Shown: positions 1-40,422, counted from the stretch's first letter. The stretch: 40,422 bases of DNA from Armatimonadota bacterium (GCA_020060775.1 JAGUZN010000045.1:1-40422); one strand, 5' to 3'. Numbers and translations: made by a program. Notes: generated by a model from the sequence alone, not told the origin.

Positions 1-543
1 CGGCAGATCGGGCGGGCCATCGCCGGCAAACGCCACACGACGGCACCGCGCCAGCGCGTCACGCACCACCGCCACCTTGTCGATGCCCGTCGTGGGAGCG
101 TAATACGGTGAATCATGCGGCAGCGACATCAGCAGTCCGCGTTCCGGATCCAGCGTGCCCGGGTTGGCATGCAGCGCGACATCGACACCCTGCTCAGCGA
201 GCAAACGGCGGATATACCACGCACACCCGGCCGAGGCAATGACAATCTCCCACCCTGCCGCCTGCAATCGGCGCATCGCCTGCCCGAGTTGCGGGTCCAC
301 GCCCATTTGCTGGGCCACCGCCATCACCCGCGCTTCATCGCCGCGAATGTGGGTGAACAACCGGCGAAGCGCTTCGAAGTGCGCCAATTCTCCGCGCAGA
401 AACATCTCCCAGTAGTCCGGGGTGTCGGGAGCAACCAGTTGCGCTCGCGCCAACTGATAGAAATCATGTTGCGCGACGGTGCCGTCGAAATCCGTCACCA
501 GTACCGGGGCGCAGTCGAGTTGTGCGTGTTGCCGGGCATGCAT
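1..543 (-). CDS. HAD-family phosphatase, MtnX/phosphoserine-phosphatase-like (3' end outside window)
   Basis: The frame is open from the ATG at 543 to the left edge (181 codons, no stop), so the C-terminus is missing. Near the N-terminus VTDFDGTVAQHDF is HAD motif I (DxDGT), with two catalytic Asp. VIASAGCAWYIRRLL is a motif II-like segment and RRVAFAGDGPPDLP at the edge is the motif IV region (GDGxxD). This spacing matches the HAD group that holds MtnX (2-hydroxy-3-keto-5-methylthiopentenyl-1-phosphate phosphatase) and phosphoserine phosphatase-like enzymes. The true substrate cannot be read here and no methionine-salvage gene lies nearby. The gene is divergent from the ThuA-like gene. Its promoter at 559-587 predicts a 5' leader of only about 10 nt, and no clear ribosome binding site is visible. 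Confidence 0.75.
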   Translation of the reverse strand, partial: MHARQHAQLDCAPVLVTDFDGTVAQHDFYQLARAQLVAPDTPDYWEMFLRGELAHFEALRRLFTHIRGDEARVMAVAQQMGVDPQLGQAMRRLQAAGWEIVIASAGCAWYIRRLLAEQGVDVALHANPGTLDPERGLLMSLPHDSPYYAPTTGIDKVAVVRDALARCRRVAFAGDGPPDLP

Positions 544-558
544 AGCCAAAACCTGCCG

Positions 559-587
559 ATTGTACCGAATTCCGCCCGGCGATGCAA
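559..587 (-). promoter_or_regulatory. sigma70-type promoter of the HAD phosphatase gene
   Basis: On the minus strand TTGCAT (587-582) is followed by 17 nt and TACAAT (564-559). The predicted transcription start near 552 leaves about 10 nt before the ATG at 543, so translation may be nearly leaderless. Confidence 0.55.
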
Positions 588-619
588 CCTCGCCGGTGTG
601 CGGCATGATAATTTTCACA

Positions 620-648
620 TTGCCCACCTGTCATGCTTTTGTTATACT
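620..648 (+). promoter_or_regulatory. extended -10 promoter for the ThuA-like gene
   Basis: TTGCCC (620-625), 17 nt spacer, TATACT (643-648), with TGT directly before the -10 giving an extended -10 element. The start codon at 684 lies about 30 nt after the predicted transcription start. Confidence 0.6.
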
Positions 649-683
649 GCGCGCGAACGCTCGCCGGAGGACTGCATACTACT

Positions 684-1328
684 ATGAAATCCGCCTTGAT
701 GATCTGGGGGGGCTGGGATGGCCACGAACCCAAGCAATGTGTTGAAATCTTCGCCCCGCTCCTGGAAGCGAAGGGATACCATGTGCGTATCGCTGACACA
801 CTGGATGTCTTGCTCGAAGCCGATAGTCTTCGCGCCCTCGACCTGATTACCCCGGTATGGACCATGGGTGCTATCACCCCCGAGCAGGAGAAGGGGTTGC
901 TCACCGCCATCGAGGGCGGCGTGGGGCTGGCCGGCTGGCATGGCGGCATGGGCGATGCCTTCCGCAACAACACCGAATACCAATTCATGGTTGGCGGTCA
1001 GTGGGTCGCACATCCGGGCAACATCATCGACTACACGGTCAACATCACCAATCACGATGATCCCATCACCGCCGGGCTTGCCGACTTTCGCATGCATTCC
1101 GAACAGTATTACATGCATGTCGATCCCGCGAACGATGTGCTGGCCACCACCACCTTCAGCGGCGAACACTGCCCGTGGATCGCCGGCACGGTGATGCCCG
1201 TGGTGTGGAAGCGGCGCTGGGGCCAGGGGCGGGTATTCTACACCTCGCTGGGCCATGTGGCCGCCGACTTTGATGTAACGGAAGCGCGCGAGATCGTGCT
1301 GCGCGGCATGCTGTGGGCATCGAAATAG
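684..1328 (+). CDS. ThuA-like domain protein (trehalose utilisation family)
   Basis: 214 residues from the ATG at 684, chosen because CGGAGGA at 665-671 precedes it and the family start ([14 protein letters not shown]) lies here; a longer frame to 633 would cover the -10 box. The fold is class I glutamine-amidotransferase-like. WGGWDGHEP at the start, [13 protein letters not shown] near residue 90, the [12 protein letters not shown] segment and the C-terminal [12 protein letters not shown] are recognisable ThuA features. Members occur in sugar utilisation loci next to Gfo/Idh oxidoreductases, exactly as here, but their reaction is poorly defined. The next gene starts 8 nt after the stop, so the two are probably co-transcribed and act on one sugar substrate. 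No signal peptide is seen. Confidence 0.85.
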
Positions 1329-1336
1329 GGGGAAAT

Positions 1337-2431
1337 ATGGCCGGGACACCTGTACAGGTTGGCATCATCGGTTGCGGCGCGATCAGCGGCGCGTATCTCG
1401 GTATGGCGAACACACTGGAGGCGATTGACATTGTCGCCTGCGCCGACCTCATGCCCGAACGCGCATGCACGAAGGCCGAGGAATTCAGCGTGCCCATCGC
1501 CTGCACCGTTGACGAACTGCTCGCGAACCCCGATATCGAAATTGTGCTCAACCTCACCATCCCCAGGGCGCACGCCGACGTGGCGCTGGCGGCCATCGCC
1601 GCGGGGAAGCATGTCTACAACGAAAAGCCGTTGACCGTCACCCGCGAAGAGGGACGGCGCGTGCTGGAGGCCGCGCAGGCCCGCGGGGTGTTGGTGGGAT
1701 CTGCGCCTGATACTTTCCTCGGTGCGGGGCTGCAGACCTGTCGTACACTGATCGATGACGGTGTCATCGGCCAACCCATCGGCTGCACGGCCTTTATGCT
1801 CGGCCATGGCCACGAGGGCTGGCATCCCGATCCCGAATTTTACTACCAGAAGGGCGGCGGCCCGATGTTCGACATGGGGCCGTACTACCTCACCGCACTC
1901 ACCTTCCTGATGGGTCCCACTCGCCGCGTGACTGGAGCGAATGCCGTCACGTTTTCCGAACGCACCATCGGCAGCGAGAAAAAGCGCGGGCAGATAATTC
2001 CGGTGGAAGTGCCCACGCATGTCGTCGGCGTGATGGAGTTCGCCTCGGGAGCCATCGGCTCAATCATCACCAGCTTTGATGTGTGGGCCAGCCAGTGGCG
2101 CAACATTGAAATTTACGGCACCCTCGGAACAATGATCGTGCCTGATCCCAATGGCGGGGCCGGACCCGTGCAGATCAGGCTGGCCGGAGAGACAGAATGG
2201 CGCGAAGCGCCCCTCACGCATCACTATGCCGGGCAGACGCGCAGTCTGGGGGCGGCTGACATGGCGTGTGCGCTACGCGAGGGGCGGCCGCACCGCGCCA
2301 GCGGTGAAATGGCCTACCATGTACTCGACATCATGCATGCCTTCCACGATGCCGCGAGGGAAGGCACGCATATCACGCTCGAAAGCACCTGCGCGCAGCC
2401 GGACCCGCTGCTACCCGGAGCGACCCTCTAA
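1337..2431 (+). CDS. Gfo/Idh/MocA-family NAD(P)-dependent oxidoreductase
   Basis: 364 residues. The ATG at 1337 is preferred over the in-frame 1313 because AGGGGGA (1327-1333) stands just before it and the Rossmann fold begins at once. [15 protein letters not shown] carries GxGxxG for NAD(P) binding. [16 protein letters not shown] holds the family EKP motif, whose Lys is usually catalytic. [11 protein letters not shown] and the C-terminal half form the alpha/beta substrate domain. The family oxidises or reduces sugars, inositols or their derivatives; the substrate is not evident. Its place behind ThuA suggests a small sugar-catabolic operon, ended by the hairpin at 2451-2485. Confidence 0.88.
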
Positions 2432-2450
2432 CAGAGCTCCAACAACACAC

Positions 2451-2485
2451 AACAGGGGCGGCAGGGAATCCCTGCCGCCCCTGTT
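2451..2485. terminator. strong 17-bp hairpin, bidirectional terminator between convergent genes
   Basis: Perfect inverted repeat: arm AACAGGGGCGGCAGGGA (2451-2467) and its complement (2469-2485). It lies 20 nt after the Gfo/Idh stop and 31 nt after the end of the oppositely directed symporter gene. No clear U-tract follows on either strand, so the terminator role rests on stem strength and position. Confidence 0.7.
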
Positions 2486-2515
2486 GCCGTATAACGGCAA
2501 CCCGACTGATCGATA

Positions 2516-4492
2516 TTAGACCGTCTCAGGTTGTGCCACCGGCTCCTTGATCTCCTCCGGAGTCCCTGTGCCCGGCTTCTTCTGCGTGAGCAGCGAGACC
2601 ACGACCAGTGTAAGGAAGCTCAAGGGGACGCTGATAATGGCCGGACTGTCGATGGGCAATGGCGCCAATTCCGGCTTCAGGTTGTACAGTTCCTTGTACA
2701 TCTCGGGAGAGAGCAGAATCAACCCGACGGAGGACACGATGCCCACGATGACCGCGGCGGCAATACCCTGCGCGGTGGTCTTCTTCCAGAAGAGCAGCAT
2801 GATGATCGCCGGCAGATTGGCCGATGCGGCCACGGCGAACGCCCACCCCACGAGGTACGACACGTTCATGCCCTGGTACTTGATGCCGAGGATCATGGCG
2901 AGAATGCCGACGCCGACAGCAGCCAGCTTCCCGGCGAGCACCTTGCCGTGGTCCGTAAGCTTGACGCCCAAGAAACGGTTGATTAAGTCATGGGCCACTG
3001 CACCGGAGGCGGCAACGATGAGGCCGCTGACGGTGCCCAGTACGGTGGCAAAGGCGATGGCGGAGATGATTGCGAAGAGCACGATGCCAAATGACTTCGC
3101 CAATAGCGGCGCCGCCATGTTGGAATCGGTCAGGTCCATCACCCCGTTTGTCATCGCGCCGAGCCCCATGAACAGCGTGAGCACGTAGAAGAATCCGATG
3201 CTCGCAATGGCGATAATCGTCGACTTGCGCGCACAGGATGGCGTGGGCACGGTGTAGTAGCGGATGAGAATGTGCGGCAGGGCTGCCGTACCGCAGAAGA
3301 GCGCCAGCATCAGCGAGATGAAGTTGATGTTACCCCAGAGGGTTTTGCCGACCTTGAACTTCGTCCCGGGACGCAGCAAGTCTTTGCCCAACACGGTCTT
3401 CGGATAGTACACGGTGAGCTTAGTTTCGCCCACGGTGAGCTTTTCCGTCGGCCACACGACCACTTTCCCGTGCAGAACGGCGGCAAGGTAATCGACCGCG
3501 TTAAGCGAACCGGTCTTCTCCACCTTCTGACCGTTGATCACGATCTCATCCATATGCCCGACCGAGAAGAACTTGCCTTCCGTACGCGGAGCGCCGTTGA
3601 AAAGTTTGGCGCCATCCGGCTGGACGGCCACAGTCAGCGTTTCTTCCAGGATCTGCTTGTTTTCGTTGAGATACCAGACCGAGGTATTTCCGGTGCTGTC
3701 CGTGAGTTCGACAAAACGTGCCTTGGCATCAGCCCCGCCATAGTAGGGCGATGTCTGCCAGTCCGTCGCTGGCGTATAGGCCGAATTCGTCAGGCTCAAG
3801 GTATCGCCCGCCATGGTGTACGGGATGGTCACGAACTGATGGTACTGCTTGCCCCCGACTGGCTGCGGCGTGGTCGATAATCCCCGAGAGAGCACGGCGA
3901 CCACAACGATCGTGGAGAAGACGATCAGCAACCCCCCTTTGAGGAACTGCACATACGTGGTGGAAGCCATGCCGGCGGTGGCCACGATGATGATGACGAT
4001 CGTGCCTACCAGGATGACCCCCCACTGGTGCGACAGCCCGAGCAACGGGGTGACCAGCACGCCGGCGCCGACCATCTGTGGAATCAAATAGAAGATGGAG
4101 ACGACCAGCGTACTGATCGCCGCGGTGAGCTGGATACTTTTCGAGTTGAACTTCGAGTCCAGCGCGTCAGTGAAGGTATATTTCCCCAGCCGCTTCATCG
4201 GCTCGGCGACCACAAAGAGGGCGACGATCCACCCGGCCAGATAACCGATGGAGTAGAGGAACCCATCATACCCAAAAGCGGCAATCATGCCGCAGATGCC
4301 GAGGAAGGACGCCGCGGAGAGATAGTCGCCGGCGAAGGCAATGCCGTTGACCGCCCAATGGATGTCGCCGCCCGCGGCGTAATAGCCCTTGGCGGTTTTC
4401 GTGCGCTTGGCATAATAATAGGCAATCCAGAGCACAAAGGCAACAAACGCCATGAAGATGGCGATGGCGATAGGTGAAGTGACGTATTGCAT
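2516..4492 (-). CDS. cation:acetate/solute symporter, ActP-like (SSS family), with large extracytoplasmic insertion
   Basis: 658 residues, all multi-spanning. Near residues 52-66 FAGDYLSAASFLGI is the characteristic segment of ActP and related sodium:solute symporters, and QMVGAGVLVTPLLGL (139-153) fits too. E. coli ActP is about 550 residues. Here the loop after residue 203 runs to about 386 before helices resume (GNINFISLMLALFCG), giving some 140 extra polar residues outside the membrane. The small DUF485 protein ends 2 nt upstream, the usual YjcH-ActP pairing. The role is probably uptake of acetate or another short carboxylate with Na+ or H+; the exact substrate is inferred. It is transcribed from the promoter at 4897-4925. 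Confidence 0.85.
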   Translation of the reverse strand: MQYVTSPIAIAIFMAFVAFVLWIAYYYAKRTKTAKGYYAAGGDIHWAVNGIAFAGDYLSAASFLGICGMIAAFGYDGFLYSIGYLAGWIVALFVVAEPMKRLGKYTFTDALDSKFNSKSIQLTAAISTLVVSIFYLIPQMVGAGVLVTPLLGLSHQWGVILVGTIVIIIVATAGMASTTYVQFLKGGLLIVFSTIVVVAVLSRGLSTTPQPVGGKQYHQFVTIPYTMAGDTLSLTNSAYTPATDWQTSPYYGGADAKARFVELTDSTGNTSVWYLNENKQILEETLTVAVQPDGAKLFNGAPRTEGKFFSVGHMDEIVINGQKVEKTGSLNAVDYLAAVLHGKVVVWPTEKLTVGETKLTVYYPKTVLGKDLLRPGTKFKVGKTLWGNINFISLMLALFCGTAALPHILIRYYTVPTPSCARKSTIIAIASIGFFYVLTLFMGLGAMTNGVMDLTDSNMAAPLLAKSFGIVLFAIISAIAFATVLGTVSGLIVAASGAVAHDLINRFLGVKLTDHGKVLAGKLAAVGVGILAMILGIKYQGMNVSYLVGWAFAVAASANLPAIIMLLFWKKTTAQGIAAAVIVGIVSSVGLILLSPEMYKELYNLKPELAPLPIDSPAIISVPLSFLTLVVVSLLTQKKPGTGTPEEIKEPVAQPETV

Positions 4493-4494
4493 GA

Positions 4495-4800
4495 TCAGCG
4501 CTCCTCCACCGTTTCAGGCACCGTAGGCTCGGACACAGACGCAAACTGTGTCTCCGCACGTCCGGCCATTGCGTTGTAGATCAAGGCCATCACAAGGGCG
4601 AGGATGATCAGGCCGAAGCCATACACAATCGCCAGATTCAACCGACCGATCGGCATCGCCATGAGCTGCGGGCTCACACTGTTAATGACGACAAAACCGG
4701 CGTAGACGATGCCGTAGACAAGAAACATCCAGAGCCCAAGTTTCGTTTTGTACCCGGATGCCAGATCTTCACCCCATTGGGTCGATGGGCCGTGATCCAT
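4495..4800 (-). CDS. DUF485 small membrane subunit (YjcH-like)
   Basis: 101 residues with two hydrophobic helices (KLGLWMFLVYGIVYAGFVVI and LAIVYGFGLIILALVMALIY). Between them is a short loop, and soluble tails lie at both ends. This matches DUF485 proteins found directly before ActP-type symporters. GAGGGGG precedes the ATG at 4800 by 6 nt on the minus strand. The stop is 2 nt before the symporter start, so translation is likely coupled. Its biochemical job in the transporter is not established. Confidence 0.85.
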   Translation of the reverse strand: MDHGPSTQWGEDLASGYKTKLGLWMFLVYGIVYAGFVVINSVSPQLMAMPIGRLNLAIVYGFGLIILALVMALIYNAMAGRAETQFASVSEPTVPETVEER

Positions 4801-4896
4801 GATTACCCCCTCAAGTCACAGGTGTCTTTGCACATCAAAGGCTGCTGAACTCGGTGTGCGGGTGCATTCCAAGCATGTGTGCGCAAAGTATGCCGT

Positions 4897-4925
4897 ATTG
4901 TATTGGTTTGTCACTTACCTGTCAA
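4897..4925 (-). promoter_or_regulatory. near-consensus sigma70 promoter of the DUF485-symporter operon
   Basis: Minus strand: perfect TTGACA (4925-4920), exactly 17 nt, TACAAT (4902-4897). The leader to the start at 4800 is about 90 nt. Confidence 0.75.
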
Positions 4926-4927
4926 AT

Positions 4928-4946
4928 GATAGCTAAGTAAGTTATC
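4928..4946. promoter_or_regulatory. imperfect palindrome upstream of the -35 box (candidate activator site)
   Basis: GATAGCTAAGTAAGTTATC pairs in 7 of 9 positions about a central G. It ends 3 bp before the -35 element of the symporter promoter, where an activator would bind. The rest of the 259-nt gap 4801-5059 shows no gene. Confidence 0.35.
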
Positions 4947-5059
4947 AGCAATACTGGTGACTGTGTGACACTGGTATTACATGCCGAGCAAGGATCACAG
5001 ACATGCGTCAGGGGACGCCGCCGCCAGGGCTCTGCGGGTCAGTGAGATAGGGCAGAGTC

Positions 5060-5980
5060 TTAGAACCATGACATGCGACGATGGAACCAGAACCGGTTTT
5101 TCAGGGCAAACACCATGGCGCCGACGAGGACGGTGATGCTGGCTTCGATCGCCCACTTCGCCAACGCACGCAGTGCTAACTCCCACTGTGCAGTGAGCAA
5201 TCCAATACCGATCAGAGCGGCTGTCGGTACCAACGCGAGGATGATGGTGATCCCAGAGGTCAGCACCGAGCGATGCGTGGCGACCACGATGGCTCCGGCG
5301 GCCGCAGCCAGCACGGGCACCACCACCGTAGGCAATCCAAAACTGATCCAGTAACTGGTGAGTGGAAAGGCGAGGATGCGAGCCAGACTGGCCTGCGCGC
5401 TTTGACGCAGGAGCAGAAACGCCAAGGCTGCGGCAATCGCCAGGACGAGATAACCAATCAGTAATGATCGGATGCCATCGCGCAACACCCGACGGTTGCG
5501 CAATGCGATCCCCCATCCCACATAAATGAACGGTTCAAACGCCGGCACGATGAGCAGAGCGCCGATGATCAGCGGAAGGTTGGCCAACGAGAGACCGGCG
5601 GTAATCAGGCCGCCACTGAGCACCATCAGCAGCAGGAAGTTCAAGTTGAGTTGACTGGTGCGCCGCAGGAATTCATGGGATTCTTCCCAGGGGCTTTCAA
5701 TATCATCGTAGATGACGCGCGACTGCGCCGACTTGCTATAGAATGCATCAGGTTCTGAGATCGTAAGAGAGGTTGGACGAAGGGCATACTCTTCGCCGAG
5801 AATGTCCATCACGCGGGGAACCATACGGTTCGTCACCGTCACCACCAGCACATCGCCCACATCCTTGACTGATGCCTGGCGGTGGAGTTGAATCGAGAGT
5901 ACATCATCCATCTGCCGTAACCGGGCGATTAACTCAGCTGTGCGCGCCGTATCAACGGCGGCGGTAATCGTTCGCGCCAT
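5060..5980 (-). CDS. DUF389 (TIGR00341-type) membrane protein
   Basis: 306 residues. The first ~108 are soluble (ITAAVDTARTAELIARLRQMDDV, then VTNRMVPRVMDILGE). Six or so hydrophobic helices follow, starting LLLMVLSGGLITAGLSLA. The segment LIIGALLIVPAFEPFIYVGWGIA resembles the conserved P-x-x-x-P core of DUF389. The function of the family is unknown. GAGGGGAG lies just before the ATG at 5980. It follows the DUF892 gene with a 60-nt gap that holds a strong hairpin, so transcription from upstream may be attenuated there. Confidence 0.8.
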   Translation of the reverse strand: MARTITAAVDTARTAELIARLRQMDDVLSIQLHRQASVKDVGDVLVVTVTNRMVPRVMDILGEEYALRPTSLTISEPDAFYSKSAQSRVIYDDIESPWEESHEFLRRTSQLNLNFLLLMVLSGGLITAGLSLANLPLIIGALLIVPAFEPFIYVGWGIALRNRRVLRDGIRSLLIGYLVLAIAAALAFLLLRQSAQASLARILAFPLTSYWISFGLPTVVVPVLAAAAGAIVVATHRSVLTSGITIILALVPTAALIGIGLLTAQWELALRALAKWAIEASITVLVGAMVFALKNRFWFHRRMSWF

Positions 5981-6001
5981 ACGCTCCCCTCTTCAGCGAT
6001 A

Positions 6002-6038
6002 GGATATGGGGGGAGACGGTGGGCCTCCCCCCATATCC
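6002..6038 (-). terminator. 14-bp perfect hairpin after the DUF892 gene
   Basis: Arms GGATATGGGGGGAG (6002-6015) and its complement (6025-6038) with a 9-nt loop. It begins 3 nt after the DUF892 stop and ends about 20 nt before the DUF389 start. No U-tract is visible, so it may attenuate or stabilise the mRNA rather than terminate it. Confidence 0.5.
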
Positions 6039-6040
6039 CA

Positions 6041-6544
6041 TCATGCCGCCATGCGGCCGTGCCCGCCGAGTTCGGAGAGAAGCGATGGCAGATCGCTCTC
6101 CAGGCGCGAACGCATTTGATCCTCGCCGGTCCGGTTCTCCTGCAGCAGTTGTACCAACTCCTGCTCGCCAAGTTGCTGCGCGAGGGCAATCAACCCCTGG
6201 TAGCTCACTAATTCGAGGTGTTCTACCTTATCGCCCTCCAGCGCATTGTGAATGTCGATGAGATTTTGCGGGGGGTTGGTCTCCATGAACATTTGATGGG
6301 CACGCATCATGCCCTGCGTCACCGGATTTTCTGAAGGACCTATGGGGCCACCGAGTCGGTCGACAACTCGCTCCAGGTTCTCAATCTGCTGTTTTGTCGG
6401 ATCAGCGTGCCGCTGGAACATCTCTTTCAAACGGGAGTGCTGCACTTCCTGTGTCATCAGCTGATTCATTTTCAGAATATCCCGTTCGGCGATGAGCATC
6501 TCGGAGCAGCGCAACTGGAAATAGTCGCGAAGGTTCATTGCCAT
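6041..6544 (-). CDS. DUF892 ferritin-like protein (YciE/YciF family)
   Basis: 167 residues, almost all helical and soluble. The N-terminal NLRDYFQLRCSEMLIAERDILKMNQLM has the pattern of the first DUF892 helix with a metal-ligand type Glu. E and H residues recur in later helices (EMFQRHADPTKQQIENLERVVDRLG; EGDKVEHLELVSYQGLI). The family folds as a ferritin-like four-helix bundle linked to stress responses; the reaction is not established. GGAGG stands 6 nt before the ATG at 6544; the Met at residue 3 is an alternative start. The neighbouring DUF389 protein suggests a cell-envelope or stress operon. Confidence 0.75.
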   Translation of the reverse strand: MAMNLRDYFQLRCSEMLIAERDILKMNQLMTQEVQHSRLKEMFQRHADPTKQQIENLERVVDRLGGPIGPSENPVTQGMMRAHQMFMETNPPQNLIDIHNALEGDKVEHLELVSYQGLIALAQQLGEQELVQLLQENRTGEDQMRSRLESDLPSLLSELGGHGRMAA

Positions 6545-6692
6545 ACCTGGCCTCCTCTCATGTGACTATGCGAGTACCAGTGTAATCCAGCCGAGAATAC
6601 CAGTAGGTGATGAAGTGCGTCATGCTGGTGAGAATGGCGAGGAAATGCACAACAATACCGAGCGACTGATGGGGTCGGACAAGGAGAATGCG

Positions 6693-7550
6693 CTAGCAGG
6701 CAGGAGAGAACAGAAGCATCATTTCGCGGGCGAGTTTGGCGGCAGTGGCACTGGTCATGCCGGAAGGGTCGAGCGGCGGGGCGACCTCATTCAGGTCCAT
6801 GGCGACAATGCGCATGGGCGGCAAGCCGATCAGGCAGTCCAGCAGTTCGCGGTACGTGGCGCCGCCCGCCTCGGGTGTGCCGGTGCCCGGCGCAATGCTG
6901 GGATCGAGCACATCGAGGTCAAGCGTGATGTAGACCGGGCGCGTGGCCAGCGCCTCGCGCACGGTGTCAGGGATGTCGAGCCCCATGGAGAAATGCGCCG
7001 AACATTGCCGCCCCAGCGCAAATTCTTCACGCAGGCCCGAGCGCATGCCCAACTGCACCAGACGGTTGAAGCCGAATTCCTCCCCAATGCGATACGCCCA
7101 AGTGGCATGGGATAACGGCTCATCGAGATACGTGTCGCGCAGGTCGGCATGGGCATCGAAATGCAGGATCATCGTTTCGGGAAAACGGCGGCACACGGCG
7201 CGGGCGATGGCCGTCGCGATACTGTGCTCGCCGCCAATAATGAAGGGCAACGTGCCGGCGTCAAGCAACCGACCAGCCTCATCTTCCAGGTACTGGAGCG
7301 CGTCAGCCTGGGAAAGGCCGGTGAAATCGAGGTCGCCGAAATCCCCCACCCGCAGGTCTTCGAGATCACGGTCGAGTTGCGGGCTGTAGGTTTCGAGATT
7401 TTCCGAGGCCCAGCGGATGCCCTGCGGCCCCTCGGCACAGCCGGACCGAAACGACCCGGTGCGGTCGAGGGGCGCGCCAAGCAGGGTAATGTCGCCGGAC
7501 TCCCCGGGCTTACTCGCCAGAAAGGGGTACGGTAAGGGCGGGTGGATCAT
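6693..7550 (-). CDS. speB: agmatinase (agmatine ureohydrolase)
   Basis: 285 residues from the ATG at 7550. A longer frame to 7667 lies wholly inside the spermidine synthase gene and adds nothing family-like. Ureohydrolase metal motifs are complete: GGEHS (106-110), DAHAD (132-136) and DLDVLD (211-216). These bind the two Mn ions that attack the guanidinium carbon. Agmatine gives putrescine and urea. The first 41 nt overlap the end of speE, and the operon also holds arginine decarboxylase, so agmatine rather than arginine or guanidinobutyrate is the likely substrate. The family alone would not separate these. Confidence 0.88.
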   Translation of the reverse strand: MIHPPLPYPFLASKPGESGDITLLGAPLDRTGSFRSGCAEGPQGIRWASENLETYSPQLDRDLEDLRVGDFGDLDFTGLSQADALQYLEDEAGRLLDAGTLPFIIGGEHSIATAIARAVCRRFPETMILHFDAHADLRDTYLDEPLSHATWAYRIGEEFGFNRLVQLGMRSGLREEFALGRQCSAHFSMGLDIPDTVREALATRPVYITLDLDVLDPSIAPGTGTPEAGGATYRELLDCLIGLPPMRIVAMDLNEVAPPLDPSGMTSATAAKLAREMMLLFSPAC

Positions 7551-8403
7551 CGGGGGCTTGCATCTCCAGGGCCGCAGCCAGGAAGTTCGGTAGAGCGAAT
7601 GCTGCCTGGTGGATCGCCGGCGTATACCAACCGGTAGGATACCCGTTGGCCTGCAGGCGGGCGGCAATCGTCGCCGGATTCACCGCCGACGGATCGAGCG
7701 TCATCGACGCGGCGGTGAAACTCCAGAGCACGCCGGGGTATAGTGGAATGTTGCAGAGGTAGGTTTTCACAACCGGGAAGACCCGGCGCATGAGCGCGAC
7801 CGCATCCTGCAGCTCATCGAGCATCACCAGCGGCGACCCGCTCTGGGTGACGATGATGCCGGTATCGCCGAGCGCCCGGCGCGCATCGCGGTAGAATGAT
7901 TCGCCGAAAAGATCGACCGCCGGCCCCACGGGGTCGGTGGAGTCGACCAGGATGACATCGAACTGCTCCTCGGTCTCGCGGAGGTACTTCACCCCGTCGC
8001 CGATGATCAATTCGGCATTCGGGCGTTCAAAGGCATCGCCGGCGATCTCCGGCAGCAGGTCGCGGCTCACGCGCACGACCTCGCCGTCGATCTCCACCAT
8101 GGTCGCCTTGGTCACAGGGTACTCCAGCACGCGACGCAACGCCCCGCCATCGCCCCCGCCGATCACCAGCACCCGCTTGGGATCGGGATGCGCCATCATC
8201 GGCACGTGGACAAGCATCTCGTGATAGATGTATTCATCCGCCTCGCTGGTTTGCGTGGCGTCATCGAGCACGAGCATGCGTCGGAACGGCACCGTATCTA
8301 AGACCTGCAGATGCTGAAACGCGGATATCCCGTCGTAGAGCACATCGCGGACCTGTGCCACCTGGCGCCACCCACTGCGGAAGGGTTCAGCAAACTCCCG
8401 CAT
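7510..8403 (-). CDS. speE: spermidine synthase (polyamine aminopropyltransferase)
   Basis: 297 residues. VLVIGGGDGGALRRVLEY (78-95) is the decarboxylated-AdoMet binding loop. MVEIDGEVV follows with the acidic ribose-binding residue. DVILVDSTDPVGPA (149-162) carries the catalytic Asp segment. The length matches bacterial SpeE. It transfers aminopropyl from decarboxylated AdoMet to putrescine. GGAGGGG precedes the ATG at 8403. The start overlaps the end of speD by 17 nt and the stop lies inside the agmatinase gene, so the three genes are tightly coupled. Confidence 0.92.
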   Translation of the reverse strand: MREFAEPFRSGWRQVAQVRDVLYDGISAFQHLQVLDTVPFRRMLVLDDATQTSEADEYIYHEMLVHVPMMAHPDPKRVLVIGGGDGGALRRVLEYPVTKATMVEIDGEVVRVSRDLLPEIAGDAFERPNAELIIGDGVKYLRETEEQFDVILVDSTDPVGPAVDLFGESFYRDARRALGDTGIIVTQSGSPLVMLDELQDAVALMRRVFPVVKTYLCNIPLYPGVLWSFTAASMTLDPSAVNPATIAARLQANGYPTGWYTPAIHQAAFALPNFLAAALEMQAPDDPPALTVPLSGE

Positions 8404-8785
8404 AGACCCCTCCGACGTCGCCGCGCGCCTTTTCGTCGATAATAATGCCCCGGTTCATTTCCATCACCTGCACGCGCTCAGGCTGGAAATACTTGCGCAG
8501 TACAGGCACTGCCTTGCTCGGGTCGGTATGCTGTCCGCAGGTAAACACATCGACCGCCGCATAGCCGTGTTCCGGCCAGGTATGGATCATGACGTGCGAC
8601 TCTGCCAGGATGGCAACTCCGGTCACTCCGATGGGCGTAAAAGGATACACGCGAAGGTCCAGCAATGTAGCGTCACAAGCTGCGATGGTCTCGGTAATCG
8701 CACGTTCGATCACCGGGATGGAGTTGATGTGTTCAGCGTTGCATCCCCACAGCTCCAAAATCAGGTGGCGTCCAACTCGTTCCAA
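8387..8785 (-). CDS. speD: S-adenosylmethionine decarboxylase proenzyme, pyruvoyl type
   Basis: 132 residues from a TTG at 8785. GGAGGT at 8792-8797, 6 nt before the TTG, fixes this start; the protein then opens MERVGRHLILELWGC like bacterial SpeD. An ATG at 8809 would overlap pdaD and has no such site. GVAILAESHVMIHTW (56-70) contains the self-cleavage site E62/S63, where Ser becomes the pyruvoyl group. H67 and C83 (FTCG) are the expected processing and catalytic residues. The product supplies decarboxylated AdoMet to SpeE. The start is 4 nt after the pdaD stop, whose last codons form the ribosome binding site. Confidence 0.92.
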   Translation of the reverse strand: MERVGRHLILELWGCNAEHINSIPVIERAITETIAACDATLLDLRVYPFTPIGVTGVAILAESHVMIHTWPEHGYAAVDVFTCGQHTDPSKAVPVLRKYFQPERVQVMEMNRGIIIDEKARGDVGGVYAGVC

Positions 8786-8789
8786 ATCT

Positions 8790-9254
8790 CTACCTCCACC
8801 ACAGCACAACGGCAGCTATGGCGCAGCCGATGCGCTCGACTTTGTGCTCGGACGAAAAGACCAGGAGTTCGTCCAGCTCCAACCCGCGTTGGGCAAAGCC
8901 CTCGCGAACCATGCGGCTGACCGTATCCTCCACGGCAGCACGGGACCCTCCCGTATTCTCAAAAATCATACCGTGCCCATCCTTGCGCAGGCCAACGCCC
9001 ACCGCGGCGGCAACCACGTCGCCCGGGGTATCGCTGTATTTCACGGTGTACACCGTGGGCACCAGCGCGCCCGCCTCAATCGCGGGGCGCTCCTGCAGCA
9101 AGGTCACATTCGCCGGGACGATGCTGCTCAGTTTGATCAGGTTCAGATTGCCGATGCCGGCAGCCAACAAGGCGTTATCGAAGGCGTTCAACTCGGTCAC
9201 GCCCTCGGCGTGACCGGCGGTCGGCCAAATGCAATCCGGTGTCGTCCAACGCAC
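8790..9254 (-). CDS. pdaD: pyruvoyl-dependent arginine decarboxylase
   Basis: 154 residues from a GTG at 9254, preceded by AGGAG 8 nt upstream. NLIKLSSIVPANV (38-50) is the self-processing site, with cleavage between S43 and S44 to make the N-terminal pyruvoyl group of the alpha chain. GMIFENTGG and the C-terminal AIAAVVLWW also match PdaD. The family converts arginine to agmatine in archaea and some bacteria. It starts the operon pdaD-speD-speE-agmatinase and so feeds agmatine to the last gene. The Ser-Ser processing site appears intact. Confidence 0.9.
   Translation of the reverse strand: MRWTTPDCIWPTAGHAEGVTELNAFDNALLAAGIGNLNLIKLSSIVPANVTLLQERPAIEAGALVPTVYTVKYSDTPGDVVAAAVGVGLRKDGHGMIFENTGGSRAAVEDTVSRMVREGFAQRGLELDELLVFSSEHKVERIGCAIAAVVLWWR
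8792..8797 (-). promoter_or_regulatory. ribosome binding site that fixes the TTG start of speD
   Basis: GGAGGT on the minus strand, overlapping the last codons and stop (AGG TAG) of pdaD. It stands 6 nt before TTG 8785. Confidence 0.7.
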
Positions 9255-9730
9255 GGCGGTGACTCCTGCTACAGCAAAATACTGCCGACATCAGATGAAT
9301 CGGCAAGGCGACCCCGGCTTCCACCACACCATGCAGCCCCCAGTAAGCGCGCGAAAGCACCACCCCCGAGGTGGCCCCAGCCTTCTTTCAGGCCAGTGCT
9401 GGCAATGTTCCAGCCAACCCAAGATATGGTGCTTTTGACTCTCTTGCCCCAAACAGCAAGAGCAGGCACTGATTGTCAATGGAAGCCCATAACGGGCACG
9501 CGACAAGAAAAGAGTATACAGGAAAGGCGTCGATTACGCTAGTGGGTAGAAAATTTTTTTCACAATTATTTCCACAGGGGCGGCAACCCGCACGTCCGGC
9601 GGAAAATGTGCCCCTCCTCTCACAACGCCGCAGCATGTCCCCCACCCCTTCCGGAACAGCGATGAGCACGACATCGTCGAGCGAGTGCACGTGGTACACT
9701 GCCAGGGACATATCATCGGAGGCAAATGCC
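9255..9730. other. 476-nt divergent intergenic region between the polyamine operon and the hydrolase gene
   Basis: No convincing gene. The minus strand has a TATACT at 9518-9513 that would give pdaD a leader of about 250 nt. That leader holds small hairpins: CTCTTGC/GCAAGAG at 9441-9462 (7 bp, 8-nt loop) and CCACC/GGTGG near 9361-9375. A homopolymer stretch of A then T lies near 9551-9560. On the plus strand TGGTACACT (9692-9700) is a candidate extended -10 for the hydrolase. I do not recognise a known riboswitch here. Confidence 0.5.
9692..9700 (+). promoter_or_regulatory. candidate extended -10 for the secreted hydrolase gene
   Basis: TGGTACACT, with TG one base before TACACT. No good -35 is seen 17 bp upstream. 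The start codon is 31 nt further on. Confidence 0.35.
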
Positions 9731-10597
9731 ATGCGGTGTTGGGGCATGCTCATACTGCTGCTCCTGTGGACTGGCAAGGGGCTCGCACAGTCGCCTGTAC
9801 GCTATGATGTTGAGGTCATGCACGGCCTGACGTATGCCACGCGGGATGCCCAGCCATTGCTCCTCGACCTCTACCGCCCCCTTATGGCGCGAGGGCCACT
9901 CCCCTGGGTGGTGGCGGTGCACGGTGGTGCCTGGCTGGGTGGTGACCGGGAACAAATGAAACCGCTCGGCATGTTGCTGGCCGCGCGCGGGTATGCCGTG
10001 GTGGCCATGGACTACCGCCTCGCCCCCGACCACACTTTTCCCGCCCAATTGGACGATGTTCGCGCTGCGGTGGCGTGGGTCCGCGGACGTGCGGCGCATT
10101 ACCGGATTGCCGCCGGAGCAGTGTCTGCGATCGGTTTTTCCGCCGGAGCACAACTGGCGGCGCTCCTTGGGGTGAACCCAGAGCCCGGCACGCCCGAGGT
10201 GCGATGCGTCATTGCCTTCTTCGGTCCGATGGACCTCACCGTGCCCATCACGAGCCTGCAAGCGGAATTGGTGCTGCGCGCGTACCTGGGATGCCGGCAG
10301 CACGAGTGTCCTGCCCGCTATGCTCAGGCGTCGCCCGTGACCTTCATCACCCCCGACGATCCACCATTTCTTCTGCTGCATGGCACGAATGATACTATCG
10401 TCCCCTTTTCCCAATCCGAGCTGATGCGCGAGGCATTACGCGCGGCCAACGTGTCCGTCACCTTCGTGCCGATGCCTGAGGTCGGTCATGCCATTCCCGC
10501 GTCCAATACCCCGCTCGGCCAGCAGGTTGAGCATCAGGTCCTCTCCTTTTTGCATGCGTGTGCGGCTGACGTCGTGTGCATCCCGGCGCAACCCTAA
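9731..10597 (+). CDS. secreted alpha/beta hydrolase, BD-FAE/carboxylesterase-like
   Basis: 288 residues from the ATG at 9731, with GGAGG at 9718-9722. The long upstream extension of the frame has no family features. The N-terminus MRCWGMLILLLLWTGKGLAQ is a signal peptide ending near residue 20. HGGAW (64-68) forms the oxyanion hole and GFSAG (135-139) holds the nucleophile Ser137. The Asp of HGTNDTIVP and the His of VGHAIP complete the triad. This is the esterase/lipase group that includes BD-FAE feruloyl-esterase-like enzymes. The natural ester is unknown; a plant or polysaccharide acyl ester is plausible given the carbohydrate locus downstream, but that is inference. Confidence 0.85.
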   Translation: MRCWGMLILLLLWTGKGLAQSPVRYDVEVMHGLTYATRDAQPLLLDLYRPLMARGPLPWVVAVHGGAWLGGDREQMKPLGMLLAARGYAVVAMDYRLAPDHTFPAQLDDVRAAVAWVRGRAAHYRIAAGAVSAIGFSAGAQLAALLGVNPEPGTPEVRCVIAFFGPMDLTVPITSLQAELVLRAYLGCRQHECPARYAQASPVTFITPDDPPFLLLHGTNDTIVPFSQSELMREALRAANVSVTFVPMPEVGHAIPASNTPLGQQVEHQVLSFLHACAADVVCIPAQP

Positions 10598-10616
10598 AAG
10601 ATTTTTCGCTGGCCTA

Positions 10617-10645
10617 TTGACGCCCATCAGCATTTTCCCTATACT
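10617..10645 (+). promoter_or_regulatory. sigma70 promoter of the tRNA-Trp/tRNA-Asp pair
   Basis: TTGACG (10617-10622), exactly 17 nt, TATACT (10640-10645). It lies 20 nt after the hydrolase stop and about 90 nt before the first tRNA. Confidence 0.7.
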
Positions 10646-10736
10646 AAAACCCGTCGTCAGGGGCAACCTTCTCTCTCGGAAGTGTTTCGATGTTGCACCC
10701 AGATGACCTTCGGTCTCAACATTCGAGACACCGCGT

Positions 10737-10812
<76 letters not shown>

Positions 10813-10828
10813 TGACGACAACAGGCGC

Positions 10829-10907
10829 GGAGCCGTGGTGTAGCCAGGTTTAACACACCGGACTGTCACTCCGGAGATCGCGGGTTCAAATCCCGTCGGC
10901 TCCGCCA
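10829..10907 (+). tRNA. tRNA-Asp (GTC anticodon)
   Basis: Acceptor GGAGCCG (10829-10835) pairs with CGGCTCC (10897-10903). The anticodon stem CCGGA/TCCGG encloses CTGTCAC (anticodon GTC). The T-loop TTCAAAT is canonical. Discriminator G is followed by encoded CCA. It lies 16 nt after tRNA-Trp and is probably on the same transcript. Confidence 0.96.
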
Positions 10908-11025
10908 TCCCACCCCTTGAGCATCCACCGATTACCCAACTCCCGGTCGGCACTACGACTTGATTGCCATTGCAGGTGCTTCAATGACATTCGCTGTCGT
11001 GGATGTACGTTGCCATCCCTTGCTG

Positions 11026-11053
11026 ACAGGAGGTGCTATCACTCGCCTCCTGT
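11026..11053 (-). terminator. 8-bp hairpin directly after the LacI-family gene
   Basis: ACAGGAGG (11026-11033) and CCTCCTGT (11046-11053) with a 12-nt loop; the distal arm touches the stop codon. No U-tract follows, so the terminator role is tentative. Confidence 0.4.
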
Positions 11054-12063
11054 TATCGCTTGGGCGGAGCGCAGGACTGTCGGATGATGAGTTTAGGCTG
11101 GTAGAGGACGGTGCGCGGCTCGCGTTCAGCAGGATTGGTGGCCTCCTTCAAGCGTTGAAAGAACACCTCTGCGGCATCGGCGCTCCAACTGGAAATGCCC
11201 GTGTCAATCGAAGTGAGCGGGGGTGTACACAGTTCACATAAATCGGTATTGTCGCATCCCAGCACGCTCAAGTCTCTTGGAATACGCAACTGCAAATCGC
11301 TGGCCGCCTTCACCACTTTATAGGCATCCGTATCGCTCATAGCGATGATGGCAGTGGGTGGATTGACGCTTTTGAGCATGGCAGTCAACGTTTCGATGTA
11401 CGTTGGCTGTTCCCGATCAAGGAATAACGCCTCATGCAGGCCGTAATGCCGGAACGCTTTCTGCATCGCCAGGGGGTGTCCGGCGACAATGCCGTGGGAT
11501 AAGCAGCCGATAAAGGCGATCTTCCGGTGTCCTATTCTGGTGAGGTACTCCAACGACATCAACGCTAGCGCATCGTAATCAACGCTCACGCGATCGACGG
11601 GAATTTCTGTTGGAGTCACATCGGCGGCGACCAGCGTGATGCCGCGGCTCCAGAGATCCCAGATGGCCTCCCGTGTAATTGGTTCGTAGAAACCGCTGTG
11701 CACCAGCACCCCCCGCACCTTCAAGTCACACGCCGCCAGCAAAGCGCGCTGCACATGCACAAGCTGATTATGCGTTTGCAGGATGGCCAGGGTGTACCCG
11801 TGCGACAGCGCCCGTTCGGATACAGCCGCCACCAGCGACGAATCACTATCGGCGAGCAATCCCGGCAAGATGCAGGCTACCGCGTTGAAATCGGCTGGGG
11901 CACTGCGCTGCGCATAAGGGGGAAGATCACACTGGTATAACGAGGCCAGTTCGAGGATGCGCCGTCGGGTGTCCGCACTCACCCGGCCGGTGTTGCGCAA
12001 GGCGCGGAACACGGTGGTGGACGAGACGCCGGCCAATTGTGCAAGCTGCTTCATCGTGGTCAT
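11053..12063 (-). CDS. LacI/GalR-family transcriptional regulator
   Basis: 336 residues. The first ~50 form the LacI helix-turn-helix: MKQLAQLAGVSSTTVFRALRN, with the usual VSxxTVxRxL recognition helix. The rest is a periplasmic-binding-protein-like effector domain (VRGVLVHSGF; RIGHRKIAFIGC; PTAIIAMSDTDAYKVV; DLSVLGCDNTDLCELCTPPLTSID). AGAGGTGAT precedes the ATG at 12063. It lies downstream of the GH2 glycosidase in the same direction with its own promoter. The likely role is sugar-responsive control of the glycosidase locus, and of itself through the palindrome at 12137-12150. The effector is unknown. Confidence 0.93.
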   Translation of the reverse strand: MTTMKQLAQLAGVSSTTVFRALRNTGRVSADTRRRILELASLYQCDLPPYAQRSAPADFNAVACILPGLLADSDSSLVAAVSERALSHGYTLAILQTHNQLVHVQRALLAACDLKVRGVLVHSGFYEPITREAIWDLWSRGITLVAADVTPTEIPVDRVSVDYDALALMSLEYLTRIGHRKIAFIGCLSHGIVAGHPLAMQKAFRHYGLHEALFLDREQPTYIETLTAMLKSVNPPTAIIAMSDTDAYKVVKAASDLQLRIPRDLSVLGCDNTDLCELCTPPLTSIDTGISSWSADAAEVFFQRLKEATNPAEREPRTVLYQPKLIIRQSCAPPKR

Positions 12064-12116
12064 CGATCACCTCTGCGCTATGTCTGCACATAACACGCGC
12101 GCTCCCAGGCAGCAGT

Positions 12117-12125
12117 ATTGTAACA
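12117..12125 (-). promoter_or_regulatory. extended -10 promoter element of the LacI-family gene
   Basis: On the minus strand TGTTACAAT: TACAAT with TG one base upstream. No clear -35 sequence is present, which fits an extended -10 promoter. Confidence 0.5.
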
Positions 12126-12136
12126 TGGCCCTTCCG

Positions 12137-12150
12137 GAGCGTATACGTTC
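12137..12150. promoter_or_regulatory. palindromic candidate operator (CGTATACG core)
   Basis: GAGCGTATACGTTC contains the perfect 8-bp palindrome CGTATACG with partly matching flanks. It covers the -35 position of the regulator's promoter, which suits autoregulation by a LacI-type dimer. Confidence 0.4.
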
Positions 12151-12211
12151 GAGCGCCCATTCAGCAAGTAATCTACGGAAAGGGGCGTTCCTTAGCCGTG
12201 CGCCTACCCGA

Positions 12212-15058
12212 TCACGGTGCCTGCACCCCAGCACAGTCACTGGGCCGCGACCGCGGCACCAGCGTCAGTGCGGTGCCGGCCTTGAGGCGCGCCAGCGTGG
12301 CAGGTGTCGCCTCCGGCGCTGGTGCGGGCGAGGGGTCGATAGCGTACGCGCACAGCTGTGCGAGTAGATACCGGGCCTCTACCCACTGCGGCGACAGCTG
12401 TAACCCGCACACCATCAGTCGGCCATGTCCGACCGCAACCTCGTGCAGATAGCCTAGTGAGCGGCACACCGGATAGCGGTGAATGGCGCGGACCACCGGC
12501 TCGCCCTCCGTGAGTCCGAGCGGCTCGAGATCCAGTGGGGGCGCCTGATCGATCATCCGGAACCAATGGAGATCGGCAACGCCTTCGTGGGGGAAAGCGC
12601 CGAGCATCGGATGGTCGGCGACCAGCGTGCCATTCTGCCCATCTTCGTACGGTGAGTAATTGGCCGGCGGCGTGAAATAGTAGTGCACATAGCCAAAATT
12701 GGGCGGATGTGGGCGCACCAGCCCCTCGGTCGCCGCGAGGATGACGCGGCCACCGGCAGATAAATACTCCACAACCTTGTCGTCAATGATTGCGGTGAGG
12801 AGTACCTGCGACGTCGCATCCGGCACTTCGATGACTGGAATCGCCGACCATTCACCCAGCCAGGAGTGGGCAGGGTCACCGTAGCGGCATACGCCCGCCG
12901 GCACCGGCGAATGGGCCGGGAAGAGCCAGAGCGACCAGTCATTGGTAATCTCGCGTTCCCCCTCGTGCACTCGGGCGTGCAGTGTGAGCGCCACCGGTGC
13001 CGGAACATCCGGCAGCACGGCCTCAACCTCCCCCACTTCGCAGGTGCGGAACGGGGTATGGGCATACGGGATGGCACCCTTGGCCAATGTGCGACCATCC
13101 GCAGCGCACAGTTGCCACTCGACATCGGGCGACTGGAACGGTGGGTGCGCAAAGTCGGACACCAATAGCGAACACCGGAACGTCTCGCCGGCGGTGAGGG
13201 CGCGGTGATCCGCCTCCAATCCTGCCAGCAGCACAGCATCGCCGTTCGTTTGCTGCCAGCACCTACTGTCCACGAGCTTGCGCTCGTAAAACTCGGTGAA
13301 GATGCCCTGGGGCGACGGATTGCCATCCATGGCATTAAAGTGGCAGATGCCGGCCAGCGTCGGCGAACCGCGGCGGCATCCCTCCATCTTTAATTTCGAT
13401 TCCTGGAACTGCAGGCGCTGGCTCGCCTCGGCGAATCGCGGCAACAAATGGGCAAGGCCCTGGCGCTCGGCGGCCCGCTCGGCGATCTCGATCGCGTAGG
13501 GGCGTACGGCGCCCTCGTACTTGTCCTTGAGTCGGACATCAGGAAAGGAACTCCACCAGCGACACTCATGTTCAATCACCGGTTTGCCGCAGCTCTCCAG
13601 TATGGACGGATCGCCTTGCAGGTCATGTGGACAGGTGGACACAAACGCATTGACGAAATCACCGGGCATCTCCGGGTGGTAGCCGCCATCAGTCCAGATG
13701 ACCAAGGCCGTCGGCTTGAGCGCTTTCGTGCGGTGGTAGCAGTCCCAGGCCACGTGTGGGAAGTGCGGCGCGGCATACTCATTGCTCATGCAATAGAGAT
13801 TGGCCGAGGGGTGATGGGCATCACGCTGGACCACCAGGTCCCACTGGCGTTTGAGCACGGGATAGTTGTCGGGCGTGGGCTTGGGCCACTGGTAGACATG
13901 CATCGGCGACATCCCGCCCCAGGCGCCAAGCATCCCCATCTCGCTCTGCACCAGCAGGCCCACCTCATCGGCGATATCATAGTATTCCGGACCGTACACA
14001 AACGATTGGCAGCGCACATAGTTGTAGCCGTACTCGCGAAGCATGGTGAGTTTGCGCCGCCAACGCGCCCGATCGGTGTCCGGGCAGCCGGTTTCCGGAC
14101 AGGAGATAAAATCGCCCGTGCCGCGCAGGTAGTAGGGATCGCCATTAATGAGGAATTGGTGCCCCGCGGTGCTCAGCGTGACGAACCCGGTACGCTCGCT
14201 CAACGCATCAAGCGTCTCGTCACCCTGCCTGAGCGCCAGGTCCACGCGGTAGAGATGAGGCGCATCCGGGCTCCAGCGGCGCGGTGACGGCACCGGGATA
14301 TTTATAGTCCCATCACCCGGGAGCACGCATTCGCGCGCCACGACCGGCGTCTCGCCATCAGCCGGCCGCACCACCACCTGCAGCACGGATTCCGAGGGCG
14401 GCTGCACCCCCCCAAGTTCGACGACAACGCGCAACAGATCGTTGTCGGCATCGGGATAGATGCCACAATGCCGCAAGTAGGTCGGCCCGGTCGCGGTCAG
14501 TTCGACGCCGCGATACAGCCCCGACCAGTGGCCCTGCCAATCAAACGCCAACCCGAACTCTCGGTGGTGTTCATGCACGCGCACGACCACCGCATTCTCA
14601 CCCTCCCAGCGAAGCCAGGGCGTGATATTACACGCGAACGGCACGAACGGCAGGTGATGCGCGCCCACGCGCTCGCCATTCACCCAGACGTCCGCGCTCG
14701 GGTGTACACCGCCGAAGTTCAGCCACACCGCTTTTCCCTGCCAGGCTGTGGGCACGGTAAACGCGCGCGCGTACCAGCCTGTGCCCGTGTAGGTGGCGCG
14801 GTACGTGCGGGCGCGCAGCTGAAAGTCCCAGAGCATGTCTTCGCCGTTGCCGCCAAACCCCTGCCCTTGCCAGCACCCGGGCACCTGGATAGATTCGTGC
14901 AGGCGGTCAGGTCGGGTAAACCAGCGCTCCTTGCACCCGCGGTCATCGGCATCGAGTGCAAAGCTCCAGGCGCCATCCAGGCTGATGCGATGTTCAGCAC
15001 CATGCTGCCACAGCGGATTGACGCGCGCCGGCGTGATGGAACTCGTAAGCATAGACAT
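12212..15058 (-). CDS. glycoside hydrolase family 2-like enzyme (beta-galactosidase/glucuronidase superfamily)
   Basis: 948 residues, no signal peptide, so probably cytoplasmic. N-terminal jelly-roll sugar-binding domain (ISLDGAWSFALDADD; VPGCWQGQGF; VWLNFGGVHPSADVWVNGERVG), an Ig-like domain and a TIM barrel (FLINGDPYYLRGTGDF; LREYGYNYVRCQSFVYGPEYYDIADEVGLLV). CMSNEYAAP near residue 425 has the Asn-Glu pair where GH2 keeps its acid/base. PVIEHECRWW near 490-500 carries the candidate nucleophile Glu. The C-terminal ~300 residues include a GATase-like segment (VEYLSAGGRVILAATEGLV). AGGAG lies 8 nt before the ATG at 15058. It starts 21 nt after the URO-D-like gene in the same operon. Substrate not evident. 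Confidence 0.8.
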   Translation of the reverse strand: MSMLTSSITPARVNPLWQHGAEHRISLDGAWSFALDADDRGCKERWFTRPDRLHESIQVPGCWQGQGFGGNGEDMLWDFQLRARTYRATYTGTGWYARAFTVPTAWQGKAVWLNFGGVHPSADVWVNGERVGAHHLPFVPFACNITPWLRWEGENAVVVRVHEHHREFGLAFDWQGHWSGLYRGVELTATGPTYLRHCGIYPDADNDLLRVVVELGGVQPPSESVLQVVVRPADGETPVVARECVLPGDGTINIPVPSPRRWSPDAPHLYRVDLALRQGDETLDALSERTGFVTLSTAGHQFLINGDPYYLRGTGDFISCPETGCPDTDRARWRRKLTMLREYGYNYVRCQSFVYGPEYYDIADEVGLLVQSEMGMLGAWGGMSPMHVYQWPKPTPDNYPVLKRQWDLVVQRDAHHPSANLYCMSNEYAAPHFPHVAWDCYHRTKALKPTALVIWTDGGYHPEMPGDFVNAFVSTCPHDLQGDPSILESCGKPVIEHECRWWSSFPDVRLKDKYEGAVRPYAIEIAERAAERQGLAHLLPRFAEASQRLQFQESKLKMEGCRRGSPTLAGICHFNAMDGNPSPQGIFTEFYERKLVDSRCWQQTNGDAVLLAGLEADHRALTAGETFRCSLLVSDFAHPPFQSPDVEWQLCAADGRTLAKGAIPYAHTPFRTCEVGEVEAVLPDVPAPVALTLHARVHEGEREITNDWSLWLFPAHSPVPAGVCRYGDPAHSWLGEWSAIPVIEVPDATSQVLLTAIIDDKVVEYLSAGGRVILAATEGLVRPHPPNFGYVHYYFTPPANYSPYEDGQNGTLVADHPMLGAFPHEGVADLHWFRMIDQAPPLDLEPLGLTEGEPVVRAIHRYPVCRSLGYLHEVAVGHGRLMVCGLQLSPQWVEARYLLAQLCAYAIDPSPAPAPEATPATLARLKAGTALTLVPRSRPSDCAGVQAP

Positions 15059-15079
15059 CGCATACTCTCCTATTCTACC

Positions 15080-16207
15080 CTACGCAAACATACTGCGAAG
15101 ATACTGCAGATAGAACTCCCAGTTCTTGAGCGGCACGTTCGGCGGCGTGCTGTGGTCGAGGCAGGGGATATACCCGCCGCGCTCCCACATCCAGGGCACC
15201 ACACGGTCCACTTCCCGTTTGATGGCATCAACATCGCTGAACAACTCGCGCTTGTCAATGCCACCGAAGATGACGAGTTCAGGATACCGCCGGCGCACCT
15301 CCCGCACATCGTTGCCCGCAGCAACCTCGAACGGCACAAAGCAGTTGACCCCGGCGTCGATGAACAACGGCAGCAACACGTCGTTGTTGCCATCGCTGTC
15401 CACCATGAAATTTTTCAGGCCCAACGTCTTACAATAGGCGATGAAGTCCCGGTAGTACGGCTGCATGAACTCCGCAAACAGCGTGGGCGAAATGAGTGGA
15501 CCGTTCTTGAAGGCCATATCCTCCCAAAAGAGCACAAAATCAATACGGACGTGCTCCAGCACACGCCGGGTCAGCTCAGCGTAAAAGGCCAGCCACTGCC
15601 GCTGAATCTCGTGGATGAGTTCAGGATCGTCGTAATACAGATACGAGAGGGTTTCTTCGCCGATGAGCATGCGCGGCATGCCGTACAGGCCACAGACCGT
15701 CAGACAGTTCGGCTCGACGTTCGCATTGTACTCCTGCCCGATGCCTGCCAGGTCGCCGTAGTCATGCGTGCTCGGGTCCAGTCGCCAGCGGATATCATCC
15801 CAGTCTGCCCGGCTGCGAATGGGAAAGCCGAATAAGTGCTGCGTGCCCGGTTCAGAATCATGCTTGGATTCGCGGTAGGTCATCCCATTGCCGTTCCGGC
15901 CAATGATGTACTCATCGGTCTCTTCGAGCACCACCGGTTCGAATTGTGGGAAAAGCGGCGGCAGGGTGAGGCCGCTGTTCACCGGCACGCAGGGAAACGC
16001 ATCCATACCGAAATGCTGGCGGATATTGCCGGCATCAATCTCTGCCGGCATGCCCTCAGCATGCCAGCGGGTGATCGTTGATGTCCAGAACCCCAGCGTC
16101 TCCCAGCGTGGCGGGCGGTCAGGATTCACAAAGTTGCAGATGCTCTCGAAGCGTTCACGTACTGTCATCGCTGTGTGCACTTCTGCCGTACTGCGGGTCG
16201 TGTTCAT
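15080..16207 (-). CDS. uroporphyrinogen decarboxylase (URO-D)/methyltransferase-like protein
   Basis: 375 residues from the ATG at 16207, which overlaps the preceding stop in an ATGA; a longer frame to 16288 lies inside the upstream gene. The fold is the URO-D superfamily TIM barrel: MTVRERFESICNFVNPDRPPRWE at the start, VLFWEDMAFKNGPLISPTLF in the middle, FVPFEVAAGNDVREVRRRYP, and GGYIPCLDHSTPPNVPLKN at the end. No haem genes are near. This subgroup is common in sugar loci of Armatimonadota, Planctomycetota and Lentisphaerota, and is closer to MtaA-type methyltransferases than to haem enzymes. The Cys in YIPCLDH could be a metal ligand. The reaction is unknown. Confidence 0.8.
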   Translation of the reverse strand: MNTTRSTAEVHTAMTVRERFESICNFVNPDRPPRWETLGFWTSTITRWHAEGMPAEIDAGNIRQHFGMDAFPCVPVNSGLTLPPLFPQFEPVVLEETDEYIIGRNGNGMTYRESKHDSEPGTQHLFGFPIRSRADWDDIRWRLDPSTHDYGDLAGIGQEYNANVEPNCLTVCGLYGMPRMLIGEETLSYLYYDDPELIHEIQRQWLAFYAELTRRVLEHVRIDFVLFWEDMAFKNGPLISPTLFAEFMQPYYRDFIAYCKTLGLKNFMVDSDGNNDVLLPLFIDAGVNCFVPFEVAAGNDVREVRRRYPELVIFGGIDKRELFSDVDAIKREVDRVVPWMWERGGYIPCLDHSTPPNVPLKNWEFYLQYLRSMFA

Positions 16208-17007
16208 CGACTTACATCCTCCCCCGGTTGTCGTATCTGCACCCCGATGCCTTTCACACGGGCATCGAGGCATGCGCTCATCGTCCAATATCCCCCTGGG
16301 GTTACACCAGCCTGCGTATACGCAGCGGTAAACGCCTCGCTGCGCGCGTAGTCGGCCAGCGTATTCTTCACGGTCAGTCGGAGATGGTTGGTTCCATTAT
16401 TCAGCATGATTTGCGGAATCGTGATCGTCCACGGCTTCCACAAGATAGCGCCAACCGGTCGGTCATTGATCTCGACTTCGGCCAGGTGGTTGAGTTCTGA
16501 CAGCTCAAGTTGTACATCACCATGCACCTCCCAGGTAAATGTTCCCTCGTAAATGAGGGTCCCACTAAATGTGCGTGCAGTGATGCGCTGTTGTGTCTCA
16601 TCGAGTGGTATTTCGTTGCGCGAGAATTCACTCGCCTCCCAGGAAACGCTGCTAGCGCCGACAAGTGTCAAATCGGCGATCGCAATCGGAGCAGGAACAG
16701 CCGCAGGTGAGTCATCAAGCAGACAGGCAATCTCCCTCGGCAGTCGGGCGCGATCCCCCACCCACAGGAGTAGACTTGAGGTTTCAGCAGGAATGGAATA
16801 CGTCTCGCCCTGGTGACGTACGAACGTCGCGTCATTGGCTGTTTTGACATACCATTCACACGTTCCGGCTGCTGCCTGTACGTGCACAGTGCCGTTGAAA
16901 TCGTGTTCGGTGCTGTCGTTGAAGAGAAACACCAGACCATTCTGCGCATCCAATTGCCGGCGGTGAAAGCGCAACGGCGCTTGGCTGGAATATCTAATAT
17001 CGGGCAT
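16204..17007 (-). CDS. C-terminal part of a frameshifted GH106-like glycosidase
   Basis: 267 residues in the -1 frame relative to the upstream fragment. It opens MPDIRYSSQAPLRFHRRQ and contains NGLVFLFNDSTEHDFNGTV. It ends in a jelly-roll typical of large plant-polysaccharide glycosidases (FSGTLIYEGTFTWEV; LAEVEINDRPVGAILWKPW; NHLRLTVKNTLADYARS). These pieces normally follow the barrel in one polypeptide, so this is the displaced tail of the 18731-16668 frame. GGGGAG at 17013-17018 stands 5 nt before the ATG at 17007, so separate translation is possible. Its stop overlaps the URO-D-like start. Confidence 0.75.
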   Translation of the reverse strand: MPDIRYSSQAPLRFHRRQLDAQNGLVFLFNDSTEHDFNGTVHVQAAAGTCEWYVKTANDATFVRHQGETYSIPAETSSLLLWVGDRARLPREIACLLDDSPAAVPAPIAIADLTLVGASSVSWEASEFSRNEIPLDETQQRITARTFSGTLIYEGTFTWEVHGDVQLELSELNHLAEVEINDRPVGAILWKPWTITIPQIMLNNGTNHLRLTVKNTLADYARSEAFTAAYTQAGVTPGGYWTMSACLDARVKGIGVQIRQPGEDVSR

Positions 17008-18731
17008 AGGCGCTCCCCAAGGTCCCCATAGACCGCGAGTGCATTATCTAACAAGCTGGCCTCAATGTTCCACAATGGATGGCGATACTCCCCCGCGTCC
17101 TCGATCGCCAGTCCGTGCGGCGCCCAGATCTGCGCATGTGCACACGCATCACGCAAAAACTGGCGCTCGTTCTTGTCAGGAAAGATCTGCGCCGGTAAGT
17201 AGATGGTGTCGTACAGCAGCGCTGCCTGCGCGTCATCGGGGCCGAGAATATCCGGCTCGATCCCGCGGTATTCCAGAAACTCCATCAGGCCATCGAAATA
17301 TTCGCTGGCGTGTTCGACATGGCGTGTTTCGTAAGTTGCCGGGGAATACCACACTGCATGTCGGGTTGCGGCTTGCCCCATACTGAGGAGGTGCGCTGTC
17401 GTCGAGAGGTACGTATTGAGTGTCGAGATATACGGATAGTACGGCTGCGGTTCATTGCACCCGTCGAGATACATGAACAGCGAATGTCCTTCGTTGCTAT
17501 AACTGAGAGCGCCGACATTATGGATGGCGATTCCTCGCGAAAAAACAAAATCTGAGAGCCATTTCCGATGGCGCAGCGACCACCCGGCTCCATACACACC
17601 GCCGATTTCAGCGAGTGCCAGGCCCCCTCCTTGTTGCCGTGCGGCACTCGCGGCAAAGCGTGGAAAGTGCCCGTTATAGGCGAGCGCGTTGTACGGCAGA
17701 TCAGGGCTCGGGGGAAAGGCCTCCATATTAGGGTATACTTGCCCGGTTACGATATCAATGCCGGGAATATGGTAGGTTTTCAGTGATGCCGCCAGATTAC
17801 CCGCCGTGTTGGCATGTGCCTCAACACCCTCATCGTTATTGTGGTGTCCGATGAAGAGTACGCCGTGGTCATGACACCAGGCGCGCAAAGGAACGAGCCA
17901 ATGCCGGATCCACATCGTATTGACTAACCGCGCAAACGCCGCACGCACTTCCACCGCATCGGCATCCGCCGGTTCGTCGATCCAGAGTTTCGGCAGATGC
18001 GGGATAATGTCGTAGCCATAGGTGGCCATGAACATCTCCGGTAAAACGCTTGACCATGCCAGCGGTAGTTCAATGAAACCATTAGCTAGCCGGTAATCGG
18101 TACGTACGCTGCCGGGCGTCCCCGGTTCGTCATGGAAAAATGCCGTTATTGTTTTGCCGAAGTCGTCGGCATACCTGTGGTAGTATGCCTCGTGTGTGAT
18201 ATCGAGGAAGGTCTTGCTCGCATCAGGGTGGTACATGTCGATGCGATGGCTGTCTTTGACTAATTCGTACACGAAGTCCGCAGTGCGGCAGAGTTCTCCT
18301 AGCGCAACGGGCTCGTTCATCGTCCCAGTGTGATGCCGTCGTCGGACCATAACTGAATGCAGATCAGGACGCCGCGTGGTAAGTAACCCTCCGGCCCAAC
18401 CCGCCGGACAATATAGATCGTCCCAAATCCAGAGCGCTAGCTGGTGTTGCCTGCATGACTCGACAATAACATCAAACCGCTGGAAGTATTCTTCGGAGAG
18501 ATACGGTTCAGGCGTGTACAACCCTTTTGCTTTCCAGTCGAGGTTGGCGATCTCGGGCGTAATAATGATCGGTAATACCCCGGCGTACTGTTGGGCCTTG
18601 ATCTGGGCAAGCTGACCCCGGATCTTCTCTGGGACAAGGGGAGCATCGACAAACCACATCGGCACGGGCGTCATACCGCGCAAGTTATGCAGGCTGTTCA
18701 CGGCAATAGACTCCCTGACCTGTGGAATCAT
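16668..18731 (-). pseudogene. N-terminal part of a frameshifted GH106/alpha-L-rhamnosidase-like glycosidase
   Basis: 687 codons, but only the first ~575 are family-like; the tail after GDLGERL is out-of-frame reading of the next fragment. The barrel shows TPVPMWFVDAPLVPEKIRGQL, LALWIWDDLYCPAGWAGG and AFFHDEPGTPGS, the pattern of GH106-like enzymes that act on rhamnosides or related plant glycans. Joined to the 16204-17007 frame it would be about 840 residues, the expected size. The shift lies near 17013-17020, where one missing G in a GGGG run would explain it. Starts: ATG 18731 has no good ribosome site; GTG 18701 has AGGGAG 9 nt upstream. No signal peptide is visible. A sequencing indel is a real alternative. 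Confidence 0.72.
17013..17018 (-). promoter_or_regulatory. internal ribosome binding site at the frameshift
   Basis: GGGGAG on the minus strand, 5 nt before ATG 17007. Its G-run (17015-17018) is also the likeliest place of the lost base. Confidence 0.4.
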
Positions 18732-18819
18732 GCCCGATGTGGGTCATGGCGTACGATGTATTCGCAAACCGGCTGGATGAGTATCGCATCATTCCATACC
18801 GATAGACGCATACATACCC

Positions 18820-18848
18820 ACCATAGCCTCACATTCCCCTACCGTCAA
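18820..18848 (-). promoter_or_regulatory. sigma70-type promoter of the GH106-like/URO-D/GH2 operon
   Basis: Minus strand: TTGACG (18848-18843), 17 nt, TATGGT (18825-18820). The leader to the start codon is about 80-110 nt. Confidence 0.5.
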
Positions 18849-18859
18849 GCTTCGGGTCT

Positions 18860-18886
18860 ACGTTAGATAAGCTACATCTCTAACGT
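18860..18886. promoter_or_regulatory. 8-bp inverted repeat upstream of the glycosidase operon promoter
   Basis: ACGTTAGA (18860-18867) and TCTAACGT (18879-18886), perfect arms with an 11-nt spacer. It begins 12 bp upstream of the -35 box and 41 nt after the stop of the C45-type gene. It could be a regulator site or an RNA hairpin closing that gene; there is no U-tract. Confidence 0.4.
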
Positions 18887-18926
18887 TGGTAAGATTGCAT
18901 ACGTGCTGCATGAGCACTGTGCGATC

Positions 18927-19961
18927 TCACACGACGACTCTCGTCCAACCGGCAAAGGCGTTGCCATTCGGGTCAGCAATCCAGAACCCCCCGGGGTCGA
19001 CTTGTGGATTGGCGTATGTCGCCACAATGGTTCCCGGCGTAGTAATAGATCCGGGGTCCGCATCGTCGCGAGTGATGATGAACGCCCGCACGTCGTCAGC
19101 GCAACACTGGGAATCCCGTTGCAAGAAGTGCAGCAGATTCATCCGCCGCGCTTGAGACTGAGCAAGGTCGGCAAATGTCCTAACCCCCTGGCAGGTAAGG
19201 GCTGTCCTGATCTCGTCAGACACGATATGGTTGGTCAGGCAGTACGGCGCTGATGACGAGAGTTCGTACACGCCTGCTGCCGTTGCATGGGCGCAGAAGA
19301 CGCCGCCCCGCGCATCCGAACACACGAGGTTCTGATTGAAGGGATGCCGGGCGCAAAATTGCCGCACCTCGTCCACCGTCGCACAGCTCTGAGCAATCAC
19401 CCGCGTCGCAAGATCCTGATTAATCGCGTCGGGGCTAGGCCGCAGGCCCGGCAGCAATTGCGAGGAGATGCCGATGGCCAGCCCGGCACTGTTGAACGCC
19501 CGCATCCCCCAACTGGTGCCGGCAACGGGAATGGTAATGAAGCGATATCCGCTTTCAGGAACGATGCGCAGCGGATCACAGTAATACTCCCGCGAGTCAT
19601 CGAGCGTGCCGGCATTGGCCACCGTGCCGTTCTGCAGGTGCACGACCAGGCTGGAACAGTGCACACTGGGGTCCCGACAATCATCCCACTGCCAGGGCCG
19701 CAGATTCAGCAACAGTATATCGCGAAAGTCGGCGCCAGCGCCGTCAGCAATGCCCTGCATTTCGTCAATCAGCCACGGCCAGTACTCGGCGATCAAACGC
19801 TCCTGCCGCTGCATCCAGTCGACAAACGCCGTATTATCCAGCGGTAGCGGCGTGTACCCAATGCGGTGCACCAGCACGCGCAGATTGGCATGCACCTGCG
19901 CCGCATAGGTTGTGCCCAGTGTACGCCCGATATGGTAATGTGTTCCTTCAACGGTGAACAT
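18927..19961 (-). CDS. C45-family autoproteolytic acyltransferase/hydrolase-like protein
   Basis: 344 residues, cytoplasmic by sequence. The layout matches acyl-CoA:6-aminopenicillanic-acid acyltransferase-like (peptidase C45) proteins. There is an N-terminal GTHYHIGRTLGTTYA, a helical stretch ending EMQGIADGAGADFRDILLLN, then HCSSLVVH where Cys102 is the expected self-processing nucleophile. AGTSWGMRAFNSAGLAIGIS, CLTNH and PGTIVATYANPQ follow. In the family, cleavage before the Cys frees an N-terminal nucleophile that handles amide bonds; the substrate here is unknown. AAGGA lies 6 nt before the ATG at 19961. It starts 22 nt after the secreted barrel protein and so is probably co-transcribed with it. 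Confidence 0.75.
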   Translation of the reverse strand: MFTVEGTHYHIGRTLGTTYAAQVHANLRVLVHRIGYTPLPLDNTAFVDWMQRQERLIAEYWPWLIDEMQGIADGAGADFRDILLLNLRPWQWDDCRDPSVHCSSLVVHLQNGTVANAGTLDDSREYYCDPLRIVPESGYRFITIPVAGTSWGMRAFNSAGLAIGISSQLLPGLRPSPDAINQDLATRVIAQSCATVDEVRQFCARHPFNQNLVCSDARGGVFCAHATAAGVYELSSSAPYCLTNHIVSDEIRTALTCQGVRTFADLAQSQARRMNLLHFLQRDSQCCADDVRAFIITRDDADPGSITTPGTIVATYANPQVDPGGFWIADPNGNAFAGWTRVVV

Positions 19962-19983
19962 GAAATTCCTTACAGTCGGATCG

Positions 19984-22842
19984 CTAGCGTGCTTTAACGC
20001 GCAACACGAGCATCGTGTGATAGCGGAAGGGTGGCACGTCGACCAGCACAGCTCCGTCCTTGACGCGCGCGTCTAATTGCGCCTGCACCGGCTGTTGTGC
20101 TTCCTCAAAATGGTATGGCCGCATGGCATGCGCTTCCTGCACGACACCCGCGCCCGCCTGAACACCGACCGTGACCCCGGACAGCGGGACAGGTTCATCA
20201 ACCCAATTGATATCCCAGCGTTCCGTGGTCGGCGGAATGCGCACCAGGTGCACGATCAGGTCATACCCCTGGTCCGTCTCGCGCCGATAGACAAAACGCT
20301 TCCACCATACCTCCTCGGGCGTCGTCACGCTGATGACCTGTTCCGCATCGTCCACCACCGCGATATCCGGCGACCAGAGGAAACGCGAGTAGCGCGTCTG
20401 GAATTGCAGGGCGGGGTCGGCGCTCGGCCAGTTATCGGCGATCACGATGTGGTGCTGTGACGCGGTCACCAGCGCCATATAGTAGTTCACCGTCGGCCAG
20501 CCCCACTTCGACACGCCGGGTTTTTCGAGATCCGTGGAGATCGGCGGATAGACGTAGCCGATGATGGCATTGCCGTCGTAGCGCTGTACAATGTAGTCGC
20601 GGTTGTTGCATAGCACATTCAGGAACTCGCTCGGCTTGCGGTCCAGGCCTTCATAACCACCGGTATGGAACGGGATGGACATCTCCATCAAGCAGGAGAC
20701 ATTCTTCCGGCTAAAGACGGCGCGTATCCACGCATCGCTCACATCGCCCTCGGTACCCGATCCCAGAAGGAGGGTGCTGTCAGTGAGGCGGGCGATGGGC
20801 GGCCAGCGATAACTGTGGTTATACCAGGTGCCGAAATACGGATCATCGCCCTTCAATACGCTGTAGTAACGCTCCTGGATGCGGGCATTCAGCCGGGCGA
20901 TCGCTTCGCGGTCTTCCGGGAGATTGCGCTGCCCCTGGTAGTCGTAGCCTAACATTGCGGTCACCGTACCATCGATGAACACGCCGGCGTATCCGGTCCG
21001 TTGGGCGTGCGCTTTGATGCACCGCGCCCCATACTCGACGGCCTTCTCCATGGCGAAATTGGCCGGCGCATGCATCCAGACGGTGTAGGGGCGGTCGAGA
21101 TACGACTTCTTCGCGACGCGCTTCTCGCCCGCCTCGAGTGGTGACCCCAGCACCATCGGATCGGGATACCCCCCATACACCGGATCAACGGCAAATTGCC
21201 CGTTCGGATCGTAGAGGACGTACTCGGGGTGTTTACGCATTTCCTCATAACCCATAATGCCCGAAAAGTGGACGTTCTGATAAAAGGTGGTGTGCTTCCC
21301 TGCCACCTTCCAATGCCGAGCGTACTCCTGCAAGCCACGCGGGCTGATCGGCATTCCGCCCTGTTCGCCGACAATCCGATCAGCCTCATAGGGCTGTATC
21401 CCCCAGGACGTGGGCTCGGCGGAAAACCAGTGCTGCATATTGTTGTAGCGGCCGCCCGAGTGCATCTGCACGCGGAACCATTCCTTCCCGACCTGGTAAT
21501 ACTCCTGCCAGCGGTCGAGCATCGTTCCGGCTTCATCGGTCACTCGCACTTCAAGCGCCTGGCCATACATTTCCGGCCCCACCGTGTAGCGAACCGTCCA
21601 GGCGGATTCCGCCCCCGCCGCGATAGTCAGGCGCTGTTGCGCCACCTCGCGGCCCTGGTCTACGTCGACTAACTGCATAGCCGTCACGGAAACGGTCTGC
21701 TCGGCATCCGTCGTATTGCGAATGACGACCCTGGCGGTCGCCTCTTCCTCTTCCTCATACAGAATCTTGTTCGGCGTGATGCTGGTGATCATCACCGTAT
21801 GAGGTTGTAATGTGCGCACACCGGGGCGGTATTCAAGCGTAGTGGTCGCCTGCGTCGCCTTGACCGGGGCAGGTGGGCTCACCGGCTTCTTGGTCAATGT
21901 GTTCAACACCTGTGTGAGTACGATCATCTCGTTGTAATACGGCACCCGCACCACGGAAAGACCCTCGGTCAACACGTATGGGGCAAGGCGCTGGATCTCC
22001 GTGTCCAGCGAAGCGGCCAACGCGTCATCGAGCGCCGGCTTGGCCTGCCCATAGGCTGTCAGGGCATCACGATACAACCGGACGCGTTCCTGAAAATCCG
22101 CGTCAGCTTTGACCACATCCAGTTGCTCGATCAACGCCCCCGTGCCGTACAGCTCCTCTTCCGCCTGCACGATCAGGTCGAGCGCCGGCGTGGAGGGCAC
22201 GATATCCACGTCGTCGATATCCAGCTTGCCGGTGATGCCCATCCATGGATGCACGTTCCACAACGGTGGAGTTTTCACCAGCAGGTGCCGGTAGCGCACC
22301 CATTGCTGGCTCTCGACTTTCACCGTCCTGTCGGCGGCCGCTTCCCCGGGCGCTGTAAGTTGGATGGCTCTGCCGTCCTCCGCTTTCCCATAGGAGATGA
22401 CATGGAAATTCAATCGGCCGGCTCCGCGCACCCAGGCGGTATACACGTAGTTGCGCTCTTCCAGCGGGAATCCATGGTAGCCGCAGAAATACACCTCGCC
22501 GCTCTTCCCGCTGCTGATCTGAGCGTAACTATCGTTGCCCATGCCGCCGGCATACGGAAAATCCACCGTGCCGTCGTTGGAGAACAGGCTCCACCACAGC
22601 GGCCACTTCCCCGCATCAGGGCACTGCCACCCTTGCTGGCGATAACTCTCCACGACCTCCGCGGTGACGGGGTTGGCGCCGCGCTCGACAAAACCGCCGT
22701 TCCGCACGTGCACCTGTGCCTGGGCTTGGCTCCCGCCTGCGCCGCTCATGCCGAGGAGTGCCGACCACACCCCGATGACCAGGATGCCGAACCGCCACCA
22801 CCTCGGTTCTACCGGGAACAACTTAAATGATCCTTTGTACAT
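19984..22842 (-). CDS. secreted multidomain glycosidase-like protein (CBM-like plus TIM barrel)
   Basis: 952 residues from the ATG at 22842, chosen because GGAGGAG (22849-22855) stands 6 nt before it. One hydrophobic segment (FGILVIGVWSALLGMSGAGG) makes a signal peptide ending near AQAQ. Residues ~45-210 look like a CBM4/9-type jelly roll (NGGFVERGANP at its start, LDIDDVDIV at its end). A coiled helical part, an Ig-like domain and then a barrel follow: FYQNVHFSGIMGYEEMRKHP, and GYAGVFIDG near residue 620 with a possible catalytic Asp. The barrel recalls GH66/GH13-like enzymes, but I cannot name a family. The C-terminal beta domain ends in a HTMLVLRV strand. Likely an exported polysaccharide-degrading enzyme. 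Confidence 0.7.
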   Translation of the reverse strand: MYKGSFKLFPVEPRWWRFGILVIGVWSALLGMSGAGGSQAQAQVHVRNGGFVERGANPVTAEVVESYRQQGWQCPDAGKWPLWWSLFSNDGTVDFPYAGGMGNDSYAQISSGKSGEVYFCGYHGFPLEERNYVYTAWVRGAGRLNFHVISYGKAEDGRAIQLTAPGEAAADRTVKVESQQWVRYRHLLVKTPPLWNVHPWMGITGKLDIDDVDIVPSTPALDLIVQAEEELYGTGALIEQLDVVKADADFQERVRLYRDALTAYGQAKPALDDALAASLDTEIQRLAPYVLTEGLSVVRVPYYNEMIVLTQVLNTLTKKPVSPPAPVKATQATTTLEYRPGVRTLQPHTVMITSITPNKILYEEEEEATARVVIRNTTDAEQTVSVTAMQLVDVDQGREVAQQRLTIAAGAESAWTVRYTVGPEMYGQALEVRVTDEAGTMLDRWQEYYQVGKEWFRVQMHSGGRYNNMQHWFSAEPTSWGIQPYEADRIVGEQGGMPISPRGLQEYARHWKVAGKHTTFYQNVHFSGIMGYEEMRKHPEYVLYDPNGQFAVDPVYGGYPDPMVLGSPLEAGEKRVAKKSYLDRPYTVWMHAPANFAMEKAVEYGARCIKAHAQRTGYAGVFIDGTVTAMLGYDYQGQRNLPEDREAIARLNARIQERYYSVLKGDDPYFGTWYNHSYRWPPIARLTDSTLLLGSGTEGDVSDAWIRAVFSRKNVSCLMEMSIPFHTGGYEGLDRKPSEFLNVLCNNRDYIVQRYDGNAIIGYVYPPISTDLEKPGVSKWGWPTVNYYMALVTASQHHIVIADNWPSADPALQFQTRYSRFLWSPDIAVVDDAEQVISVTTPEEVWWKRFVYRRETDQGYDLIVHLVRIPPTTERWDINWVDEPVPLSGVTVGVQAGAGVVQEAHAMRPYHFEEAQQPVQAQLDARVKDGAVLVDVPPFRYHTMLVLRVKAR

Positions 22843-22861
22843 GGGTATCTCCTCCAAAGCG

Positions 22862-24865
22862 TCATGCCGCGTTAAGCCAGGATAAGATGTTCTTCATGAG
22901 CGGGGACCAGCCGTCCCACTCCCACCAGGGAGTCTCGCCGTGTTCGCCAACGCCGGTGGGGCTGCACGTCAACACCGCCACGCGGCCCTTGCCGTATTTC
23001 CCGAGCACCAGCAGCGGTTTTCCGCCGGCGGTCAGCACCACCTCCGCACCCGGCTTCGGTGTGACCGCATGCCGCCAGAAGACGCGGGGATCCTGCGCAA
23101 AACTGATGCCGGTCAGCACGCGGTGTTTTGCCGTAGCCGCGTCCAATGTCCATGACTTCCCTTCGCCGGCCCATTTCAAATCGAACGGCCCGGAGAGCTC
23201 CACTGGCAACACCTCCAGAAACCGGGTATCCTCAAATTCGCCGTTGCCAAGTGCGTACGGTCCGCCGATCACCAGCAGTTTGCCACCCTGCTCGACGTAG
23301 TCGCACAGCATCTCAAAACCAATGTCGCCCAATGCACGGTAATTTACATCAGACAACACGACCGTATTGTACGCAAACAACTCCTCGTACGTGCCTGGGA
23401 ACCACTCGACGGCGTTGGGCGGGCAATTTGCCCACGTATAATTAACCTGACGCCAGCCCGCCAGCGCATCATCGATGTTCAACACATGGGTGAACAGGCC
23501 GAATACCACCAGGCACCGCACTGGCTCCTCCACCCCGGCAATGGGAATCCGGCGAAAATCCGGTTTGTCAAACGCTTTCTTCTTCCGCGGAGGCGTCACC
23601 AGGTAGGCATCGCCGCGCGTGCCCGCCAGCGCCTGCCCTTTCGTTGAGAACGGATTGTAACGCCGCTCGTACTCATTCTGGTCGCCCGCGTAGTAATACT
23701 CATAGCGGTCTGTGAAGTCGGCCCCGCGCACCAACGCTTTGATCACCACGCCATCCGCGAGGGCACTTGGCGTGAAAGTAAACGTGTTGCGGACTTTCTC
23801 AAACCCCACCCGGCCGATGTTGATCGTCTTCTCGGCAATGATTTTCTTGCTCTTCCACCCGATCACCGTAAATTGCGCCGTGACATCGCGCAATGGTCTG
23901 GTCGTCGCCGCAATATCATGGGCGACACGCACCGTACCGCCATCTTCATCCGGCCGAAGGTCGGCGACGACATGGCTCGACGCGTGCACGAAATCGGCGA
24001 AATCTTTGACCGGCGTGATGGCATAATCGTATTTGAATGTCTTGCCCGGGCCCAGCGGCACCGTGTCGTAGAACCATTCCGCCGTCATTCCACAAGTGTA
24101 GATGCGTTGGATATAGTTGTAATCGAAGGTAAAGACCATGCCGCGGTTGCTCTGCCGATGGCGCACCGCCATCCACCCCGCGGTTGGGTCAAGCACCCAG
24201 TCCGGCCCGATATTCCGTCCGCCCTCCTTGTCGGGCTGGATATGCACCACCACGCCTTGCCCCGATGGCATGTACCAGTTGTTGTAAAACCTGGCGCCGC
24301 CCATATTCAGGTTGTGCTGAATATAGGGCGCGACGCTGCGCGATTCGGTCGTCGGGTTCTCGATAGCCTGGTTCACCAGAATCACGTCATGCTCGGCGTG
24401 CAGCCAGATGGTCTTCTTCACGACCAACCCCACCAGATCTTTCGTCGTGGGCTGTTTCAGGCTGCTCGCCACAGTGTCCGATCCCTTGCCGCCACCGGTC
24501 GCCGGCACCGTGATCCACAACTGGATGCCGATCCGTTTCTCGCCATCTTTGACGATCCTGTACTCGTACGGCAACCACATCAGCCCGCTCGGCCAGGTGT
24601 ACTTGGCCCAGTGATCGATGAACATTCCGCTCACGGCATCACGACCGATGAGCTGTTCACCGGAATCGCGAAGTGTACACTCCACGCAGCGCCCGCCGCG
24701 CGCCGGATCGAAAGTCAGCGCAATACGCGGGTTGCTGATCGTCACCAGGGTGTTGCCCTCCTTGACGATCGTCTGGGCGGACAACTCGGGTTGCGCCGCG
24801 CTGCCCCAGGCAGGCAACAACAGCAGGCAACCCCAGAGGAAAAGGGCTATCGGCAAGTTCCTCAT
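22862..24865 (-). CDS. secreted protein with mutarotase-like beta-sandwich and GATase1-like domain
   Basis: 667 residues from the ATG at 24865. GGAGGAG 9 nt upstream and the signal peptide MRNLPIALFLWGCLLLLPAW decide this start; the longer frame to 25090 overlaps the pseudopilin gene. The N-terminal half resembles galactose-mutarotase-like folds (ISNPRIALTFDPARGGRC; YIQHNLNMGG). The C-terminal third (VRCLVVFGLFTHVLNIDD; YNTVVLSDVNYRALGD; LCDYVEQGGKLLVIGGPYAL) is a glutamine-amidotransferase-like domain of the kind seen in many Planctomycetota and Armatimonadota secreted proteins. The catalytic Cys of true amidotransferases is not evident, so it may bind rather than hydrolyse. The function is unknown; it lies 19 nt upstream of the secreted barrel gene. 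Confidence 0.68.
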   Translation of the reverse strand: MRNLPIALFLWGCLLLLPAWGSAAQPELSAQTIVKEGNTLVTISNPRIALTFDPARGGRCVECTLRDSGEQLIGRDAVSGMFIDHWAKYTWPSGLMWLPYEYRIVKDGEKRIGIQLWITVPATGGGKGSDTVASSLKQPTTKDLVGLVVKKTIWLHAEHDVILVNQAIENPTTESRSVAPYIQHNLNMGGARFYNNWYMPSGQGVVVHIQPDKEGGRNIGPDWVLDPTAGWMAVRHRQSNRGMVFTFDYNYIQRIYTCGMTAEWFYDTVPLGPGKTFKYDYAITPVKDFADFVHASSHVVADLRPDEDGGTVRVAHDIAATTRPLRDVTAQFTVIGWKSKKIIAEKTINIGRVGFEKVRNTFTFTPSALADGVVIKALVRGADFTDRYEYYYAGDQNEYERRYNPFSTKGQALAGTRGDAYLVTPPRKKKAFDKPDFRRIPIAGVEEPVRCLVVFGLFTHVLNIDDALAGWRQVNYTWANCPPNAVEWFPGTYEELFAYNTVVLSDVNYRALGDIGFEMLCDYVEQGGKLLVIGGPYALGNGEFEDTRFLEVLPVELSGPFDLKWAGEGKSWTLDAATAKHRVLTGISFAQDPRVFWRHAVTPKPGAEVVLTAGGKPLLVLGKYGKGRVAVLTCSPTGVGEHGETPWWEWDGWSPLMKNILSWLNAA

Positions 24866-25077
24866 ATTGAAAATCTCCTCCAAACTACGCGGCACGCAGC
24901 CGGCTCGATGGCATTGCATATGCTTAAGATACGAGTTATCGGCAGACGATTCCTTGCCATACACCGCCCGTAACGCCGAAACTCCAGCGATAGCGGGGGG
25001 CGTGCAAAGGGGCCTCGCATGAGGCACAGCCGCACGGAAGGCCCCCAAAAAATCACCCGGTTGTGGATCGGCTACGA

Positions 25078-26379
25078 TTACATGCCCCACTTCTTTTTCA
25101 GGTAACCGTAGACCAGACCGCGCTCCAGGTCGGAGATGCCGGGAGTGAACATCAGCACTTCGGTCAGATCGCCCTTCATGGGTTGGTAATAGGTCGGCGC
25201 ACTGCCCTCGATACGTATCCCGATAGCATAGCGGTCGAACGGGTAATCACCGTACTCCTGGGACAGGGTACGCGTGTACACGATTTGATCGTCGGTGAAC
25301 ACCCGCTCGACAATCCCCAGGTAGGTGGTGGGATTCACCTCATAGCCGTACATGTGGAAGAGGCCCACGCCAAAGGTGCCCGAAGTAGCGGTGCCGTAAC
25401 AACTCGAGCTGGTTTTATAACCCCACATCGTGTTCGCCACGACCGTCGGCGCGGCCGACAGGCCGCTAACGTAATACAGCACGAGGTGCCCGCCCGAGGT
25501 CCAGTCGCCGGTCGGAGTCGTCCAGTTCTGCAGGACCGCACCATCCGCCCAGCCGGTAGGCGTCGAGGAGATTGGCGCATGCACCGCCAGGAACGTCCAA
25601 CTGTTGTCGATCGACGTGCGCGGGTTCAGCGTGCTGGCGGGCTGCAGGTAGCCGGTGCCGGCAACATCAGCGCGCAGGCGAATCGCCGGCATGGCGCCGT
25701 TCTTGGCCACGCCTACCATGTACTGCGGGCGCGTGCCGGCGGCGCTCGCGCACATCATGTGGTTGCCCTTGCCGCTGGCATCTTTCCAGGTGGTGATCTC
25801 ATCGCCGTTGGACAGACCCGTGAAGTCGTCCGCCTTCAGCTGCATCACCAGGTTGCGCCGCATCGGCAGTTTGTCTGGAGTGATCGACATGATATCGACG
25901 TGCCCGTCGGCAAAGGTGCAGACGAACTTGTTGCTATGGCGGGCATCCAGGTCATCGACGGTGTAGGCCACGTTGTCGTAGGTCACCGGACTGGTGGTGG
26001 CGGCATGCTGGCCGTCCATGGTGAGCAGCGTACCCGAGGGGTCGGAGAGTTCGCCCAGTGTCACGCTGGAAACACCATAGGCGTACACGTAGGCGTTGGC
26101 CACCTTTTTGCCCTTGGTCGGGCACATCAGGATGTTGCGATCGACGCCCAATTGCACCCAGACGTCGGCGTGGTCAGGACAGGTTTCGTCGTGGTCCTGG
26201 GCGTACATTAGAATCGCCACCGCGATCTGCCGCTGATTGTTCAGACAGCTCGATTGCCGGGCCTTCTCCCGTGCTTTCGCGAACACCGGGAACAAAATGG
26301 CGGCCAGAATAGCTATAATGGCGATCACGACGAGCAACTCAATGAGGGTGAACCCTCGGGACTTCGAGCCGTTTCTCAT
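25078..26379 (-). CDS. type II secretion/pilin-like protein with H-x9-DG motif and LamG-like lectin domain
   Basis: 433 residues. [19 protein letters not shown] (from residue 9) is a prepilin cleavage site, G9/F10, plus the pilin helix, and [16 protein letters not shown] follows. H148 with D158-G159 forms the H-x9-DG motif (ARHSN to FADGH). From about 175 the protein turns into a concanavalin/LamG-like sandwich ([31 protein letters not shown]), ending [15 protein letters not shown]. Pseudopilins rarely carry a lectin-like tail of 250 residues; it probably binds carbohydrate at the cell surface. GGGAGG stands 5 nt before the ATG at 26379. It is the first gene of the minus-strand carbohydrate locus. 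Confidence 0.82.
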
Positions 26380-26572
26380 AGCAACCTCCCTTCGTAATAA
26401 ACCTGTCGTGGATACGTATGCGCAACAGTGCAGGAATTTCGCGTGTCCATCAGCATGTCAATGAGTACTGCCACGATTACCGATACAAGAGAGCAGACCT
26501 ACTGTGTGAGATCCGGTAATCCCCTCCCTCTATTTCCTGGCATAGGGACGCCTCATTGCTCTCACAATATCC

Positions 26573-26601
26573 ATAATCCTACGGCTGCCGTCTGGCGTCA
26601 A
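26573..26601 (-). promoter_or_regulatory. candidate promoter of the pseudopilin gene
   Basis: Minus strand TTGACG (26601-26596), 17 nt, GATTAT (26578-26573). The same -35 (TTGACG) and spacing occur in the GH106 operon promoter. Confidence 0.4.
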
Positions 26602-26618
26602 CAGGCCTGGTGCGAAAT

Positions 26619-26643
26619 AAGTTGCGTAATCATTACGCAACTT
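26619..26643. promoter_or_regulatory. perfect 25-bp palindrome, candidate operator
   Basis: Half-site AAGTTGCGTAAT, central C, then the exact complement. It lies 17 bp upstream of the pseudopilin -35 and 34 bp upstream of the sensor-gene -35, so one dimeric regulator could control both. The regulator is unknown; the LacI-family protein is the only classical repressor in the window. Confidence 0.65.
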
Positions 26644-26677
26644 TCCAGGCGGCGCACCACGAGGGCGCAGGGTTCCG

Positions 26678-26707
26678 TTGAGGCTGTACGCCGCTTAATG
26701 GTATAAT
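26678..26707 (+). promoter_or_regulatory. sigma70 promoter of the PHP-Cache-PAS-CBS-DUF294 gene
   Basis: TTGAGG (26678-26683), 18 nt, perfect TATAAT (26702-26707). The leader to GTG 26795 is about 80 nt. Confidence 0.65.
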
Positions 26708-26794
26708 GACCGTGCCGGATACGAAGGCCAACCCCCACGCTCCATCGCGCACATAACCGAGAAGGCGACGATGCCTTCGCATATGGGGTGAAAC

Positions 26795-29700
26795 GTGACC
26801 ACCTGTGACCAGGAAACGCAGATCGCCACAACGCGCGTTGACCTCCACTGTCACTCCACCTGCAGTGACGGCGCCCTGTCGCCTCGCGAGATGGCCGAGC
26901 ACCTGGCCGCCGGCGAAGTGGTCGCCGCTGCGCTCGTCGACCACGACACCACAGAGGGGTTCGCCGAGTTCAGCCACGCGCTCGCAAGACGGGAGATTGC
27001 CTCCATCCCCGGTATCGAAGTGACCGTGCAATTCCGCGGCAAAGAGGCACACCTGCTGGCCTACGGCATTGACCCGTCCCACGGTGCGTTGCAAGCCACG
27101 CTGTTCGAGTTGCGGCAGGCCCGTGCCGCCGATGTGCAGAGCGTCGTCGAAACGCTGCGTAAAAAGTCGCCCACCCACGAGCACGCCGGCGCCCCCCTGC
27201 CCCCTGGTGGAAAACTCGAGAGCGCGGATGCGATTGCGCTGGTGCACGACGCTGGCGGGCGCGCCTTCCTCGCACATCCGTTGACGCTGACCAACGACCT
27301 CGACGAACTGGAACAACTCCTGATAACACTCAAAGGCCAGGGGCTCGATGGCATCGAAGCGATCTATTCCCCCTACACTGACGAACAGCGACAGCGCCTG
27401 TGCGAAATTGCGAAACGTCTGGGTTTGCTGGTGAGCGCGGGCACCGATGCGCACGACCGCCATGCGCAAGGAGCCAGTGCGGGCATTGACATGCCCACTG
27501 ATCTCTGGAAAGCCTTCCGCGATGCCGTTTACGCCGGCAACCAGCCGGCAGCAAGAGCGACTACGCCCGCGCCGGTACGGGCGCGCACACGCTTCCAGCG
27601 GCGCAAGTTCATCTTCCATTTCGTCTTTCCCTCCTTCCTGGCAGTCGCACTGTTCATCACCGCCATCTACGCGATCATCCTGCCGACCTTCGAGCGCTCA
27701 CTCCTCGATCGGAAGCGCGAGATGATCCGCGAGCTCACCAATTCCGCCTGGAGCATCCTGGCGGGGCTGGAACGGGATGAACGCGCCGGCAGACTCACCC
27801 GCGAGCAGGCTCAGGCCATGGCGATCAGCCGCATCGAGTCACTGCGCTATGGTCGCGAAGGTAAAGATTACTTCTGGCTGCAGGATGAAACACCGCGCAT
27901 CATCATGCACCCCTATCGCAAAGACCTGAACGGTCAGGACGTCGCCAACGTGCGCGACCCGCGCGGCGTCGCCATTTTCGTCGAATTCGCTGAGGTTGTC
28001 CGGCGGGGTGAAGAAGGATACGTCGAGTACGTCTGGCAGTGGAAAGACGACCCCAGTCGCCTGGAGCCCAAAGAATCCTACCTCAAAGGCTTCGAGCCCT
28101 GGGGATGGATTATCGGTACGGGCATCTACATCGAAGACGTCAAAGCGGAAATTCAGCGCATCGAACGCAGCCTGGTGCAGACCTCGCTGGTCATTTCCAT
28201 CATCGTCGTGTTGCTGCTGCTCTATGTCGTGGTGGAAAGTCTGCGTCTGGAACGTGAACGCACTGAGGCCGTGGAAAGCCTGCAGGATTCGACGGAACGA
28301 TACCGTTCCCTGGTCGAAGCCACCACCGAAGGAACGCTGCTGGTCATTGACGGACGCTGTCGTTATGCGAATCCGATCTTCCTCAGCATGGTGGGCGCCA
28401 GCCTGCAGGAGCTTGAACTGCGTGACTTGATCGACCTCTTCCCGGTCAACGCGGAAAACGCCCTCGCCTGGGAGAATCTCAACCGCCTCCTGCAGGGCGA
28501 GGAAATGCGGGAAGGGTTCGACGGCATGCTGCGGCGGCGGGATGGCAAGCTGCTCGAGTGCGTATGCACCGCCAATCGCATCTCCTTCGCCGGGCGCAGC
28601 GGCTTCATCCTGCTGGCGCGCAGCATCGGCCCGACCTCGGGAGCGGAGCGAGTAGCGATGCGCAATGGACACGAGGCGCACCTGCCGCAGGTGGCGGAAG
28701 GAAGCCAGGTTGGCCTCTTCCGCGCGCGCGCCTCCTCCCGCGGCACCCTGCTGGCGTTTAATCCGGCCACGCTGCGCCTCCTGACGACGGCGGATGGGAC
28801 GGATGGCGCGCAGGCGGCGCTTGCCGACCTCTTCCCCACCCCGGCGGAATACGAAGACTTCTACCAGGAATTGCAGCGTGCGGGATCGGCCGAGCGTCAT
28901 CTGCCGGTAACCACTCATGATCCGGGCAGCAGGATGGTCGCGCTCTCCGCCACCCTCACCGTTGATGAACACGGGAAGCCCCGCTACATCGATGGAGTCG
29001 TCGAGGATATCACCCTGCAGCAGCAGCGCGCGGCCGAGCAGGCGGCGGTCATCGAAAAACTACAGACCTCCCTCCTCTTCCTGCATGAGCCGGTGAAACG
29101 CCTGGAAGGGCGCGCGGTCTTCTGCCGGTACGATACGCCCATTCACACCGCCACCGCCATGATGACCGAGCAACGCTCCAGCGCCGCTCTCGTGCAGTCC
29201 GAAGATAGCAGCGTGATCGGCATCGTCACCGATGGCGACATCCGGCAGCGTGTCGTCGCTGCCGATCTCAGCCGGCGTGAACCGGTGCACCGCATCATGA
29301 CCTCGCCGCTGGTGACGATCGACAAGCATGCGGAAATTTACCAGGCGCTGTTACTCATGGAGCAGCGGAATATCCATCACCTCGCCGTCGCCGATGAAAC
29401 CGGACGTGTGACCGGCGTCATTCGCAACCAGGAGCTGCTGCAGTTCCGCAATTACGGGCCGATTGTGCTCACGCGGGAAGTCGAGGGGGCGGCCACGCCC
29501 GAGGAAGTAGTGCGCAACTGCCGGCGCGTGCCGGAAATGGTGCGCGCCCTGCTCGAGTGCGGCGCCCATCCGGAACGCATCACGCGCATGATTTCCGCCG
29601 TCTGCAACGCGGCCACCGTGCGCCTCATCGCGCTGGCGGAAGAAGAGCTGGGCCCCGTGCCGACGCCGTTTGTGTTGCTGGCGCTGGGCAGCCAGGGGCG

Positions 29701-30493
29701 GCAGGAGATGACGCTGGCCAGCGACCAGGACAACGCCATCCTCTACGATCTCCCGCCCGGCGCCGACAACCAGCTACAGGTTGAGGAATATCTGCAGGCG
29801 CTGGGACGCTTCGTCTGCACCTGGCTCGACCGCGCCGGATACCCCCTCTGCCGCGGCGACGTCATGGCGCAGAATCCGCGCTGGTGCCAACCCCTGTCCG
29901 TCTGGAAGCGGTACTTCGGCGACTGGATACAGCGTGCCGAAGCACAGCAGTTGCTGGAATTCAGCATCTTCTTCGACTTCAACCCGCTCTACGGCCCGGA
30001 GGCACTCACGCACGAACTGCGCCGCCACATCGACGACCTGCTGCGCGCCCGCCCCGCCTTCTTCCCCCACATCGCGCAGAATGCGCTCCTCTTCAAACCG
30101 CCAACACGCCTGTTTGGCCGTATCCTCGGCGGCGAGCAACCGGGGCAGCTCGACCTCAAAGATGCCCTCATGCCCATCATCAGCTTCGCCCGGCTCTACG
30201 CGCTCCGCCACGAACTGGAAGCGACGCACACCCTGCACCGCCTGCAGTTGCTGGCCGAAGCCGATGTCCTCACCGAATCGAGCCGACGGGACATTGCTGG
30301 CGCCTATGAGTTCCTCATGCGCCTGCGCCTGCAGCAACAGGCTGCGGCCATCGCCACCGGACAAAGCCCGGACAATCTGCTCAACTACCGCCGCCTCACC
30401 CAGGCTGAACACACCCTCCTCAATCAATCCTTCGCCTTGATCGAAGCCATTCAAAAACGCATCAGCTACGACTTCCTCGGCGGCACCGCCTAA
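26795..30493 (+). CDS. membrane sensor fusing PHP phosphoesterase, Cache, two PAS, two CBS and DUF294 nucleotidyltransferase domains
   Basis: 1232 residues from GTG 26795 (GGGGTGA just upstream). PHP domain 15-247 with its metal ligands: HCH (18-20), D25, VDHD (48-51), GIEV (73-76), AHP (160-162), GTDAH (216-220). Helix 273-297, an extracytoplasmic Cache-type sensor 300-447 (DYFWLQDETPRIIMHPY; GWIIGTGIYIEDVKAEI), helix 461-482, PAS-like 500-610 and 637-745, CBS pair ~770-885, then a GlnD/DUF294-like nucleotidyltransferase with GSQGRQEMTLASDQDNA (965-981) and a DUF294_C-like tail. PHP enzymes split phosphoesters; DUF294 is predicted to transfer nucleotidyl groups. Both ends should be cytoplasmic. 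A two-way nucleotide or protein modification switch driven by an external ligand is my inference. Confidence 0.8.
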   Translation: MTTCDQETQIATTRVDLHCHSTCSDGALSPREMAEHLAAGEVVAAALVDHDTTEGFAEFSHALARREIASIPGIEVTVQFRGKEAHLLAYGIDPSHGALQATLFELRQARAADVQSVVETLRKKSPTHEHAGAPLPPGGKLESADAIALVHDAGGRAFLAHPLTLTNDLDELEQLLITLKGQGLDGIEAIYSPYTDEQRQRLCEIAKRLGLLVSAGTDAHDRHAQGASAGIDMPTDLWKAFRDAVYAGNQPAARATTPAPVRARTRFQRRKFIFHFVFPSFLAVALFITAIYAIILPTFERSLLDRKREMIRELTNSAWSILAGLERDERAGRLTREQAQAMAISRIESLRYGREGKDYFWLQDETPRIIMHPYRKDLNGQDVANVRDPRGVAIFVEFAEVVRRGEEGYVEYVWQWKDDPSRLEPKESYLKGFEPWGWIIGTGIYIEDVKAEIQRIERSLVQTSLVISIIVVLLLLYVVVESLRLERERTEAVESLQDSTERYRSLVEATTEGTLLVIDGRCRYANPIFLSMVGASLQELELRDLIDLFPVNAENALAWENLNRLLQGEEMREGFDGMLRRRDGKLLECVCTANRISFAGRSGFILLARSIGPTSGAERVAMRNGHEAHLPQVAEGSQVGLFRARASSRGTLLAFNPATLRLLTTADGTDGAQAALADLFPTPAEYEDFYQELQRAGSAERHLPVTTHDPGSRMVALSATLTVDEHGKPRYIDGVVEDITLQQQRAAEQAAVIEKLQTSLLFLHEPVKRLEGRAVFCRYDTPIHTATAMMTEQRSSAALVQSEDSSVIGIVTDGDIRQRVVAADLSRREPVHRIMTSPLVTIDKHAEIYQALLLMEQRNIHHLAVADETGRVTGVIRNQELLQFRNYGPIVLTREVEGAATPEEVVRNCRRVPEMVRALLECGAHPERITRMISAVCNAATVRLIALAEEELGPVPTPFVLLALGSQGRQEMTLASDQDNAILYDLPPGADNQLQVEEYLQALGRFVCTWLDRAGYPLCRGDVMAQNPRWCQPLSVWKRYFGDWIQRAEAQQLLEFSIFFDFNPLYGPEALTHELRRHIDDLLRARPAFFPHIAQNALLFKPPTRLFGRILGGEQPGQLDLKDALMPIISFARLYALRHELEATHTLHRLQLLAEADVLTESSRRDIAGAYEFLMRLRLQQQAAAIATGQSPDNLLNYRRLTQAEHTLLNQSFALIEAIQKRISYDFLGGTA

Positions 30494-30533
30494 GAAGCTG
30501 TTTTCACAGACAGAGAGTTTGAATACAGCTTCT
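30493..30533 (+). terminator. 9-bp inverted repeat directly after the PHP-Cache gene
   Basis: AGAAGCTGT (30493-30501) and ACAGCTTCT (30525-30533), perfect arms with a 23-nt loop, starting in the stop codon. The long loop and lack of a U-tract make it a weak terminator; it could also be a mobile-element remnant. Confidence 0.3.
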
Positions 30534-30832
30534 ATGGCACGCAGCACACGCGGAATGCCGTCGCGCCCAGCGTAGCGAATTCCAGGTAGAGGGTGGCCTG
30601 GTCGGAGCGCCCGTGCCTGCCATGAGCCGCGTCGAACGGTCGGAGCGCCGTCATCCCTGCCGGCCCCCACCAGCCCAGCCTCCATGGTTGCGACTGGCGG
30701 TTGCACAAAAATACGCATGGCATGCCACACTCACCACCAACCACTCCCCCCAAACAGGCATGTTCACGGAAAGGTGGATGCGGAAACTCAACGAGGGGCT
30801 GTAAACAGAGGAAAGCAGGCGTGAAAGATCCC
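30534..30832. other. 299-nt intergenic region with short repeats
   Basis: No supportable gene. GGTCGGAGCGCC occurs twice, 38 bp apart (30600-30611, 30638-30649). A 27-bp segment at 30726-30752 (starting CACACTCACCAC) matches 39881-39907 in 23 of 27 positions. The sequence lies between the convergent PHP-Cache gene and small receiver gene. Confidence 0.45.
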
Positions 30833-31192
30833 TTACGACAGCATCTGCTTGATCAGTTCACGCAAGCGCATGATGCCCTCCGTCTTGCGCATACAGGCAT
30901 CCGCGCCGCAGGCGGCGCATGCCTCTTCGACGTGGGCATGATTGCTGTAGAGAATGGCCTTCAACCCGGGATACTGCGCTTTCGCAGTGGCAATCAACGC
31001 GTCGCCCTTCATCCCGGGCAAGTCCCAGTCGGCCAGCAACACCGCAAATGGGCCGGCCGCCAGTTGCGCCAGCGCGTCATCGGCGGTATCAGCCGTGACG
31101 ACGGTATACCCGGCCAGCATGAGCACCTGCACAAACAGGGCGGCTTGCTCACGATCATCTTCGACCAACAAAATGCGTTGTGTTTCAACCAT
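30833..31192 (-). CDS. single-domain response regulator (receiver only)
   Basis: 119 residues from ATG 31192; earlier in-frame starts would overlap the promoter at 31224-31252. Receiver fold: RILLVEDDREQAAL with the acidic pair, VLLADWDLPGMKGDAL with phospho-acceptor Asp55, ILYSNHA with the Ser switch, and CMRKTEG with the conserved Lys. The Pro that normally follows this Lys is replaced by Thr. There is no output domain, so it must act on a partner protein. It is divergent from the five-PAS kinase, its likely partner. The segment DWDLPGMKGDALI is close to one in the receiver at 39215-39589. Confidence 0.85.
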   Translation of the reverse strand: MVETQRILLVEDDREQAALFVQVLMLAGYTVVTADTADDALAQLAAGPFAVLLADWDLPGMKGDALIATAKAQYPGLKAILYSNHAHVEEACAACGADACMRKTEGIMRLRELIKQMLS

Positions 31193-31223
31193 AGCGGACG
31201 GCCAGCCCTTCCCTTCGGCGCAC

Positions 31224-31252
31224 ATCATAGCATATCGCGCCGCATGTGTCAG
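31224..31252 (-). promoter_or_regulatory. sigma70 promoter of the small receiver gene
   Basis: Minus strand CTGACA (31252-31247), 17 nt, TATGAT (31229-31224). The predicted leader is about 25 nt. Confidence 0.6.
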
Positions 31253-31358
31253 ACCACTCGTGATACAGTTGTGTGTAATCTTTGATGGGGCTACAGACCA
31301 GACAGGAGTCACGCCCGATTTCGGTGAACAGAGGTGGTGCTTGGAAAGAGGTGCCAAT

Positions 31359-34211
31359 ATGACCGACAATCAGCATAACGCCTACGACGACACACACCTG
31401 GCACAACAACTCATCGCCTTCCGCCAACAGTTGGAACGTGAAGGCGTGGCGGTGGAAATCGATCAAGATGCCCCGTTGGCGGAACAGCTGGCCCGGCTCC
31501 AGGATGTGGTGCTGCACCGCCTTGCGCGATATCGCGAGCGAGTCGCTGCCGGCCAACAGACCGAAGAAGCCTTGCATCGTAGCCGCACCCTCCTCGCTGA
31601 AGCTGAACAGCTCTCCCATACTGGCGCCTGGGAGTGGGATCTAAGCACGAGTCAATGGACCTTCTCCGATGAGTGGCTCGAAATTCACGGCGCAGCGCGT
31701 CGCACACTGGCTCCTGACGAACTCCTCGCTATCGCCCACCCGGACGACCGCGCGCGCATCGAGCAGGCTTTCCAGGATGTCCGCCTGGGCGTCAAGTCGT
31801 ACGAACTGGAGCACCGCATCATCCGCCAGGACACCGGCGAAGAGCGTGTCGTCAAGTCACGTGGACAATTCGTGCGCGACGCCGCCGGTGCAATCGTGCG
31901 CGTCTACGGCTTCGTTCAGGATATCACCGAGCAAAAACGCGCGGAAGAAGCCCTGCGCGAAAGCGAGGAACGCTTTCGCACGCTCTTTGCCAATATGACG
32001 GAAGGCTTCGCGCTGGGCGAGGCGATCTGCGATGACCAGGGTCGCTCGGTCAACTTTCGCTTCCTGGAAATTAACGACGCCTTCCTCCGCCAAACCGGCC
32101 TGCCGCGCGAGGTGGTCGGCAAGCCCATCACCGAAGCGCTGCCGAATTTAGAGCCCGTCTGGATCGAACGCTACACCAACGTCGCCATGTCCGGCGAACC
32201 GATCCGCTTCACAGAATACAACACCGACACCCAACGCTATTATGATGTCTACTGCTACCGTCCTGCCCCCGGGCGCTTCGCCATCCTCTTCCGCGACGTC
32301 ACCCATCTACGCTTCACCGAAGAGGCCCTCCGCGAGAGCGAGGCAAAATTCCGCAGCATTTTCGAGCAAGCGGCGGTCGGCATCGGGCGCGTGCGCTTCG
32401 AAGACGCACGCTGGATCGATGTCAATGACGCCTTTATCCGCATGGTTGGGTACAGTCGCGAGGAATTACTTAGCACGCCATGGCCGCAGATCACGTATCC
32501 GGAAGACATCGATATCGATCTGGTCCCCTTCCGCCAGATGGCGGCGGGCGAGCTCGAAAATTATAGCGTGGAGAAGCGCTTCATCCATAAGCAAGGCCAT
32601 CTCGTCTGGGCGCGCCTGACACTGTCGCTCGTGCGCGATGCACAGGGACAACCGGCATACGAGATTGCCATCATCGAAGATATCACCGACCGTAAGCAGG
32701 CCGTGGAGACCTTGCGTGAGAGCGAGGAGCGGCTCACACTCGCGCTTGATGCGGCGGGTCTCGGCACATGGGACCTTGATCTGACCACCGATGTGGCGGT
32801 CCGTTCCCTGCGCCATGACCAGATCTGGGGATATGCCAAGCCGCAGGCCGAGTGGGGGAAAGCGCGTGCGATGGCGCAGGTGCCGCCCGAAGATCACCCG
32901 CGTATCGTGGAAGCATATGCGCGGGCATTTAAAACCGGCGTACTTCACCATGAGAATCGTGTGATCTGGCCGGACGGCAGCGTCCATTGGATTGCGGCAG
33001 ATGGTCGAATCCAATGGGACAGCGAAGGCCGTCCTGCTCGTATCATCGGAGTGGTCGCTGACATCACCGACCGCAAGCGCGCCGAAGCGGCTCTGCGTGA
33101 AAGCGAAGCTCGTTTCAGCGCCGTCGCCAACAACATGGCGCAACTCGCCTGGATCACCGACGAAACGGGCTGGATCGTCTGGTATAACAAACGCTGGTAC
33201 GACTACACCGGCACCACCTTCGAGGAAATGCAGGGGTGGGGCTGGCAAAAGGTACATCACCCCGACCACGTGCAGCGCGTGGTGGAGAAGTTCAGACACG
33301 CCATTCAGACCGGCACGTTCTGGGAAGACACCTTCCCGCTGCGCGGCAAGGACGGGCAATACCGCTGGTTCCTCTCCCGCGCTATTCCGATCCGCGACGA
33401 ACAGGGCAAGGTCGTGCGCTGGTTCGGCACCAATACCGACATCACCGAATTACGTGAAACCCAACAGCAATTGCAGGACCTCACCACCACCCTCGAACAA
33501 CGCGTGCAGGAGCGCACAGCCGCGCTGGAATCCACGAATAAAGAACTGGAGGCCTTCAGCTATTCCGTCTCGCACGACCTGCGCGCACCCTTGCGCAGCA
33601 TCGACGGCTTCAGCAAAATCCTGCTCGAAAAATACCGGTCGCAGGTGGATGAGACCGGCCGGGACTACCTGCAGCGCGTGCGCAATGCCGCCATGCGCAT
33701 GGGACGCCTGATCGATGACATGCTCAACCTCTCGCGCATCGGCCGGCGCGAGATGCGCCGGGACACCGTGAACCTGAGCGACCTCGCCGCTGCCGTGCTG
33801 ACCGACCTGCGCGGGCGCGAGCCGGAGCGCCAGGTGCTCGTGGAAATCCAACCGGAGATGCTGGTCAATGGCGATCCCGGCCTGCTGCGCATCGTCATGG
33901 AGAATCTGCTCGGCAATGCCTGGAAGTTTACCAGTAAGACAGAGGGCGCCCGCATCGAAGTCGGCATGAGGATGCAGGAAGGTCGACGCATCTACTACGT
34001 GTGCGATAACGGCGCGGGGTTTGACATGTCTTACGCCGATAAACTCTTTTCTCCTTTCCAACGCCTGCACAGCGAGGATGAATTCCCCGGCACCGGCATC
34101 GGTCTCGCCGTCGTGCAGCGTATCATCACCCGCCACGGCGGCCATGCCTGGGCCGAAGGCGCCGAGGGCAAAGGCGCCACCATCTACTTCACGCTGGGAG
34201 AATCGGCATGA
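31359..34211 (+). CDS. soluble histidine kinase with five PAS domains
   Basis: 950 residues from ATG 31359 (AGAGGTG 5 nt upstream); the longer frame to 30954 lies antisense to the receiver gene. No membrane helix. Five PAS/PAC units at about 77-198, 203-325, 328-448, 455-578 and 582-703, most closed by a D-I-T-(D/E) segment and joined by repeated E-A-L-R-E-S-E linkers. Then a coiled coil (TLEQRVQERTAALEST), HisKA with His739 in SYSVSHDLRAPLRS, and HATPase with NLLGNAWKF, DNGAGFDMSYADKLFSPF and GTGIGLAVVQRI. The C-terminal half is the phytochrome-type kinase module, near-identical in style to the next gene. It has no receiver, so it should phosphorylate the separate receivers nearby. The stop overlaps the next start (ATGA). 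Confidence 0.9.
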   Translation: MTDNQHNAYDDTHLAQQLIAFRQQLEREGVAVEIDQDAPLAEQLARLQDVVLHRLARYRERVAAGQQTEEALHRSRTLLAEAEQLSHTGAWEWDLSTSQWTFSDEWLEIHGAARRTLAPDELLAIAHPDDRARIEQAFQDVRLGVKSYELEHRIIRQDTGEERVVKSRGQFVRDAAGAIVRVYGFVQDITEQKRAEEALRESEERFRTLFANMTEGFALGEAICDDQGRSVNFRFLEINDAFLRQTGLPREVVGKPITEALPNLEPVWIERYTNVAMSGEPIRFTEYNTDTQRYYDVYCYRPAPGRFAILFRDVTHLRFTEEALRESEAKFRSIFEQAAVGIGRVRFEDARWIDVNDAFIRMVGYSREELLSTPWPQITYPEDIDIDLVPFRQMAAGELENYSVEKRFIHKQGHLVWARLTLSLVRDAQGQPAYEIAIIEDITDRKQAVETLRESEERLTLALDAAGLGTWDLDLTTDVAVRSLRHDQIWGYAKPQAEWGKARAMAQVPPEDHPRIVEAYARAFKTGVLHHENRVIWPDGSVHWIAADGRIQWDSEGRPARIIGVVADITDRKRAEAALRESEARFSAVANNMAQLAWITDETGWIVWYNKRWYDYTGTTFEEMQGWGWQKVHHPDHVQRVVEKFRHAIQTGTFWEDTFPLRGKDGQYRWFLSRAIPIRDEQGKVVRWFGTNTDITELRETQQQLQDLTTTLEQRVQERTAALESTNKELEAFSYSVSHDLRAPLRSIDGFSKILLEKYRSQVDETGRDYLQRVRNAAMRMGRLIDDMLNLSRIGRREMRRDTVNLSDLAAAVLTDLRGREPERQVLVEIQPEMLVNGDPGLLRIVMENLLGNAWKFTSKTEGARIEVGMRMQEGRRIYYVCDNGAGFDMSYADKLFSPFQRLHSEDEFPGTGIGLAVVQRIITRHGGHAWAEGAEGKGATIYFTLGESA

Positions 34212-36049
34212 CCGCCGCAATGCCGGGACAACACCGCCTCGAAGCCTCGGTCGCGCGGTGGCTCCCCCCCGGCATCGGGGCGCGCCTGCTCCTGCTCATC
34301 GCACTGGCCTTGCTGCCCATGCTCCTCTTGCTCGCCTGGGTCTATTACCAGCGCTATGAAGTCCGGCGCGACCAGGCCCTGCAAACCGAACTCGAGGTCG
34401 CACAAGGAGTGGCGACCATCTTCGATACCTATGTGACGGATATACGCCGGGAAGCGTTTGTGGTCGGTCAGGCCATCGTCATCTATGGAGAGGACGAAAG
34501 AGCCAGGGCGAATCGCCTGCTCACCGTCACCGCCGGACAATATGCCACCGTCACCAGCATGCAATGGGTGTCGCCGCAGGGGCGCATCATCGCCTCCAGC
34601 GTGCCGGGCTCCATCGGCACGAATCTGGGAGACCGCCCGTACTTCCAATCCATCTTGGCCGGCGATGAGTGGGCGATCAGCGATCTGCTGCCGCAAGGTC
34701 GCGTCACCGGCCAGCCGGCATTCGTCATTGCGCACAGTATCCGCGGCGAAGCCGGCGCATTGCAGGGCGTGGTGGTGGTCGGCATTGACCCGGCACAGTT
34801 AGGTGAAGTGACCCTCACTCAGCGCCGCCCAGGCGGGGGCGCTTATGCCATCTTCGACCGCGAAGGCACACTGATTTACCGTAGCCCGGAGACCGCCTTC
34901 ACGCTGAAAGACCGCACGCAATGGCGCGAATCCGACGTCGTGCTGCGCGAAACCCTGCGCACGGGCGAACCGGCGACCGGCGTCACCCGGCTGGAGGTGG
35001 TCGGCGGAGAATGGGTATCGGCGCGCGTGCCCATCGAGCCGTACGGCTGGGTGGCGGGCGCAGGTCGTCCCGTAAATGTTACACTGACCCCCATCCGCAA
35101 GGCGCTGGTGCTCGATGCCTTGCTGGCGCTGCTGGCCACCGCGCTCGCCTTCATGCTGGCATGGGGCATCGGGCGCACCATCTCCCGCCCGTTGCGCCGC
35201 TTGCAGAGCGATGTGCGCGTCGTTGGCGAAGGCGACCTCTCGCATCGTGCCGCTGTGGCCGGCCCCGCTGAAGTGGCGCAGGTCGCCATGGGCTTCAATC
35301 AGATGGCCGAAGAGATCGAGGAGTTTCAGGACACGCTGGAAGACCGCGTGCAGCAGCGCACCGCCGAACTGGAAGCCTCGAACAAAGAGCTGGAATCTTT
35401 CAGCTACACCGTCGCCCACGACCTGCGCTCCCCGTTACGCGCACTCGACGGCTTCAGCAAGTTCCTGCTCGAGCGCTACCCGGAGCAGCTCGACGAGCGC
35501 GGCGCCGAGTATTTACACCGCATCCGCACTGCCGCGCAACGCATGGGGCGTCTGATCGACGATTTGCTGAATATGGCGCGCATTGGGCGAATGCCGATAC
35601 AGATTGAAGCGGTAAACTTGAGTGCGATGGCCGGCGAAATTATCGCGGAACTGCGCGAGCGTGATCCCGAGCGTCGGGTGGAGGTAGAGATCGCCCCCGA
35701 CCTCACCGTGCAGGGCGACCACGCGCTGCTGCGCATCGCGCTCGCGAATCTGCTGGAGAACGCCTGGAAGTTCACCAGCGGGCGCGAGGTTGCCCGCATC
35801 AGCGTGGGGATGGAGGAAATCGATGGCGAACGCGCCTTCTTTGTGCGGGATAACGGCGTCGGCTTTGACATGGCCTATGCCGACAAGCTCTTCCAGCCCT
35901 TCCACCGCCTGCATACCGAGGAAGAATTCCCCGGCACCGGCATCGGGCTGGCCCTCACCCAGCGCATCATCGCCCGCCATCGCGGCCGCATCTGGGCCCA
36001 CAGCGCCGTCGGACACGGCGCAAGTTTCTACTTTGTTGTAGGTGATTAG
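34208..36049 (+). CDS. membrane histidine kinase with dCache-like sensor and HAMP
   Basis: 613 residues; the start overlaps the previous stop by 4 nt, so translation is coupled. Helix LLLLIALALLPMLLLLAWVYY at ~27-47, a double-Cache-like extracellular domain to ~280 (VTSMQWVSPQGRIIASS; GDRPYFQSILAGDEWAISD), second helix LDALLALLATALAFMLAW, HAMP (ISRPLRRLQSDV), coiled coil, HisKA with His404 in SYTVAHDLRSPLRA, and HATPase with NLLENAWKF, DNGVGFDMAY and GTGIGLALTQRI. Its kinase half is a clear paralogue of the five-PAS kinase. The last codons and the stop (GGT GAT TAG) fall inside the first repeat of the four-helix-bundle cassette. Confidence 0.9.
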   Translation: MTAAMPGQHRLEASVARWLPPGIGARLLLLIALALLPMLLLLAWVYYQRYEVRRDQALQTELEVAQGVATIFDTYVTDIRREAFVVGQAIVIYGEDERARANRLLTVTAGQYATVTSMQWVSPQGRIIASSVPGSIGTNLGDRPYFQSILAGDEWAISDLLPQGRVTGQPAFVIAHSIRGEAGALQGVVVVGIDPAQLGEVTLTQRRPGGGAYAIFDREGTLIYRSPETAFTLKDRTQWRESDVVLRETLRTGEPATGVTRLEVVGGEWVSARVPIEPYGWVAGAGRPVNVTLTPIRKALVLDALLALLATALAFMLAWGIGRTISRPLRRLQSDVRVVGEGDLSHRAAVAGPAEVAQVAMGFNQMAEEIEEFQDTLEDRVQQRTAELEASNKELESFSYTVAHDLRSPLRALDGFSKFLLERYPEQLDERGAEYLHRIRTAAQRMGRLIDDLLNMARIGRMPIQIEAVNLSAMAGEIIAELRERDPERRVEVEIAPDLTVQGDHALLRIALANLLENAWKFTSGREVARISVGMEEIDGERAFFVRDNGVGFDMAYADKLFQPFHRLHTEEEFPGTGIGLALTQRIIARHRGRIWAHSAVGHGASFYFVVGD

Positions 36050-36068
36050 GTGTGGAGGTGATTAGGTG
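36040..36068 (+). repeat. left repeat array of the four-helix-bundle cassette
   Basis: Two exact copies of AGGTGATTAGGTG (36040-36052, 36056-36068) with a 16-bp period. They are inverted relative to the right array. The first copy supplies the stop codon of the upstream kinase. Confidence 0.85.
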
Positions 36069-36315
36069 GATAAGGAGAGCATCACTATAGATTCTACGGT
36101 GGTAATCCCTATGCCGACATTGCTTGGGCATGGCGATTGAACTCGTCCGGCGAGATGAGCAAAGCGTGATACTTTGATATATGCGCGATAAACCTCTTAT
36201 CGTGAAGACAGAAGGCGGTTGGTGAGAAAGGGATAATACAAATAGTAAAACAGCCGGATTGGTTGAAAATAACGCATGCACAACCAGTCGGCCTGTACTT
36301 CGAAGGAGAACCGTT

Positions 36316-36714
36316 GTGGTTGAGACAGTGAAGTCATATAAAGATCTTCGGGTATGGCAACAAGCGATGGCTCTTGCCCGTGAATGTTATACTCTGACGC
36401 AATCGTTCCCGCGTGAAGAGCTCTTCGGCATGGTAAGTCAGGTTCGCCGTGCAGCAGTATCGGTACCAGCAAACATTGCCGAAGGGAGTGGGCGCGGAAC
36501 AACAAAAGATTACATCCAATTTCTCCGCGTCGCTCGAGGAAGCCTCCGAGAGCTTGAAACGCATCTGTTACTTTGCCGCGATGTGGCTCTAGTATCCGAA
36601 GGACAGATCGGCGCTGTAACCGCGCAAATTGATTCTGTGTCGATTCTACTGGAAAAGCTCATCCGTTCTCTGCAAAACAGGCATTCACGTCCACTTAATC
36701 ACCTAACCACCTAA
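36316..36714 (+). CDS. four-helix-bundle protein (S23/TIGR02436 family)
   Basis: 132 residues from GTG 36316; AAGGAG at 36303-36308 with 7-nt spacing decides this start over ATG 36259. The family signature is plain: SYKDLRVWQQAMALARECY, FPREELFGMVSQVRRAAVSV, PANIAEGSGRGTTKDYIQFL, ARGSLRELETHLLL. Members are encoded in 23S rRNA intervening sequences or stand alone, and the Avd protein of diversity-generating retroelements has the same fold. No reverse transcriptase is in the window, so an Avd role is unsupported here. The C-terminal residues NHLTT and the stop are encoded by the right repeat array. Base composition is lower in GC than that of the flanking kinases, which fits transfer. Confidence 0.88.
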   Translation: MVETVKSYKDLRVWQQAMALARECYTLTQSFPREELFGMVSQVRRAAVSVPANIAEGSGRGTTKDYIQFLRVARGSLRELETHLLLCRDVALVSEGQIGAVTAQIDSVSILLEKLIRSLQNRHSRPLNHLTT

Positions 36715-36736
36715 TCACCTAGTCACCTAATCACAC
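36692..36736 (-). repeat. right repeat array of the four-helix-bundle cassette
   Basis: Three copies with a 16-bp period: CACTTAATCACCT (36692-36704), CACCTAATCACCT (36708-36720) and CACCTAATCACAC (36724-36736). The middle copy is the exact reverse complement of the left unit; the outer two have one and two changes. Confidence 0.85.
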
Positions 36737-36754
36737 CCCTCCGAAGGAGACAAC

Positions 36755-37201
36755 ATGGTCGAACCAATCATCCTCCTCGTCGAGGATAACCGCGATGATG
36801 AAGAGCTCACCCGGCTCGCGCTGCAGGAGAGTAATGTCGTAAATCAGCTCGTGGTGGTGCGCGATGGGCAGGAAGCGCTCGATTGGCTCTATTGCACCGG
36901 CGCGCATGCCGACCGCCAGCCCTGCCTGAAGCCCTCGGTGGTGTTGCTCGATCTGAAGCTGCCGAAAGTCTCCGGCCTCGAGGTGCTCGAGCGCATCCGT
37001 CAGGACCCGCGCACCCGACGGCTGCCGGTGGTCATCCTCACCTCCTCCCGGGAGGAGCAGGATCTTCTTCGCGGCTACGACCTCGGCGCCAATAGCTACA
37101 TCCGCAAGCCGGTGGACTTCGAGCAATTCACACAGTCGATCCGGCAGTTAGGCATCTACTGGATGGTGCTCAATGAACCGCCCCCACTGCTGAATGAGTG
37201 A
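36755..37201 (+). CDS. Rcp1-like single-domain response regulator (first of a tandem pair)
   Basis: 148 residues, AAGGAG just before ATG 36755. PIILLVEDNRDDEELTRLAL supplies the acidic pocket, VVLLDLKLPKVSG the phospho-acceptor Asp, VVILTSSREEQD the Thr/Ser switch and YIRKPVDF the Lys-Pro. The length and the C-terminal RQLGIYWMVLNEPPP match Rcp1/CheY-like receivers that pair with phytochrome-type kinases. The two upstream kinases have this kinase module and no receiver, so they are likely phosphodonors. The next gene is a close paralogue. Confidence 0.92.
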   Translation: MVEPIILLVEDNRDDEELTRLALQESNVVNQLVVVRDGQEALDWLYCTGAHADRQPCLKPSVVLLDLKLPKVSGLEVLERIRQDPRTRRLPVVILTSSREEQDLLRGYDLGANSYIRKPVDFEQFTQSIRQLGIYWMVLNEPPPLLNE

Positions 37202-37230
37202 GGAATCGCAAGGTAAAGGAGAGAGGCCCG

Positions 37231-37683
37231 ATGAGTGAACCGGTCATCCTCCTCGTCGAGGACAATCCCGATGATGTGGAACTGACGCGCATGGCACTCG
37301 AGGAAACCCACCTGACGAATCGACTCGTGGTGGTGCGCGATGGCGTGGAAGCGCTGGATTGGTTATACTGCACCGGCACACATGCCGAACGTGCACCTTG
37401 CCTGATCCCGTCACTGGTGCTGCTGGACTTGAAATTGCCGAAAATGAGCGGCCTGCAAGTGCTGCAGCACCTGCGCGGTGATGACCGCACCAGGCGACTG
37501 CCGGTGGTGGTGCTCACCTCGTCAAAGGAAGAACAGGATATCATCCGCAGCTACAATCTCGGCGCCAATAGCTATATCCAGAAACCGGTCGACTACACCC
37601 AGTTCCTGGAAGCGATTCGACAGCTCGGCGTCTATTGGATGGTGCTCAATGAGCCGCCGCCTGCCGGCGCGGGAGGATCATAA
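37231..37683 (+). CDS. Rcp1-like single-domain response regulator (second of a tandem pair)
   Basis: 150 residues from ATG 37231, with AGGAGAGAGG upstream; an in-frame GTG at 37198 overlaps the previous stop but has no family-like residues. PVILLVEDNPDDVELTRMAL, LVLLDLKLPKMSG, VVVLTSSKEEQD and YIQKPVDY hold the receiver residues. It shares most residues with the preceding gene, including EALDWLYCTG and GVYWMVLNEPPP, so the pair arose by tandem duplication. Each copy could serve a different kinase of the cluster. The C-terminal tail PAGAGGS is free of motif. Confidence 0.92.
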   Translation: MSEPVILLVEDNPDDVELTRMALEETHLTNRLVVVRDGVEALDWLYCTGTHAERAPCLIPSLVLLDLKLPKMSGLQVLQHLRGDDRTRRLPVVVLTSSKEEQDIIRSYNLGANSYIQKPVDYTQFLEAIRQLGVYWMVLNEPPPAGAGGS

Positions 37684-37687
37684 CCGC

Positions 37688-39220
37688 ATGCCCGAACCGT
37701 TACGCGTATTGCTGATCGAAGACAATCCTGACGACGCCCTGCTCTTGCAGACCGCACTGGAGGAAGGCGACTTCGCACCGCAGGTGACGCGCATTGAGAG
37801 CGAAGGGGCGTTGCGTGCGGCGCTCGCCAATAGCCCGTGGGATATCGTCATCTCCGATTACCGCCTGCCGCGTTTTGACGGCCTGGCGGCGCTGGCGATC
37901 GTCCACAAAGAAGACCCGGACCTCCCGTTCATCCTCGTCTCCGGGGCGGTCGGCGAAGAATTAGCGGTCGAGGCTATGCGCGCCGGCGCCGGAGACTTCG
38001 TGCTCAAAGGCCATCTCCTGCGCTTGGCCCCTGCCGTACAACGCGAACTGCAGGAAGCCGAAAACCGCCGGGAACGCCGGCGCGCCGAGGCGGATCGCGA
38101 ACGCTTGCTGGTGGAAGTGCAGCGCCGTGCGGCGGAGTTGGAAGCGATTCTCACCTCTATTGCGGATGGTCTGATCGTCAACGATCCCGATGGGCGCATC
38201 GTCACTGCCAACCCCACCGCCGAGCGATTGTTCGGCACGCCGCCCGAACGATGGTACATTCCATTCCGCGAGCGCTGGAAAGAACGCCATATCTTCACCC
38301 CTGATGGTGACGAACTGCCGATGGAATCCTTCCCGCCGCTGCGCGCGCTGCGCGGCGAGGTGGTGCGCAACAACGTGCTGCGCGTGCAAATCCCCGGCCG
38401 CCCCGACGTCTGGGTATCGATCAGTTCGGCACCCGTTCGCACGCCGGAAGGACAAATCCGTGGCGCGGTGACCATCTTCGCGGATATCACCGATATCCTG
38501 GAACTGCAGAAACGCGAACGCCGTATGCTCTACACCGTCGCCCACGACCTGCGCGCGCCGGCCACCATTATCAGCGGCCGCCTGCAATTGCTGCTGGAGT
38601 ACCTCGGCCCGCAGATCGCAGAAAGCCCATTGCAGGAGAGCGCACAGGCGCTGCAGCGTGCGCTGTCACGCATGAATCGCATGATTGACGATCTCACTGA
38701 AGTCACGCGCATGGAGGGACAGGATATCACGCTCGAGCGTGAACCGGTAGTGCTCGCAACCTACCTGCCCGCACTGCTGCAGCAGAATGCCGACCTGATT
38801 GACCCCGCGCGCGTGCGACTGGAACTGCCGGACGGGCTGCCGGCCGTCTCCGCTGACCCTGCCCGCCTGGAGCGCATCCTGCTCAATCTGCTGGGGAACG
38901 CCCAAAAATACTCCCCGCCGGGAACGCCCATCACCGTCAACGCCCACCCACGCAACGGCGAGGTGGTCATCAGTGTAACCGATCAGGGGCAGGGCATCCC
39001 CCCCGACGACCTCCCGCACGTCTTCGACCGCTTCTATCGCGCCGTGTACAAACGCGCCGGCGAAGGCATCGGGCTGGGGCTCTACATCACCCGCATGTTG
39101 GTGGAAGCCCACGGCTTACCCGCCGAAGCCGGCAAGGCGAAGGTGGGGGGGCGCATCTGGGTGGAAAGCGAGGTCGGCAAAGGCAGCACCTTCTCCTTCA
39201 CCTTACCCATGGCGTCATGA
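37688..39220 (+). CDS. receiver-PAS-histidine kinase (soluble hybrid with N-terminal receiver)
   Basis: 510 residues from ATG 37688, with GGGAGG 11 nt upstream. Order: receiver ~1-125 (RVLLIEDNPDDALL; VISDYRLPRFDG with Asp near 56; FVLKGHLLRL), coiled coil rich in Glu and Arg (~125-155), PAS ~155-270 (ILTSIADGLIVNDPDGRIVTAN), HisKA with His near 285 (YTVAHDLRAPATI), and HATPase (NLLGNAQKYSPPG; DQGQGIPPDDLPHVFDRF; GEGIGLGLYITRM). A receiver at the N-terminus lets phosphate from another kinase tune this one. It follows the two Rcp1-like genes by 4 nt and overlaps the end of the opposing receiver gene by 6 bp. Confidence 0.9.
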   Translation: MPEPLRVLLIEDNPDDALLLQTALEEGDFAPQVTRIESEGALRAALANSPWDIVISDYRLPRFDGLAALAIVHKEDPDLPFILVSGAVGEELAVEAMRAGAGDFVLKGHLLRLAPAVQRELQEAENRRERRRAEADRERLLVEVQRRAAELEAILTSIADGLIVNDPDGRIVTANPTAERLFGTPPERWYIPFRERWKERHIFTPDGDELPMESFPPLRALRGEVVRNNVLRVQIPGRPDVWVSISSAPVRTPEGQIRGAVTIFADITDILELQKRERRMLYTVAHDLRAPATIISGRLQLLLEYLGPQIAESPLQESAQALQRALSRMNRMIDDLTEVTRMEGQDITLEREPVVLATYLPALLQQNADLIDPARVRLELPDGLPAVSADPARLERILLNLLGNAQKYSPPGTPITVNAHPRNGEVVISVTDQGQGIPPDDLPHVFDRFYRAVYKRAGEGIGLGLYITRMLVEAHGLPAEAGKAKVGGRIWVESEVGKGSTFSFTLPMAS

Positions 39221-39589
39221 TGGCGAGGGAGGAGCATGCAACACCTCATCCACCCGGGCGTACAGCGCAGTGAGGTCGACCGGCTTGCGCAAAAAGCCGT
39301 CGGCGCCGCACGTAGCCGCAGCCGCCTGCACATCCATGTCACAGCTCATCAGCAGCGTATGGCAGGATGGCGCCTGGGCATGCCAGGCATTGATCAACGC
39401 ATCGCCCGGCATCCCCCGCAAGTGCCAGTCGGTCAGTAAGAGATCGAACGAGGGATTGGGCAACAGGTCGAGCGCAGCTTCGGCATGCGGAACGGCAGCG
39501 ACCTGATAGCCGGCGCGCGAGAGAGCTAACATGAAGAAAGACACCTGGTCGGGATCATCCTTCACGATCAGAATGCGATCTGGCTTCAC
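39215..39589 (-). CDS. single-domain response regulator with altered acidic pocket
   Basis: 124 residues from GTG 39589, with AGGAGG 10 nt upstream. LLLTDWHLRGMPGDAL contains the phospho-acceptor Asp, and FLRKPVDL the conserved Lys-Pro. The usual E/D-D-D at the end of strand 1 reads VKDDPD, so a Lys precedes the acidic pair; D-D itself is kept. Paralogue of the 30833-31192 receiver, as shown by the shared D-W-x-L-x-G-M-x-G-D-A-L-I block. Both lie at the outer ends of the cluster and point against the kinases. It overlaps the hybrid kinase by 6 bp at the 3' ends. Confidence 0.85.
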   Translation of the reverse strand: MKPDRILIVKDDPDQVSFFMLALSRAGYQVAAVPHAEAALDLLPNPSFDLLLTDWHLRGMPGDALINAWHAQAPSCHTLLMSCDMDVQAAAATCGADGFLRKPVDLTALYARVDEVLHAPPSPS

Positions 39590-40004
39590 TGTCGCAATTC
39601 CTCCTGCAACACGGCTTCCACTGGTTATTCCTCAGGATGCGCAAAACTCGTGGTACAGCAGAGCCCCCCTTGGCAAGAACATTTGCCGAGCACGCTGTAA
39701 AAACCGACCCCAGTCGCGCCCAGGATCTCGAGTGCCACGTGCCAAGGCAACTGCCGGAGCAGGAAGCCCCCCACCCCTATCGGGGTACGCGTCATCAGCC
39801 CACAGCGTAAGCTGTGGGACCGAAATCAGTTCTGACGAGGGGGGTATTCCTTATCCAAGCACCCCGCAGGGGCGCCACTATACACTCACCACTATCCACT
39901 CCCCCTATCCCAACGGTATGCGGATGTTAGCCAGGGGTGAGCACAGCGAGCCCCTGGAAGTCGATACACAAATATGCGCCAAGCCCTGTAGGGGCGCAGG
40001 AACA
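39590..40004. other. 415-nt intergenic region rich in hairpins and short repeats
   Basis: No supportable gene. Hairpins: CCCACAGC/GCTGTGGG with a GTAA tetraloop (39799-39818) and CCAGGGG/CCCCTGG (39931-39957). Two similar units, CCAAGCACCCCGCAGGGGC from 39855 and CCAAGCCCTGTAGGGGCGC at 39979-39997, are each hairpin-like. The 27-bp segment 39881-39907 matches 30726-30752. Such sequence resembles REP-like intergenic repeats. Confidence 0.5.
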
Positions 40005-40238
40005 TCATGCCCGTCCCGCACCAGCGCCTTCGACCTCGCATGCGTGCTCGATAACACCACCAATGAAACCGATCCAGCCCGTGCGCAGCGGCAACCATAC
40101 CGTCCTGCAACCCGGGCATCGACTAGACTGCCTGCGCAAAGCAGCATCCCGCTGACGTACGATACGTCCGACGATGGCCCCGATCACAAACAACATCACG
40201 ATTCCGAGCAGGACGTGGAGCGGGTCAATCACTGGCAT
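40005..40238 (-). CDS. small membrane protein, unrecognised
   Basis: 77 residues from ATG 40238, chosen because GAGGA sits 4 nt upstream. One hydrophobic helix near the N-terminus (VLLGIVMLFVIGAIVGRIV) is followed by basic residues (RQRDAALRRQ), a CPGC pair and a second mildly hydrophobic stretch (GWIGFIGGVIEH). A single CxxC is visible, so a full zinc ribbon is not supported. I know no family. The reading is supported by the ribosome site and the membrane segment, but in GC-rich DNA a chance frame cannot be excluded. Confidence 0.45.
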   Translation of the reverse strand: MPVIDPLHVLLGIVMLFVIGAIVGRIVRQRDAALRRQSSRCPGCRTVWLPLRTGWIGFIGGVIEHACEVEGAGAGRA

Positions 40239-40367
40239 GTGTTCCTCTATGAAAGACAGAGGGTAGCGCTCAGTGTCGTTGCGCAAGCGTTCGTACAGTT
40301 ACGACCCGACAGGGCGTGTTTGACGTTACGAATCTTCAGTCAGCAGCAGGTAAGAAGAAAAATGCAG

Positions 40368-40422
40368 TGGTGCCGGCGAGAGGAGTCGAACCTCCACGGG
40401 GTTACCCCCGGTAGATTTTGAG
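40368..40422 (-). tRNA. tRNA-Leu, 3' part (anticodon reads CAA), cut by window edge
   Basis: The minus strand ends GCCGGC-A-CCA with an encoded CCA at 40370-40368 and discriminator A. It has a canonical T-arm (GGAGG TTCGACT CCTCT) and a long variable arm (CGGGGGTAACCCCG), which marks a class II tRNA. The remaining anticodon loop CTCAAAA reads anticodon CAA at 40420-40418. Discriminator A favours Leu over Ser. The 5' half lies beyond the window. Confidence 0.85.

Follow-up and report, generated by a model that had tools for sequence, protein, structure and literature searches.

We report here that a gene in a 40,422-nucleotide contig of an Armatimonadota bacterium (the whole stretch analysed, hereafter the window) encodes a 1232-amino-acid (aa) protein that we read tentatively, with a probability of roughly 0.47, as a transmembrane receptor that would govern the use of monocarboxylates by reversible nucleotidylation of a target, probably a protein. 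This reading draws on the computed domain architecture, intact predicted active sites, a carboxylate pocket, linkage to symporters, and a partner phosphoesterase that is either fused or adjacent. Slightly less assured is our broader proposal that the protein may belong to an undescribed, widespread receptor class, in which reversible nucleotidylation of a protein controls monocarboxylate uptake, the transferase is constant, and the remover has been exchanged between unrelated folds (PHP, calcineurin-like enzymes of several types, a CbiR-like TIM barrel, and a DEDD exonuclease). The relevant features of the window are as follows.

26795..30493, + strand: whole gene, 1232 aa, PHP-sCache_2-PAS-PAS-CBS-DUF294-DUF294_C (open frame, Pfam, homologues)
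26831..27583, + strand: PHP phosphoesterase domain, residues 13-263 (Pfam, alignment, AlphaFold/Foldseek)
27602..27694, + strand: first transmembrane segment, residues ~270-300, with a basic stretch ahead (hydropathy)
27707..28165, + strand: extracytoplasmic sCache_2 sensor, residues 305-457 (Pfam, PscD pocket residues)
28160..28255, + strand: second transmembrane segment, residues ~456-487 (hydropathy)
28295..28624, + strand: PAS domain 1, residues 501-610 (Pfam, 43.5 bits)
28700..29053, + strand: PAS domain 2, divergent, residues ~636-753 (weak PAS_9 match, relatives)
29105..29455, + strand: CBS pair, residues ~771-887 (Pfam, AlphaFold, Foldseek)
29522..29941, + strand: DUF294 nucleotidyltransferase, residues 910-1049 (Pfam, motif, model)
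30056..30475, + strand: DUF294_C helical domain, residues 1088-1227 (Pfam, Foldseek)
2516..4492, - strand: sodium:solute symporter (SSF), 658 aa (of the ActP/MctC-like kind that adjoins homologues)
4495..4800, - strand: DUF485 small membrane protein, paired with the symporter (Pfam, homologous loci)

The reading frame begins with GTG, is open throughout, and encodes the full order PHP–TM–sCache_2–TM–PAS–PAS–CBS pair–DUF294–DUF294_C. The gene is seemingly solitary, with both flanking genes (25078-26379 and 30833-31369) on the opposite strand. Orthologues with 48-63% identity were found in 15 of 291 Armatimonadota genomes (its own genome counted; three of the copies are interrupted by contig ends), and this search detected no copy in the remaining genomes of the host's class. 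Because a single 1232-aa frame is kept end to end and recurs elsewhere at this identity, it is not a product of chance. A Pfam DUF294 search of the 291 genomes returned 15 strong matches (E ≤2e-35), all in open reading frames of 1147-1351 aa, the size expected of the PHP-Cache-DUF294 architecture, followed by matches of E ~1e-10 and weaker. Misbinning of the contig was considered and ruled out: a nearby gene for spermidine synthase shares 85-87% identity with same-family genomes, so the contig is a genuine part of the bin.

The PHP, sCache_2, PAS, CBS, DUF294, and DUF294_C profiles all scored above their cut-offs, which, together with the two hydrophobic segments around the Cache domain, bears out the domain order and topology given in the first-pass annotation and confirms the observation of a PHP-Cache-PAS-CBS-DUF294 protein. 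The author of that annotation also knew of no described protein with this order; our literature search likewise found no description of the architecture, yet the architecture itself recurs across phyla. More specifically, and with the proviso that phylum labels derive from the titles of metagenome-assembled genomes (MAGs), so that single contigs may be mislabelled, the PHP-fused order is present in MAGs of Chloroflexota, Spirochaetota, Cloacimonadota, Latescibacterota, Bacillota, and Verrucomicrobiota; those of Bacteroidota, Ignavibacteriota, Thermodesulfobacteriota, Bdellovibrionota, and Lentisphaerota, among others, carry a Cache-PAS-(CBS)-DUF294 form that lacks PHP. Taken as a whole, the earlier interpretation is partly supported.

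Since the hydrophobic segments flank the sCache_2 domain (Pfam, 124 bits), the PHP domain and all parts that follow the second helix are expected to lie in the cytoplasm. The best relatives of the Cache domain in the PDB are PscD (5g4y) and the acetate-bound 4k08. PscD contacts propionate through Tyr90, Trp92, His103, Phe126, Tyr143, Trp145, and Lys156 (PMC5062169), and alignment mapping showed all seven to be identical in the host Cache domain (Y359, W361, H372, F395, Y412, W414, and K426). This carboxylate pocket is kept across nearly all alignment rows; because Y359 and W361 belong to the peptide pattern that fetched rows L028-L107, their conservation in those rows is partly due to selection, and the set of orthologues from 15 genomes of the phylum is free of it. 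The host protein also matches, below cut-off, the NCBIfam model of MctS, a Cache-histidine kinase that regulates the pyruvate/alanine/lactate permease gene mctP (PMC9100948). Conservation of the seven PscD residues thus makes a C2/C3 monocarboxylate (acetate, propionate, or pyruvate) the likely ligand.

On the cytoplasmic side, the second PAS domain matches PAS_9 below the Pfam cut-off, yet it is conserved among relatives, and the two CBS repeats score 59.5 bits. The nucleotidyltransferase domain is recognized with high scores, i.e., 148 bits for DUF294 (PF03445; cut-off 21) and 122.6 bits for DUF294_C (PF10335; cut-off 22.5). The GlnD-like motif noted earlier, G965-S-x-G-R-x-E...D977-x-D979, is indeed intact and conserved in nearly all rows; D1061, which is invariant as well in a 41-row alignment, may be the third carboxylate, by analogy with GlnE. 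The AlphaFold model of the CBS-DUF294-DUF294_C part (mean pLDDT, 91.8) has the expected folds, and its top Foldseek matches in the PDB are GlnE (1v4a and 3k7d) and DrrA (6yx5), both of which are protein adenylyltransferases. DUF294_C has been grouped with the C-terminal domain of GlnD/GlnE, and its Pfam clan also holds GlnD_UR_UTase and HEPN (PMC3710099). In the literature searched on DUF294 biochemistry, we found predictions only, with no enzymatic activity for any DUF294 protein.

The PHP domain (Pfam PF02811, residues 16-88, 35.8 bits versus a cut-off of 26.4) had been described as metal-complete, and all nine predicted ligands (H18, H20, D25, H50, E75, H86, H161, D218, and H220) are present and conserved in nearly all alignment rows. 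Its AlphaFold model (mean pLDDT, 90.4) also matches the expected fold, the nearest solved folds in Foldseek being the PHP domain of RNase AM and 2yb1 of C. violaceum, bound to AMP/phosphate; by sequence, too, RNase AM/YciV-type proteins and 2yb1 are the closest relatives. The NCBIfam equivalogs for RNase AM and for nucleoside 3',5'-bisphosphate phosphatase were matched below cut-off (105/375 and 123/400 bits, respectively).

We surveyed 76 loci with PHP or DUF294 (of 80 loci) for partner genes within 1.5 kb, using a six-frame HMM scan, as a number of these genes in GC-rich contigs escape simple ORF calling. PHP was fused in 43 of the 76 loci, with no other partner found within 1.5 kb, and 33 loci were PHP-less. 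An adjacent calcineurin-like or CbiR-like gene was present in 26/33 PHP-less versus 0/43 PHP-fused loci (Fisher's test on loci with both flanks, p = 5e-12; rows not independent). These 26 partners comprised 19 calcineurin-like genes of type MPE-A, 4 of type MPE-B, and 3 CbiR/AP_endonuc_2-like TIM barrels. Most of the MPE genes share the strand of the DUF294 gene and start no more than ~80 bp from it; those of the CbiR-like kind are convergent with it and thus constitute weaker evidence. Counting two further loci, one with an RNase_T (DEDD) gene ending 25 bp upstream (L046) and one with a calcineurin-like gene on the far side of the symporter (L078), 28 of the 33 PHP-less loci carry a separate phosphoesterase-type gene, leaving five without an identified partner, two of which are truncated. 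PHP as a separate adjoining gene was not seen in the 80 loci. As the PHP-fused proteins are essentially one clade, the 0/43 contrast does not represent 43 independent events; on a quick tree, in which the placement of some long rows is unsure, two changes suffice for PHP fusion and 8-9 for all partner labels. A strict regular expression for the calcineurin-like motif missed some rows and was not counted as evidence.

Within the family, one paralogue (L024, the same as L038) has lost PHP ligands H86 and H220 together with the second Asp of the DxD motif, and the only copy without full PHP ligands is also the only one without that Asp. Partner replacement and this joint decay suggest that PHP function is linked to the nucleotidyltransferase. 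The earlier proposal that PHP plays the opposing part of the HD domain of GlnD thereby gains indirect support, both from the phosphoesterase-type gene that neighbours most PHP-less relatives and from the paralogue damaged in both active sites.

Sodium:solute symporters are a recurring neighbour of this gene family. An SSF gene of the sodium:monocarboxylate type lies ≤5 kb away in 53/76 loci; its commonest placement is upstream and in the same orientation, a DUF485/DUF4212 subunit often accompanies it, and the nearest models for these symporters are ActP/MctC/VC_2705. In the window, the SSF and DUF485 genes are 22 kb from the PHP-DUF294 gene on the opposite strand; in three other genomes of the phylum (G208, G259, and G290), symporter and PHP-DUF294 gene are neighbours on one strand. 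Among the 291 genomes, 7 have both genes, 8 have PHP-DUF294 but no close SSF homologue at the cut-off used, 3 have SSF only, and 273 have neither (p = 2e-8, phylogeny ignored). The SSF symporter of the window is a probable functional partner of the PHP-DUF294 protein. A conserved DUF485 Tyr ('YK.RLG') was considered as the modified residue; it is present in many loci, but absent from Spirochaetota and some others, so it is not universal.

Nucleotidyltransferase genes of related type occur in a similar metabolic setting in Pseudomonas. In P. putida, one operon holds pp_0354, which encodes a protein with CBS domains, and the RNase_T gene pp_0353; the pp_0354 promoter is bound by ErdR of the acetate/pyruvate regulator MxtR/ErdR, and growth on pyruvate is slowed by loss of pp_0353, mxtR, erdR, or actP-I; deletion of pp_0354 left growth on acetate and on pyruvate unchanged (PMC9927547). 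PFLU5625, with cAMP-binding, CBS, and nucleotidyltransferase domains, is predicted to act by nucleotidylation, and its deletion gave no phenotype on acetate (PMC5715377). On annotated plasmids of Skermanella, Paracoccus, and Agrobacterium, we found the order DUF4212-symporter-DUF294, and in the latter two an RNase_T protein is encoded two or three genes further on; on Vibrio and Hymenobacter plasmids, an exonuclease gene adjoins DUF294. No RNase_T match was obtained among the window genes scanned with Pfam. The ligand class, the symporter linkage, the exchanged phosphoesterase folds, and the CrbS/R-regulated nucleotidyltransferase/exonuclease operons are points beyond the first-pass annotation.

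Pairing, folds, and context support the view that PHP and the nucleotidyltransferase are an antagonistic removing and adding pair under monocarboxylate control. Several results count against this reading: the literature searched gave no enzymatic activity for any DUF294 protein, deletion of pp_0354 or pflu5625 left growth unaffected on the substrates named above, five PHP-less loci showed no partner, the PHP-fused proteins are nearly a single clade, the symporter of the window is distant and on the opposite strand, and eight PHP-DUF294 genomes of the phylum have no such symporter at the cut-off used. In the mechanism we propose, a C2/C3 monocarboxylate would bind the Cache domain outside the cell, and the signal would pass through the membrane to the PAS domains and to the CBS pair, a probable reader of adenine-nucleotide status. 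The signal would then set the balance between DUF294, which may add a nucleotidyl group (AMP or UMP) to the target, and PHP, which may remove it. The target would most likely be a protein of monocarboxylate uptake or assimilation, and, because relatives usually adjoin a gene for an acetate-type transporter, the receptor could switch the uptake of small acids on and off. Of the two outputs offered in the first-pass annotation, a second messenger or a protein modification, we lean towards the latter, mainly on account of the GlnE/DrrA-like fold of the model.

Other arrangements of the same parts can be conceived. PHP and the nucleotidyltransferase might be two separate outputs of the receptor, with PHP merely clearing AMP, pAp, or a by-product, and the PHP family does include AMP/pAp phosphatases (the corresponding NCBIfam model, NF041577, is matched below cut-off, and 2yb1 was solved with AMP and phosphate). 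Set against this are the replacement of PHP by several phosphoesterase types beside the same nucleotidyltransferase and the paralogue whose two active sites have decayed together, although a shared by-product would also fit both observations, and we regard separate outputs as unlikely. A little less probable again is that the product of the nucleotidyltransferase is a small nucleotide second messenger, whose level the Cache domain would set and which the PHP, calcineurin-like, or DEDD partners would degrade. Some nucleotidyltransferases of the Pol-beta type are messenger synthases, all the partner types can act on nucleotide phosphodiesters, and the CBS pair could sense the product; however, the closest solved folds are those of the protein adenylyltransferases GlnE and DrrA, the grouping of DUF294_C with the C-terminal domain of GlnD/GlnE (PMC3710099) points the same way, and no messenger-receptor gene was recognized in the recurring neighbourhood clusters, the annotation of which is not exhaustive.

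RNA is a further candidate substrate: the transferase would add nucleotides to RNA ends and PHP or DEDD would remove them, altering translation or mRNA stability under control of a membrane sensor. Its appeal lies in the similarity of PHP to RNase AM, a 5'-3' exoribonuclease, in the HEPN domains in the clan of DUF294_C (PMC3710099), and in the RNase_T partner in Pseudomonas, the authors of the PP_0354/PP_0353 study having themselves speculated on mRNA decay (PMC9927547). The calcineurin-like and CbiR-like partners, however, are not typical RNA trimmers, and the nucleotidyltransferase fold resembles that of protein adenylyltransferases. Moreover, the two types of enzyme start at opposite ends of RNA, RNase AM at the 5' end and those of the RNase_T type at the 3' end, so they would not remove the same RNA tail. 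We consider RNA modification the least probable of these alternatives and retain reversible nucleotidylation of a protein as the preferred reading.

Comparison with known systems places the protein as follows. Like the host protein, GlnD carries in one chain a GSxGRxE...DxD-type nucleotidyltransferase, a C-terminal helical domain of related type, and a metal-dependent domain for removal; GlnD, however, is a soluble protein that uses an HD domain for removal and ACT domains for sensing, whereas the host has PHP, a transmembrane Cache domain, PAS, and CBS instead, and a Pfam scan of the host protein gave neither an HD nor an ACT match. GlnE has the closest solved fold to the nucleotidyltransferase part, but it adds and removes AMP by means of two nucleotidyltransferase-fold domains, in contrast to one DUF294 and one PHP in the host. 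RNase AM/YciV-type enzymes and 2yb1 resemble the host PHP in sequence and fold; they are stand-alone proteins, whereas the host PHP is fused and falls under the NCBIfam equivalog cut-offs. DUF294 proteins are widespread, and the pairing of transferase and phosphoesterase, the symporters, and the carboxylate sensor together offer a concrete, testable function for them.

In MctS/MctR, a Cache sensor is likewise paired with a monocarboxylate symporter gene (PMC9100948), but the output is a histidine kinase rather than a nucleotidyltransferase/phosphoesterase; if our reading is true, carboxylate Cache receptors would have a new output besides kinases and chemoreceptors. The CrbS/R (MxtR/ErdR) module, PP_0354/PP_0353 and PFLU5625, resembles the host protein, by published descriptions, in its CBS and nucleotidyltransferase core (CBS-DUF294-DUF294_C in the host), and resembles the host family in its phosphodiesterase-type partner and its acetate/pyruvate and ActP context (PMC9927547, PMC5715377). 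That module is soluble, with a cNMP-binding domain, for which Pfam gave no match in the host protein, and a separate exonuclease gene, whereas the host has a transmembrane Cache domain. Our reading may also account for PP_0354/PP_0353, CrbS/R target genes that have so far lacked an explanation, and for the pyruvate phenotype of the exonuclease mutant.

Downstream of the PHP-DUF294 gene (26795-30493, +), the window carries the following signalling genes:

30833-31369, - strand: response-regulator gene, convergent with the PHP-DUF294 gene
Beyond the response-regulator gene, up to 39220, + strand: multi-PAS histidine kinase, dCache-HAMP kinase and receiver-PAS kinase, in this order

Elsewhere in the window, a Pfam search gave zero matches for the ORFs 16668-18731 (687 aa) and 19984-22857 (957 aa), which lie in a glycoside-related region with GH2, LacI and URO-D-like genes.

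Among the related loci, we regard the cNMP-CBS-DUF294 protein encoded at L046:9008-11335 as a possible pseudo-nucleotidyltransferase, because its DxD motif is apparently missing from the sequence; its gene neighbors an RNase_T (DEDD exonuclease) gene and a Cache-DUF294 gene, the latter intact. The alphaproteobacterial RNase_T proteins at L119:6833-8812 and L120:6455-8236 have long N-terminal regions that apparently include hydrophobic segments; this looks as though the exonuclease here, rather than the nucleotidyltransferase, had been joined to a membrane sensor.

Two genes on the Armatimonadota contig G259:C319, the one for the PHP-DUF294 protein and the one for the symporter, each contain a single in-frame TAG, which may reflect sequencing error, decay or recoding. 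The symporters encoded at 2516-4492 in the window and at the related locus L032:8027-9916 are 629-658 aa long, and their matches to ActP/MctC models are split into two stretches, separated in both proteins by an apparent soluble insert of ~130 aa.
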